Part shown: one piece after another, positions 1 to 45,236 of the stretch
Layout: each line of letters begins with the position of its first letter
Position numbering within the stretch: position 1 is the stretch's first letter
IMG/VR virus record: IMGVR_UViG_3300046543_000401
Coordinates: 1-45,236 of that record
From: a virus
Direction: 5' to 3' (one strand)
Length of the DNA: 45,236 nucleotides
The notes under the pieces: model-generated
Databases searched by the model: none
What the model was told of the DNA's origin: nothing
Seen by the model: only the letters and a program-made list of their open reading frames with translations
Program-made: the position numbers and the translations under genes

Positions 1-127
1 TCCATCTCCTCCATCCTACGTCCCGTCATGCTCGGCTTTGCTGAGATCTAGCGGAGAATATTTTTGCTCTGCGGCCTGTCGCCGCAGTTCCTCCCACAGC
101 GCTGGGGCGTCCTTGCCCTCCGCTTGG
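1..127. repeat. Terminal direct repeat, left copy (circular closure)
   Basis: Bases 1-127 are identical to 45110-45236. The gene ending at 16 and the gene starting at 45123 adjoin only when the ends are joined, so the molecule is circular or circularly permuted. A length of exactly 127 matches a common maximum assembler k-mer, which makes an assembly overlap likelier than cohesive or terminally redundant phage ends. Confidence 0.95.
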
Positions 128-252
128 ATGCACACGCCGCGCCGCGTCATGGCGACGAACAGTCGGCGCATCCCGTTCTGCTGATAATGGTTCATCCCGA
201 CAATCGTCCACTCGGCTAGTTCGGGATCATGCCACGGCGGGAGATATTCCAT
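16..252 (-). CDS. Small conserved phage hypothetical protein
   Basis: A 78-residue soluble protein of unknown function. It opens MEYLPPWHDPELAEW and has a central stretch WTIVGMNHYQQNG followed by a short beta-rich region and a charged C-terminus. I chose the ATG at 252; an in-frame GTG at 294 would add 14 residues and overlap the preceding membrane gene. The TAG stop lies one base before the ATG at 45123 across the circular junction, so it is probably co-transcribed with that gene at the end of the late operon. No catalytic motif is visible. Confidence 0.6.
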   Translation of the reverse strand: MEYLPPWHDPELAEWTIVGMNHYQQNGMRRLFVAMTRRGVCIQAEGKDAPALWEELRRQAAEQKYSPLDLSKAEHDGT

Positions 253-275
253 CTCCACCACGCTACTCTCCAAAA

Positions 276-464
276 TCAGCCTTTTGAAGAGCACCCCGCC
301 AGCCGCTGCTCCAGCAGCTCCCGCTGGTGGTCCAGCTCTGCCTTAACGTCATCATACTCGCGCGTCAGCACGACGAGGTTGTGCGAATTCTGCCAGGCGA
401 TGGTGACGAGGGCGCCGACCATGATCGGGATCAGCGCCACGACCGCCCTCACCCAGTTAGTCAC
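276..464 (-). CDS. Small membrane-anchored coiled-coil protein, spanin/holin-like position
   Basis: A 62-residue protein starting at GTG 464, 13 bases after the tail-fibre stop. Residues about 5-24 form one hydrophobic transmembrane segment (AVVALIPIMVGALVTIAW). A charged heptad-like helix follows (LVVLTREYDDVKAELDHQRELLEQRL). One N-terminal membrane anchor plus a coiled coil just after the fibre gene is the architecture and location of an inner-membrane spanin or an accessory lysis protein. That role is inference: no outer spanin or holin partner is identified. Confidence 0.5.
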   Translation of the reverse strand: MTNWVRAVVALIPIMVGALVTIAWQNSHNLVVLTREYDDVKAELDHQRELLEQRLAGCSSKG

Positions 465-477
465 CAGGGCAGATCGC

Positions 478-1989
478 TCACGAATAGACGCCACCCGGTG
501 CGACGGTGCCGACCACGTTGCCCGGCAGGTAGTTGATGGCGGCCCCGGTGTTGGTAATCGAGCTTGTTGCATCGACCTGATAGCGCTTGCCGGTGATGCC
601 TGTCTTGACCGCCCACGGATAGCTGTTGCCGGTATCGGGAGCCATGATCTTGCCGCCGGTCTCGGCGAGCGCGAACGCGGCGGGCGTCCCCTGGCTTGAG
701 GCAATGACGACGCCGACCGGCGCGGGAGAATAGTTCACCATCCCGAGCGACAAATCGATCGTGCCAGCATTGCGCGCGTGCCAGTGCGACATTGATCCCG
801 CCCCGCCTGAGGTGAAGCTGATGGTAGAAACGCCGCCGGCTGACGTGCCGAATACGATCGATCCTCCATCGGCGAGGCAATGAGCATACTGGCACGGTCC
901 GAAGTTCAGAGTTTGACCCGTTGGGACGACAATCTGACTGCCCGCGCCTTGCGCCCAAAGCCCAACCGACGGGCCATGACTCGTCGGTCCGGCGGTAGTC
1001 GATGATATGCTCAGGCCATTGCCCAAGACGGTCGTGCCCACCGTCAGCATGGCGCCACCGGTCACCCCGATAGCGGCGCCACCCTGCGCAACAATAAGGC
1101 CCTGTTGTGGAAGGTTGCCGGCCGGGTCGCTCTGAAGAATAAGCTGGCTCGGCGAGGTCTGTCCGTATAGCCGGCTATCGCATATCAGTCCGTATGCGGC
1201 AGGATGGGGCGACCCGTTGGGCTCGGTCCAGGTTATCAGTGATATCGTGAGGGTGAACCCGTTCAGGTCAATCCGGCGGATTGCCGCCCATGCCTCAGGC
1301 AATGTTCCGAAAGGCCGGGTTAAGCCGTCGCCGCCGTTGCCGCTGCCGCCGCCGTCGAACAACGAATTAACGGTAAATGTGGTGTTCTGATTGAGCACCG
1401 ATGTCGGCGGATCAGTCGGCAGGTTGCCGCCGCTTGGCCCGCCACCGGCGATGCCCGAGCCGTAGGTCATCCCCATCGGAAAATCCACGGCGCCGCTATT
1501 CCGGCTGCAACGCATCACCACATCGATGACGTTGCCCGCATCATCGCACCGCGTCAGCGTGAAGTCCGAGCCGGTGTTGCCGCCGTTCTCGGCGGAGTTA
1601 TCGGCAAGCGCGGCGATCCATCGATTTTTAGTCGCGGTCTGCGAGATCAACGAACGCGCGACGCCGGCCGCTGCGTTGCTGTAGATCGCGCCACCCATGA
1701 CACCGCCGGCCAGCGGCAGATACGGCCCGCCGGTCGCTAGTCCGACCTCGCGGTTTATGATGGTGATGATCGAGTTGACAAGCTGCGCGTCGTTCTGTTT
1801 GTCGGGCGTCAGGCCCGCATTGACGATGACATTGATCAGCTCTGACTGGACCGTATTCGCCCAGTCATAGTCAACGACGGTCGCAAGTAGCGAGGTTGCT
1901 TCATCGCCCGGCTGGAAATAACCCGGCGTGCCAACCGGCTGCGCTGGCGGCTTGGTGGTTGTGACCCAGGGGTTGTCAATCTGGTGCAT
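478..1989 (-). CDS. Tail fibre / receptor-binding protein
   Basis: A 503-residue protein directly after the baseplate genes, where Mu-like phages place the tail fibre (gene S). The N-terminal about 110 residues (PDKQNDAQLVNSIITIINREV, split here by length limits, preceded by NTVQSELINVIVNAG) resemble the baseplate-attachment region of prophage fibres. The rest is Gly/Ser/Thr-rich with beta-strand periodicity, typical of trimeric fibres. The start at ATG 1989 overlaps the upstream small gene by 14 bases; an in-frame ATG at 2004 is possible. It probably sets host range with the second fibre cassette at 13.6-18.1 kb. Confidence 0.75.
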   Translation of the reverse strand: MHQIDNPWVTTTKPPAQPVGTPGYFQPGDEATSLLATVVDYDWANTVQSELINVIVNAGLTPDKQNDAQLVNSIITIINREVGLATGGPYLPLAGGVMGGAIYSNAAAGVARSLISQTATKNRWIAALADNSAENGGNTGSDFTLTRCDDAGNVIDVVMRCSRNSGAVDFPMGMTYGSGIAGGGPSGGNLPTDPPTSVLNQNTTFTVNSLFDGGGSGNGGDGLTRPFGTLPEAWAAIRRIDLNGFTLTISLITWTEPNGSPHPAAYGLICDSRLYGQTSPSQLILQSDPAGNLPQQGLIVAQGGAAIGVTGGAMLTVGTTVLGNGLSISSTTAGPTSHGPSVGLWAQGAGSQIVVPTGQTLNFGPCQYAHCLADGGSIVFGTSAGGVSTISFTSGGAGSMSHWHARNAGTIDLSLGMVNYSPAPVGVVIASSQGTPAAFALAETGGKIMAPDTGNSYPWAVKTGITGKRYQVDATSSITNTGAAINYLPGNVVGTVAPGGVYS

Positions 1990-2137
1990 GTGTCGTCTCC
2001 CCATCTTGCAGCCGCGCCTGTTCGCCGATCTTCTGCACCACGGGTGCGCCGGGTCGATATGCCAACAGGGCAGCAATCACCACGTTCCACTCGGCCGCTG
2101 TTAGCCTGACCGATATCGGTTCGGGTCCGTCAAACAT
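1976..2137 (-). CDS. Small fibre-associated protein (paralogue of 15118-15396)
   Basis: A 53-residue protein with the core VRLTAAEWNVVIAALLAYRP. The gene at 15118-15396 has the matching core ATLTAREWDVVLGLLFETA. Each copy sits immediately upstream of, and overlapping, a fibre-like gene. That suggests a small fibre assembly factor or chaperone duplicated with the fibre cassette. The pairing is seen in the sequence; the role is inference. It overlaps the DUF2313 gene by 8 bases and the fibre start by 14. Confidence 0.6.
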   Translation of the reverse strand: MFDGPEPISVRLTAAEWNVVIAALLAYRPGAPVVQKIGEQARLQDGETTHAPD

Positions 2138-2747
2138 GTTTCCCGTCCTCATACACATAGCTGAAGATCACTGTCGTGTGGGCCGGCTTATAGGCGTTGA
2201 ACACGCATTGCAGGATCGAGGCGACATCGCTCAGCGTCACCAAACGATCGCCAACTCGGCTCGCTCCGGTGCGGAAGTAGGTAACCACTTCACCCGATAG
2301 CGTGACCTGCCAGACATAGGCCCAGCCGGTGTTGAACAGCCGCTGACCGACGCGATTGCGGCCGGCATAGAACGGCGAGAACTGCGTGATGGTGATCGTC
2401 ACGCCCATCGCGGCGGCGAGGCCGATGAAATAGGCCATCGAGGCGCCACCGCGCGCGGAGAACTTCGCACAGACCGCCGCCTGTCGCGCTGCGAGCGAGT
2501 CGAGTGGGCCGGTGCACGGATCAGGCAGGCCGAGCGACGCCTCCCATTCCGGCAACAGCTCCAGGGTCGAACACGGGAATGCATCGATCAGCAGTTGCTG
2601 CGCGCGCTGGTCGAGGCGCGCTGGCGTCAGCATCAACGTCAGCAGGTCCTGCGCCTGCAACGTGCCGAGGCCGCGATGCCAGATGCGGCCACGCGGAAGC
2701 AGGCGTTGAAACTGAATCAGGTAGTCCAGCGCGGTGCGAAGGATCAT
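2130..2747 (-). CDS. DUF2313 / Mu gp48-like baseplate protein
   Basis: A 205-residue protein of the YmfQ/DUF2313 tail family (Mu gp48). Visible family features are the N-terminal LIQFQRLLPRGRIW, the aromatic/Leu helix around LLPEWEASLGLPDP and a C-terminal beta region with PAHTTVIFSY. In Mu-type baseplates it connects the gp47 ring to the tail fibre. It overlaps gp47 by 4 bases, consistent with one baseplate operon in the Mu order. Confidence 0.85.
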   Translation of the reverse strand: MILRTALDYLIQFQRLLPRGRIWHRGLGTLQAQDLLTLMLTPARLDQRAQQLLIDAFPCSTLELLPEWEASLGLPDPCTGPLDSLAARQAAVCAKFSARGGASMAYFIGLAAAMGVTITITQFSPFYAGRNRVGQRLFNTGWAYVWQVTLSGEVVTYFRTGASRVGDRLVTLSDVASILQCVFNAYKPAHTTVIFSYVYEDGKHV

Positions 2748-3856
2748 AGCGAGGTGAACTGTCCAAGGATCGGGAGCTGCCCTGGCGCGGCGACGATCGG
2801 CGCGGCTGGCTCGATCACTTCAAAATGCTGCACCCCAGGCGTCAACAGGACCGCCTGATAAACGCTCGATGGGTAGAGCGTGCCGGCAACCTGTGCGGTA
2901 TGCAGGAACATATCTTCCAGCGACGCCACCACGGCGTCGCGCTGTTCGATCGTGTTCGGCGTTAGGTCCTTCAGCGTAACAGCCACCTGCAGAAGCACGG
3001 GCGTGACGACGTACACCAGCGCGGTCACCGGCTGCACCGGCCAGATCGCATCGGCGACCGCGAGCTGATCGCCGGTCGCGGTGTTGGCGCGATATTCCAG
3101 CGACGCAGCTCCATCGGTGCCGATCGGAACGCCGCCCACCGCTTCGTTGACCACATCGAACATGACGAACACCGTCACGGTGCCCGGCCCCTGCGCCTCG
3201 GGGAGCGGCCATGCCCGCGTGCAACCCGGCACGGCCGTTGCCCAGGAAACATAATCGGCACCGCTGCCCCCGTGCGGCGGGGCGGCATATTCGGCCAACA
3301 TGCGCGTGCGTAGCGCGGCCTCGGTTTCCTGATCAGTGCCGCCGCGAGTAAGCCCCACGGTCACCCCGCCCGCGTTGATGCCAGGGGGCGGCGTATCGAG
3401 CGAGATGGGCGTGCCGTCATCGCAGTTGGTGATCGCGCCCGTGATCGAGGCGACGAACGGGACCAGGGCGACGCCGGTCGCGTCGGACCCGGCATCAGCG
3501 GTGGACACGTAGGGCGTGCCGTCCTGGCGCCGCATGGTGGCACCGAGCGGGATCGCGATGTTCGGCGTGCCGGTGAACTGTGCGACGCCGGACGCGGCGG
3601 TGGCATCGAGCTGATAGACATCGATCAGTGCGGCCCATGCGTGCAGGAACTCGTCGGTTGCGGTAAACGGCACCGCTTGGCGACTGATCCAGTCAATGAA
3701 CCCGTAGAGCGAATACGTCAGGCCCGCGATGCACCACGCGAGCACGCGCAGGACGGAGTTGCGCAACAGCCCGTCGAGGCCGGGCACGCCTGACGTGGTG
3801 ATGTCCTGCAATGCCTGATTGCGCAGCGCGGTCAGGGTAGGCCGAGCGAAGGGCAT
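2744..3856 (-). CDS. Baseplate J-like protein (Mu gp47)
   Basis: A 370-residue protein starting MPFARPTLTALRNQALQDI, the classic N-terminus of Mu gp47/P2 gpJ-type baseplate wedge proteins. The middle has the typical GGTDQETEAALRTRMLAEYA motif and ADYVSWATAVPGC. It builds the baseplate wedge that triggers sheath contraction. The start at ATG 3856 overlaps the gp46 stop as TAATG. A longer in-frame reading exists upstream but would run through the gp46 gene. Confidence 0.92.
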   Translation of the reverse strand: MPFARPTLTALRNQALQDITTSGVPGLDGLLRNSVLRVLAWCIAGLTYSLYGFIDWISRQAVPFTATDEFLHAWAALIDVYQLDATAASGVAQFTGTPNIAIPLGATMRRQDGTPYVSTADAGSDATGVALVPFVASITGAITNCDDGTPISLDTPPPGINAGGVTVGLTRGGTDQETEAALRTRMLAEYAAPPHGGSGADYVSWATAVPGCTRAWPLPEAQGPGTVTVFVMFDVVNEAVGGVPIGTDGAASLEYRANTATGDQLAVADAIWPVQPVTALVYVVTPVLLQVAVTLKDLTPNTIEQRDAVVASLEDMFLHTAQVAGTLYPSSVYQAVLLTPGVQHFEVIEPAAPIVAAPGQLPILGQFTSL

Positions 3857-4446
3857 TATCGGGACATCCGCAGTTGCCGCATCGGAACCGGAGGCACGAA
3901 CACGGGCGAGGGCAAGGTTGCAAGCCCCTGCCACGCCCAGCCGAACAGGAACCGCGTCAGGCTGCCATCCGGCTTGACGATCGCGATCGCGATGCCGAGC
4001 GCGGTCGAGCCGGCGCCGCCCAGCCACATGGTGTTGCAATCAACCTGTGCGGCGATGCCATCGGCGATCAGCCATTGCAGCGCATCGAGGGCATAGGTGC
4101 GCGCCAGCCCCAACGTGTCGCGGGTTTTCTTGGCGCGCGAGAGTTGCCAGAGGTTCGAGCCGAGCGGCTGATCATTGTAGGGATCAGCCCACCAGCCCCT
4201 GCGATCGGTTGTGCCATCGGTCGGCACAAAGTCGGGCGTCGCGAGGCGATCGGTGAACAGCGATACGAGGCAGGCGGTTTCTAAATCCTGGCCGGTTTGC
4301 AAATCGCCGTCCGCGAGCTGCCAGTCGCCGATGGCGTTGTTATTGTCCCACAACACCAGCACATCGCCGGATAGGTTCGCGGGCGACAGCGGTCCGGTGC
4401 CCGTGATGATCGGCAGGCCAAGTTCGTCCTCAATCCAGCCGGTCAT
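3856..4446 (-). CDS. Phage GP46 family baseplate protein
   Basis: A 196-residue protein of the Mu gp46 family, a baseplate wedge subunit related to lysozyme-like gp25. Family signs are the N-terminal acidic stretch and SGDVLVLWDNNNAIGDW, followed by LETACLVSLFTDRLATPDFVP and a WWADPYNDQPLGSNLW motif. The ATG at 4446 overlaps the gp45 stop. Its place between gp47 and gp45 matches Mu. Confidence 0.9.
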   Translation of the reverse strand: MTGWIEDELGLPIITGTGPLSPANLSGDVLVLWDNNNAIGDWQLADGDLQTGQDLETACLVSLFTDRLATPDFVPTDGTTDRRGWWADPYNDQPLGSNLWQLSRAKKTRDTLGLARTYALDALQWLIADGIAAQVDCNTMWLGGAGSTALGIAIAIVKPDGSLTRFLFGWAWQGLATLPSPVFVPPVPMRQLRMSR

Positions 4447-4982
4447 TAGGTGCCCGCCGTCGGGGGATGGGTCGGTTGCTCGGCGTCGCCGTGCGCGTCC
4501 GACCCCTGCTGGTGGGTGTGCTGACCGAGCGTCACCGACCCGCCCGTGCCGGCACCGCGCACGACTTCGCCTTTGACATGCAGATCGCCCGACATCTCGA
4601 CCAGCGGGCAATCGATGGTCACCTTGGTGCCGCAGGTTATGGCGACGATCTTGCCGCGAGAAAATACGATCTTGTCGCCTTCGTCGGTGTAGAGCGCGAC
4701 CTCGCCGGCTTTGAGATTGCGCAGGCGATATTGCTGATTGCCGGTCGCGATGATCGTCCCGTTGCTGCGGTCCCCGGAAGTGAATAGCGCGGTCGCATCG
4801 GACCCAGGCATGGCGTGCGAGGCGAGGCCATAGATTTGCAGCACCGGCATGTTGTCGATTGTCTCGGGCGGGAAGCCCCGCACCTGTGCGCGGTGCACCG
4901 GGCCGGTGTCATCGGTCGCGGTAATCTTGACCGTCGCAACCATGTTCATCACGCGACGATACAGGCGATCCGCGACGCTCAT
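4446..4982 (-). CDS. Baseplate central spike protein (Mu gp45 / gpV-like)
   Basis: A 178-residue cell-puncturing spike of the Mu gp45/P2 gpV type. The N-terminal OB-fold region holds HRAQVRGFPPETIDNMPVLQ. The middle is beta-helical (NGTIIATG... KIVFSRGKIVAITC... LHVKGEVV). The C-terminus is His-rich (GQHTHQQGSDAHGD), and such apex residues bind a metal ion in gp45 and gpV. It forms the trimeric needle at the tube tip. Confidence 0.9.
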   Translation of the reverse strand: MSVADRLYRRVMNMVATVKITATDDTGPVHRAQVRGFPPETIDNMPVLQIYGLASHAMPGSDATALFTSGDRSNGTIIATGNQQYRLRNLKAGEVALYTDEGDKIVFSRGKIVAITCGTKVTIDCPLVEMSGDLHVKGEVVRGAGTGGSVTLGQHTHQQGSDAHGDAEQPTHPPTAGT

Positions 4983-6190
4983 ACCTGCGGCACCGTGCGG
5001 GCCGGTGGATTGCCCCCCGTGGCGTCCGCATTCGGCTTGGTGGGGTTATTCGCGTTCAACCCCTCGTTCATTATCAGATAGCCGGGCGCGGTCGGCTCGA
5101 CGCTGAATGCCTCTTTCGGCCAGAGCCCAAGGTGCGCGTGCTGGCCGCTTTCATCGCGCGTGTAGGTGACGGTGCCAATCAGCCAGGACTTGGTCGGGTC
5201 GACCTTGAGCTGCGGCGCGTTGACCGGCGCCAGCATGTTCGGTGCCCAGAGTGTGCCCGCCGCGTCGCGCCAGGAGTCACACGTCACGCTGAAAGCGAAG
5301 CTCTGTCCCCAGCGCCTGTTCTTCTCCCAGATCGCGCGCTGACCGGCGATCGGCTGGCCGTCGATGCTCTGCTCGCTAATGATGTAGAGCTTGCGAAAGC
5401 GCGGCACGTCGTCATCGCGCACGATCTGGCCGACCAATGGCGCGTTCACCCCGGCATCGGTGCCGAGCGCCATCGTGGACATCAGGTGGCCTTCGTATTC
5501 CTGATATCGCTGGTCCATCGACATCATGATATCGGCGGCCTCGATGTTCTCGCCGAGCGTGAACCCTGACGCCATCGACTGCGTGCCCACCGTCGCCAGC
5601 ATCACCGAGCCGTCCGGCATGTCATAGGGCACCAGTTCGGAATAGCGGGTAATCCGATCGATGATCTCCCAGACCGTCTCGCCCAGGTTGATGTTGAGTT
5701 GCGGGATCGCCCTAAACGGCCCCTCGGCACTGGTGTTGATCGTGACGTTGTAGGGCGCGGCAAGCCGCTGCGCGATCGATACCGCGTCGCCGTTTAACAT
5801 CTGCATCCCAGGTGTGCTCGGGCTGCCGGCGCTGGTGTTCTGCACCAGGGCGGAGCAGTCGACCAGATCGCAGCTCTTGCTGCGGCCCTCGATCCGCACC
5901 GTGTGGTTGCCGGCGCTGACCGAGGACGCATAACGATCGACATAGCCGGTCAGCACGAGGTCGGAGCCGATCTGGACGGTGCACGGTTGGCCGGCTTGCA
6001 GCGCAATGTCGGGGGCGTTGGGGTAGCGCTCTGTCGTCTCGATCGAGAAGCTTGCCGGGATGGCGGCGAGCGGGCGTGTCACCGAGACACGCTGCCAGCC
6101 GGTCAACGACTGATTGCCCACAATGAGCGTGAGCTGATCGGTTGCGCCAGGCGGAGGCCCGCTGGTGACGACGCCGTGCGCGGCGCTCAT
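4979..6190 (-). CDS. Baseplate hub protein (Mu gp44 / P)
   Basis: A 403-residue protein of the Mu gp44 hub family (gpD/gp27 fold). It starts at ATG 6190 (MSAAHGVV) with the typical LTLIVGNQSLTGWQRVSVTRPL opening seen in pieces around residues 19-40. A conserved central region contains NLGETVWEIIDRITRYSEL and a C-terminal LIGTVTYTRDESGQHAHL. It forms the trimeric hub between the tail tube and the gp45 spike. It overlaps both neighbours by 4 bases. Confidence 0.9.
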   Translation of the reverse strand: MSAAHGVVTSGPPPGATDQLTLIVGNQSLTGWQRVSVTRPLAAIPASFSIETTERYPNAPDIALQAGQPCTVQIGSDLVLTGYVDRYASSVSAGNHTVRIEGRSKSCDLVDCSALVQNTSAGSPSTPGMQMLNGDAVSIAQRLAAPYNVTINTSAEGPFRAIPQLNINLGETVWEIIDRITRYSELVPYDMPDGSVMLATVGTQSMASGFTLGENIEAADIMMSMDQRYQEYEGHLMSTMALGTDAGVNAPLVGQIVRDDDVPRFRKLYIISEQSIDGQPIAGQRAIWEKNRRWGQSFAFSVTCDSWRDAAGTLWAPNMLAPVNAPQLKVDPTKSWLIGTVTYTRDESGQHAHLGLWPKEAFSVEPTAPGYLIMNEGLNANNPTKPNADATGGNPPARTVPQV

Positions 6191-6753
6191 GCGTTCAGCG
6201 CCGGAAATGAGAGCGGCATGAACAGCGGATGCGCCACGTCGGCGGACGCGACCAGCCCCGGCTCGCGCGTCGTGTCCTGGTAGAGCGTCCAAGCCGATGC
6301 CAACGATGGCATCGAGGCGCGGGTATCAATCTCCACCAGCCAAGCGAGGTTGGCACCACGCACCCCCAGGTCGAGGGCAACGGCGGCTCGGAGCGTTCGC
6401 AGCGCCTGATAGGTGGCATCCATGCCGGCGTCCGCGACGCGGGTCGCTTCCGCGTCCAGGGCACCGCAGACGGCGACGCGGACCGCCTGGGCGTCTTGGT
6501 AGCTGATCGGCTGATAGGCCGCCGAGGCGTTGCCCAGGGCGGCGCACGCGGCGCATCGCAGGTTGCTGGCAACGGCGTTCTGCGCGGCGTTCATCTGGGC
6601 CGTGATCGGGCCATCGCCGACGATCGGCGGCGGTATCCAGCCGGCCAGCACAAGCAGGAGCCGGATCGCGTCGGCGGGGTCGGTCGCGGCGGCGGCGAGC
6701 GCGGTGGCGAGCTGCACCCCGGCGGCAGCGAAGGAGTCGGAATGCGCGCTCAC
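6187..6753 (-). CDS. C-terminal half of N-like (DNA circularisation) tail protein
   Basis: A 188-residue Ala-rich helical protein. Its end, ASADVAHPLFMPLSFPAL, matches the C-terminal consensus of Mu N / DNA-circularisation proteins (arginine/IAHP-x-FMP pattern), and helices with AAYQPISYQDAQAVR fit the same half. The N-terminal domain is a separate gene just upstream with a 4-base overlap. So the usual single protein is here encoded as two. Function: baseplate/tail assembly. Confidence 0.7.
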   Translation of the reverse strand: MSAHSDSFAAAGVQLATALAAAATDPADAIRLLLVLAGWIPPPIVGDGPITAQMNAAQNAVASNLRCAACAALGNASAAYQPISYQDAQAVRVAVCGALDAEATRVADAGMDATYQALRTLRAAVALDLGVRGANLAWLVEIDTRASMPSLASAWTLYQDTTREPGLVASADVAHPLFMPLSFPALNA

Positions 6754-7571
6754 AGGAAACTCGCGGCGGTGTTGACCAGATCGGACGCGGCATAGACCGC
6801 CGTGCGCGCCGTCGTGGCGGCTGCTAGGGCTGTCTGGACGGTCGCGGTCACCGGTTGGAGGGTTGAGCGGCTCCCGGTATCGAACCGCCCGAAGTAGCCC
6901 TGTAGCCCCCGCACGCTGTTGAATATGCGCGAGGCGTCACCGACGGCGGTTTGCGCAATCGCGGTGAACTGCCCCACGCCATCGGCGACGGCGCCCGCCA
7001 CGTTGCCGAGGCCGCCGAGCGTCGCCCCCAGGTCAGATGCCGAGGCGAGGTTGAGGCCGGCGACCGCAGCGCCGACGTTCTGCAAGGTCGCCGTGAGCGA
7101 GGACGGGAATTGCACATCCCCGGCCAGGATGAATGAGAACTGCACCTCGATGTAGCGCCCGCGCTCGCGGCGGTCGGTGGTCTGGAACTCCAGCAGCACG
7201 CACTGGATCGCGCCGAGCGTGGGATGCACCAGCGTGCCGGGCCCAGGCTGTTCGCAGGCGGCGACCATCGCGTCGCGCTGCTGATAGACGTCATCGCCGG
7301 TCAGATAGGCCTGGATCGAGAACCGCCGCGGCAGCTTGCCAAGGTCCTCCGCCCAGGCGGTGTCGCGGTAGGGGTATTCATGGATCGCGACGCGCCGGCC
7401 GGCGGCGGTGTCTCCGGCATCGAGGACGAAGCCCACACCGCGCCAGGAACCCGGTTGCAGTTGCTGCGCCCACGAGCCGGCGGACCATGACGCGCCCGAG
7501 CTGTCCGGTTGCTGCGATCCGCTGAAGCTCTGCCCCAGGCGGGCAATGTCGGTGACGGTGCTGCCGCTCAT
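6750..7571 (-). CDS. DNA circularisation protein N-terminal domain (Mu N-like, gp43)
   Basis: A 273-residue protein with a DNA_circ_N type domain at residues about 35-150: SWRGVGFVLDAGDTAAGRR, HEYPYRDTAWAEDLGKLPRR, then the AYLTGDDVYQQRD and TLVHPTLG motifs. A Gly/Ala linker follows. Mu N is a tail/baseplate component despite its name. Family members usually carry both domains in one chain of about 450 residues; here the second half is the next gene (6187-6753). Start ATG 7571, overlapping the tape measure stop. Confidence 0.85.
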   Translation of the reverse strand: MSGSTVTDIARLGQSFSGSQQPDSSGASWSAGSWAQQLQPGSWRGVGFVLDAGDTAAGRRVAIHEYPYRDTAWAEDLGKLPRRFSIQAYLTGDDVYQQRDAMVAACEQPGPGTLVHPTLGAIQCVLLEFQTTDRRERGRYIEVQFSFILAGDVQFPSSLTATLQNVGAAVAGLNLASASDLGATLGGLGNVAGAVADGVGQFTAIAQTAVGDASRIFNSVRGLQGYFGRFDTGSRSTLQPVTATVQTALAAATTARTAVYAASDLVNTAASFL

Positions 7572-9754
7572 ATGTTGGCCATGTCCTGGTGCTCGACGCG
7601 CACGGGCGCGACGTTGACCGAGCCGGTGCCGGTCGCGGTGACGGCGCTGTTTGGTGGCGCGTTCTTGTGGGTGATGTCCACGTTGACCGAGCCGTTGACC
7701 GGCGCTTGTCCCGGCACGGTCACGGACGGCGCAGCGGCGACGGCCGGCGCGGCCGGAACGGCTGGCGTCGCCGTGCGGGCGGCGATCTGTGCGCGCGTCT
7801 TTTGCAACGCCTCTGACATTTCCGCCGCGCTGATCGAGGCTTTGTTGTTGCCCTGGCCAGCATAGTAACTCTGGCCTGTCCTGGGATCGGCGACGGAGGC
7901 CCATTCCTGCGCCGCCGCGAGCTGTGCCGCCGCAAGGTCGTTGCTCTTGCCGCTGACATAATCGCGGATCGCCGGTCGTTTCTCACCCGCGAGATATTCG
8001 CCGAAGATGCGATCCTGCATCGCGCGGTCGAATTTTTCGTCACCCTTGAGGCCCATCGAGGCGACCGCGCTTTTGAGCGTCGAACCGATGATTTGATAGC
8101 GGCCGGCGGCATTGTATTTTTGCGCTGCCTGATCGGCCATCACCTGGGCGACGGTCTTGTTCTCCAGGTCCTCGGTTCCGGCGGCGTATCCGCCAGCCGC
8201 GCCCCGGTTGACCGAGCTATAATCGCCCTCGCCCCGCGAGATGAGGCTCCCGAGCGGTGTTGCGGCGAGGCCCCCTTGTTGCTGGATTTCGGGCGGTCCG
8301 TTCTTGGCGCGGTTCCACAGCCAGCCCAGCCCGCGTTCAAGCCAGCCGCCGGCAGGCGCCCCCGGCGCGGTCGAGGCCTTCGCGTTGGCGTCCGGCAAGT
8401 GCGTAGGCGAAAAGCCGGTGTTCGGGTCCGCACCGAGCCGGCGGCGCATTTCCACCTCCGGGATGTCCTCGCCGGTCTTGGGATTGACCCAGTGGGGTAT
8501 CTTGTCGAACGGGTTCCACGTGGAGCCGCCTCGCTTCTCAAAGCCCTGCTTCCTGGCCTCGGACTCTTCCACGCCCTTGATCGCCGCATCGACCGCTGGC
8601 GTGGCGATCAGCGCGAGGCCGGCGAGGATCGGGGCAAGCGCGGCGCTCAGTGGCGCGAGGGCAGCAACCACCGCCGCAATGTTGGCGATGATGCCGACGC
8701 CCCATCCCACGGCGAACAGCGTCACGATGGCACCGGCCGCTTTCAGGATCGTGTCGAGGTGGGTCACCACCCATTTCAGCGACTCAATGAACTTGTTAAC
8801 CCCGGCCTCGACATCATCCCACTTGATGCCACCAAGCCATGCGGCGAAGCGCTGCGACAGATCGTCAATCGCCTTGACGATATCGGGTGTGTGCTTTTCC
8901 ACGAACTCGGAAAGGCGGTTGAGCAGCGGGGCGAAGTCGCGCGCGAGCACCACCGAGATTTGCTGGCCGAGATGATCGAACGCGACGCCAGCGCGGCCCT
9001 GCGCCTCGGTGAACAGTTGCAGGCTGCGCTTCTGTTCGTCGGTCAGTTCGGTATAGCGGCCGGCATCGGCAAACGCCGCCAGGAAGCCTTGGTGCGACTG
9101 GCGGAACGTCTCGACCAGCTTGTTACCCTCGGCGCCCAACAGTGCGGTCGCGGCGCGCGAGCGGTTCATCGGATCGGGCAGCGCGGCAATCTTCTGGATC
9201 AATTCCGGCATGAGGTCGGCGGCGTTGCGGATTTGCCCGTTTGCGTCCCGCAGGTTGACGCCGAGATAGTTCGCCATCTGACCGACTTCGGCGAAGCTGC
9301 CACGACCGATGGCGAAGTCTGCCAGATTGGTGTGCAGCGCTTTCAAGCTGCCGGTCATGTCGCTGGCGTTGCCACCCGCGAGCCGCGTCGCATCCTGGAA
9401 CTGCTGAAGCTGTTGCGTCGTAATGCCGATGTCGTCGGCGTTCTGCACGAGTTGGTGCGACCAGTCGGCATAGCTGTTCACCAGCTTGACCATGCCGGCG
9501 ATCGAGGCGGCGCCGGTAATCGCACCCATGACGGGGACGATCTGCGACAGCGTGCGGAATACGCCCGCCGCTGTCTTGCCGATCCACTCGAAGCCCTGCG
9601 CTACCTTGCGCAGTCCTGACACATCGACGAAGCGGGAGACCGAGCGCGACATGCGCTCCATCGGCGCGCGCATCGCGGTGATGCGCTTGTTGATCGCGTC
9701 AATCTGCTTGGTCGCATTATCGGTGACAGAATAACTGACCGAGTAACCGGCCAT
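7568..9754 (-). CDS. Tape measure protein with C-terminal lysozyme-like domain
   Basis: A 728-residue tail length determinant. Residues about 1-340 are helical and resemble Mu gp42 (TKQIDAINKRI, NADDIGITTQQLQQFQDA). Residues about 345-395 form a long hydrophobic stretch likely to insert in the host membrane. From about residue 505 there is a lambda-R-like muramidase region: SRGEGDYSSVN with a candidate catalytic Glu, then NAAGRYQIIGSTLKSA. This would thin peptidoglycan during DNA entry. Codons for residues about 322-332 (8760-8791) are the homologue of CRISPR spacer 1. The gene is preceded by an HNH endonuclease gene. Confidence 0.92.
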   Translation of the reverse strand: MAGYSVSYSVTDNATKQIDAINKRITAMRAPMERMSRSVSRFVDVSGLRKVAQGFEWIGKTAAGVFRTLSQIVPVMGAITGAASIAGMVKLVNSYADWSHQLVQNADDIGITTQQLQQFQDATRLAGGNASDMTGSLKALHTNLADFAIGRGSFAEVGQMANYLGVNLRDANGQIRNAADLMPELIQKIAALPDPMNRSRAATALLGAEGNKLVETFRQSHQGFLAAFADAGRYTELTDEQKRSLQLFTEAQGRAGVAFDHLGQQISVVLARDFAPLLNRLSEFVEKHTPDIVKAIDDLSQRFAAWLGGIKWDDVEAGVNKFIESLKWVVTHLDTILKAAGAIVTLFAVGWGVGIIANIAAVVAALAPLSAALAPILAGLALIATPAVDAAIKGVEESEARKQGFEKRGGSTWNPFDKIPHWVNPKTGEDIPEVEMRRRLGADPNTGFSPTHLPDANAKASTAPGAPAGGWLERGLGWLWNRAKNGPPEIQQQGGLAATPLGSLISRGEGDYSSVNRGAAGGYAAGTEDLENKTVAQVMADQAAQKYNAAGRYQIIGSTLKSAVASMGLKGDEKFDRAMQDRIFGEYLAGEKRPAIRDYVSGKSNDLAAAQLAAAQEWASVADPRTGQSYYAGQGNNKASISAAEMSEALQKTRAQIAARTATPAVPAAPAVAAAPSVTVPGQAPVNGSVNVDITHKNAPPNSAVTATGTGSVNVAPVRVEHQDMANI
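8760..8791 (-). other. Imperfect protospacer matching CRISPR spacer 1
   Basis: Read on the minus (coding) strand, these 32 bases match spacer 1 (42855-42886) at 24 of 32 positions. They encode FIESLKWVVT against FIESLKWVIT in the spacer. The three bases just 5' on the same strand (8792-8794) are AAG, the canonical type I-E PAM. Mismatches are at spacer positions 6, 10, 11, 12, 15, 18, 25 and 27, mostly silent codon changes. Positions 1-5 and 7-9 match. Confidence 0.85.
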
Positions 9755-9755
9755 T

Positions 9756-10418
9756 TTACCGCCTCTTGCCCTTTGAAAGGTTATCGATCGCCCAAAGTGG
9801 TTGGAGGTTGGTAAAATGAAAGCACAAGCGCTGTTGCTTTGGGTCTACCAAATCGAATGCGGCACATGGCGTTATGTGGTCGATGTGCCACTGCGTCCGG
9901 TTTTCCCAACTCATGCCCGGTAGAAACTTGCTTTCTATGTAAGCCTTTAACTCGACCGACGTGCATCCAACGAGGTCTAGGGAGCGCTTTGCCTTTAAGC
10001 CTCCAGCCTTCCGCAACGCCACATTGATCCGCGAGCGCATATTTTGCGCAATTCGGAACGTTGGCGATTGCCCATATCGCCGCTTCCAGTCCGCCGCCAT
10101 AGCTGCACGCTTGGAAGGTCTCCGGTTCTCCGCCCGTTCACTCGCTTTAGCCTTGTCAGGATATTTTGCTCTCCAACGGGCCGTCGCACTGTTCTTCATG
10201 GCCCGATATCCTTCCGGGTCACGTGTCTTATAGGCCGCCTCGGTGGCTTTACCATTTTCCGTTTGCCGCCACTTCTTCACCCGCGCGCGCGCCAATTCTC
10301 GGCTGCGCTCAGGGTTCTCCAACCGCCATTTCTTTGAATGCGCTGCCGCTTCGGCTTTGTGTTCTGCCCGATAGCGCGCGTGGTAGGCGGCATGAGCTGC
10401 GGGGTCTTTGTGTGGCAT
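9756..10418 (-). CDS. Free-standing HNH homing-type endonuclease
   Basis: A 220-residue protein with a long basic helical N-terminus (repeated AHAAYHARYRAEHK-like, DNA binding) and a C-terminal HNH nuclease: LPGMSWENRTQWHIDHITPC with HIDH, then FDLVDPKQQRLCFHFTNLQPLW with the N and late H positions. It is closely similar in design to the gene at 11296-11895. It interrupts the otherwise Mu-like order between the frameshifted chaperone and the tape measure. Start chosen at ATG 10418 (MPHKDPAAH); an ATG 12 codons upstream is less likely. Confidence 0.85.
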   Translation of the reverse strand: MPHKDPAAHAAYHARYRAEHKAEAAAHSKKWRLENPERSRELARARVKKWRQTENGKATEAAYKTRDPEGYRAMKNSATARWRAKYPDKAKASERAENRRPSKRAAMAADWKRRYGQSPTFRIAQNMRSRINVALRKAGGLKAKRSLDLVGCTSVELKAYIESKFLPGMSWENRTQWHIDHITPCAAFDLVDPKQQRLCFHFTNLQPLWAIDNLSKGKRR

Positions 10419-10455
10419 ATGGCTAACGTGACGTAGAAACCCGTGCATTGCCACG

Positions 10456-10928
10456 CTAATTCCGCGCCTCGCGTTCGCGCTCAGCGATGCGGCGAGCTTG
10501 CTCGGCCCACCAGATGAGTTGCGTTCCGGTCAGGCCCCAGGCGTCGTGCGGACCCCAACCCCAAAAACGCGTCAGGTCGGCAATCAGCTCGCGCCATCCT
10601 TGGGGGTAGGCGCGAGCAGTTCGGCTAAAAAATCGAATGCCTTGGTCAGCTCGCTATGCCGTAGCTCCAGCACCACCTCGCGCGGCACCTTGGCGACGGC
10701 TGCAACCAGCGCGATCTGATAGCGGCGCATCGTGTAAGCGGTCGGGTTCGTGGTGTTCAGCTCCAGCTCAGCGCGTTCCAACTGCTTCGCCGTGGGTTCT
10801 TCCAGGTGCAGCGACGTGAACCGTTTCTTTTGAAACGTCACATCGATATCGAGATCGAGCGTGCGCGGTAGCGCTTCGTCCTCGCCGCCGTCGTCAGCAT
10901 CGAACTCGCTTGAGATTGCATCCATCAT
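10456..10928 (-). CDS. Tail assembly chaperone, -1 frameshift (G-T-like) fusion
   Basis: Reading -1 from the CCCCC run at 10602-10606 opens a 48-codon extension with no start of its own, ending at TAG 10456-10458. It reads WRELIADLTRFWGWGP then LIWWAEQARRIAERERE. This tryptophan-rich WxxELxxWAE pattern is the known second-frame signature of P2/Mu/lambda chaperones. Predicted fusion about 157 residues. The slip looks like P-site CCC re-pairing rather than a perfect X-XXY-YYZ heptamer. The frame and extension are seen; the slippage is inferred. Confidence 0.75.
10584..10928 (-). CDS. Tail assembly chaperone, upstream (G-like) product (Mu gp41 family)
   Basis: A 114-residue protein with the gp41-type core KKRFTSLHLEEPTAKQLERA and a helical C-terminus (MRRYQIALVAAVAKVPREVV). 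It lies between tube and tape measure, where lambda G and Mu gp41 lie. Near its end a C5 run allows a -1 slip into a second frame, making a longer G-T product. The chaperone coats the tape measure during tail assembly and is absent from the virion. It overlaps the tube gene by 4 bases. Confidence 0.85.
   Translation of the reverse strand: MMDAISSEFDADDGGEDEALPRTLDLDIDVTFQKKRFTSLHLEEPTAKQLERAELELNTTNPTAYTMRRYQIALVAAVAKVPREVVLELRHSELTKAFDFLAELLAPTPKDGAS
10602..10606 (-). promoter_or_regulatory. Programmed -1 ribosomal frameshift site
   Basis: A run of five C on the minus strand (codons ACC CCC AAG in the zero frame) just six codons before the zero-frame TGA at 10584-10586. A -1 slip at the Pro codon continues into the chaperone extension with CAA GGA TGG. 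No separate start codon or ribosome site serves that frame. Confidence 0.7.
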
Positions 10929-11296
10929 GCGAAGGTCTCGGACACGTCGATACCGTCAAAGCGCACCTGGAAGGTGCCTTCGGCGGCACGCACCTCGGTC
11001 GCGCTGACGCACCACATGTTGGCACCGCCCACGACCTTGCCGCTGGCCAGCGACACTTGGACCTCAACGCAGCGCATCTCGTTGAAATCGCCGACCGTGA
11101 TATCGGCGCTATCGCGCAAGGTGGCCTCGATGAACCCCTGCGACGGCACCTCGCTGAAGCCGTGCACGCTGTCGAGGCCGAGCAACGTCTCACGCTTCCA
11201 ACGAACGGGACTCCATGTCACATCCGAAACAACCATGAATGCGTTCCCATCCACGGTGAGCCCGGTAATTCCAGCCAGCGCTACGCAGTTAGCCAT
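10925..11296 (-). CDS. Tail tube protein (Mu gp40 / gene M family)
   Basis: A 123-residue protein of the Tail_tube family: N-terminal ITGLTVDGNAFMVVSDVTW, central GLDSVHGFSEVPSQGFIEAT, then ITVGDFNEMRCVEVQVSLASG, the usual beta-rich tube fold. It polymerises into the inner tube inside the sheath. Start ATG 11296, overlapping the HNH stop as TGATG; its ribosome-binding GAGGA lies in the end of the HNH gene. Confidence 0.9.
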   Translation of the reverse strand: MANCVALAGITGLTVDGNAFMVVSDVTWSPVRWKRETLLGLDSVHGFSEVPSQGFIEATLRDSADITVGDFNEMRCVEVQVSLASGKVVGGANMWCVSATEVRAAEGTFQVRFDGIDVSETFA

Positions 11297-11895
11297 CACA
11301 CATTTCCTCTCTTGCTGCGTCGGAGATGCTCGGTTTCCCAGAGCGGACGGAGATTGCGGAAATTAAAGCATGCAAGGACCTGTTCGTGCTGCGTCAGGTC
11401 GAATGTGCAACACGGCCGGATATGATCCACATGCCAGCCCTTACGGCCATAATTCGTCCACGACATGCCGGGTAAGAACTGCGACTCCAAATGCGCGACA
11501 AGCGCGGACCGGCTGCACCCGACAAGGGCACCAATCTTTGCATCGGGCCGCCAATCCTTTGGTGTCTTTTGCCATTTCAGAGCTTGCCGAAGCCCGTTGC
11601 GCAAAATGATACCAATGCGCGTGGTTTCGTCTTGATATCGCCTCACGTAGCTGGCGCGCTCTGCATCTGGATGCGCGTCGCGCCACTGACGTTTGTAAGC
11701 AGTCCGCGCCTCTACGTTCGCTTTCTGCCACTTCTCTAATCTGGCGCGGCCGGCGTTCGACTGGTTATACGCCTGCTGCACCTTCTTCACCCGGTCGGGA
11801 TGACGCTCGCGATAGCGGCGTTCTGCCGCCCGTGCCGCCTCGGGGTTGACGGCGCGTTTCTGACGGTAGTAGGCGTTCAGTTCTTCGCGGGTCAT
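11296..11895 (-). CDS. Free-standing HNH homing-type endonuclease
   Basis: A 199-residue protein with a basic helical N-terminus (YRERHPDRVKKVQQAYN) and an HNH motif near the C-terminus: FLPGMSWTNYGRKGWHVDHI, then PCCTFDL and CFNFRNLRPLWETEH. It separates the sheath and tube genes, which are adjacent in Mu. It shares LVGC..., ES-FLPGMSW and WH-DHI-PC with the gene at 9756-10418. The end of the gene carries the ribosome site for the tube gene, so the insertion fits the operon neatly. Confidence 0.87.
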   Translation of the reverse strand: MTREELNAYYRQKRAVNPEAARAAERRYRERHPDRVKKVQQAYNQSNAGRARLEKWQKANVEARTAYKRQWRDAHPDAERASYVRRYQDETTRIGIILRNGLRQALKWQKTPKDWRPDAKIGALVGCSRSALVAHLESQFLPGMSWTNYGRKGWHVDHIRPCCTFDLTQHEQVLACFNFRNLRPLWETEHLRRSKRGNV

Positions 11896-11898
11896 TTC

Positions 11899-13371
11899 CT
11901 AACTTTTCCGAAATTGAAGCAAGATCGCAATTTGTCTTAGTTGTTGCACCAAATCTACAGGGGCCAGAATCTTCACGAGCCCTGACCCCGCATCCTCGAC
12001 CACCACGCTGCGTGCGAAGGTCGCGCTGTTCTGCACGTAGCCGGCAGACTCCAGCGCCCGGTATTCCATGATCACGCTCGCTTTAATCATGGGGGCATTT
12101 ACGCAGTTAGAGCCGGCGAGGATCGGCGTCGTGTCGCTGACCAGCTTCTTTCGCGCGTAGCGGGTCAGCAGATAGTTTGACAGATCACGCGCGACGAACA
12201 TCAGCCCATACATCGTCTCGACATCGAGGTATGAGTTGTCCACCGCGCCGGCCGCGTTCTTCTGATAGGTCGTGGCAGCGCGCTCGATGACGACCGTATT
12301 CGCGTCGCTGACACGCGTCGTGCTCATGCCGTCATAGAGCAGGGTATTGCGCTCGCCGAGGGTGAACTGAGCGGCGACCGGCGGTGCTTGCAGGGTCGTG
12401 TCGATGTATTGCAGCGGCAGCCCTGGATCGGCCCGCAGGCTGGCGGCCGCAGCGGCGCAATACTCAGATGCCCATATCCAGACCGGATCGGGCGAACCGT
12501 TGAACGCCACGATCGACATATGCTGATCGTTGCGCGCGGTGCCGAAAGCGGTGCAGGCGCCGAGCGTGCCACGGAAGGCGGAGAACGCGCCGCCATATAT
12601 CATTTCCTGCCAGGACCACCGGCCCACGTCATCGGCTAGGAAGGTCTGCAACGCATTCAACGACGCGGAGTCGTTATAGGGCGTGCATATAAAGTCGTAG
12701 GGTTTCGAGGACAGGTTTGCCAGACCGGCCGTCAACGTCGGATTGGAGGTCCCGCCTGCCATTGCGGTGAATGCGACCGTCACGCCGGGCACCGGATATT
12801 CGCCGCCATTGGTGCCGAGGTAATTGGCTTGCAGGTTGATGTCGTTGCCGAGCAAGCCTTTATTCAGCGCGGTAAGCGTGACGACGCCAGCGACCGCCGT
12901 AGCTGTCACCGGCAGGTCATCATTGGCGTTGATGGCAACGTTGATATTCGGCCCGATAATCGCGGCGGTATCGCCCGTGCTGACACCGACCTGGACGCGT
13001 TGCCCACCGATGTAGAGGTTGAGCGTGCCATAGGCGGTCGCGGTGCCGGTGACCGTGATCGTCCCGGTTGCGGCAGCGCCAGCGGCGGGGTCGATAAGCG
13101 GCAGCAACCAGAGATCGGCGAACGGATCGCGCGCCAGATAACGTTGCGCCATCGCGGCGAGGATCGACCCTTGGCCGCAGAGCTTGAGCACCTGTGCCAC
13201 GCTCTGCACTTCGATCGGCGTGTCTTGAACGGCGGTGCCGGCGGCCGTCTTTTGGCCAATGAGCAGCGTGCTTTGCAGCACGGTGCCGGTGTTGGCGTTT
13301 GATGCGTCCATCTCGACGTACACACCGGGGACCCGGTTGCTGGTCGGATAGTATGTGAAGTTTATGGCCAC
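11899..13371 (-). CDS. Contractile tail sheath protein (Mu gp39 / L)
   Basis: A 490-residue sheath subunit. It starts MAINFTYYPTSNRVPGVYVE, the hallmark N-terminus. The middle contains KPYDFICTPYNDSASLNALQ. The C-terminal region has the conserved LVSDTTPILAGSNCVNAPMI stretch followed by LVKILAPVDLVQQLRQIAI. It forms the contractile outer sheath and proves a myovirus morphology. It is followed by the HNH gene and then the tube. Confidence 0.95.
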   Translation of the reverse strand: MAINFTYYPTSNRVPGVYVEMDASNANTGTVLQSTLLIGQKTAAGTAVQDTPIEVQSVAQVLKLCGQGSILAAMAQRYLARDPFADLWLLPLIDPAAGAAATGTITVTGTATAYGTLNLYIGGQRVQVGVSTGDTAAIIGPNINVAINANDDLPVTATAVAGVVTLTALNKGLLGNDINLQANYLGTNGGEYPVPGVTVAFTAMAGGTSNPTLTAGLANLSSKPYDFICTPYNDSASLNALQTFLADDVGRWSWQEMIYGGAFSAFRGTLGACTAFGTARNDQHMSIVAFNGSPDPVWIWASEYCAAAAASLRADPGLPLQYIDTTLQAPPVAAQFTLGERNTLLYDGMSTTRVSDANTVVIERAATTYQKNAAGAVDNSYLDVETMYGLMFVARDLSNYLLTRYARKKLVSDTTPILAGSNCVNAPMIKASVIMEYRALESAGYVQNSATFARSVVVEDAGSGLVKILAPVDLVQQLRQIAILLQFRKS

Positions 13372-13374
13372 GGC

Positions 13375-13587
13375 TTATGTCCCCTTCTGCGGCTGTGGCG
13401 GCGTCGGGGCGGCCGGCGCGCGCTGGCGTTGCTCTGGCGGTGGCTCGACGAAGATGGTCACATCACCATCGCGTAAGCGGCGGTTCCAGAACGGGTCATC
13501 GTCGGGAACCTCGCGACCTTCCTCTGGCAGTAACATCATGCTGATCGGATCACGCACGAGGCGGTCCGGTGCGGGTATGACTTTCAT
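13375..13587 (-). CDS. DUF2635 protein (Mu gp38-like)
   Basis: A 70-residue protein MKVIPAPDRLVRDPISMMLL... with EEGREVPDDDPFWNRRLRDGD, the DUF2635 signature found just upstream of sheath genes in Mu-like phages. The C-terminus is Pro/Gln-rich. A GGAGG ribosome site sits 8 bases before ATG 13587. The stop is 3 bases before the sheath start, so the two are translationally linked. Confidence 0.88.
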   Translation of the reverse strand: MKVIPAPDRLVRDPISMMLLPEEGREVPDDDPFWNRRLRDGDVTIFVEPPPEQRQRAPAAPTPPQPQKGT

Positions 13588-13613
13588 CTGTGAGCCTCCG
13601 TTATCGAGGGGAT

Positions 13614-13997
13614 TTAGTTCCAGCCGTAACCACTGAAGGGATGCGCGCTGTCGGACGATATGACGCTGACGGCATTGGGCGAGGCGGCGAGCACGTAGGT
13701 CTGCCCAGGAGTGATGCAGGTCGTGTTGCCGGCTGACGTTGTGCCTGAGGCGGCGCCAATCTCGTTGATGCAAAGATTGACGGTCGCGGAGTTGGGGTTA
13801 AACAGCCATCCGCCCTTGTTGCGATGTGCCGCCGCGAGCGCGGTCACAGCGGCGCCACCCGTGGTGACGGTGGCGACATCGAGCGGGACCAGCGTGATCG
13901 GCCCCGATACGGTAAAGACGGACTCGGCGAAAGCCGGCGACATCGCCAGAGACGCGGTGATCGTCGCCGCCGCGAGCGTTTGCGCAACACTTCTCAT
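13614..13997 (-). CDS. Exported small beta-rich protein with signal peptide
   Basis: A 127-residue protein. Residues 1-24 look like a Sec signal peptide (MRSVAQTLAAATITASLAMS followed by PAFA and a cleavage site before E). The mature part is beta-rich, with HRNKGGWLFNPNSATVNLCI and two cysteines. Mature chains of this type resemble small fibre-tip or decoration domains. A signal peptide is unusual for a virion gene in a tail operon, so it may be a secreted or periplasmic phage product. It overlaps the lectin-like gene by 4 bases. Confidence 0.6.
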   Translation of the reverse strand: MRSVAQTLAAATITASLAMSPAFAESVFTVSGPITLVPLDVATVTTGGAAVTALAAAHRNKGGWLFNPNSATVNLCINEIGAASGTTSAGNTTCITPGQTYVLAASPNAVSVISSDSAHPFSGYGWN

Positions 13998-15121
13998 GTG
14001 GTCACCTGTTGTAGCTCAGTAGCGGACAGCGTGCGCGGCCAGTAACGGATGCGTCGTATATAACCGGCCAGGGGTCGCGCCAGATCAGGCCGATTGCCGA
14101 TGCCGAGTTGCGTCACGGTAGCGATGCCCCCAGGCGTCGATACGACCGGGCTAGGGCCGGATCCTCCACCGGAATTGGCGCAGAAGAACCGACTGCCACC
14201 GCCGTAGGCAGTCGCTCCTTTGACCACGACGCTTGGCGGGGTTGTTCCCGACGATGCGATCAGACTCGTTCCCGCAACACTGGCAATGGTCGATGCAAGT
14301 TGATACTGATTTGTGCTGAATGCTGGCAGCATGGACAGGAAGTTGGCTGTCGTGCCATCTGACAACTCGATCAGCCGGCCGGTTCCAGTCGCCCCAGGTG
14401 GGATGATGCTGTAGAACACTTCCGCCGCGAATGAACCCGCCGCATTGCTGGTGAACCATGACGAGAAGTTCGTGCCGGTCATCGCGCAGGCGTCTGCCGC
14501 GCGTGTCGCTGCTGCGGCCGTCGTCGGAATGTAGCTGGTGGAAAAGCTGCCGGCCTCCAACTGGGCACTCTGCACGGTGCCGGTGACGGTCAGCGTTAGC
14601 GTGCCGGCGGCCGGTGTGAATGACAGCGAGATGCGTGCCGGAAACGCTCCTGCCCCGACCAGAGGCCCTGCGGTCGATACGCCACTGAGCGTGATGGTGC
14701 CGGTGCCGTAGAATGACAGCGTGTATGCTTGCGCCGTGACGGCGACGGACTGGGTGCCGAGCGTTGCGCTGTTCAGCAGGATGTTGGTCGCGGCGCCCTC
14801 AATAAACAGCCCTTTCAGCACAGAGCCAGTGACTGAATAGTCCCAGCGTGGTGTATTTGCAGTCGCCGTCTGCATGGTGCCGGCGACGTTGAAGTATGTC
14901 GCGGTTGACGCTCGGGCGAAGGTAATGCCGGATGGCATTGATCCTGGCGTCATAAACGACAGATCGAGCGATGGTGGCGGGCCACCTACCGCTGAGAGCG
15001 GTCCAGGCCCAAGACTGCGCGAACCCACGGGCGAGCCGATAGGCACCGGCTGCGCAAGTGCGCGCGCGGCGGCAAGCACGGCGGTCGATATGCTACTCAA
15101 TAGAGCGGTGCGGCGATTCAC
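13994..15121 (-). CDS. Lectin-like (concanavalin/LamG-type) fibre protein with N-terminal export-like signal
   Basis: A 375-residue protein. Residues 1-25 (MNRRTALLSSISTAVLAAAR, ending ALAQP) resemble a signal peptide with two arginines. The body contains SGITFARASTATYFNVAGTM and GLFIEGAATNILLNSATLG, strongly typical of phage-borne carbohydrate-binding fibre domains. The C-terminus PLAGYIRRIRYWPRTLSATE is the common last strand of LamG/ConA-like folds. It probably binds a surface glycan. It lies in the extra fibre cassette. Confidence 0.7.
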   Translation of the reverse strand: MNRRTALLSSISTAVLAAARALAQPVPIGSPVGSRSLGPGPLSAVGGPPPSLDLSFMTPGSMPSGITFARASTATYFNVAGTMQTATANTPRWDYSVTGSVLKGLFIEGAATNILLNSATLGTQSVAVTAQAYTLSFYGTGTITLSGVSTAGPLVGAGAFPARISLSFTPAAGTLTLTVTGTVQSAQLEAGSFSTSYIPTTAAAATRAADACAMTGTNFSSWFTSNAAGSFAAEVFYSIIPPGATGTGRLIELSDGTTANFLSMLPAFSTNQYQLASTIASVAGTSLIASSGTTPPSVVVKGATAYGGGSRFFCANSGGGSGPSPVVSTPGGIATVTQLGIGNRPDLARPLAGYIRRIRYWPRTLSATELQQVTT

Positions 15122-15396
15122 GGGGGTGCGTCCAACCCTTGCATGACTTCCGACGTTGATAGCGGCTGCAACTGCGGCTGTAGTTGCCGCAACAGGGCGT
15201 CGGTGATCGGTCGCGAAACGCGCTGCGCCATCGCCGTTTCAAATAGCAGCCCCAAGACGACATCCCACTCTCGCGCGGTCAACGTGGCGTTCATCGGCCT
15301 GTTGGGATCGGGCGGCTGCTTGTTAGGTTCAAGCGGCTGCATATCCATGCGATCTGGCTCCCCTCCATAAATCTGCCGCCGCGTCGTAAGTTTCAC
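15118..15396 (-). CDS. Small fibre-associated protein (paralogue of 1976-2137)
   Basis: A 92-residue protein starting at GTG 15396 (GTGA overlap with the hydrolase stop). The core NATLTAREWDVVLGLLFETA matches the smaller protein at 1976-2137. Its ends are Pro/Gln-rich. As with that copy, it overlaps the start of a fibre-like gene (13994-15121). A fibre assembly role is inference from this repeated arrangement. Confidence 0.6.
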   Translation of the reverse strand: MKLTTRRQIYGGEPDRMDMQPLEPNKQPPDPNRPMNATLTAREWDVVLGLLFETAMAQRVSRPITDALLRQLQPQLQPLSTSEVMQGLDAPP

Positions 15397-16472
15397 GGCC
15401 GCAACACGCCTTTGACTGCGGTCAGCAAATTTGTAGTCCCTCCAACCGGGGGATCACCCAGCGTCGGAATAAGCGCGCGCACCGACCCTTCGGTGCATTC
15501 GGTCCAGGAATAGAGAAGCGCCGCCTGCGCCTCGCACGCTGTCGGATTGTTTGCGACGAACGACATCAAGCTTTGCACATGCTGCGCGGCACGGGCTGGT
15601 GTTGGATTGCTCCAGTAAAGCAGACCACCGACGCGCGGCAGCGTCGCGGTATTGGCCTCCGGCGCAGCAATGCGGCACCGCGTGTCCCAGCCGCAACAGC
15701 CGGTCGGGATAACCTTCCCTGCCGCCGCCTGCGCCGCCCATACTCCCTGCATTCCGGTATCGAGCGTGTCATAGCTTCCAGGGATCGGCGTTCTCCACTC
15801 CTGTAGAACAGGCGTCGCGTAGTTCGACACAGCATCCAAGCCGCACGCCGTGGCGCGCGCCATCAACTGAGCCGCGCTGCCGCCTCCATCGGTCTGCATC
15901 ACCATGTATGGTGTGCCGAGGCCGACGCTTGTGCATTGATTGCGGAAATAGCTGACGGCGGTTGCCATCTGCGACGTGTTGACCGCGCTGTTAACCCCGA
16001 AGATGAACACGAGCGGTCGGTTGCCCATTACCTTTTGATAGTTGGTCTGCTTGCAATGCTGCGTCGCCACGGTGGTCAGGAATGCCTGCCACGAATTGTC
16101 AGCGAAGTTCGCGGAACTCCAATGGTTCGGAAAGGTTATCCAACACCACTTAGTAAGGTGATTGTTTGGACTGGCCTGATAGTAGGTCCACGCCTGCGAC
16201 ATCTCGGTGCTGGCGAAGGCAAACGCATTTCCCGGCTGGTAGCAATCAAACGCGAAGTAATCGATGCCAGCAGTTGCGGCCATCTGGCATTCGGTATCAA
16301 CATTCGCCTGCGTGCCGACGCATTTCAACTGATAAGGCGACGCGACTTGTGCGAACCAAGGTGCGCGGCTTTGCAAACCGGCAACCGAGAATTGTTTCTG
16401 CACACCTTCGGAAAGGCCCCCCTGCGTCCAGGAATACCAAGCATCCCAACGAATGGCGCCAATGATGCTCAT
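15393..16472 (-). CDS. GH99/WbsX-like glycoside hydrolase, putative tail depolymerase
   Basis: A 359-residue protein beginning IGAIRWDAWYSWTQGG. TIM-barrel glycosidase features are visible: AGIDYFAFDCYQPGN (strand with acidic residue), WCWITFPNHWSS, RPLVFIFGV, and near the end LLYSWTECTEGSVRALIPTLG, which resembles the SWNEWAEG acidic motif of WbsX/GH99-like enzymes. It probably cleaves a host surface polysaccharide as part of the tail. The family call is by motif and needs a profile search; no signal peptide or transmembrane segment is seen. Confidence 0.6.
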   Translation of the reverse strand: MSIIGAIRWDAWYSWTQGGLSEGVQKQFSVAGLQSRAPWFAQVASPYQLKCVGTQANVDTECQMAATAGIDYFAFDCYQPGNAFAFASTEMSQAWTYYQASPNNHLTKWCWITFPNHWSSANFADNSWQAFLTTVATQHCKQTNYQKVMGNRPLVFIFGVNSAVNTSQMATAVSYFRNQCTSVGLGTPYMVMQTDGGGSAAQLMARATACGLDAVSNYATPVLQEWRTPIPGSYDTLDTGMQGVWAAQAAAGKVIPTGCCGWDTRCRIAAPEANTATLPRVGGLLYWSNPTPARAAQHVQSLMSFVANNPTACEAQAALLYSWTECTEGSVRALIPTLGDPPVGGTTNLLTAVKGVLRP

Positions 16473-18127
16473 GCGAACGCCCCCGATCGCCAGGAACCGT
16501 TATAGATCCAGAGCTTGTTCCCTGTCGTGTCGAAGACCATCGTTGCGCCGAGAGATGCCTCGGTCGGCACGCCGGTCGGCGGTCCCGCGCAGGTCGGGAT
16601 TTGAATAAAGCCGCCCGTGGCCGTCGTCGCCAGCGGCCCGGCAGCACCGAGATACAAACTACCTGCCGATGGTCTGACAGCCACACTCGCACCGCCGCCG
16701 CCGCCAATCATATCGACCGTCCGCGTTGCTGCCGTGATATGCAGCACGCGCGCCTGTTTGGTGCCGCCTGCGGTCTGAAACGCGATTTCGCCCGCGCCGA
16801 GTGATTGCAGGTTCAACGGAACGTCGGTGCCGGTGCCGGCCGTCATTCCGAGGATCAACGCTCCCGCACCACTGGGACTTGAGACACGGAGCGATGCGAC
16901 AGTTGGGGTGCCGATCGGATTATTATCGACAAGCGTTAAAAGTCGTCCGTTGATGTTCTCGACAATAAATCCGCCGTTGCCAAGCGTGGCAAGGTGCATC
17001 GCATCGACAGTCGTTCCGGCGTTTGTGGCGAGACCCAAGACTGGACTGACGCCGCTAACCCCCGGCTTGAACTGAAAATAACTTGTAACTGGCGAGGCTC
17101 CCGGATCGACCACCGCGAGGCTCGTGCCCACCGTGGCATTACCCAGCGAAACGGCCCCGGTGCCTGGGGCATACAACCGGATAGCATCATTCGTTCCGCC
17201 CCCGAGGGTGATCGTGGGAATCGCTCCGACCGCTCCTGCCGTGAACCTAAAATAGCTGGTGCGTGGGGTGCCAGCGGTGCCGACGGGATCATTGAAGGCT
17301 GCGAGCACGCCGTTGCTGTTCTCCAGGTTCACGGCTGCGCCGCCCGGACTCTGTATGGCAATAGGGTCATTGGTGCCGCCTCCCAGAGTTATGACGGGCG
17401 GAGTGCCACTCATCCCTGCCGTAAACCTAAAATAGCTGGTGCGCGGAATGCCGCTGCTGGCAGACGGATCAGCGAATACCGCTAAAGGACCGTCTGAATT
17501 GGCGGCGACCACACTGCCATTGTAATTTGCATTCAGTAATAAGTTGCACGCAATACCATCGCCACCAGCCGCCGCGATCGAGACGCCCTGATTGTAGCCT
17601 CCTGGTGTGACTTGCAGATAGTTGATGATCTGCTGATTGATGTTCAGGAACGTGGCGAATGTGCCCTCATCGTTGCCGATGGTAAGCTGCCCGTGCCCTT
17701 GCAAGGCAATTACGCCGTCGCAGTCCGGGTTGAGATCGCTGCCGGCGCGTAGTGTCGCCGGTGTGCCGGTTGACGCGCCGATAGCTTCCCACCACTGCCA
17801 CGACCACGGCACGTTGCCGACGCGAAACTGCGTCGTGCCGTCGTGGCCCTTGAACACATGGCGCCCAGCTAGATAGTTTAGATCGCCCTGGCCATCATTA
17901 CCTGGAACCGTCGCGCCTCCGGTCGCGGAAATCTGCGCGTCATAGACGTTGATGGTGCTGGACGCGCCCCAGAGATTGAGCGGGCCTCCTGTCGAGCCAC
18001 CGCCGCCATTGCCGGCACCCTGTTGCAATGCCTCGATCTCTGCCTTTGCAGCGGCGAAGTTGTCGCGCACATCAGCAGTGAATGCGCGCGTTTCGGTTGG
18101 CTTGGTCGGATCAATAAGGCTGCTCAT
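16469..18127 (-). CDS. Tail fibre/collar protein with about 60-residue internal repeats
   Basis: A 552-residue protein. The N-terminus (SLIDPTKPTETRAFTADVRD, then NFAAAKAEIEALQQG) is a short helical attachment region. The remainder is Gly-rich beta structure. Three related segments contain TSYFRFTAG...TITLGGGTND; the first two share near-identical DNA 180 bp apart (17241 and 17421). Such repeats build elongated trimeric shafts. It is the first gene after the tail terminator and heads the extra fibre cassette. Confidence 0.72.
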   Translation of the reverse strand: MSSLIDPTKPTETRAFTADVRDNFAAAKAEIEALQQGAGNGGGGSTGGPLNLWGASSTINVYDAQISATGGATVPGNDGQGDLNYLAGRHVFKGHDGTTQFRVGNVPWSWQWWEAIGASTGTPATLRAGSDLNPDCDGVIALQGHGQLTIGNDEGTFATFLNINQQIINYLQVTPGGYNQGVSIAAAGGDGIACNLLLNANYNGSVVAANSDGPLAVFADPSASSGIPRTSYFRFTAGMSGTPPVITLGGGTNDPIAIQSPGGAAVNLENSNGVLAAFNDPVGTAGTPRTSYFRFTAGAVGAIPTITLGGGTNDAIRLYAPGTGAVSLGNATVGTSLAVVDPGASPVTSYFQFKPGVSGVSPVLGLATNAGTTVDAMHLATLGNGGFIVENINGRLLTLVDNNPIGTPTVASLRVSSPSGAGALILGMTAGTGTDVPLNLQSLGAGEIAFQTAGGTKQARVLHITAATRTVDMIGGGGGASVAVRPSAGSLYLGAAGPLATTATGGFIQIPTCAGPPTGVPTEASLGATMVFDTTGNKLWIYNGSWRSGAFA

Positions 18128-18762
18128 TCGGCGGCATCCTTCGTGACTGGCCAGGGGCCATCAGTGGCTGGCGGATAAGGCGGATCGCCGGTCGGGATCA
18201 GCACAACGGCCGCCGGCTTCTCGCCCGGAGCGACCGGCGCCTTGAAGATGTCCACCTCGATCGTGGCGAGCGGCACCGATTGCGGCTGCACACCATCGGC
18301 GGTGCTGATCTGCCAATCGAGGCCGAATTCCCACTGGTAGAACAGCCGCGCGCGGTCGAGGTCGAGATAGCGGGCGCCCTGGAAATAGACGCCCTTGGAC
18401 ATGCGTGGGCAGGCATCCATCAGGAGCATGTTGAGCACTGAGGCGAATAGCTGCCTTTCGATCACCTGAAACTGCATCGCCGGGTCCTGCCCGCGCCGAT
18501 CGGTCTGGGCGTCAAGTTCGACCGCAACACCGATGGTCTTTTGAACGATCTGAATGAGGTCGCCGCCCGCCGCTTGGTTCGGTCCGGCTTCCTGGCCGAG
18601 CGGCAGCACGTAGGCAGCGGGGAGCGCCATCGAGGTGTTGTAATTCTTCAGCCCTGCATAGAACTCGGCCGCGCCCGCCACACGACCAGCGAATATCGGG
18701 GCGTTGGTGCGCAATTGGGAAATGAAGGTGGCCATGATCGAGGGCACCGCGGTCGCGCTCAC
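18124..18762 (-). CDS. Tail terminator-like protein (Mu gp37 family)
   Basis: A 212-residue protein with FISQLRTNAPIFAGRVAGAA, AAYVLPLGQEAGPN and QIVQKTIGVAVELDAQTDRRG, the pattern of the gp37/tail terminator group in Mu-like phages. The C-terminus is Pro-rich. It caps the tail tube and joins it to the head. It overlaps both neighbours by 4 bases, and the fibre cassette starts directly after it. Confidence 0.72.
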   Translation of the reverse strand: MSATAVPSIMATFISQLRTNAPIFAGRVAGAAEFYAGLKNYNTSMALPAAYVLPLGQEAGPNQAAGGDLIQIVQKTIGVAVELDAQTDRRGQDPAMQFQVIERQLFASVLNMLLMDACPRMSKGVYFQGARYLDLDRARLFYQWEFGLDWQISTADGVQPQSVPLATIEVDIFKAPVAPGEKPAAVVLIPTGDPPYPPATDGPWPVTKDAAE

Positions 18763-19268
18763 GGCGCCTTGGTCTCTTTCCAGGTCAACGCGTTTTCCAG
18801 CGCCTTGCGCACGCGGCGGTTCAGCTCGGGTTCCTCTTGCGTCATGACGCGATCGAGGAAGGGACGCGGTTCCATCTCGCGGCGCTGACCGCGTGCCTTA
18901 GCGCGGGCCTTGCGCACGGGCGCCGACGCCTTGCGGTGGTCGTGGCCCCTACCGCGCGCACCGCCAAAGGCCCCGACTTCCAGCGGCGTCGCGTATTTTG
19001 CGCGGGCGCGCACTGCGAACCCTTCGCCGGTCTTGAATGGATAGGTCTTGAGCGAGGACCGGAGATCGCCCGAGAGGCGAGTCGGTGGCTGGCCCGGCGC
19101 CGATGCGCGGTGGCTGCCGTATTGCCGACCGCTGCCCTGGCTCTGATTGATCAGGCGCCCAGTCTTGTTCTTGATATCATTGCCGGCGGCGCGCATCAGC
19201 TTTCGCAGCTCGCGCTTGTCGAGCGCGACGGTGCCCCAATGCGTGACGGTCAGCTTGAGGTCGCTCAC
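18759..19268 (-). CDS. HK97 gp10-like neck / tail completion protein
   Basis: A 169-residue basic protein of the HK97 gp10 type. ELRKLMRAAGNDIKNKTGRL is followed by PTRLSGDLRSSLKTYPFK (the family's pattern of Gly-x-L-x-x-S), a KYATPLEVGA motif and a closing RPFLDRVMTQEEPELNRRV helix. It sits between the head-tail joining and terminator genes, as in HK97-like heads. Confidence 0.78.
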   Translation of the reverse strand: MSDLKLTVTHWGTVALDKRELRKLMRAAGNDIKNKTGRLINQSQGSGRQYGSHRASAPGQPPTRLSGDLRSSLKTYPFKTGEGFAVRARAKYATPLEVGAFGGARGRGHDHRKASAPVRKARAKARGQRREMEPRPFLDRVMTQEEPELNRRVRKALENALTWKETKAP

Positions 19269-19786
19269 GATGGCACGTCCCAGGCGGTGGCGCCGTCGTC
19301 CCAGATGGTGGCGCCGTCATCCCAGATCGTCAGGCCGATGGCCCCAGCATAAGGCTCGGTCAGCAGATCATTGCGCGTTGCGTCGCTGTCGTCTGGCGTC
19401 GTGCGGCTATGCTCAAGCTCGCATTCCATCTGGATGAACCGCTTGCGGCCCCCGACCTCTTTCGTGCGCCGGACCCGGTAGAGTTCAGTCCGTTGCGAGC
19501 GATCGGGCCGCGTTGTGCTACGGGCGACCACCTCGATTGTGGCGGGGTAATCCTGCCAGCGGATGTTGATCATGTGCGTGATCGGGGTATCGACCTGCGT
19601 CGATTGATAGAACGTGCTCGCATAGGTCGGTTGAATGTCGGCGTGGACGGTGGCGAGCGGGACCAAGTTTTCCTGCAACGCCATGTCATCGGCCGGCGCT
19701 TGGTCGCGGCGATACAGCGTCACCAGCCACCGCAGCGACCCAATCCCCGAGCTGGCGGGCAATTGCCCCGAGGCGTTGTCAGGCAC
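19265..19786 (-). CDS. Head-tail joining protein
   Basis: A 173-residue protein with the beta-barrel pattern of phage head-tail joining proteins: RWLVTLYRRDQAPADD, VPLATVHADIQPTYAS and HMINIRWQDYPATIEVVARS. The C-terminus has a 7-residue tandem repeat (TIWDDGA twice, then AWD) coded by an almost perfect 21-bp direct repeat at 19286-19327. Confidence 0.72.
   Translation of the reverse strand: MPDNASGQLPASSGIGSLRWLVTLYRRDQAPADDMALQENLVPLATVHADIQPTYASTFYQSTQVDTPITHMINIRWQDYPATIEVVARSTTRPDRSQRTELYRVRRTKEVGGRKRFIQMECELEHSRTTPDDSDATRNDLLTEPYAGAIGLTIWDDGATIWDDGATAWDVPS
19286..19327. repeat. Two-copy 21-bp tandem repeat in the joining protein gene
   Basis: Units 19286-19306 and 19307-19327 differ at one base. 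They code for the repeated IWDDGAT heptapeptide near the C-terminus of the head-tail joining protein, a likely slippage-prone site. Confidence 0.85.
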
Positions 19787-19957
19787 TCACAGGCGACCCA
19801 TGAGCAACAGCACCAGCAGGACCACGACCAGGATGCCGACAATGCCAAAGCCCGGTCCATAGTAGGGACTGGAATGCCAGCCGCTGCGGTAGCCGTAGCC
19901 GCCGCCGAGCAGCACCACCACCAGCACAACGACCAGGATCAACATCAGTGGGGACAT
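19787..19957 (-). CDS. DUF3309-like small membrane protein
   Basis: A 56-residue protein with two hydrophobic segments (MLILVVVLVVVLLGGG and IVGILVVVLLVLLLMG) separated by a Gly/Tyr-rich loop, YGYRSGWHSSPYYGPGFG. The design matches DUF3309 proteins common in alphaproteobacteria. It lies among connector genes with no overlap to the next start. A two-segment membrane protein could act as holin or conversion factor, but nothing beyond topology supports this. Confidence 0.7.
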   Translation of the reverse strand: MSPLMLILVVVLVVVLLGGGYGYRSGWHSSPYYGPGFGIVGILVVVLLVLLLMGRL

Positions 19958-19961
19958 GTGA

Positions 19962-20594
19962 TCACCCCGCGAAAGTCCAGAGACGGTATGGCTGCATGAT
20001 GTTGCGAGCGGCGACGGGCATTTCGCCCCCGGCATCGCCGCGCTGTTCGTAAAGGAACGCGGTCAACAACAGGATGCCGTGAAGGATCGGCGTCGGAATC
20101 GCGGTCGGGTCCGCGTCGCTGTAGCCCGAGGTGTAGTTGATGCTCATCGATTGCTGCGGGATGCGCGGCAGGAGCTGCGGCTTGACCGCGATATAGCCCG
20201 GCTCGACCAGCAGGTTGGTGTCGTAATCGTCCGGGTCCGCCGCCTGCATATTATCGATCGGCCCCCAGGTGATGCCCTCGACCGAGATAGTCGGCGGGCG
20301 CGGCAACTCGATCGGACGTTTCACCAGGGGAGGCCAGTTGAGCGGGAATACGATTAGCGACTGCGGCACCAGCGGCGTTGCAGTCGGCGGTGGCGACCAT
20401 GTGACGTTGTATTGAAGCTGTTGCGTGAACAGCGCGCGGTTGAGGAACGTTTCTGCCCACATCCGCGCGCTGGTCAGATACATCGCCACCAGATCGTCGT
20501 CATAGTCGTTATCGATCCGGCAATGCCGCTTCGCCTGATCGAGCGTCACCGGCTCGCTGGCCGGCGGGGTGATGACGCGCAGCGCGGCATACAT
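19962..20594 (-). CDS. Head-tail connector protein (HK97 gp6-like)
   Basis: A 210-residue protein with the gp6-like opening RVITPPASEPVTLDQAKRHC then RIDNDYDDDLVAMYLTSA, helices typical of the DNA-packaging adaptor ring under the portal. It ends in AILHG-like helices (PTPILHGILLLTAFLYEQRG). Start at ATG 20594 (MYAALRV). An upstream in-frame reading would run into the preceding genes. Confidence 0.85.
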   Translation of the reverse strand: MYAALRVITPPASEPVTLDQAKRHCRIDNDYDDDLVAMYLTSARMWAETFLNRALFTQQLQYNVTWSPPPTATPLVPQSLIVFPLNWPPLVKRPIELPRPPTISVEGITWGPIDNMQAADPDDYDTNLLVEPGYIAVKPQLLPRIPQQSMSINYTSGYSDADPTAIPTPILHGILLLTAFLYEQRGDAGGEMPVAARNIMQPYRLWTFAG

Positions 20595-20598
20595 CGCG

Positions 20599-20832
20599 TT
20601 ACTTGCGCACCACCTGTGCCGGCTGGCGGATCGGCTCGGACGGCCTGGACTCTGCTGACGCCTCGCCCGTCGCCGGCACCATGATGGCCAGCGGCTGCGC
20701 CAGGCGCTTGGCTGCGAGGTCCTGTGCCGCGTCCATAGGCACGGCGATGATCTCGCCCGCCAAGTAGTGGGCAAAGCGTCGCATGGTCCGCATCTGGACC
20801 AGCGTGCCCGGCTCCATGCTGAAGTCGCTCAC
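20599..20832 (-). CDS. Small head-region protein
   Basis: A 77-residue protein starting at GTG 20832, its GTGA overlapping the stop of the Ig-like gene. The sequence MRTMRRFAHYLAGEIIAVPM and an acidic/Pro tail do not identify a family; an ATG at 20817 is an alternative start. Position between capsid and connector suggests a minor head or neck component. Confidence 0.55.
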   Translation of the reverse strand: MSDFSMEPGTLVQMRTMRRFAHYLAGEIIAVPMDAAQDLAAKRLAQPLAIMVPATGEASAESRPSEPIRQPAQVVRK

Positions 20833-21296
20833 GGCGGCGCCTCGACCACCACGCCATTGGACGGCGGCGCGGTGGTCGACCCCAGGTCGTTGGTCGCGGT
20901 GACGATGCAGGTCGCGGTGTGGCCCGCATCGGCCGCGCTGACGGTGTAGGTGTCGGCATCGGTGCCAACGTCCACGCCGTCGAGCTGCCACTGATAGGCG
21001 TAGCCGGTCGGTGTGCCCTCCCAGTTCCCCATGGTGCAGTTGAGCGTGGCGCCCTCTTGCTGGACGTGCGGCACGTCGACGTTGACCGGCGGGGCGGTGG
21101 CGGGCGCCCCTTCACCCACCACACCAAGCTCGGCAAGCCGCGCCGCTTCGTCCGGGGTAAAGGCAGCGCTCTCGCCCGCGTAGTAGCTCAGATACTGCTG
21201 ATTGAACGTCACCACGGTATCGCGTGGCGGAGCGCCGGTAAGGGCCGGCTCCGGCGGAGCTTCCTCCGCCGCCGTCGAGGTTGTTTCGTCCGACAT
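20829..21296 (-). CDS. Ig-like domain head/neck protein
   Basis: A 155-residue protein. The N-terminus is Glu/Pro-rich; the middle has NQQYLSYYAGESAAFTPDEA. Residues about 75-155 form an Ig-like domain: GATLNCTMGNWEG, TGYAYQWQLDGVDVG, YTVSAADAGHTATCIVTATN, with the paired cysteines and central Trp expected of that fold. Immediately after the capsid gene this is probably a capsid decoration protein that binds host-surface glycans or mucus. That role is inference. Confidence 0.7.
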   Translation of the reverse strand: MSDETTSTAAEEAPPEPALTGAPPRDTVVTFNQQYLSYYAGESAAFTPDEAARLAELGVVGEGAPATAPPVNVDVPHVQQEGATLNCTMGNWEGTPTGYAYQWQLDGVDVGTDADTYTVSAADAGHTATCIVTATNDLGSTTAPPSNGVVVEAPP

Positions 21297-21310
21297 CGTG
21301 CGTTCTCCCG

Positions 21311-22882
21311 TCAGTGTGGATCGGTAAGCGTCGGCGGGGCGTTCGCGCCGGTCGCCAGGGCGGGCCTGATGGCTGCGGCCTGCGACCATGTGGGGTTAAG
21401 CGGCTGCGTCGAGTAAGGCGCCCCAGGCGCCCCAGGAACGCCGCTGAAGCCCCAGTCTTGCGTCAACAGCACGACCAGCGACTGAAGGTGCCGCATATTC
21501 ACGTCGTGCTCGGCGATGACGCGGAACAGCGACTGGTCCCGCTGGAACGTCGACACCATGCCGGTCCCGTCGTTGTAGGCGGCGACATCTGACGCGTCGA
21601 CCACAACATTATACGTATCGGCGATGATAAAATCGGCCATGTCCACGAAGTAAATCTCGCTCGCCTTGGTGAACGTGGTCATCACCAAGTTGGTCGGGAT
21701 TTGTTGCGTCAGGCGCACCGGATAGCCTTCGAACATGCCCCGCGCCATTTCGTCCTTGAAGTAGAAACCACCGACCTGATCGCGGGCGGTGGAGATGAAC
21801 CGGGCGATCGTCGGCGCCATGATCCAGGTGGGTCGGATCATGCGGCTCATGCCGTTCTGCAGGGCGAGGATCGCGGCCGAAGCGCCTGCCAGGATCGCGG
21901 TCAGTTGGTCCCCCGGCCCCGGCGTCGCGGGCATCACGGTGACCGTGATTTTGTTTGCCGGCAGACACAGGCTGCGCATCCCGACCGGACCTTTGTCGGT
22001 GCCGTCACCGCGCAGGAAGGCAAGGTCCTCGCGGCGTGCCACCGTCTGCACCAGATCGTCCCGCACGATTTCCTCGACGCCGATCGGCGCGCGGCGGATC
22101 AGGTCGTTAGACACCGGAACCATCGCGGTCAGCTTCTTGGCCACGAGGTTCACATCGTCGAACCGCTCTTGGCTGATGCCGATGTCGTCAAGTTCGTTCT
22201 GGTATGCGGCAGTTGCGCCCCCGGCGAGGCGGGGGATCGTGAGGTTCCCCATCGGCATACCGACTTCCATCGGGCCGGCACCTCGCACCGCGGTCATCGC
22301 GCGGAGTAGCTCGATCAGATCGGCCATGAAGTCTTGCGGGATCAGCGCGCCGCCTTCGCCGGTCACCCCGCCATTGAGCGCCCGGGTCATCAGTTCCTTT
22401 TTCTGTCCCTCGGGAGTCATGGCGTAGGCGACGACCTCGTCACCGAAGCGGTTAGAGATAAATTCCGCGGCCTTTTCTAGCGAAATCTTGTTAAAACTGG
22501 CGTGCATCACACCCAGCACGTAGCGCGACGCTTTGATGCCTCGCTTGTCCTTGATGCCGGCATCGGGATCGCGCTTCGCGGTGGCGGGGATGCGCCAGCC
22601 ACGGCGCTGGCGGTGCAGGCCCTTGTCGTCATCCTGGTCCGCGTCCGGGTCGGTATCGTCCGCGTCCTGTGCGCCCTCTGCGGCGGCCGCCATGGCAGCG
22701 GCGACGCGTTGCAGGCGCTGATCGATCGCGGCGAGCGCGGCGGCGAGTTCATCGAACGTGCTCGACTGCGCCTCGTCCATCGGCGCGTCATCGGTGTCCT
22801 CTTTCACCAGCGTGCCCATCTTGGCGACGATTTCAGCGCGCCGACGCTTCAGTTCGCGATGCTTCTCGGAAAGCCCAGCCAT
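21311..22882 (-). CDS. Major capsid protein, HK97 fold with N-terminal scaffold domain
   Basis: A 523-residue protein. Residues about 1-75 are a coiled-coil delta domain (SEKHRELKRRRAEIVAKM). An acidic linker and basic patch RQRRGWRIP follow and should be the protease cleavage region. The HK97 fold covers about residues 155-490: GGALIPQDFMADLIELLRAM, NLTIPRLAGGATAAYQNELD, KLTAMVPVSNDLIRRAPIG, and LAFLRGDGTDKGPVGM. It forms the icosahedral shell. A Pro/Ala tail closes the chain. Confidence 0.93.
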   Translation of the reverse strand: MAGLSEKHRELKRRRAEIVAKMGTLVKEDTDDAPMDEAQSSTFDELAAALAAIDQRLQRVAAAMAAAAEGAQDADDTDPDADQDDDKGLHRQRRGWRIPATAKRDPDAGIKDKRGIKASRYVLGVMHASFNKISLEKAAEFISNRFGDEVVAYAMTPEGQKKELMTRALNGGVTGEGGALIPQDFMADLIELLRAMTAVRGAGPMEVGMPMGNLTIPRLAGGATAAYQNELDDIGISQERFDDVNLVAKKLTAMVPVSNDLIRRAPIGVEEIVRDDLVQTVARREDLAFLRGDGTDKGPVGMRSLCLPANKITVTVMPATPGPGDQLTAILAGASAAILALQNGMSRMIRPTWIMAPTIARFISTARDQVGGFYFKDEMARGMFEGYPVRLTQQIPTNLVMTTFTKASEIYFVDMADFIIADTYNVVVDASDVAAYNDGTGMVSTFQRDQSLFRVIAEHDVNMRHLQSLVVLLTQDWGFSGVPGAPGAPYSTQPLNPTWSQAAAIRPALATGANAPPTLTDPH

Positions 22883-22921
22883 AATCTTGGTTCCTTGTGT
22901 GTGGGGTTAAGGGCGCGCGGA

Positions 22922-23662
22922 TCAGTCCGCAGTCGCCATAGCCAGTTGGAACACGCGTCGGCGGCGTGCTCGTGCTCTTGTTTGTTCTTCATTGATCTTT
23001 GCGAGTAGTTCCGCCTGTATCTTGTTCGCCCAGTCGGCAGACAGGCTCGTGAGTTCCTCGCCGCTTGTCGGGTTCGGCGTAGCAATCGCGGTGCCCTCGC
23101 CGGGCAATGGCTCATCGACCAGGGCCTCGGGGTTGGCGGGAACCGTGACGATCGAAAGCTCGACTAGCTCTTGTTCGGAGTAGTCAACCCCCGGAAACCA
23201 GTCCTCCGCGCCACGGTTCTTGTCGGATGTGTAGTCCCATTTTAACGGGCGGAAGCCCACGGAGGTGGCGGCGATGAAGCCCTGGCGTGCGAGGCGGTAG
23301 ACGCTCTCCGCAAAGTCGCCGCCTTCCGGCGTGTCCTGTGGCACGAATTCGACTGACGCTTTCAGTGCACCATTCTCAACCGCGACATCGAACGCGCGAC
23401 CGATCGGCAGTCGGCTTGAATCGTGGCCCCAGAGCACGACGGGGTTGCGTTTGAAGTTTGCGAGGTCCCACCCAGCGAGCGAGATGACATCCTGTTCGCG
23501 ATCAACAGCGTCGGTCGAGATCGTAAAACGTAGGGCGCGGCCAGCCGCCTCAATCTGGCTAATTGGGGCAATCAGTTGTTTGCGAATGCCAAGTCCGGAA
23601 TTTAGCTTTCGATTGCGATTAAGCATCTTGAACTTGGTTGACGATACCATGTTAAATGTCAT
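22922..23662 (-). CDS. Prohead maturation protease (S78, HK97 gp4-like)
   Basis: A 246-residue serine protease. The catalytic His is in NPVVLWGHD (His80), the Ser in ELVELSIVTVPANPEA (Ser170), with AATSVGFRPLKW between. It cleaves the capsid delta domain during head maturation. Its C-terminus is Arg-rich. The upstream region to the portal is occupied by an oppositely oriented GIY-YIG gene, so its leader and start region (ATG 23662) abut that insertion. Confidence 0.9.
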   Translation of the reverse strand: MTFNMVSSTKFKMLNRNRKLNSGLGIRKQLIAPISQIEAAGRALRFTISTDAVDREQDVISLAGWDLANFKRNPVVLWGHDSSRLPIGRAFDVAVENGALKASVEFVPQDTPEGGDFAESVYRLARQGFIAATSVGFRPLKWDYTSDKNRGAEDWFPGVDYSEQELVELSIVTVPANPEALVDEPLPGEGTAIATPNPTSGEELTSLSADWANKIQAELLAKINEEQTRARARRRRVFQLAMATAD

Positions 23663-23691
23663 TTGCCATTCCTCGCGCTTTTGGGGCCGCG

Positions 23692-24336
23692 ATGAACAAC
23701 TCCGACTATTACATCTATGCGTTGTTCCGCGAGACGGGCGAGCCGTTCTACATCGGCAAGGGCCGCAAGCGTCGCTGGGATATGCACGAATGGCACGCGC
23801 GCCGGGGCGACAAGGGGCGCCGCTTTGCGATTATCCGCAGCATGTTCGCGCAAGGTCTCGGCGAGGTTCCAAAGGCCAAGTTGCATGAAGGACTTACCGC
23901 GTCGATAGCAAGCGACTATGAGATCGCGCTGATTGCGGCGATCGGTCGATATCCGCATGGCCCGTTGGTGAACCAATCGGCAGGCGGGGAAGGATGTAGC
24001 AATCCATCCGATGAAGTTCGCGCCAGAAAGGCAGCAGCGATGCGCGGCCAAAAGCGCGCGCCGGAAACCTGCGCAAAAATCGGCGACATACATAGGGGTA
24101 AGACAGTTAGCATGGAGGCTCGCGCTAAACTTAGGCTGGCCAACCTCGGCAAGAAGCAAACCCCTGAGCATATTGCTAATATGATCGCGACTAAAATCGG
24201 GAAGAAGCATCCGCCGGGAACCGGCGAAAAGATCAGGGCGTCGCTTCTTGGCAGACAACACACGCCGGAACGCCGAGCGAATCAAAGAGCCGCACGACTG
24301 GCTTATTTGGAGCGCCAGCGCACCGCGCGGGTGTGA
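23692..24336 (+). CDS. GIY-YIG homing-type endonuclease with NUMOD3 repeats
   Basis: A 214-residue protein starting at ATG 23692 with YYIYALFRETGEPFYIGKG, the GIY-YIG nuclease core (residues about 6-95). Then come NUMOD3-type DNA-binding repeats: MRGQKRAPETCAKIGDIHRG, MEARAKLRLANLGKKQTPE and RASLLGRQHTPERRANQ. It lies on the opposite strand to all neighbouring head genes and splits portal from protease, as mobile endonucleases do. An in-frame ATG at 23656 would lengthen it into the protease leader. Confidence 0.88.
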   Translation: MNNSDYYIYALFRETGEPFYIGKGRKRRWDMHEWHARRGDKGRRFAIIRSMFAQGLGEVPKAKLHEGLTASIASDYEIALIAAIGRYPHGPLVNQSAGGEGCSNPSDEVRARKAAAMRGQKRAPETCAKIGDIHRGKTVSMEARAKLRLANLGKKQTPEHIANMIATKIGKKHPPGTGEKIRASLLGRQHTPERRANQRAARLAYLERQRTARV

Positions 24337-24343
24337 CATCGTG

Positions 24344-25702
24344 CTAACCATCGTCTGGCCCCGGTTCCGGCTTAGGTGGCGTCGCGCCGGGCGCGTTCGC
24401 GGTCTCGGATGGCGCGGTCGTGGTCTGCGCGAGATTGTCGGACGGCACTGCGGTATTGAGCGGCACGCGGTATTCGTCGCCGTGGCCGTCATCGATCGGA
24501 TTCATGTTTTCCTTGGCGCGGACCTCGTTGCGCGACAGCCAGCCGTTGAGCGTGCCGACCTGATACGCCTGATAGCGCGTCAACAGATCGCTCCGCGTCA
24601 TGTCGTCAAAGTCGAACTTGCATTCCAGGAAGCTGCGTTCGTCCTCAAACAACAGGTGGTGGTTGAATAGCTGCTCGACCGACTCCGCGATCGGCTTCAG
24701 CGCGCCATCGACGTATTGCTGATTTTGCTGTTCGATGTTGTTCAGCGTCGCCTTATCCAGTTCGCCCAGGCGATGCGGCGGCACGCCATACAGACGCCCA
24801 ATCTCAAGCACGGAGAACCGGCGACTTTCTATAAATTGCGCTTCCTCGTTGGTGATCGCGACCTTATCGAACTTCATGCCTTCCTCAAGGATCGCGACCT
24901 TGTGGGCGTTCTGCACGCCGCTATGCGTCTCGCGCCATGAATTCGCGATGCGATCCGCCGCCTCTTTCGATAGCTGGCCCGGATGCGAGACCACGCCGCC
25001 GACCTGTCCACCCTGGCGAAACAGGATGCCGCCGTGTTGCTGCGTCGCGAGCGCGAGACCGATCACGTCCTGCGCAATCGCGATCGGCGACACGCCCACG
25101 TAACCATCCATCGAGATATTCTTGAGGTGGATCATGTCATCCGGAGGGACCACCAGCCCGTAGCCGAGACGACGCGAGTTGATCCGATACCAAAGCTCGC
25201 CGTCATCCGTGAGCATCATGGTGCAGCGATCCGGCGCGATCGGGACAAGCTCGATCGGGTTCGCATCCTTGTCGCGCTCGACAACGACGAACGCATTACC
25301 GCGCAGGCAGAGCGATGTGAGCATGTAGGACACGAATTCAAACCGCGTCTGCCAGCGGTTCGGCCGGCGAAACAGCTTGTTGAGCGGATGCTGTTGTTCG
25401 CGCCGATATCCGCCGGATGGCAACTCGCGACGGATGAACGGCTTCAGCATCGCCATGTCCTGCGAGATCATGCGGACGCACGCATAGACCGTCGAGGCTT
25501 GCAACGAGGTGAACGGGGTAACGGGAACGCCGGTATTGCTCGCGTAGCCGCCGAGCGCGGCATAGAGCATGGGTTGCGGCCACCCCAGCCCGCCCAGGGT
25601 CGAGGTGGGTCCGCCTGCGTCTTTCGTCTCGGGAGCGGACGGCGCGGCCTGCTGTTGAGACGACCCCAACAGCCATTGGCCGAGCCGTTCGCGTAGGCTC
25701 AT
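24344..25702 (-). CDS. Portal protein (HK97 family)
   Basis: A 452-residue portal. HK97-type motifs are visible: STVYACVRMISQDMAMLKPF, EFVSYMLTSLCLRGNAFVVV, NEEAQFIESRRFSVLEIGRL followed by YGVPPHRLG, and the C-terminal LLTRYQAYQVGTLNGWLSRN ending in RAKENMNPIDDG. It forms the dodecameric DNA gate at one vertex. It ends 8 bases from the stop of the GIY-YIG gene on the other strand. Confidence 0.94.
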   Translation of the reverse strand: MSLRERLGQWLLGSSQQQAAPSAPETKDAGGPTSTLGGLGWPQPMLYAALGGYASNTGVPVTPFTSLQASTVYACVRMISQDMAMLKPFIRRELPSGGYRREQQHPLNKLFRRPNRWQTRFEFVSYMLTSLCLRGNAFVVVERDKDANPIELVPIAPDRCTMMLTDDGELWYRINSRRLGYGLVVPPDDMIHLKNISMDGYVGVSPIAIAQDVIGLALATQQHGGILFRQGGQVGGVVSHPGQLSKEAADRIANSWRETHSGVQNAHKVAILEEGMKFDKVAITNEEAQFIESRRFSVLEIGRLYGVPPHRLGELDKATLNNIEQQNQQYVDGALKPIAESVEQLFNHHLLFEDERSFLECKFDFDDMTRSDLLTRYQAYQVGTLNGWLSRNEVRAKENMNPIDDGHGDEYRVPLNTAVPSDNLAQTTTAPSETANAPGATPPKPEPGPDDG

Positions 25703-25708
25703 CGTTCG

Positions 25709-26152
25709 TTATTTCGGCTGCGCGTGGGGTGGCAGCGGCGTGCCTGCTGATAGCGACGGATCGACAGCGATATATCGCCAGCCCACGCCCGGAATACCGC
25801 AGACCACCCAGAACGTTTGCGATGGCAGGCTATTGTCGATCTGGCCACCGGACCCGCCTGGAAGGGAATTGTCGGGCCGGGCCGGTCTGCCCGGTGTGGG
25901 CCAGATCGTCCCCGGCGCGACCGGCAGTGTGTTGTCTGGGCCGACGGGAACAATCGGGCGGGAGAACGAAGGCGGCGGCCAGATACCGGGCGGCGGCTCG
26001 GGCAGCGTCCCGCCGATCGGCGGGATACCGGGTGGCAGGCTGTTGTCGGGATGACCGGCGCCAATACCGCCGCCGAAGCCTGGATCGACGGGACCTTCGC
26101 CGCCGACGCCCTCAACGTTCAAATACCCGCCGGTCACATGAACACGTGTCAT
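25709..26152 (-). CDS. Pro/Gly-rich hypothetical protein with PDNSLP repeats
   Basis: A 147-residue protein between portal and large terminase. Four copies of a (P/I)DN(S/T)LP motif are spaced through a Pro/Gly-rich chain. The end FWVVCGIPGVGWRYIAVDPS looks structured. I chose ATG 26152 because AGGAG lies 8 bases upstream. No known family is recognised; it may be a head accessory protein. Confidence 0.6.
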   Translation of the reverse strand: MTRVHVTGGYLNVEGVGGEGPVDPGFGGGIGAGHPDNSLPPGIPPIGGTLPEPPPGIWPPPSFSRPIVPVGPDNTLPVAPGTIWPTPGRPARPDNSLPGGSGGQIDNSLPSQTFWVVCGIPGVGWRYIAVDPSLSAGTPLPPHAQPK

Positions 26153-26202
26153 AGGCAATTCTCCTGTTTCAGATTCAACCATCGGCACGAGATGCAGGAC
26201 CA

Positions 26203-27888
26203 TCAGCCCAGCATCATGAGTCCGCGCGTTTCATAGACGGACGCATGGTCTTCGGTGGCAATCGCCAGGCCGAGCGCCATCAACAGCGCCACATAGCCGT
26301 CGATCTTCTCCTGGCTGTTCCGACGATCCGGCTTGATGTTGCCGTTATCGTCCGCCTTCGCCACGACGTTCGAGGCGTTCCAGGCGAGCACCGGGTCGCC
26401 GGCGTGATCCAGCTCGCAAGCCATGTAGAGCCGGTCGAGCTCCTTCATCGGTGCATTGAAGGATCTGACGCCCTGGCGGAATTCCTCCATCGGAGCGCCC
26501 TTCTCATTCAACCTGTTCACCAGGTCGCTGGCGTTCCACGGATCAAAGCCGATGCCGCGGATATCGAACCGGTCGAGCGCCTCCTCGATGTCGGCCTGGA
26601 TCACCGCGTAGTCGACGACGTTGCCCTCGGTCACCCGCAACAGACCTTGGTCGCGCCAGGTTTCATAGGGCACCGAGGCTTTCTCGGACCGCGGCGCGAT
26701 GGCGCCCTCGGGGAGATAGAACCGGCCCCACGTCTTGGTCCTGCCGCCCGTCCGCCAGACCAGGCGGAACGCGCACATATCGGTCGTCGCCGCGAGGTCG
26801 AGCCCGCCATAGGCCGGCACCTTCTTGAGCGCATCCAGGTCGACCGGCCCGTTACACTTGCGCCACTGCTCAATCCTGACGTGACCGCCGCGCGCTGTCA
26901 GCCACAGGCAGCACCGCTTGGTTTTGAACTCGTACGAGGACTCGTTCGAGTTCCGGGCCTCGATCGCGTAACCCTGCAGCTCGGTAAGTTGGATCGATAC
27001 GCCGAGCAGTGGGTTCGCCTTGCCCCAGCAGCGCGCATCAAAGGGATCGTCGCCCTCATCGAGGGTGTAGATGATCCCCCACATGTGGTCGGCTTGGACA
27101 ACGCCTTCGAGCGTCTTCGTCAGCAGGCTCCTCTGCTCGTAGCAGACGCCCTCGTGATTGTGGCCCGCTGTCGTGATCGCCAGCATCAACGGGTTCTTTC
27201 GCGCCCCGAACGCCGATCGAACCACGTCGTAGAGCGCGCGATCCTTGTGGGCATGCAACTCGTCGAGGATCGCGCAGTGAGGGTTCCATCCGTCCTGAGT
27301 CGAGGCCTTCGCGTTGATCGGCTGGATGAACCCCTGCGTGGAGCCGCAACTGATCGACCTCACGAACGCACGGAGAAAATAGGCCTCTCTCAGGGCCGTT
27401 GTCCGCTCAACCATGCGCTTCGCAGGCGTGAACACCTTGCCGGCCTGCTCGCCGGTCGTCGCGGCGATGAGGACCTGCGGCCCGTTCTCGTTTTCGGACG
27501 TTACGCAGTAGAGCGCGATGATCGCGGCCAGCGTCGACTTTGCGTTCTTGCGTGCCATCTCGATGTAGACGTTCGAGAACCGACGGGCGTCGTGCCCCCA
27601 TCGCCGCCAACCGAACAGACTAACCAGCCAGAAGACCTGCGCCGGCTCCAGTGTGATCATCGTCGAGCGCCAGCTACCCTCGACATGCGGGAGCAGCTCG
27701 GCGAATTCACAGATATCGTTGCCATCCCATTCGCTGAACCAGAACGGCCAGTCGGGGTCAGTCTCGGCGCGTTGCAGGTCGGCCAGGTGACGGGCCGCGG
27801 CGAGCTTGGTCCACTTGCAGAACCTAGTCCCGTCGTCGACGACGACCTCGCGCGCATATGCCTCGGCAATCGCACAGAAGTCAGTCAC
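26203..27888 (-). CDS. Terminase large subunit (HK97-type)
   Basis: A 561-residue DNA-packaging motor. The ATPase has the deviant Walker A MARKNAKST at residues 111-119 and Walker B AILDE at 206-210. The nuclease domain shows GGLDLAATTD with Asp364, and the C-terminal NSQEKIDGYVALLMALG motif of Terminase_1 enzymes. It cuts and pumps the genome with the small subunit just upstream (8-base overlap). The family is associated with cos or pac packaging; the mode cannot be read here. Confidence 0.94.
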   Translation of the reverse strand: MTDFCAIAEAYAREVVVDDGTRFCKWTKLAAARHLADLQRAETDPDWPFWFSEWDGNDICEFAELLPHVEGSWRSTMITLEPAQVFWLVSLFGWRRWGHDARRFSNVYIEMARKNAKSTLAAIIALYCVTSENENGPQVLIAATTGEQAGKVFTPAKRMVERTTALREAYFLRAFVRSISCGSTQGFIQPINAKASTQDGWNPHCAILDELHAHKDRALYDVVRSAFGARKNPLMLAITTAGHNHEGVCYEQRSLLTKTLEGVVQADHMWGIIYTLDEGDDPFDARCWGKANPLLGVSIQLTELQGYAIEARNSNESSYEFKTKRCCLWLTARGGHVRIEQWRKCNGPVDLDALKKVPAYGGLDLAATTDMCAFRLVWRTGGRTKTWGRFYLPEGAIAPRSEKASVPYETWRDQGLLRVTEGNVVDYAVIQADIEEALDRFDIRGIGFDPWNASDLVNRLNEKGAPMEEFRQGVRSFNAPMKELDRLYMACELDHAGDPVLAWNASNVVAKADDNGNIKPDRRNSQEKIDGYVALLMALGLAIATEDHASVYETRGLMMLG

Positions 27889-28318
27889 CAGCGTCCGCCT
27901 GTTGTCCGCGGACCAGGAAGGGGTTCGCGTTCGGCACCGGCGCCCCTGTCGCTTTGGATATCTGCGACGCCGGCGTGTCGTAGAATTCGCGCGCCAGCGT
28001 GCGGTAAGTGTTCACGTCGGTCGCGGTCGGCCGCTGCTTCTGGCGATAGAGCTCGATCATCGCCGCTTCGAGAGAACAGTATTGCGCCAGCGCCGCCTCG
28101 CACCCCGCCACTGACTGGCCGCGCCGGCGATACACCGCCGTCTTCTCCAACCAGATTTTCGCGGCCCGACCTTTCAACCAGGCCGGCTTGACGGGCTCAC
28201 CGGGTAGCGGTGCGACGACCAGCGGATGCGACCTGTCCCGACGGAAGGTTCCGTCGAGCAGCTTCAGGTGATCGGGCTTTGGCCGCGGGCCGGTCAAATC
28301 AAAATTCCCGGCCTGCAA
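27881..28318 (-). CDS. Terminase small subunit (P27 family)
   Basis: A 145-residue P27-type protein: RPKPDHLKLLDGTFRRDRSH, then PAWLKGRAAKIWLEKTAVYR (the family's W-x-x-x-A-x-x-x-W motif region), and C-terminal LAREFYDTPASQISKATGAP. It recognises the packaging site. No ATG is available at the expected place; the reading opens at TTG 28318 and another TTG is seven codons in, so the start is uncertain. Confidence 0.85.
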   Translation of the reverse strand: MQAGNFDLTGPRPKPDHLKLLDGTFRRDRSHPLVVAPLPGEPVKPAWLKGRAAKIWLEKTAVYRRRGQSVAGCEAALAQYCSLEAAMIELYRQKQRPTATDVNTYRTLAREFYDTPASQISKATGAPVPNANPFLVRGQQADAGD

Positions 28319-28409
28319 ATTTGACGGCGCAAAAGAATCGTGGGGGCGCGGTCCGCAAAGCGTTTCGATCGAGGTTTCCTAGACCGTATGGGGGTCGGAC
28401 CGAGACGCA

Positions 28410-28610
28410 TCACTTCGCGATCGCCGCTCGCACGGCGGCGTCCTTCGACTCAAGCAGCTTGCGGAGCGCGGTCGAGCGTTCGGCGTTGCGCGGCAGGTTC
28501 GCCATCAGTTCCAAGGCGAGGCGATGGAAGCGCGATGACACCAGCTGCAGTTCGTTCGGCAGGTGGCTGAACTCAAAGAACTGCATGATCTGTTCAGGCG
28601 CGTCGGACAT
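28410..28610 (-). CDS. Acb2/Tad1 hairpin-like protein, putative anti-CBASS/Thoeris sponge
   Basis: A 66-residue helical hairpin: FFEFSHLPNELQLVSSRFHR, LALELMANLPRNAERSTALR, KLLESKDAAVRAAIAK. The spacing of HLP, the middle LP-x-N-x-E-x-T-x-ALRKL and the closing AAVRA match the Acb2 family (F-x-Y-H-P-P ... P-x-S-x-E-x-x-x-A-I-x-x-L-x-E-A-V-x-x-A). Acb2 proteins sequester cyclic nucleotides made by CBASS and related defences. GGAGG lies 8 bases before ATG 28610. Binding by this copy is inferred, not shown. Confidence 0.72.
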   Translation of the reverse strand: MSDAPEQIMQFFEFSHLPNELQLVSSRFHRLALELMANLPRNAERSTALRKLLESKDAAVRAAIAK

Positions 28611-28911
28611 TACCAAAGCCTCCATCGTGCGTTGCTGTCTTGCGATCGTGGCACTGCTTGGTCATGGCTTGCAGGTTGTCCCATGCGTAGAGCAACGCAT
28701 CATCGCCATTGTGCGGTTGCTTGTGATCGACAACGGTTGCAGCGTATCCACAACCACACTCACACAATGGATGCGTTGCGAGGTATGCATTTCGTAGGTG
28801 AAACCAGCGACGCTTGGTGTAGTGACGCACCTTGGTGCGGTCGTATGCAGTGCGTCGCTCGGTCTCGGTCTGTGCACCAATCGGTTGATGCACAGGCGAG
28901 CGCATGGCCAT
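28594..28911 (-). CDS. HNH endonuclease of the terminase module
   Basis: A 105-residue HNH protein: CECGCGYAATVVDHKQPHNG (zinc-type cysteines and the DH), then LYAWDNLQAMTKQCHDRKTA with the conserved Asn and His. In HK97-like phages such HNH proteins are encoded beside the terminase and assist packaging cleavage; that is its likely role rather than homing. It overlaps the Acb2-like gene by 17 bases. Confidence 0.85.
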   Translation of the reverse strand: MAMRSPVHQPIGAQTETERRTAYDRTKVRHYTKRRWFHLRNAYLATHPLCECGCGYAATVVDHKQPHNGDDALLYAWDNLQAMTKQCHDRKTATHDGGFGNVRRA

Positions 28912-29225
28912 CAGCGGACGGCTTCCAGTTCACGCGCATGAACGGCACGACGGATGGTGAGCTCGATCTCGGCGATGACGTTGAACGGCAGTTGCTCGAG
29001 CAGCATGCAGTCAGCGGCGACCAGCGGCACGAGGTCGAGGGTGTGGATCACGCAGGTTCGCTTGCGCAGATCGACGCGGACATGCGAGCGATGGCGTGGC
29101 CCGGTCTGCGGCACGATCGGCAGTGCCAACGGCTCGGCGTAGCGGGCGCGCGGATAGGACCAGACGACCCAGTTTCGACCGAGGGATGCGACGACTGCGC
29201 CGCGCTCGAAGTGTTCTCGCTTCAT
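28911..29225 (-). CDS. Hypothetical protein, first gene after the putative late promoter
   Basis: A 104-residue protein with HFERGAVVASLGRNWVVWSY near the start and TCVIHTLDLVPLVAADCMLL in the middle. No family recognised. It shares one base with the HNH gene and is the first gene downstream of the promoter-like element at 29285-29314. Confidence 0.6.
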   Translation of the reverse strand: MKREHFERGAVVASLGRNWVVWSYPRARYAEPLALPIVPQTGPRHRSHVRVDLRKRTCVIHTLDLVPLVAADCMLLEQLPFNVIAEIELTIRRAVHARELEAVR

Positions 29226-29284
29226 GGGATGGAGCGGGGGTGCGACGGACGGGAATTGTCACGCCGCACGCAACAGTGATCAAA

Positions 29285-29314
29285 TTACTACCCCACTGGC
29301 TACTGTTGTGTAAA
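29285..29314 (-). promoter_or_regulatory. Putative leftward late promoter
   Basis: On the minus strand TTTACA (29309-29314) and TAGTAA (29285-29290) are spaced by 18 bases in the only AT-richer non-coding gap of the minus-strand block (29226-29356). It would drive the terminase-to-tail operon. By-eye prediction only. Confidence 0.4.
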
Positions 29315-29356
29315 CCACTGCGAGACGCGCAGCCGTTTCCCGGGCCTGGGGAGGGG

Positions 29357-29830
29357 CTACACGGCGTCCGAGGCGATGCCCGACCAAGCGGCGGAAAGAG
29401 CCTGTAGCGCCTGCACTGCGACGCGGCGGGCGGTCAGGCGGTGGCAACCAAGCGAGAGACCCAGATCACGCCACGAGCGATCCAGCACGACGACGGCATG
29501 GCAGAGCGAGGCCGTGGCGTGGCCGAGTGCGCGATCGACGGCTCGCACGCGAGCGGCGGCATAGAGCAGCGCGATCTGCCGGGCGTGGACATCGGCGCCA
29601 CCGCTGGTGCGTTCGCTGCCAGGTCCCGACGGGCCGGCTGATAGGCTGACGCAGCAATCGCGATACTCACATGCTGCCTGCCACTGGCCGAAGGTGATCG
29701 AGCCATCGGCGAGCAATGCGTCCAGCCTAGTGGTGACGCGCCAGCCCTGCCGGAATGTCGTGGAGTCTACGCGCGGGGCCTCGATCGCCTCGGCGTGCCT
29801 AACCCGATCGTCGCTGGGTGCAGCGGTCAT
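29357..29830 (-). CDS. HTH protein, putative late-gene regulator
   Basis: A 157-residue protein starting at ATG 29830. The C-terminal part, VLDRSWRDLGLSLGCHRLTA then RRVAVQALQALSAAW, reads as a helix-turn-helix of the kind seen in phage antitermination or activator proteins. A region RQIALLYAAARVRAVDRALG precedes it. Its location immediately before the promoter-like gap and the late operon suggests late transcription control; this is inferred from position and fold. Confidence 0.5.
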   Translation of the reverse strand: MTAAPSDDRVRHAEAIEAPRVDSTTFRQGWRVTTRLDALLADGSITFGQWQAACEYRDCCVSLSAGPSGPGSERTSGGADVHARQIALLYAAARVRAVDRALGHATASLCHAVVVLDRSWRDLGLSLGCHRLTARRVAVQALQALSAAWSGIASDAV

Positions 29831-30024
29831 CGCCTGGGGACTTTGGTGATCAGCCACGTCCGCACGCGCCCACAGAAGCCGCACGACTTGCGCGGCGGCG
29901 GCGGTGGACGCTGCACCTGGCCGGCGGGCCCTCGCCATGCGGCGGGAGCGATCGGCACCGACAGGCGCGATTCGTAGTTGAGCGGCGGGCGAGGCTCCCC
30001 GGTCATGCGCTGCGGTGGTTTCAT
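29827..30024 (-). CDS. Small Pro-rich protein with CxxC
   Basis: A 65-residue protein, Pro/Arg-rich, ending with KSCGFCGRVRTWLITKVPRR (one CxxC pair). The stop overlaps the next ATG by 4 bases and a GGGA sits before ATG 30024, supporting expression. Unknown function. Confidence 0.5.
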   Translation of the reverse strand: MKPPQRMTGEPRPPLNYESRLSVPIAPAAWRGPAGQVQRPPPPPRKSCGFCGRVRTWLITKVPRR

Positions 30025-30033
30025 TTGTATCCC

Positions 30034-30345
30034 TCACGCGTTGCCGGCAGGCTTGCCTACTCGAAGTTTCAACTCCTCGGCGAACACTTCAAGCTCCTTG
30101 TCGATCAGGGCCATCCGCGTCATGTCGGCCTCGGTCTCCTCCAGGCCGGGATCGAGGATCGTCATGATCGAGGAGAACAGGTGTTGCGCCCCGGCCATGA
30201 ACGCCAATCGCATCTCCTGCAACTGGATGGCGGGCGCGTTGTGCGGGATCGCCAGAATGCGTAGAGCGACCCATCCCGCTTCAATCAACTTGCCATCATC
30301 GGCGAGCTTACGGGAGAGCTGCTCAAGGAACTGTCGGTCAGCCAT
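30034..30345 (-). CDS. Conserved helical phage hypothetical protein
   Basis: A 103-residue mostly helical protein (MADRQFLEQLSRKLADDGKL, QLQEMRLAFMAGAQHLFSSI, LIDKELEVFAEELKLRVG). The middle AGAQHLFSSIM with a small-residue turn is common in phage proteins encoded near replication genes, with no assigned role. A gap of 57 bases separates it from the helicase-loader-like gene. Confidence 0.65.
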   Translation of the reverse strand: MADRQFLEQLSRKLADDGKLIEAGWVALRILAIPHNAPAIQLQEMRLAFMAGAQHLFSSIMTILDPGLEETEADMTRMALIDKELEVFAEELKLRVGKPAGNA

Positions 30346-30402
30346 GGACGGCGGATCCGATGAGGTTAGAGGCCGGCGACGACGCGCGGCGGTGCTGATG
30401 GG

Positions 30403-31260
30403 TCACGCCGCTGCCCTCCCTTCGCGTACCGCCTGGTCGAAGTAGGCCAGCGACCTTGGCACGACGTAGCCTGGCCGCTCCGCCACGCGCCTGACCGCCG
30501 GCAGGATCGCTTCGTGCAGGTCGAGTTTGTCGTTGAGCCAGCCGATGAGCGGGCGCCAGTCACCGCGCCAGTTCGCATCGTTGATGCCTGCCGCTTCGGT
30601 TACCAATCGGGCCGCGTCGTCGAGGTAAAATCCGCCGACGACCGCGCGTTTCACCGCCCCCGATGGCCCGTTGACCACCTCGCATTCCCAGTTCGCCAAC
30701 GGCATCCACGCTTCCGGTGGATCGCCAACCCGCGGATTTCTGCCGTTTCCTCGCGCGAGTTCAGCTACAGAAGAAGCTGGCTTAGCCTCTTTCTTTCCCC
30801 CTCCATCCTCCATCTGCGGGACGATTTCCGCTTTTGGCGGAACCGATGCCGCTTCAAGTGGTGTTGGTGGGGAACCGCGAGCCCTATTATCGATATCTGG
30901 TTCGGAACTTGTGGCGCCTGAAGCTGTGTAAGTTCGGAACTCCTCTGGGATAGGGTGGGTCGAGTTCGGTTTTTTGGGGCGTTGAAACCGGCAGAAGTTC
31001 CGAACCGCACCGTATTTTTTGCCTCCAATGGCATACTGCTTGATGCATCCAGCCGCCTCCAGTTCCTCTAACAATGGTTCCACCGGGATGATGCTGGCCG
31101 GCCTGATCCGCATTTTGAGGGTTACCGGCTTCCACTCGAATGCGCCTTGATCGTCGGCCTCAGTCCACAATCCGATGAAGAAAACCTGTGCGGCGTCGCT
31201 CAGCTGCACGAACACTTCATCGGTGAAAAGCCCAGGATGAACCGACCTTATCCTAGCCAT
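30403..31260 (-). CDS. Replication protein, winged-helix initiator/helicase-loader-like
   Basis: A 285-residue protein starting at ATG 31260 with MARIRSVHPGLFTDEVFVQL, the opening of phage replication organiser proteins. The N-terminal winged helix extends through LLEELEAAGCIKQYAIGGKK and YGAVRNFCRFQRPKKPNSTH. A disordered Pro/Ser linker follows. The C-terminal region WRGDWRPLIGWLNDKLDLHE may contact the helicase. It overlaps the DnaB gene by 8 bases, which supports an initiator/loader pair like lambda O/P. Confidence 0.75.
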   Translation of the reverse strand: MARIRSVHPGLFTDEVFVQLSDAAQVFFIGLWTEADDQGAFEWKPVTLKMRIRPASIIPVEPLLEELEAAGCIKQYAIGGKKYGAVRNFCRFQRPKKPNSTHPIPEEFRTYTASGATSSEPDIDNRARGSPPTPLEAASVPPKAEIVPQMEDGGGKKEAKPASSVAELARGNGRNPRVGDPPEAWMPLANWECEVVNGPSGAVKRAVVGGFYLDDAARLVTEAAGINDANWRGDWRPLIGWLNDKLDLHEAILPAVRRVAERPGYVVPRSLAYFDQAVREGRAAA

Positions 31261-32686
31261 GATACGGCTCCCCGAATGTCGCCGTCGGTCCGTTGAACGT
31301 GAAATGATCGGTGCCGGGCTCGCCGTCCCGCACCTTGCGCCAGATGATCTCGGCACGGCCGGCACACTGGTTCTTGCGGTCCTGCCACGTTGCAGCACGC
31401 TCGGCGAACTTTGCCTGCGAATCACCGTCGCGCATCGTCGGCTCGCCCTCGAGGTAGTATTCTTCGCGGTAGACGAAGCCGACGGCGTATGCGTCCTGCT
31501 CGATCGCGCCGGCCTGGCGAAGATCCGCAAGCGTCGGCCGCTTGTCTTCCCGCCCTTCGACGCCGCGATTCAATTGGGCCAGCAACAGCACCGGGCACGC
31601 ACAGTCCTTGGCGAGCTGCAGCATGGTGGCGGACGCCCGCTCTACGGCCCACGTGCCGCCGTGCTTGGCGTCGCCATCGTCCGCGCGCATCAGGTTGAGA
31701 TGATCCACCATGATGAGGCCGAGGCCATGCTTGCGGCGATGCGTGCGCGCCTGTGCGGCGATCTGCGCCGGGGTGCGGCCTGCCGTGTCATCGATGTCCA
31801 AGGGCAGCCCAGCAAGCTCCTGGCGCCCGCGTACGATGGCATCGGCTTGCAGGATATCCACGCTACCATCCTTGAACGCCGTGATGGGCACGCCGGCGAT
31901 GGTAGCCAGCGATCGGCGGGCGAGCTGCTCGGCGGACATCTCCAGCGATAGCTCGAGCACGCGAACACCGGCACGCGCCACGTTGACGGCGATCTGGTGA
32001 CCGATCGAGCTCTTGCCCATGCCAGGCCTGCCGCCGAGCACATACACGAGGCCCGGCTCAAGCCCGCCCAGCCGATGGTCGAGGCGCCGGAATCCGGTGG
32101 AGATGCCGGCGGTCTTGCCGAGGCGGGCACGCTCCATCGACGCCAGCGCCGCGTCCATCGCCTGATCGTGCGAGACGACGCGCGCACCGTGCATGATGGA
32201 CGAGGTGGCCTCGATCGCCAGCAGCGCTTCCGCGACAATGGCATCGACATCCTGGCCAGGATCCGTACCGAACGCCCGGTTGCATAGCTGCTCGGCCGCC
32301 TCGATCAATTGCCGACGTCGCCACGTGTCGTGGATCACACGGCCATACTCGGTGACGTCGATGAAGCCGATCATGGCGGTGAGCAGGTGCGCCAGATACG
32401 TGGTGCCGCCGACCTCATCGAGCACGCACGAGTTCTCAAATTCGTTCTTCAGCGTTACGGCATCGGTCACATGGCCGGCGGTGATGCGCCTCGATATCGC
32501 CTGGTAGATGCGACCATTGATCGGATCGGCGAAATGCTCGTCGCGCAGGAATTCAGCAACGCGATCGTGCGCGCGGTTGTTGTGCAGGATGGCGCCGAGG
32601 AGCGCCTGCTCTGCCTGAAGATTGCTCGGAGGCAGACGCTGCGAAACGCCATCGAGGGGCCACCGGGGGGCGTGGTCATCCGGCAT
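31253..32686 (-). CDS. dnaB: Replicative DNA helicase (DnaB family)
   Basis: A 477-residue helicase. The N-terminal domain begins PSNLQAEQALLGAILHNNRA. The RecA-like domain has Walker A GGRPGMGKSS (residues 218-227), Walker B LIMVDHLNLMR (324-334) and the late DLRQAGAIEQDAYAVGFVYR motif with the arginine finger region. It unwinds the phage replication fork. It overlaps the loader-like gene downstream and a small gene upstream. Confidence 0.94.
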   Translation of the reverse strand: MPDDHAPRWPLDGVSQRLPPSNLQAEQALLGAILHNNRAHDRVAEFLRDEHFADPINGRIYQAISRRITAGHVTDAVTLKNEFENSCVLDEVGGTTYLAHLLTAMIGFIDVTEYGRVIHDTWRRRQLIEAAEQLCNRAFGTDPGQDVDAIVAEALLAIEATSSIMHGARVVSHDQAMDAALASMERARLGKTAGISTGFRRLDHRLGGLEPGLVYVLGGRPGMGKSSIGHQIAVNVARAGVRVLELSLEMSAEQLARRSLATIAGVPITAFKDGSVDILQADAIVRGRQELAGLPLDIDDTAGRTPAQIAAQARTHRRKHGLGLIMVDHLNLMRADDGDAKHGGTWAVERASATMLQLAKDCACPVLLLAQLNRGVEGREDKRPTLADLRQAGAIEQDAYAVGFVYREEYYLEGEPTMRDGDSQAKFAERAATWQDRKNQCAGRAEIIWRKVRDGEPGTDHFTFNGPTATFGEPYHG

Positions 32687-32843
32687 CGGGATCCCCCAGC
32701 TCGAGCATCTTGAGCAACACCTCGGCCGTAACCAGCGCCTCGATCCTCGCGGTTTGCCGGTCCATGGCGATCATGCGGCGGAACTCGGCGAGCATGTCCT
32801 GCCGCGCACGATCGAAGTCTTCGGCGACGACGCTGGCGCTCAT
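32676..32843 (-). CDS. Small helical hypothetical protein
   Basis: A 55-residue protein from ATG 32843, whose ATGA overlaps the zinc-ribbon gene. Mostly one long amphipathic helix (ARQDMLAEFRRMIAMDRQTA). The stop overlaps the DnaB start. Likely translated by coupling; unknown role. Confidence 0.55.
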   Translation of the reverse strand: MSASVVAEDFDRARQDMLAEFRRMIAMDRQTARIEALVTAEVLLKMLELGDPDAG

Positions 32844-33013
32844 CGCTGGCACCCCGCGCACTTGAAGGGCGAGCTCGCGCTGCCGTCGTCGAGCGTGAAG
32901 CGGTAGCCAACGCAATTCGTGACGCATTTTATGCAGATCCTATGCGGATCATGCGTGCACGCCGGCGGTTTATGCGCCCAGGACATACACATCAGGCACA
33001 GGAAGTCCGTCAT
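32840..33013 (-). CDS. Cysteine-rich zinc-ribbon-like small protein
   Basis: A 57-residue protein found by translating the gap: MTDFLCLMCMSWAHKPPACT, then RICIKCVTNCVG and a closing SPFKCAGCQR. Four CxxC-type pairs suggest one or two zinc-binding ribbons. ATGA overlaps on both sides (33010-33013 and 32840-32843) tie it into the replication operon. Unknown function, possibly nucleic-acid binding. Confidence 0.6.
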   Translation of the reverse strand: MTDFLCLMCMSWAHKPPACTHDPHRICIKCVTNCVGYRFTLDDGSASSPFKCAGCQR

Positions 33014-33306
33014 GGCGCCGCCTCGGCGGGAATTGCGGGGGGCGGATTCGAACCGCCGACCTTCAGCTTATGAGGCTGACGAGCTACCGGACTGCTCCAC
33101 CGCCGCATCACGCACTTCAAACACCGACCAACGACCGGCTGCTCGCGCTTCAGCAGAACCACCTCGCGCACCTCGACCGAACCGGGATTGAAGCACATGG
33201 GCTGATCACTGCCGCACGCACAGCGCAGGCTGGCCAATTGCCCGAGCCAGGCACGGAACGCCTCGACTTCGGCGCGATCGGAAGCAGTGACGCGGGGGCG
33301 CTTCAT
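33010..33306 (-). CDS. Small Cys-containing protein whose 3' end overlaps a tRNA gene
   Basis: A 98-residue reading from ATG 33306. The first part (TASDRAEVEAFRAWLGQLAS, CACGSDQPMCFN, VGRCLKCVMRRW) has a CxC and a CxxC, likely zinc-binding. From about residue 67 the same bases form a tRNA gene on the same strand, and the translation there (VGGSNPPPA) is the usual by-product of a tRNA T-arm. The stop still makes an ATGA overlap with the next gene, so the reading may be genuine to its end. Confidence 0.5.
   Translation of the reverse strand: MKRPRVTASDRAEVEAFRAWLGQLASLRCACGSDQPMCFNPGSVEVREVVLLKREQPVVGRCLKCVMRRWSSPVARQPHKLKVGGSNPPPAIPAEAAP
33033..33107 (-). tRNA. tRNA-Met (CAT anticodon), slightly irregular
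   Basis: Folding on the minus strand gives D arm GAGC/GCTC with loop AGTCCGGTA, anticodon arm TCAGC-CTCATAA-GCTGA, variable AGGTC and T arm GGCGG-TTCGAAT-CCGCC. The acceptor TGCGGGG pairs fully with CCCCGCA if one extra C in the 5' strand is bulged; discriminator A, no encoded CCA. The stem lacks the three G:C pairs of initiator tRNA, so it is elongator-like or Ile2-like. The bulge may mark a decaying gene. Confidence 0.8.
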
Positions 33307-33827
33307 ACCGCCAGCCCCGCGACCCGAGCCGGCCGCACCTCGATCAGCAACCGCGGCTGATCGCTGTACCGCTTCCAGCACGCCGCATCCGTCACCTGGG
33401 CGTCGTCACGCCACACAATGCCGGTGAGCGCATCGCCACAGTTCTTGGCAAGGTTGTCGAAGTCTGGCTTGCCAGTGGGCAGCAGGAAGCCCGTGCGCGC
33501 CATCAGCTGCTTGCTCTTCGACCACGAGCGCGGGATCGGCATGTAGGCGCACAGACGCAGGTCGATGGGCCCTTCAATCGGTGGCCGCCCCTCCATCGCA
33601 CGCTGGGCGAACATCTTCATGGCGCCCTGTTCCGAGCGCGTCTGGGCCGGTGTGAAGCTGGACACGAACTGCTTGCCGGCGCTGGTGCGCGCGATCCTGT
33701 GCCCGGCCCGCTGCCACGCCTTGGGCACACCAGGCACCAGGATACGTACCACCGGTGCGATGACGTTCCCGCCGTCCTCGGTCAAGCGGTCGGCTGCTGG
33801 CAAAAGGGCGCTGCCGCCGATACGCAT
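33303..33827 (-). CDS. rusA: RusA-type Holliday junction resolvase
   Basis: A 174-residue protein with the RusA core: VRILVPGVPKAWQRAGHRIA at the start, LRLCAYMPIPRSWSKSK, then GKPDFDNLAKNCGDALTGIV followed by WRDDAQV. Acidic residues at about 122, 124, 132 and 141/142 fit the metal-binding set. It resolves branched DNA before packaging. ATG 33827 is used; a GTG at 33839 is an alternative. Its stop overlaps the next ATG by 4 bases. Confidence 0.85.
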   Translation of the reverse strand: MRIGGSALLPAADRLTEDGGNVIAPVVRILVPGVPKAWQRAGHRIARTSAGKQFVSSFTPAQTRSEQGAMKMFAQRAMEGRPPIEGPIDLRLCAYMPIPRSWSKSKQLMARTGFLLPTGKPDFDNLAKNCGDALTGIVWRDDAQVTDAACWKRYSDQPRLLIEVRPARVAGLAV

Positions 33828-33841
33828 GGAAGTGCCCACGG

Positions 33842-34429
33842 CTACTGGATGACGGCTGGGGGTTCGCTGGGCATCATCTCCGAGGCGATCGCCGCCTGGC
33901 CAAGCAGCCAAGCGCGATCCCACGTGTCGTGTATTTCAGATCCAGGCCGGTGCGGGTTGCTGTCGCGCGGTGCACCTTCGCGGCCACTGAACGCACCATC
34001 GTCATAGGCGCGATCGATCGTCATCTGATGCGCCTCGTTGCGGGTCGGCTCCTCGACGTCGAGGCGGGCCAGCAGCTTCTCTTTGATGTTCGGGATGACG
34101 CCGGACAGGTCGAGCATCTTCAGCTCCTCGCGGATCTGCAGCACGAGCACGTCGTGATCCTCGAATCGCAGCGCGAGCGATCGCGTTATGGCATCGGTAT
34201 CCACGCCGGCTTTCTTCGCGTCCTTGAGGACGGCTCGGTATTCGCCGTTCTTCGTCTTCGCCGTGGCCTGTGCTGACTCAAGGCCGATCTTCGCGATGAG
34301 CGCCTTGCGGTAATAGTCGCGCTTGGTCTCGTCGGTGCAGTTAGAGCCGCCATCGTCGTCGATCTCGGGCTCCGGTGTTGGCTCTGGCTCCTCGATCGGT
34401 TGTCCGTTCGCCTTCGCTTTCTTTGCCAC
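33842..34429 (-). CDS. Hypothetical protein with ribosome-modulation-factor-like C-terminus
   Basis: A 195-residue protein: acidic Pro-rich N-terminus, a helical middle (ETKRDYYRKALIAKIGLESA; NGEYRAVLKDAKKAGVDTDA), and a C-terminal AYDDGAFSGREGAPRDSNPH... DTWDRAWLLGQA. The pattern of Gly-containing helix, NP, then W-x-x-x-W/L-x-G resembles the RMF/CrpP fold. The middle is reminiscent of small alphaproteobacterial DNA-associated helical proteins. Role unknown. Confidence 0.55.
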   Translation of the reverse strand: MAKKAKANGQPIEEPEPTPEPEIDDDGGSNCTDETKRDYYRKALIAKIGLESAQATAKTKNGEYRAVLKDAKKAGVDTDAITRSLALRFEDHDVLVLQIREELKMLDLSGVIPNIKEKLLARLDVEEPTRNEAHQMTIDRAYDDGAFSGREGAPRDSNPHRPGSEIHDTWDRAWLLGQAAIASEMMPSEPPAVIQ

Positions 34430-34450
34430 GTTGTCCCCCTCGTGGATTGT

Positions 34451-34633
34451 TCAGTCTGATCCGGTAGCCTTTAGCGCGGCGTTGATGTGTTGTTCGGAGC
34501 ACGCAACTATCAATCGCCCCGCGCCGTTCGCCTGCATCCACCAGCCGTCGGGCGCGGAAGGTCGGCCCAGCCGCACCACCGCCAGCGTGGTCTGTGGGCA
34601 GTTCGGCGCGTCGCAGCTCAATAAAACGCTCAT
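34451..34633 (-). CDS. Small hypothetical protein
   Basis: A 60-residue protein with LLSCDAPNCPQTTLAVVRLG (CxxxxC) and GWWMQANGAGRLIVACSEQH. Probably a tiny zinc-binding fold. The ATG at 34633 overlaps the stop of an 18-codon membrane peptide as ATGA. Unknown function. Confidence 0.5.
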   Translation of the reverse strand: MSVLLSCDAPNCPQTTLAVVRLGRPSAPDGWWMQANGAGRLIVACSEQHINAALKATGSD

Positions 34634-34686
34634 GACACGGCCGCGATGAGCAGGATCAGCAGGGCGAGGATGGGCCAGATTTTCAT
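34630..34686 (-). CDS. 18-residue hydrophobic peptide
   Basis: ATG 34686 to TGA 34630 encodes MKIWPILALLILLIAAVS, a single predicted transmembrane helix with almost no flanks. Its ATGA overlap with the following gene suggests real, coupled translation. It could be a leader or a membrane toxin/lysis-timing peptide. Too short to prove. Confidence 0.35.
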   Translation of the reverse strand: MKIWPILALLILLIAAVS

Positions 34687-34714
34687 GGCTGCTGGCCTTT
34701 ACTCATGCTGCCGG

Positions 34715-34831
34715 CTAACGCTTTGCCATCTGGCGGCTCTCGCCTCCCAGCGCAGCGCAGCACGGCGCCAGCGGTTCGCCCGTCTTTGGCAAAATGCCTG
34801 CATCCAGAGGGCGAAGATCTCTCTCACTCAT
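34715..34831 (-). CDS. Tiny hypothetical protein
   Basis: A 38-codon reading from ATG 34831 (MSERDLRPLDAGILPKTGEP), overlapping the end of the HTH-like gene by 8 bases. Coupled translation is plausible; no family recognised. Confidence 0.35.
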   Translation of the reverse strand: MSERDLRPLDAGILPKTGEPLAPCCAALGGESRQMAKR

Positions 34832-35156
34832 CGTCCCCCACCCATTCTCGTTCCAACTCCACGAGTTCCGCGTGGAGCGCTTCACGTCGCTTCCGCTTCC
34901 AGTTGCGACGCCATTCCCTAAGCGTGTCGGCTTCCTGTGCTGGCACCAGACGCACCTGCTCGTACCAGTAGCCACGGGCCCGCGCATACGGAATGTTGAG
35001 CTGCTGCGCAGCGCGACGGATAGCGGCCACAACCGGCTCTCCGGACTTCGCCGGTAACGCCGCCTCGCGAACGATGTCGTGCATTTCTTTTGCCGCGTAT
35101 GGCTTATTCGAATCCTCAACCTGATTTTTCGAGCGGCCGAACGGACTTTTTGACAC
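34824..35156 (-). CDS. Basic early protein, possible DNA-binding
   Basis: A 110-residue protein. I prefer GTG 35156, which has AAGGAG 8 bases upstream, over an in-frame ATG at 35210 with a weak site. The centre AAIRRAAQQLNIPYARARGY WYEQV reads like a helix-turn-helix with a recognition helix, and the C-terminus REWRRNWKRKRREALHAELV is strongly basic. The ribosome site lies within the stem at 35165-35193, so translation may be structure-controlled. Confidence 0.55.
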   Translation of the reverse strand: MSKSPFGRSKNQVEDSNKPYAAKEMHDIVREAALPAKSGEPVVAAIRRAAQQLNIPYARARGYWYEQVRLVPAQEADTLREWRRNWKRKRREALHAELVELEREWVGDDE

Positions 35157-35164
35157 GTAGAATT

Positions 35165-35193
35165 CTCCTTCGCCGATGCTGTTGGCGAAGGAG
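35165..35193 (-). promoter_or_regulatory. Perfect 10-bp inverted repeat over a ribosome-binding site
   Basis: CTCCTTCGCC at 35165-35174 pairs with GGCGAAGGAG at 35184-35193 across a 9-base loop. On the minus strand the 3' arm ends in GGCGAAGGAG directly before GTG 35156, so the hairpin hides the AAGGAG. It lacks a following T-run, so it is not a typical terminator; it could equally be a protein operator. Confidence 0.55.
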
Positions 35194-35314
35194 GCATTGA
35201 CTACACCCATGAGGCACCCGCCCTAGGCGATATGCCCGGAATGAAGGACGTGAACGAACCCGCGCCTTGCTGCCAGGCGTCCGCGCAGGTTCGATGAGGT
35301 AATGGAGATCCGTT

Positions 35315-35806
35315 ATGAGCGAACGAAATCTGCTCGACCCCGAATACCAGCGGCAACTCTTGGTCGAGATGAGGGCCGCTTATCCCAGCCGGATTGTCCC
35401 AAACAATCCGACCGATGACGATCGAGACAAGGCCGTGGCAAACCTCCGATATCTCGAAGGCCATGGCCTTTGTGTTTCCGGAGTCCTGGTCGGCCTCGAC
35501 GGCCACATCGTGTTCAGCGGAAGCGAGATCACTCCGAAGGGTTTCGACTTCCTGGATGAAACCGGCGGCCTGTCTGCGGTCCTGGACGTTGTCGTCGTGA
35601 AGATCCACGCAGACAGTATCCGCGACCTGATCGCCGCCAAGGTGGACGAGACGCCCATGCCTGCAGAGGAGAAGTCCGCGATCAGGAAACATCTCGCGAC
35701 CCTCCCCGAAGCGGCCCTTCGAGTAGCGACCACGGATCTTGTTCAGACCGGGCTTCGCCATCTTCCGGACGCGGCGCACTGGCTTCGTACACTCGCCGGC
35801 CTTTGA
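35315..35806 (+). CDS. Lone plus-strand gene, winged-helix-like moron candidate
   Basis: A 163-residue protein encoded opposite to the surrounding early genes. NLRYLEGHGLCVSGVLVGLD then SEITPKGFDFLDETGGLSAV resembles a winged-helix (the I-T-x-x-G-x-x-F-L motif), and a helical half with RKHLATLPEAALRVATTDLV follows. A GGAG precedes ATG 35315. Gene position beside the immunity region and reversed orientation suggest expression in the prophage (immunity, exclusion or conversion). Similar proteins occur in other prophages without assigned function, from memory. Confidence 0.7.
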   Translation: MSERNLLDPEYQRQLLVEMRAAYPSRIVPNNPTDDDRDKAVANLRYLEGHGLCVSGVLVGLDGHIVFSGSEITPKGFDFLDETGGLSAVLDVVVVKIHADSIRDLIAAKVDETPMPAEEKSAIRKHLATLPEAALRVATTDLVQTGLRHLPDAAHWLRTLAGL

Positions 35807-36011
35807 TGTCGGCCACGCGGACGAAGCGCAGGCGTTGACCGCCGAGAAACGCAACCGGGCAGAAAAACTCGTGCGGCATGCCCGGAAGGTCGGTGGCGAT
35901 ACGGAGCGCCGAGACATCGCCGAGCCAGTCGAACCAGCAGTCCGTGACTCTCAAGAGCTCGGGCGTTTCGCGGCGTCCGATCACGATCCGAGGGGGGGCG
36001 GTGTCGGCCAT
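35682..36011 (-). CDS. Hypothetical protein following the Cro-like gene
   Basis: A 109-residue protein from ATG 36011 (TGATG overlap with the Cro-like stop). The first 70 residues look like a compact beta fold (PELLRVTDCWFDWLGDVSAL; EFFCPVAFLGGQRLRFVRVA); the last 35 are polar. Its 3' end overlaps the convergent plus-strand gene by 125 bases, so the two may interfere with each other's expression. Confidence 0.55.
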   Translation of the reverse strand: MADTAPPRIVIGRRETPELLRVTDCWFDWLGDVSALRIATDLPGMPHEFFCPVAFLGGQRLRFVRVADIKGRRVYEASAPRPEDGEARSEQDPWSLLEGPLRGGSRDVS

Positions 36012-36232
36012 CACGCTGCCTCCGCCGGCTCGGGGGCGGAGGGCGCCTTTGAGCTCTCGCGGATGAACGCGTGGGCCTTCTCGATCGTGGCCAGGGTCAT
36101 GTTCTGGCCCTCCCGCAACCGCTGCACGAATTTCCCGTCGTTGACGGCCAGCCGGCCGAACGTCGTCTCCTTGATCCCGCGCTTTGGGAGGAAGGACTCA
36201 ATCTCCGCCAGGAGTTCGGTTTGTGCGCTCAT
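36011..36232 (-). CDS. Cro-like XRE-type DNA-binding protein
   Basis: A 73-residue protein from ATG 36232: AEIESFLPKRGIKETTFGRL, AVNDGKFVQRLREGQNMTLA then TIEKAHAFI, a small helix-turn-helix fold. It is the first gene of the leftward operon, right after a promoter that contains an operator palindrome, i.e. the position of lambda Cro. It should bind the shared operators and favour lytic growth. An in-frame ATG further upstream would put the operator inside the coding region, so it is rejected. Confidence 0.75.
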   Translation of the reverse strand: MSAQTELLAEIESFLPKRGIKETTFGRLAVNDGKFVQRLREGQNMTLATIEKAHAFIRESSKAPSAPEPAEAA

Positions 36233-36240
36233 CGCCGGAT

Positions 36241-36270
36241 AGCCTATTGGGAGGCATCCCATTAGGTCAA
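36241..36270 (-). promoter_or_regulatory. Leftward early promoter (PR-like) with embedded operator
   Basis: Minus strand TTGACC (36265-36270) and TAGGCT (36241-36246) are 18 bases apart, and operator 1 (36247-36262) fills the spacer. A repressor bound there would block RNA polymerase. Drives the Cro-like gene and the leftward operon. Confidence 0.6.
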
Positions 36271-36294
36271 GGGGCACATTGGGATACATCCCCA
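36247..36294. promoter_or_regulatory. Operators 1 and 2 (left pair of 16-bp palindromes)
   Basis: Operator 1 (36247-36262) reads TTGGGAGGCATCCCAT and operator 2 (36279-36294) reads TTGGGATACATCCCCA; consensus TTGGGANNCNTCCCAT. Their starts are 32 bp apart, about three helical turns, which suits cooperative repressor binding. They lie between the Cro-like gene and the divergent repressor gene. Confidence 0.8.
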
Positions 36295-36295
36295 C

Positions 36296-36324
36296 TGCCG
36301 CTCGGGGCGCTCGACGGCGACAAT
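36296..36324 (+). promoter_or_regulatory. Putative repressor maintenance promoter (PRM-like), leaderless
   Basis: GACAAT at 36319-36324 is a fair -10 whose start point would fall at 36331, the A of the repressor ATG. There is no ribosome-binding site upstream. The matching -35 region (36296-36301) is poor and directly abuts operator 2, as expected for repressor-activated PRM in lambda. Tentative. Confidence 0.4.
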
Positions 36325-36330
36325 CTGCCT

Positions 36331-36729
36331 ATGCGAGAGGTCAGACTTTCCGCCGACGCCGGCCTTGTCGCCCGGGAGATTCACCGACGTATGGTGGAGA
36401 AAGGACTCGGCCAGAAAGCCCTAGCTCTCAAGGCGAAGGTGAACGAAACCTACGTGCGCGATCTCTTCGTAGGCAAGTCGAAGAACCCCAAGAATGACCA
36501 GCTATCCAAAATTGCTGAGGCCCTGGGCTGCACTTTGAACGATCTAACTAACCCAGGGTGGGCCGAGGGCATCGAGGAGAGCGAGAAGACGGCTCAATCT
36601 CCCGAGGAGGTTGAGCTCCTGCGCATCTGGCGCCGTGCCGCCCCTACCGGCCGCGCCCGCATTGCTGACGCCATAGAGTCGGCGATGCTTGGCGATCTTT
36701 CGAGCATCCTCAAGGCGAAAGACGTTTGA
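36331..36729 (+). CDS. CI-like XRE repressor
   Basis: A 132-residue protein. Residues about 10-70 form an XRE/HTH_3 domain: GLGQKALALKAKVNETYVRD, LFVGKSKNPKNDQLSKIAEA, LGCTLNDLT. The C-terminal part (EEVELLRIWRRAAPTGRARI) is short and lacks the S24 peptidase of lambda CI, so induction may not use RecA-driven self-cleavage. It is divergent from the Cro-like gene and bracketed by four operators, consistent with the lysogeny repressor. Confidence 0.82.
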   Translation: MREVRLSADAGLVAREIHRRMVEKGLGQKALALKAKVNETYVRDLFVGKSKNPKNDQLSKIAEALGCTLNDLTNPGWAEGIEESEKTAQSPEEVELLRIWRRAAPTGRARIADAIESAMLGDLSSILKAKDV

Positions 36730-36749
36730 ACGCGACTGACTAAGGACCA

Positions 36750-36794
36750 ATGGGACACCTCCCAAATTAGGGTTGACGTTGGGATGCGTCCCAT
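36750..36794. promoter_or_regulatory. Operators 3 and 4 (right pair of 16-bp palindromes)
   Basis: Operator 3 (36750-36765) reads ATGGGACACCTCCCAA and operator 4 (36779-36794) reads TTGGGATGCGTCCCAT, the same consensus as the left pair. Starts are 29 bp apart. They lie between the repressor stop and the rightward operon, equivalent to lambda OL. Confidence 0.8.
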
Positions 36795-36801
36795 CTAGCG
36801 T
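36773..36801 (+). promoter_or_regulatory. Rightward early promoter (PL-like) with embedded operator
   Basis: TTGACG (36773-36778) and TAGCGT (36796-36801) are 17 bases apart, with operator 4 filling the spacer. This mirrors the leftward promoter. It would transcribe the recombination, CRISPR, xis and int genes. Confidence 0.6.
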
Positions 36802-36828
36802 GCCTCTCTCACCGGAGGCATCGGCGTC

Positions 36829-36960
36829 GTGGTTCATTGGTTTTCGCTCCCCGTTCTTGATGACGCCCGCGAGATAGCGCGCGCCGACCGGATCGTATCC
36901 GGCAATGTCGGGACGCGCCCCGGGCGTCAGGCATTCCCCGGACAGAGGGCGCGGCTGTAA
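36829..36960 (+). CDS. 43-residue first gene of the rightward operon
   Basis: GTG 36829 to TAA 36958-36960 with a GGAGG ribosome site 10 bases upstream (36814-36818). It reads VVHWFSLPVLDDAREIARAD, then RIVSGNVGTRPGRQAFPG and a basic end. Its stop overlaps the next start as TAATG, which supports real translation. Position after PL is that of an antiterminator or immunity-linked peptide, but no motif proves this. Confidence 0.5.
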   Translation: MVHWFSLPVLDDAREIARADRIVSGNVGTRPGRQAFPGQRARL

Positions 36961-37490
36961 TGGCCAAAGCGCCCGCCCCTCCGCCCCCACCGCGCTACGT
37001 CGAGCCACCCGGGCGAGAATCAAAAGCAGGGTTGCCGCGCCTCATCGCCCGGATGAGGGACATCATGCTGAGGCAACACGACAAGGGTCGCGGCGCGGCA
37101 GCGCTCCGCCTATGGGCGTTCGAGCAAATACTGGACCTTCCCGGCAGTATGGTCGACGTTTCCGGCCGGGGGCTCCTGCGCGGCGATCCAGACGAATTCC
37201 TGCGGCGCGTCGACCAGCTAGTCCGGTTCGTCCGGGACGGCACCGTGCCCGCCGGCGGGCGGCCCGACGATCCGAATGATTTCAGCCAACAGGACAAGGG
37301 CCGCGTCTCTGTCCTCCAGACCACCGATCGGCTTTTCGGCGATTCGATCGAAAAGGGCGAAGATCAGGCCCTCCCGGTTGAGCGGTTCGGGCATAACAGT
37401 TCCTCCGTTGCTGGTGTCGCAGCCGCAACGGTAGGGGGCGCGGGTAGTGGCGGCAACGTCGCTGCCCGCGTCGAGGAGCGCGCGCCGTGA
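36960..37490 (+). CDS. Hypothetical early protein, Pro-rich N-terminus
   Basis: A 176-residue protein. The first 20 residues are Pro-rich, then a helical region (LPRLIARMRDIMLRQHDKGR; LRLWAFEQILDLPGSMVDVS) and a polar C-terminus. The stop overlaps the next GTG as GTGA, and the start overlaps the previous stop, so it belongs to the coupled early operon. An antisense reading over its second half also looks protein-like but lacks such coupling. Function unknown. Confidence 0.5.
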   Translation: MAKAPAPPPPPRYVEPPGRESKAGLPRLIARMRDIMLRQHDKGRGAAALRLWAFEQILDLPGSMVDVSGRGLLRGDPDEFLRRVDQLVRFVRDGTVPAGGRPDDPNDFSQQDKGRVSVLQTTDRLFGDSIEKGEDQALPVERFGHNSSSVAGVAAATVGGAGSGGNVAARVEERAP

Positions 37491-37690
37491 GCGCGCACAT
37501 CGGCGATGACTGCGGTTGGTGGGAATATGACGAGCATTCGCAAGCCTTGATCGCCCGTCCTGCGCCAGCGCCATATCCAGGAACACACTGGTTCGAATCA
37601 ATTGACGGGCAGACAGCGCCGGCTGTGCGCTGGCCCATCGGCTTCATGCGCCGCAAGCCGATTGTGCGCGTGAAGGCGGGCCGGCCGTGA
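37487..37690 (+). CDS. Small early hypothetical protein
   Basis: A 67-residue protein from GTG 37487: DDCGWWEYDEHSQALIARPA, then THWFESIDGQTAPAVRWPIG. Aromatic-rich, possibly a small beta fold. GTGA overlaps with both neighbours. No family recognised. Confidence 0.5.
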   Translation: MSAHIGDDCGWWEYDEHSQALIARPAPAPYPGTHWFESIDGQTAPAVRWPIGFMRRKPIVRVKAGRP

Positions 37691-38088
37691 GCGACGCACA
37701 GGCAATCCGTGAGGCGTGGCACGGCAACCAAAAGCTGCGGCCGTTCAAAGCCGACCCCGACGTGCTGGCAGCGATCACGCCACCCGGTGGTGAGTGGGTA
37801 GCCGTCGCCGAGGACGGTGCGATCACGCGCTCGGTTCGATGGAGAGGTACCGAGGTCTGCTTGGTCAATCCCGCTGGGGACATTGACGACGCCACCGAGG
37901 GCCAGATCGCGATGGGGCTGCGAGCGACGCCGGTGCTCGATACCGCCCTGCGCGCGATCATGACGCTGGCGGCGGATCCGGAAAACGCTGCGTTGATCGC
38001 GAAGGTTGCGGAGACGGCGATCGCATACATCGAGACGCCAGCGCCGCGGTTGAAGGAGCCGGAGGACGATCCGGACGATGATCAATGA
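37687..38088 (+). CDS. Early hypothetical protein
   Basis: A 133-residue protein from GTG 37687. N-terminal beta-like part (GGEWVAVAEDGAITRSVRWR) and a helical C-terminus (LRAIMTLAADPENAALIAKV) with an acidic tail. The stop overlaps the next ATG as ATGA. No family recognised. Confidence 0.55.
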   Translation: MSDAQAIREAWHGNQKLRPFKADPDVLAAITPPGGEWVAVAEDGAITRSVRWRGTEVCLVNPAGDIDDATEGQIAMGLRATPVLDTALRAIMTLAADPENAALIAKVAETAIAYIETPAPRLKEPEDDPDDDQ

Positions 38089-38279
38089 GCGTGTCTGGTT
38101 ATACCCGCGAGGTCTGCCGCCGGCTTTGCATGGAGCGCTACGCCGAGATGGAGATGGCGCGCCTCGACCGGAAGGCGGCGATCATGCACAAGCGCCCGCT
38201 CACCGAGGCCGAGGCCACACTCGACGCGGAGGAGCGCAAGGCCGCACTCCGCATGCTGGACGCGGCGAACGCGCGATGA
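38085..38279 (+). CDS. Small helical early protein
   Basis: A 64-residue, charged, fully helical protein (CRRLCMERYAEMEMARLDRK; EEARKAALRML-like end). ATGA overlaps both neighbours. Possibly a coiled-coil adaptor; unknown function. Confidence 0.5.
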   Translation: MSVSGYTREVCRRLCMERYAEMEMARLDRKAAIMHKRPLTEAEATLDAEERKAALRMLDAANAR

Positions 38280-38467
38280 CCGAGAGCATCATCTACAGCG
38301 CGGCCAGTGTGGCAATCGTGGCGATCATCTGCGCCGCTGCGACATACGGCTGCGTCAACACCAATCGCCATTATTACGCGGCAATGTCGGAGTGCGTTCA
38401 GTCAGGCGGCTCAGCCGTTCCGATTGGCCAAGGCGATGGCTCTTCGATCGTCTGCATACGGAAGTGA
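38276..38467 (+). CDS. Small single-pass membrane protein
   Basis: A 63-residue protein starting at ATG 38276. Residues about 4-26 (IIYSAASVAIVAIICAAATY) form one membrane helix or an uncleaved signal. The remainder has three cysteines and would lie outside the cytoplasm. Early expression of a membrane protein is typical of superinfection-exclusion proteins, but that is only a suggestion. Confidence 0.5.
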   Translation: MTESIIYSAASVAIVAIICAAATYGCVNTNRHYYAAMSECVQSGGSAVPIGQGDGSSIVCIRK

Positions 38468-38472
38468 AGCTG

Positions 38473-38628
38473 ATGATTCATCCCGACATCGCGCAGATCG
38501 CTCGCTCGGAAGACCGCCGCGCCTGGCGCCGGTTCCAGCGCCGCACGCGACACGCGAGAGCCAAGCGGGTGATCGGCACGGCGATCGGAATTCTGCTGAT
38601 GTGGACTGCAATTATCTGGATTTTGTGA
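38473..38628 (+). CDS. Small tail-anchored membrane protein
   Basis: A 51-residue protein: a strongly basic N-terminus (RRAWRRFQRRTRHARAKRV) followed by a C-terminal membrane helix IGTAIGILLMWTAIIWIL. Start chosen at ATG 38473. Early membrane peptide, role unknown. Confidence 0.5.
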   Translation: MIHPDIAQIARSEDRRAWRRFQRRTRHARAKRVIGTAIGILLMWTAIIWIL

Positions 38629-38635
38629 GGACGGA

Positions 38636-38848
38636 ATGAGCGCCGTAATCGTCAAGGTTCAGATAGCGCAGTTCCCGCCCGGTGCGCCCGCGCTGATCTA
38701 CGCGAAGGACCGCAAGCGCCTGGTGCAGATGGAGCTGCCGGCCGACGTCACCCGGCAGATGTGCGGCGCGGCGAAGGCTTACTTCCGGGCGGTCTGGAAC
38801 GGGGACGGATACACGCTGCGCGAACGCGTGGCCGATCAATCGTGGTGA
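38636..38848 (+). CDS. Small early hypothetical protein
   Basis: A 70-residue protein: VKVQIAQFPPGAPALIYAKD, then RKRLVQMELPADVTRQMCGA and AKAYFRAVWNGDGYTL. Proteins with this beta-then-helix pattern are common just upstream of recombination genes in phages of this group, without known role. Good spacing to its neighbours. Confidence 0.6.
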   Translation: MSAVIVKVQIAQFPPGAPALIYAKDRKRLVQMELPADVTRQMCGAAKAYFRAVWNGDGYTLRERVADQSW

Positions 38849-38855
38849 GGAAGCA

Positions 38856-40259
38856 ATGAGCGAAACCGAGGAAGCCCCGGTCACCGAAACGCAGACTGCG
38901 CTGGCGATAATCCCGGCGTCGCAGCTGCCGACCATCCTGGCGGCGGACGGCGCGAAGGACATCCTTGCCGCGCTCAAGGCCGAGCTTGATCGGTTCAAGC
39001 CTGACGTAACGACGCCCAAGGGCAAGCGCGAGATCGCGAGCAAGGCGTACAAGGTGGCGGTCGCGAAGAACGATCTGATCCGCCTTGCCGGCACGCTCAA
39101 GGAAGATGCGCAGAAGGTCATCAAGGGCGTGAACGCCGAGGTCCGCATCGTCGAGGCGGAGATGGACCAGCTGCGTGCCGCTGTGCGGAAGCCGCTCGAT
39201 GATTACGAGAGCATGGAAGCGGCGCGCGAGCAGGGTCACCGGGACGCCATCGTGGCGATCGAGGCCTTCGCGACGATCCCCGAGAATTGGCCGTCGGGGC
39301 ACATCGCCACGCGGATTGAGGAGCTCGAGCAGAGCGAGCTGCTGACGCGCGACTGGCAAGAATTCGCCGCCAAGGCGCAGGACGCGATCGACACCACCAA
39401 GCTGACGCTCGAGCGCGCTTACCAGGCGGCGGCGGTGCGGGAGGCCGAGGCGGAGGAGGCCGCGCGTCAGGCCGCTGCGGCGGCGGAGGCGAAGCGCCAG
39501 GCCGAGGAACAGGAACGGCTTGCCCGTGAGGAGCGGATAGCGGCTGAGGCCGCCCAGCGTGCCCGGGAAGCCGCGGAGCGGGCGGCGGCGGAACAGGCGG
39601 CGGAGGTGGAGCGACGGGCCCAGGCGGAACGTGAGGCCGCCGCGCGGCGCGAGCGGGAGGCGCTCGAGGCTGCCGAACGGGCGGAGCGGGAAAAGGCCGA
39701 GGCCGAGGCACGTGCGCGCCAGGCCGAGAAGCAACGCGAGGTAGAACGGGTGGAGCGGCACCGATCGTCGATCCGCGCCATCGAGGCGCAGGACCAATTC
39801 TCCCGGCCGCCGACGTCTGCGGAGGTGCAGGCGCGGCACGACGCTCTGTGCGAGATCGCCTTGGACTTCGAGGAATTCGCCGCCGAGGCCGAGGCGGCTC
39901 GATCGGCTGTGCTGCTTCGGCTCGCGCCAATGTATGCCGCCGCGAAAGAGCGCGAGGACGAGGCGATCGAGGCCCAGCGGGTCGCGCGTGAGGCCGAGCA
40001 GAAACGCCGCGAGGAACAGGCGGTCGAGGCGGAACGCCGGCGGCGGGAGCAGGAAGAGGCGAAGGCAAAGGCTGAGGCGGATCGGCGGGCCGCGAACAAA
40101 GCGCACCGGACGAAGATCAATCGCGAGGCGCTGACGGCGGTAATGCTCGCCATGGCCGACGACCATTCCGGCAGTGCCGAGGAGGCCGAGAAGATCGGTG
40201 TCGCCATCGTGACGGCCATTGCGACGGGCTCGGTGCCTCATGTGAGAATCGAATACTGA
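38856..40259 (+). CDS. Large coiled-coil protein of the recombination operon
   Basis: A 467-residue protein. Residues 1-190 are helical and resemble phage proteins found before ERF/RecT genes (AALKAELDRFKPDVTTPKGK; DLIRLAGTLKEDAQKVIKGV). Residues about 195-305 and 365-415 are extreme Ala/Glu/Arg coiled coil. The C-terminus is compact. Its stop overlaps the next ATG. It may bind DNA or assist recombinase loading; the coiled-coil composition makes homology searches unreliable. Confidence 0.7.
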   Translation: MSETEEAPVTETQTALAIIPASQLPTILAADGAKDILAALKAELDRFKPDVTTPKGKREIASKAYKVAVAKNDLIRLAGTLKEDAQKVIKGVNAEVRIVEAEMDQLRAAVRKPLDDYESMEAAREQGHRDAIVAIEAFATIPENWPSGHIATRIEELEQSELLTRDWQEFAAKAQDAIDTTKLTLERAYQAAAVREAEAEEAARQAAAAAEAKRQAEEQERLAREERIAAEAAQRAREAAERAAAEQAAEVERRAQAEREAAARREREALEAAERAEREKAEAEARARQAEKQREVERVERHRSSIRAIEAQDQFSRPPTSAEVQARHDALCEIALDFEEFAAEAEAARSAVLLRLAPMYAAAKEREDEAIEAQRVAREAEQKRREEQAVEAERRRREQEEAKAKAEADRRAANKAHRTKINREALTAVMLAMADDHSGSAEEAEKIGVAIVTAIATGSVPHVRIEY

Positions 40260-40483
40260 TGTCCGCCATCACCGAGATCCGCGTGGACTTTGCCAGGACG
40301 TTCGTACCGCCGGGGGGTGATCGATATCAGCCGCTCAAGATCGCCGCCGGCCTGACGGTTGCCGTCGAGCCCGGCGAAGACGTGGAGGCGGTGAAGCGCA
40401 CGGTGCAGATCGAGCTGCGCCAGATCATCGAGGAGACCTATCGCTCGCAGGTCAGACCGAAGCGCGAGGAGGCAGCGGCATGA
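40259..40483 (+). CDS. Small hypothetical protein upstream of ERF
   Basis: A 74-residue protein: TEIRVDFARTFVPPGGDRYQ, LKIAAGLTVAVEPGEDVEAV then a helix ending in RQIIEETYRS. TGATG and ATGA overlaps place it in the recombination operon. No known family. Confidence 0.6.
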   Translation: MSAITEIRVDFARTFVPPGGDRYQPLKIAAGLTVAVEPGEDVEAVKRTVQIELRQIIEETYRSQVRPKREEAAA

Positions 40484-41289
40484 ACGAGATCAGCACCGTC
40501 ACCGCATCCAACCTCCCCGCGCTGCCGGTCGAGCGCGTCCTGCAGGCCGTCATCGCCGCCGCGAGCGACCCGGCCGTCGACGTCGCCAAGATGCGCGAGC
40601 TGCTCGGGCTTCAGAAGGAACTCATGGCCATGCAGGCCGAGCAGCAATTCAACGAAGCGTTCCACCGACTGCAACTCGAAATGCCGCGCATCAAGAAAGA
40701 CGGCGCCGTCGAATACAAGGGCAAGGAAGCCTTCAAGTTCGCGACCTGGGAGGCGATCGATACGGTCATTCGCCCGATCCTGCAGCGCGAGGGGTTCAGC
40801 CTTTCGTTCGATAGCGCCCAGCGCCAGGGCGAGGGTGGGGGCATCGTGGTGACGGGCAAGCTATCGCACACCGGCGGCGCCCATCGCACGGCGTCGATCC
40901 CGGTTCCGCTCGATACGTCGGGAGGGAAGAACGCGATCCAAGGCTACGGCAGCGCCATGAGCTATGGGCGTCGCTACACGGCCACAGCATTGTTGAACAT
41001 CGTCACCGAGGGCGAGGATGATTCAGGCGTCAGGGGCGGCACCAAGTTCATCGATGAAGTGCGCCTCGCGCAGATCACGTCGCTGATCGTTGAGACGAAG
41101 ACGGATCGCAACCGGCTCATGCAACACTACCAGATAACCGAGTTGCACAACCTTACGGCGGAGCAAGAGCCGCATCTGATGAAGGTGCTGCTTGGTAAGT
41201 TGCCGCCCCATCGCCGGACCGCGTGGGATGCAGCGCTACGCGATGGAACGATCGCCACCATGGACGACTTTCCCGGAGATCGCCCGTGA
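40480..41289 (+). CDS. erf: ERF-family single-strand annealing recombinase
   Basis: A 269-residue protein. Core ERF motifs: MQAEQQFNEAFHRLQLEMPR, IKKDGAVEYKGKEAFKFATW, IDTVIRPILQREGFSLSFDS and the QGYGSAMSYGRRYTATALLN motif with G-S-A-x-S-Y-x-R-R-Y. It anneals complementary single strands during phage recombination, probably with the YqaJ exonuclease encoded next (GTGA overlap). Confidence 0.92.
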   Translation: MNEISTVTASNLPALPVERVLQAVIAAASDPAVDVAKMRELLGLQKELMAMQAEQQFNEAFHRLQLEMPRIKKDGAVEYKGKEAFKFATWEAIDTVIRPILQREGFSLSFDSAQRQGEGGGIVVTGKLSHTGGAHRTASIPVPLDTSGGKNAIQGYGSAMSYGRRYTATALLNIVTEGEDDSGVRGGTKFIDEVRLAQITSLIVETKTDRNRLMQHYQITELHNLTAEQEPHLMKVLLGKLPPHRRTAWDAALRDGTIATMDDFPGDRP

Positions 41290-42041
41290 AAATATGGTGG
41301 GACGTGGATCAAGGCTCGGTGGAGTGGCACAAGCTGCGGCGAGGGATCCCTACCGCATCGGAGGCGCACCGCATCATCCAGCCTCAGAAGCTGAAGAGAT
41401 CCGAGAGCCGCAAGAAATACCTCTGCGAACTACTGGCGTCCCGCCTGAAGAACTGGCAGCGGAATTCGATCGATCACCTGGAGCATGTCGCCCGCGGCAA
41501 AGAACACGAGCCTGACGCCGTGTTCGCCTTTGAGGAAACAAACAAGGTCGAGACGAAAAAGGTCGGCTTCATCACGGTCGATAGCGGACGCTTCGGCGCA
41601 AGCCCGGATCGCTTCATCATTGAGGGCATGGTCCCACTGGAGATCAAGTGCCCTTCCGAGGTGCAGTTGATGGAGTACCAGTTCTTCGGCCTGGGCGGCG
41701 ACTATCGCGCGCAGGTGCAGACACAGATCTGGGCTGCGGAAGCTGACCATGGCGTGTTCAACGCCTACAACGTCGGCGTGCCGCGGGACTTCACGCTGCG
41801 CACTGACCGCGACGATGCATTCCTCCGGGAATGGCGCCCCGTCCTGGACGAGTTCTGTGATGACCTCGACCAGATGGAGGCGACGGCGCGCACCTGGGGC
41901 ATCTGGGAAGAATACCAGTGGCGCACGGCGCACGATCGAGAGCTTGGCATCAGGCGGGATCCGCTGACCACCGCGGAGGAGATGGCGGCGGTGATCGAGC
42001 GCGAGACCCGGCCGGGCGACCTGTACCGGATGGGCGCGTGA
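41286..42041 (+). CDS. YqaJ/lambda-type exonuclease
   Basis: A 251-residue protein starting at GTG 41286, overlapping the ERF stop. The nuclease core shows SVEWHKLRRGIPTASEAHRI, GRFGASPDRFI (Asp108) and VPLEIKCPSEVQLMEY (Glu119, Lys121), the D...ExK catalytic set. It resects double-strand ends to give ERF its substrate, a Red-like system. A longer upstream reading would only overlap ERF. Confidence 0.9.
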   Translation: MKIWWDVDQGSVEWHKLRRGIPTASEAHRIIQPQKLKRSESRKKYLCELLASRLKNWQRNSIDHLEHVARGKEHEPDAVFAFEETNKVETKKVGFITVDSGRFGASPDRFIIEGMVPLEIKCPSEVQLMEYQFFGLGGDYRAQVQTQIWAAEADHGVFNAYNVGVPRDFTLRTDRDDAFLREWRPVLDEFCDDLDQMEATARTWGIWEEYQWRTAHDRELGIRRDPLTTAEEMAAVIERETRPGDLYRMGA

Positions 42042-42286
42042 TGCCTCGGCGCTTGAGGGACCTCGAGATGGAGATGCACGACAGCCTCGAGAACGTCACC
42101 CTGGCTGTGGGCCGGATGCGCGATAGCAATGACAGAATGCGGACCGTCCTACTCGCCGCTGCGGAGCAGTTCGAGCGCTACGCGGAGCATCATTTGGCGA
42201 AGCAGCCGTCCGACCTCGAGAAGGCCGAGGCCAACGTCGAATGGGCGGCGCGATGCCGAGAGGCGGCGACGGCATCCGATGCCTGA
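42041..42286 (+). CDS. Small helical hypothetical protein
   Basis: An 81-residue, entirely helical protein (LRDLEMEMHDSLENVTLAVG; VLLAAAEQFERYAEHHLAKQ). TGATG overlap with the exonuclease. No family recognised; possible coiled-coil dimer. Confidence 0.5.
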   Translation: MPRRLRDLEMEMHDSLENVTLAVGRMRDSNDRMRTVLLAAAEQFERYAEHHLAKQPSDLEKAEANVEWAARCREAATASDA

Positions 42287-42767
42287 TCTCTTCTGGTCCG
42301 ACGACTTCGACATGGACCTCCCCAAGATATTCCCCGAGGCGCGCGAGATCATGGGGCCGCTGGGCGACGTCGAGTTGTTCACCAACGGCCACACGATGCA
42401 CGGCAGGCTGAACCATCCGAACGTGTGGAACAGCCACAACACGATGCTGTCGTTCTTCGGCTTCACCGGTCCGGCGCGGCCGAGCGTCTATCACACCAGC
42501 AGTGAGCTCGTGTCCTGCACTGCGTGGGAGGCTTTCCGCGACGCGTGGTCGCACAGCTACCTAATCCAGATCGAGAAGCGGCCGATCTGGGACACGTTTA
42601 AGCTGGCTCGTCCGTTCGAAATCATCATGTGGAATATTCGCGGATGGGACGAGAAGCTGGAAAGGCCGAACGATGTGAGCAAAGCACGGCGACTGGCATT
42701 GGCGTCATACCGTGCTGGGATTGCTGCGCTGCGATCGGTCTGCGCTGAGTTCGGGCGGCCGACGTGA
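42279..42767 (+). CDS. Hypothetical protein upstream of the CRISPR array
   Basis: A 162-residue soluble protein: FWSDDFDMDLPKIFPEAREI, FTNGHTMHGRLNHPNVWNSH, NTMLSFFGFTGPARPSVYHT and a helical end. Rich in His/Trp/Asn. No family recognised. Its stop overlaps the start of the array-interrupted gene, and both open with MPDLF. Confidence 0.6.
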   Translation: MPDLFWSDDFDMDLPKIFPEAREIMGPLGDVELFTNGHTMHGRLNHPNVWNSHNTMLSFFGFTGPARPSVYHTSSELVSCTAWEAFRDAWSHSYLIQIEKRPIWDTFKLARPFEIIMWNIRGWDEKLERPNDVSKARRLALASYRAGIAALRSVCAEFGRPT

Positions 42768-43021
42768 TGCCTGACCTGTTCCCCGTCACCCTGGATGAGA
42801 TGGTCCGCCGGTCGCCGTATATACGAAGCGTGTTCCCCGCGCGTGCGGGATCCGTTCATCGAGAGCCTCAAGTGGGTGATCACCCAGTGTTCCCCGCGCG
42901 TGCGGGGATGATCCGGTCCGCGAGGTGGAACGGGAAATCACGCTTCGGAGTTCCCCGCGCGTGCGGGGATGAACCGGAGGCGGTCGCCCGCGAGCTGCAG
43001 GACCGCGCCCGTGGCCGCTGA
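42767..43021 (+). pseudogene. Small phage gene interrupted by the CRISPR array
   Basis: ATG 42767 opens with 14 sensible codons (MPDLFPVTLDEMVR), and 14 sensible codons close it after the last repeat (EAVARELQDRARGR, 42977-43018). Between lie 168 bases of foreign array sequence. From memory, a family of about 60-residue phage proteins has this start and this end joined by an EREI-x-LR-x-R-V-Y helix. The reading stays open because the insert is a multiple of three. Confidence 0.65.
42830..42976 (+). CRISPR. Phage-borne type I-E mini-CRISPR array: 3 repeats, 2 spacers
   Basis: Repeats: R1 42830-42854 (25 bp, a 4-base deletion), R2 42887-42915 and R3 42948-42976 (29 bp each). Consensus starts G(T/A)GTTCCCCGCGCG and ends TGCGGGGATGAACCG, with the CCCCGC/GCGGGG hairpin of type I-E. 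Spacers 42855-42886 and 42916-42947 are exactly 32 bp. No cas genes are present, so it must borrow host Cascade/Cas3. Spacer 1 resembles a tape measure gene; spacer 2 resembles the interrupted gene. There is no AT-rich leader; a TATATA at 42818-42823 could be a -10. Confidence 0.95.
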
Positions 43022-43352
43022 GCCACGCTGGCTCGATCGTGCCTCCGCAGCCGCTTACGTCTGCATGTCCGAAGCTGCCTTCTGTCGCCGTGTGACGCAG
43101 GGCAAGTTCCCGAAACCCCGACTCGAGGCCGGGGAGCAGTCCCCGCGGTGGGACCGCCTGGCGCTTGACGCCGCCTTCGGCGCCGGCGCGGACTCTACTG
43201 ACGCCCGAATCGCATTCCAGGGGTTGGCAGATGAAATCGCGGCCAAAGGGACGAAAGGCGCTCAGGATCGTGCGTCGCATCCAAGCCGACGGCACGCTCA
43301 AAGAGTACCGCTACGCCCCATACAAGGCCAAGCCCCGCGTCCAGCCGACTGA
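43011..43352 (+). CDS. Excisionase / AlpA-like DNA-binding protein
   Basis: A 113-residue protein from GTG 43011 with a MerR/AlpA-type helix-turn-helix: RWLDRASAAAYVCMSEAAFC, RRVTQGKFPKPRLEAGEQSP then RWDRLALDAAF. It lies directly before, and overlapping by 122 bases, the integrase gene, the usual place of a recombination directionality factor. An in-frame ATG at 42969 lies inside CRISPR repeat 3 and has no proper ribosome site, so GTG is preferred. Confidence 0.7.
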   Translation: MAAEPRWLDRASAAAYVCMSEAAFCRRVTQGKFPKPRLEAGEQSPRWDRLALDAAFGAGADSTDARIAFQGLADEIAAKGTKGAQDRASHPSRRHAQRVPLRPIQGQAPRPAD

Positions 43353-44214
43353 CACGATTGACGCACTGCTCACTCAGTATCAGCGCAGTCCGGAATGGGA
43401 CGCATTAGCCGACAGGACCCGCGAGACCTATGGCCTTTACCAACGTCAGCTCACGCGCGTGGGACAGGTCAGGGTCGCCGAGGTCCGCCGTCGCGATATC
43501 CTCGCGCTCCGGGACGCTATCGCCAAAACGAGCGGCCCTGGTGCCGCACAGGTATTCATTCGAGCGGCATCGGTTCTGTTTAAGTGGGCGGTGGGGCGGG
43601 AATGGATCGAACACAGCCCCGTCACGCAGATACCTGCCTTGAAAGGGGGCGAGCTCCGCGCCTGGACGGCCCAGGAAGCCGACGCAGCCGAGGCCGGCCT
43701 ACCGGAACATCTTCGCCGCGTCGTCGTCCTGGCGCGCTACACGGGCCAGCGCAGGGGCGATCTATGCGCTATGACGTGGGCGCAGTTCGACGGGGAGGTG
43801 ATCACGCTCAAACAACAAAAGGCTGGCAAGGCCGCTGACCCGATCGTCATTCCCTGCGACCCGATCCTGCGGGCCGAACTCCTGGCATGGCGTAATCATC
43901 CTGTCGCCGCACTGCCGACACGGACGATCCTGGTCAACTCGTTTGGGCGTCCGTGGATCCCGAAGACTCTTTCGGAGAAGCTACCGGTCGCACTCGTGCG
44001 GCTCGGACTGCCACGAGAGCTGAACGTGCATGGTCTGCGCAAGCTTGCGGCTACCAGCCTTGCCAACGCCGGATGCAGTCCGCACCAGATCGCGGCCATC
44101 ACCGGTCATCGGACCCTGGCGATGGTCCAGCATTACACAAAAGCCGTGGATCAGCGCCGGCTAGCGACCGAAGCAATCGGGCGCCTACAAACTCGGGACA
44201 ACGGACAACGGTAG
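43231..44214 (+). CDS. int: Tyrosine integrase
   Basis: A 327-residue tyrosine recombinase from ATG 43231. The N-terminal SAM-like domain covers about residues 40-125 (WDALADRTRETYGLYQRQLT). The catalytic set is visible: Arg174 in YTGQRRGDL, a Lys in KQQKAGK, His267 and Arg270 in VHGLRKLAATSLAN, His293 in ITGHRTLAM and nucleophile Tyr302 in QHYTKAVDQ. It integrates and excises the prophage with the upstream excisionase. Confidence 0.95.
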   Translation: MKSRPKGRKALRIVRRIQADGTLKEYRYAPYKAKPRVQPTDTIDALLTQYQRSPEWDALADRTRETYGLYQRQLTRVGQVRVAEVRRRDILALRDAIAKTSGPGAAQVFIRAASVLFKWAVGREWIEHSPVTQIPALKGGELRAWTAQEADAAEAGLPEHLRRVVVLARYTGQRRGDLCAMTWAQFDGEVITLKQQKAGKAADPIVIPCDPILRAELLAWRNHPVAALPTRTILVNSFGRPWIPKTLSEKLPVALVRLGLPRELNVHGLRKLAATSLANAGCSPHQIAAITGHRTLAMVQHYTKAVDQRRLATEAIGRLQTRDNGQR

Positions 44215-44473
44215 TTGGTATTTCTGAACATTTTCAATCTCTTATGAGCAGTGGATCTTCCGTCGAAAAATGTCCTGTCATTGATTTTGCTACACATTTC
44301 AGTAGCGACTTTTGAGTCCGCCGTGCGTCGTGCAGATCTGTCCACGCCCGAGTCGGCCCCGGTCTGTTCGCCTGCCAAAGTGTCGGACAGATCGTCAGGT
44401 TCGGAGTGTGGCAACTGCCCGTTTGCTCAGGGTAGGGCGCGATAATGGGCATTTTGAAGAGTAGGGACGTGCC
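44215..44473. other. Non-coding region after int, candidate attP
   Basis: These 259 bases hold no convincing gene and start AT-richer than the rest of the genome (about 44215-44325). A perfect 9-bp inverted repeat, GATCTGTCC at 44335-44343 and GGACAGATC at 44385-44393, could be integrase or excisionase binding sites. No tRNA 3' end is recognisable, so the core cannot be named. Confidence 0.45.
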
Positions 44474-44632
44474 ATGAGCGCTTGGGTGCCTCACGCTATC
44501 GCCGCCGCGTTCGTCTTCGGTGTCGCTCTCGGCATGTGCATTTCGTGGGGCGCCAACCGCGTTGAGCTTGCGGCTTATCGGCGCATCTCGCGCATGGCAT
44601 CCGAGAGGGCCGCGGGGCAGGTTGATGAGTAG
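44474..44632 (+). CDS. 52-residue single-pass membrane protein
   Basis: ATG 44474 to TAG 44630-44632, with a purine-rich site upstream. Residues about 5-25 (VPHAIAAAFVFGVALGMCIS) make one membrane helix; the rest (RVELAAYRRISRMASERAAG) is a basic amphipathic tail. It converges on the minus-strand gene ending at 44641. It may be expressed from the prophage or as a small lysis-related protein; undetermined. Confidence 0.5.
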   Translation: MSAWVPHAIAAAFVFGVALGMCISWGANRVELAAYRRISRMASERAAGQVDE

Positions 44633-44640
44633 GAGGCGGT

Positions 44641-45123
44641 CTAGGCCGCCCTCCAAACGAAGTCGCCCTTATCCTCAACGATCGCAGGTTCACTCTCGAC
44701 GCACAGGCACTCACGGCCGACCATCGGGTCTGCGACCGGCCGCCAGAAATTACGGACGCGCCCGCCGGGAACGTGATTGTCCTCGAGCGCTTCCTCGATG
44801 CCGAACTGCCGGAGCACCCACCGCGCCTCGTTCGACGTGCAGCGGCGGGTGCCGAGCGTGCGGTGTTGGCGGCTGATGCTGAGATGATACTCTGGTCCGT
44901 CGACCTTACCGTCATCGATGAACTCCACGGCGGACAGGACGGCCAGTGATGAGGCTTCGTGAAAGAAGGCCCGCACCGGGGCGCCCTTGTGTCTCACCAC
45001 CGGCAATCCGTCAGTGGGAACCTCGCGCCAGCCTTCCAGGCGTGGACGTTTCACCGCGATCAGGCTCAGAGTGCCGTCCGAGTAGGTGTCAGCCGTCGCT
45101 TGGGGAATATCCATCTCCTCCAT
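44641..45123 (-). CDS. DUF7694-like phage hypothetical protein
   Basis: A 160-residue protein: VDGPEYHLSISRQHRTLGTR, NEARWVLRQFGIEEALEDNH, VPGGRVRNFWRPVADPMVGR. This central block is widespread in alphaproteobacterial phages and is assigned to DUF7694 as I recall. Function unknown. ATG 45123 follows the TAG of the 16-252 gene by one base across the circle junction; ATGs at 45138 and 45114 are alternatives. Last gene of the leftward late operon. Confidence 0.65.
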   Translation of the reverse strand: MEEMDIPQATADTYSDGTLSLIAVKRPRLEGWREVPTDGLPVVRHKGAPVRAFFHEASSLAVLSAVEFIDDGKVDGPEYHLSISRQHRTLGTRRCTSNEARWVLRQFGIEEALEDNHVPGGRVRNFWRPVADPMVGRECLCVESEPAIVEDKGDFVWRAA

Positions 45124-45236
45124 CCTACGTCCCGTCATGCTCGGCTTTGCTGAGATCTAGCGGAGAATATTTTTGCTCTGCGGCCTGTCGCCGCAGTTCC
45201 TCCCACAGCGCTGGGGCGTCCTTGCCCTCCGCTTGG
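45110..45236. repeat. Terminal direct repeat, right copy
   Basis: Exact second copy of bases 1-127. One copy should be removed when the genome is circularised, leaving about 45,109 bp. It covers the start of the DUF7694-like gene and the 3' end of the small gene annotated at 16-252. Confidence 0.95.

Follow-up and report, generated by a model that had tools for sequence, protein, structure and literature searches.

Gene content and location of the array

The analysed stretch of DNA (hereafter the window; 45,236 nucleotides) comprises the virus record IMGVR_UViG_3300046543_000401 and encodes portal, capsid and terminase proteins, a contractile tail with a Mu-like baseplate, DnaB, RusA, Erf and YqaJ, as well as a tyrosine integrase. 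Based on this combination of structural, replication, recombination and integrase genes, the carrier is a temperate, contractile-tailed phage. Best matches were to a Komagataeibacter phage for the portal protein (among annotated phages) and to proteins from Azospirillum for the integrase (on plasmids), both of which fit a probable alphaproteobacterial host.

Three copies of a type I-E CRISPR repeat are located at 42830-42976 in crRNA-sense direction (Table 1), between the Erf/YqaJ genes and those of the excisionase-like protein and integrase, and inside gene B. This agrees with the first-pass annotation, which had placed the array within the recombination/integration operon and away from the genome edge. 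With phage genes on both sides and a contig that is circular by its exact terminal repeat, the possibility of host chromosome at a contig edge is ruled out. No host leader precedes the array, the upstream region being occupied by coding sequence of genes A and B. Three properties had escaped the earlier annotation: (i) the truncation of repeat R1, (ii) the location inside a targeted gene, and (iii) the protospacer-like appearance of both flanks.

Table 1. Coordinates of the array, its neighbouring genes and related sites in the window
Feature	Position	Strand	Description
Exact direct terminal repeat	1-127	.	Same sequence at 45110-45236; closes the contig into a circle at k=127
Own counterpart of S1 target, tape-measure gene	8760-8791	-	AAG PAM kept; 24/32 identical
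Erf-like annealing protein	40480-41289	+	Short-homology recombination pair with YqaJ
YqaJ exonuclease	41223-42041	+	Short-homology recombination pair with Erf
Gene A	42129-42767	+	212 aa; no family found; stop overlaps gene B start
Gene B, interrupted	42764-43021	+	85 aa; array inside; intact homologues in L052, L053, L008 and L035-L037
Putative S0	42798-42829	+	32 nt of gene B left of R1, ATG before; would continue gene B past the 27-nt deletion
Repeat R1	42830-42854	+	Truncated, 25 nt; 5' handle shortened
Spacer S1	42855-42886	+	32 nt; FIESLKWVIT, from the tape-measure protein of a relative
Repeat R2	42887-42915	+	29 nt; one base off cellular repeat (GATGATCCG)
Spacer S2	42916-42947	+	32 nt; VREVEREITL(R), the stretch absent from gene B after DEM; predicted PAM ATG
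Repeat R3	42948-42976	+	29 nt; one base off cellular repeat (GAGTTCC)
Putative S3	42977-43008	+	Gene B C-terminal coding DNA, starting exactly at R3 end
Gene C	43011-43352	+	Helix-turn-helix/excisionase-like; GTG overlaps gene B stop; scanned as ORF 42969-43349
Tyrosine integrase	43165-44214	+	

Architecture of the array

The array spans 147 nt with repeat spacings of 57 and 61 nt. A 21-nt repeat core occurs three times in the window at ≤3 mismatches, compared to 0.01 occurrences expected from shuffled sequences, so that repeats arising by chance and a plain inverted repeat are ruled out. Of the earlier description as three I-E repeats with hairpin, the copy number stands, but the first copy is incomplete: R1 corresponds to R2 minus GATG (4-nt deletion) and forms a weaker hairpin (-9.8 kcal/mol) than R2 and R3, which adopt the usual fold (-14.3 kcal/mol). 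Both spacers have exactly the 32 bp assigned to them before. The 3' end of S1 (42873-42886), directly before R2, consists of a perfect 14-nt palindrome (TGGGTGATCACCCA).

Absence of cas genes and cellular use of the repeat

No cas gene was matched among the 55 ORFs of the 45-kb window (PADLOC, all six families; Pfam, best 25 of 34), as the first-pass annotation had noted from the translations, and a complete type I-E CRISPR-Cas system is ruled out. The temperate phage carries a cas-less mini-array of the I-E type, and the earlier deduction that it could work only with the Cas proteins of a host is retained.

The cellular form of the repeat (GTGTTCCCCGCGCGTGCGGGGATGAACCG) was found by exact scanning of 84,980 genomes in an Azospirillaceae MAG, in Novosphingobium and in a Desulfobacterales MAG. 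All three carry cas6e (PF08798), and in each of them at least one cas6e is located ~1-2 kb before an array using the repeat. Hence cellular I-E arrays with this repeat exist in genomes with cas6e, on which the first-pass annotation had made its claim depend. None of 385 genomes of the class contained the T-variant repeat.

The repeat core was detected in one other contig out of 2.9 million viral contigs, L002 (IMGVR_UViG_3300025534_000213; 191 kb), which also has the exact repeat. Its nine-repeat I-E array (7366-7882 of the locus) has cas6e upstream and most likely represents cellular DNA filed in the viral collection. A second phage with the array, suggested earlier as a search among related prophages, was not encountered among the relatives compared, where the carrier remains a singleton. 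An element spreading in the phage group was likewise rejected, since the core is present besides only in L002 and gene B is intact in the two relatives having it. Further repeats of I-E-like type, found in annotated phages, all share <90 % identity, and at the DNA level the region has no close match in annotated phages and plasmids. The plasmid matches obtained probably concern ordinary I-E arrays in the matched part.

Spacer S1 and the tape-measure gene

S1 translates in frame 1 as FIESLKWVIT(H/Q). Scanning the 2.9 million viral contigs with a degenerate codon pattern yielded a single match, located in the homologous tape-measure gene of L038, a contig 86 % identical to the window across the tail genes, and directly preceded by an AAG PAM. 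Identity of the S1 segment with members of the group is at the protein level, with 25/32 and up to 28/32 nucleotides shared. No exact DNA target was found for S1 or S2. As judged from this agreement and that of S2 (see below), both spacers are shown to derive from close relatives of the carrier phage.

The carrier's own S1 site differs at eight of 32 positions (6, 10, 11, 12, 15, 18, 25 and 27), of which position 6 is not read by Cascade. Owing to these mismatches and the loss of the gene B target, the carrier is predicted to escape both spacers. Since the I-E seed is largely matched at the own site, self-priming is possible even without interference.

Searching for the host with spacers of arrays using the same repeat gave weak matches of 14-20 nt to the phage group, which were not used. 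One of these is a 19/20 partial match of spacer 10 in the Novosphingobium I-E array (L013) to L038 (2196-2215) and L040 (8310-8329), both within the tape-measure region and too weak for naming a host.

Spacer S2 and the interrupted gene B

The gene B ORF combines an N-terminus (MPDLFPVTLDEMV) and C-terminus (EAVARELQDRARGR, followed by the stop) with the array between them, the frame being open throughout. Uninterrupted homologues are present in two members of the phage group (L052, MSDLYPVTLEDMIAEARRELEMRRTVYARM..., and L053) and elsewhere in L008 and L035-L037; in the window the middle of the gene is absent and the array is in its place. Read after ...LDEM, S2 continues as VREVEREITL(R), agreeing with the family (AEMITEIEREIGLR, LDEMIKEAEREVALR). 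With S2 added, the family HMM score of the truncated N-terminus goes up from 8.3 to 24.2 bits, a value reached by none of 20,000 window pieces and none of 20,000 shuffles. At the protein level, at which S2 is related to the family, it encodes precisely the part of gene B that the interrupted copy lacks.

Translation of the 21 nt separating GTCCGC from R1 gives (L)RRSPYIRS, comparable to MRRTVYARM in L052. This tail increases the score further to 32.2, which is matched by 153 to 239 of 20,000 random tails (p ~0.01). The carrier's gene B therefore resembles an allele that has lost 27 nt in frame, including 26 of the 32 S2-target bases. Under (type III) CRISPR attack in the laboratory, phages are known to escape by in-frame deletions (PMC7515739).

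Both flanks of the array can be read as further protospacers with PAMs (putative S0 and S3), such that corresponding host spacers may have served as points of exchange. On the left, an ATG precedes R1 at a distance of exactly 32 nt. On the right, the piece following R3 scores as gene B C-terminus (equalled by 18 of 20,000 random pieces, p ~0.001), and most gene B homologues have a Met codon (ATG) directly ahead of it. Functional PAMs of type I-E include ATG and AAG. The four functional PAMs are discussed, on the other strand, in PMC3764190. The case for a recombination point is moderate for S0 and somewhat better for S3. For comparison of S0 and S3, no intact close allele of gene B was found among the viral contigs, which also contain no close counterpart of gene A or the integrase, and gene B is absent from 82 genomes of the order. 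Against annotated phages, the spacers gave weak matches only, all of them to S3.

Because of the 4-nt deletion in R1, the reading frame of gene B runs through the array without a stop, whereas a 29-nt R1 would lead to a stop at codon 39. By frame alone, such an opening has a chance of ~1 in 9 by our estimate. Given the overlapping starts and stops of genes A, B and C, an open gene B may keep translation coupled to the excisionase-like gene C.

Real array versus assembly join

The main challenge to the phage-borne nature of the array is an assembly chimera, in which the assembler would have crossed from the phage into a host-owned array at S0 and returned at S3, on the premise that spacers of this host array share ~33 nt with gene B at each of the two places. 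Several observations are in line with such a course: both insert ends resemble spacer/target matches (ATG 32 nt before R1; gene B from the end of R3), all spacers are directed against the carrier's phage group, as they would be in a host array in active use, and the array is absent from all relatives compared. The assembly itself points in the other direction. The last metaSPAdes step at JGI uses k=127, and identical ends of 127 nt are the hallmark of a circle that was closed in an assembly graph of this k. With this overlap the junctions of the array should be spanned by 127-mers, and an identity of 33 nt does not tangle the graph at this word length. A false join would need to persist from an early small-k stage and to outcompete a phage covered well enough to close. 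Given the k=127 closure, misassembly through 32-nt matches is unlikely. Moreover, two independent misjoins back into one and the same gene would be required, and the array leaves gene B in frame. Repeats are also nearly uniform in the cellular arrays examined, whereas all three phage repeats are altered. Overall, a chimeric origin is considered improbable.

Proposed origin and function

A real, leaderless I-E mini-array that the phage captured from a host array and uses together with host Cascade against its relatives is rather likely. The guides against close relatives and the position inside a targeted gene suggest an origin in a host fighting the carrier's phage family. Capture by recombination with the host array is probable because both flanks look like further protospacers, and S0 and S3 would then represent the scars of this event. 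Specifically, a host with an I-E array would have held several spacers against the family, and exchange at S0 and S3 with the identical gene B targets would have replaced the middle of gene B by R1-S1-R2-S2-R3, possibly mediated by the short-homology recombination system Erf/YqaJ of the carrier.

In the resulting phage, the array piece would be transcribed within the early/integration operon. A sigma-70-type promoter was not found in the operon, a scan that says little for the carrier's host. In a compatible I-E cell, Cas6e would cut the transcript and Cascade could be loaded with S2 from the two near-normal repeats. Use of S1 is less sure, as R1 is truncated with a short handle and R1-S1-R2 may be a poor unit. 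The guides would attack related phages in gene B (S2) and in the tape-measure gene (S1), with the carrier being spared by the loss of the former target and the mismatches in its own copy of the latter. The array thus probably provides superinfection exclusion, with transcription, processing, interference and the benefit to the phage all being predicted from its layout. Concerning the earlier designation as a weapon or immunity device of the phage, the spacers from close relatives look as those of a weapon should, while its effect is a prediction.

An extended course of events is conceivable, though we would not call it likely: the phage may have escaped from S2 by the 27-nt deletion in gene B, upon which the host added S0 across the deletion and the phage recombined at S0/S3 to employ the spacers on its relatives. 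A point against the capture reading in general is that the S0 target and its ATG PAM would be intact in the recombinant and could still be cut by the donor host, so that the carrier would need a different host to live in.

The same vulnerability to the donor host may speak for a real but idle scar, i.e. a remnant of CRISPR attack that is decaying and has done no more than disrupt gene B. Truncation of R1 with its shortened 5' handle, the alteration of each repeat and the lack of a detectable promoter-like site would also fit decay. However, R2-S2-R3 is complete as a unit and its hairpins are strong, both spacers are directed against relatives while the carrier escapes, and the orientation in the operon has the crRNA-sense strand read. 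An idle scar is thus regarded as unlikely. Titration of host Cas6e/Cas7e by the repeats without guided attack, as by the phage-borne, host-type, cas-less solitary repeat units of Racr anti-CRISPRs, would accord with the altered repeats and degenerate R1, and working I-E Racr candidates exist, but is very improbable, since the work on Racrs counts full repeats no more than 100 bp apart as arrays (PMC10651486) and the window holds three repeats 57-61 nt apart, two of them complete, with two spacers that are relative-derived rather than random.

Comparison with known phage-borne arrays

As far as described in PMC6858448, PMC7099407 and PMC8616872, mini-arrays of temperate phages lack a host leader and target relatives rather than the carrier. 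According to these accounts, recombination with host arrays is thought to be the route of gain, and superinfection exclusion has been proposed for virus-borne mini-arrays. The window array has the corresponding make-up, i.e. cellular-type repeats, two spacers, neither cas genes nor host leader, and spacers fitting relatives and not the carrier. With the leaderless mini-arrays of Faure et al. 2019 (as presented in the same three papers) it shares the low number of spacers (1-2), the lack of cas genes and leader, host-type repeats with a truncated copy, relative-targeting spacers and residence in a temperate phage. To this type, already known from such accounts, the present array adds one more. 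In the presented cases the targets are found in adjacent genes or elsewhere in relatives, whereas the window array is located inside its own target gene with two protospacer-like gene B flanks. Unusual here is this position within the target gene, together with the apparent recombination scars on both sides.

Targeting of close relatives is shared with the mini-arrays of the archaeal viruses SPV1 and SPV2 (Medvedeva et al. 2019, PMC6858448), for which targeting is mutual and exclusion has been proposed. The latter arrays possess a host-like leader and different repeat types, in contrast to the leaderless array of a phage with bacterial host. Phage DNA and host CRISPR DNA are also joined where spacer and target are identical in the staphylococcal spacer-target recombination system (2019 work, as cited in PMC8616872), which, as far as cited there, moves cas loci by transduction, whereas here a 147-nt piece resides in a complete phage genome.

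Host-array recombination has been proposed as a route to leaderless mini-arrays, and the window locus displays what look like the expected scars at both ends. It points to a path of capture via spacer-target identity and a phage-coded short-homology recombinase, which would explain mini-arrays in or next to targeted genes as well as the immunity of carriers to their own guides. Provided that the deletion-then-capture course applies, a CRISPR attack on a gene would turn that gene into the phage's own array. With this locus, the range of systems in which host CRISPR may serve phages in attacks on one another extends to type I-E and to a group of contractile-tailed phages whose host is probably alphaproteobacterial.

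Other features of the genome

Judged by Erf (69 % protein identity), contig L018 (IMGVR_UViG_3300046812_000348) is closely related but has a different integrase module; genes A and B were not found after its YqaJ gene. From this comparison, relatives appear to exchange the integrase end of the genome. PADLOC gave weak matches to capH and a control protein, which are probably phage regulators with HTH domains. ARAGORN predicted a tRNA-Gly (tcc; 18798-18890), which overlaps opposite-strand ORFs and may be spurious, and a tRNA-Met (cat) at 33033-33107.
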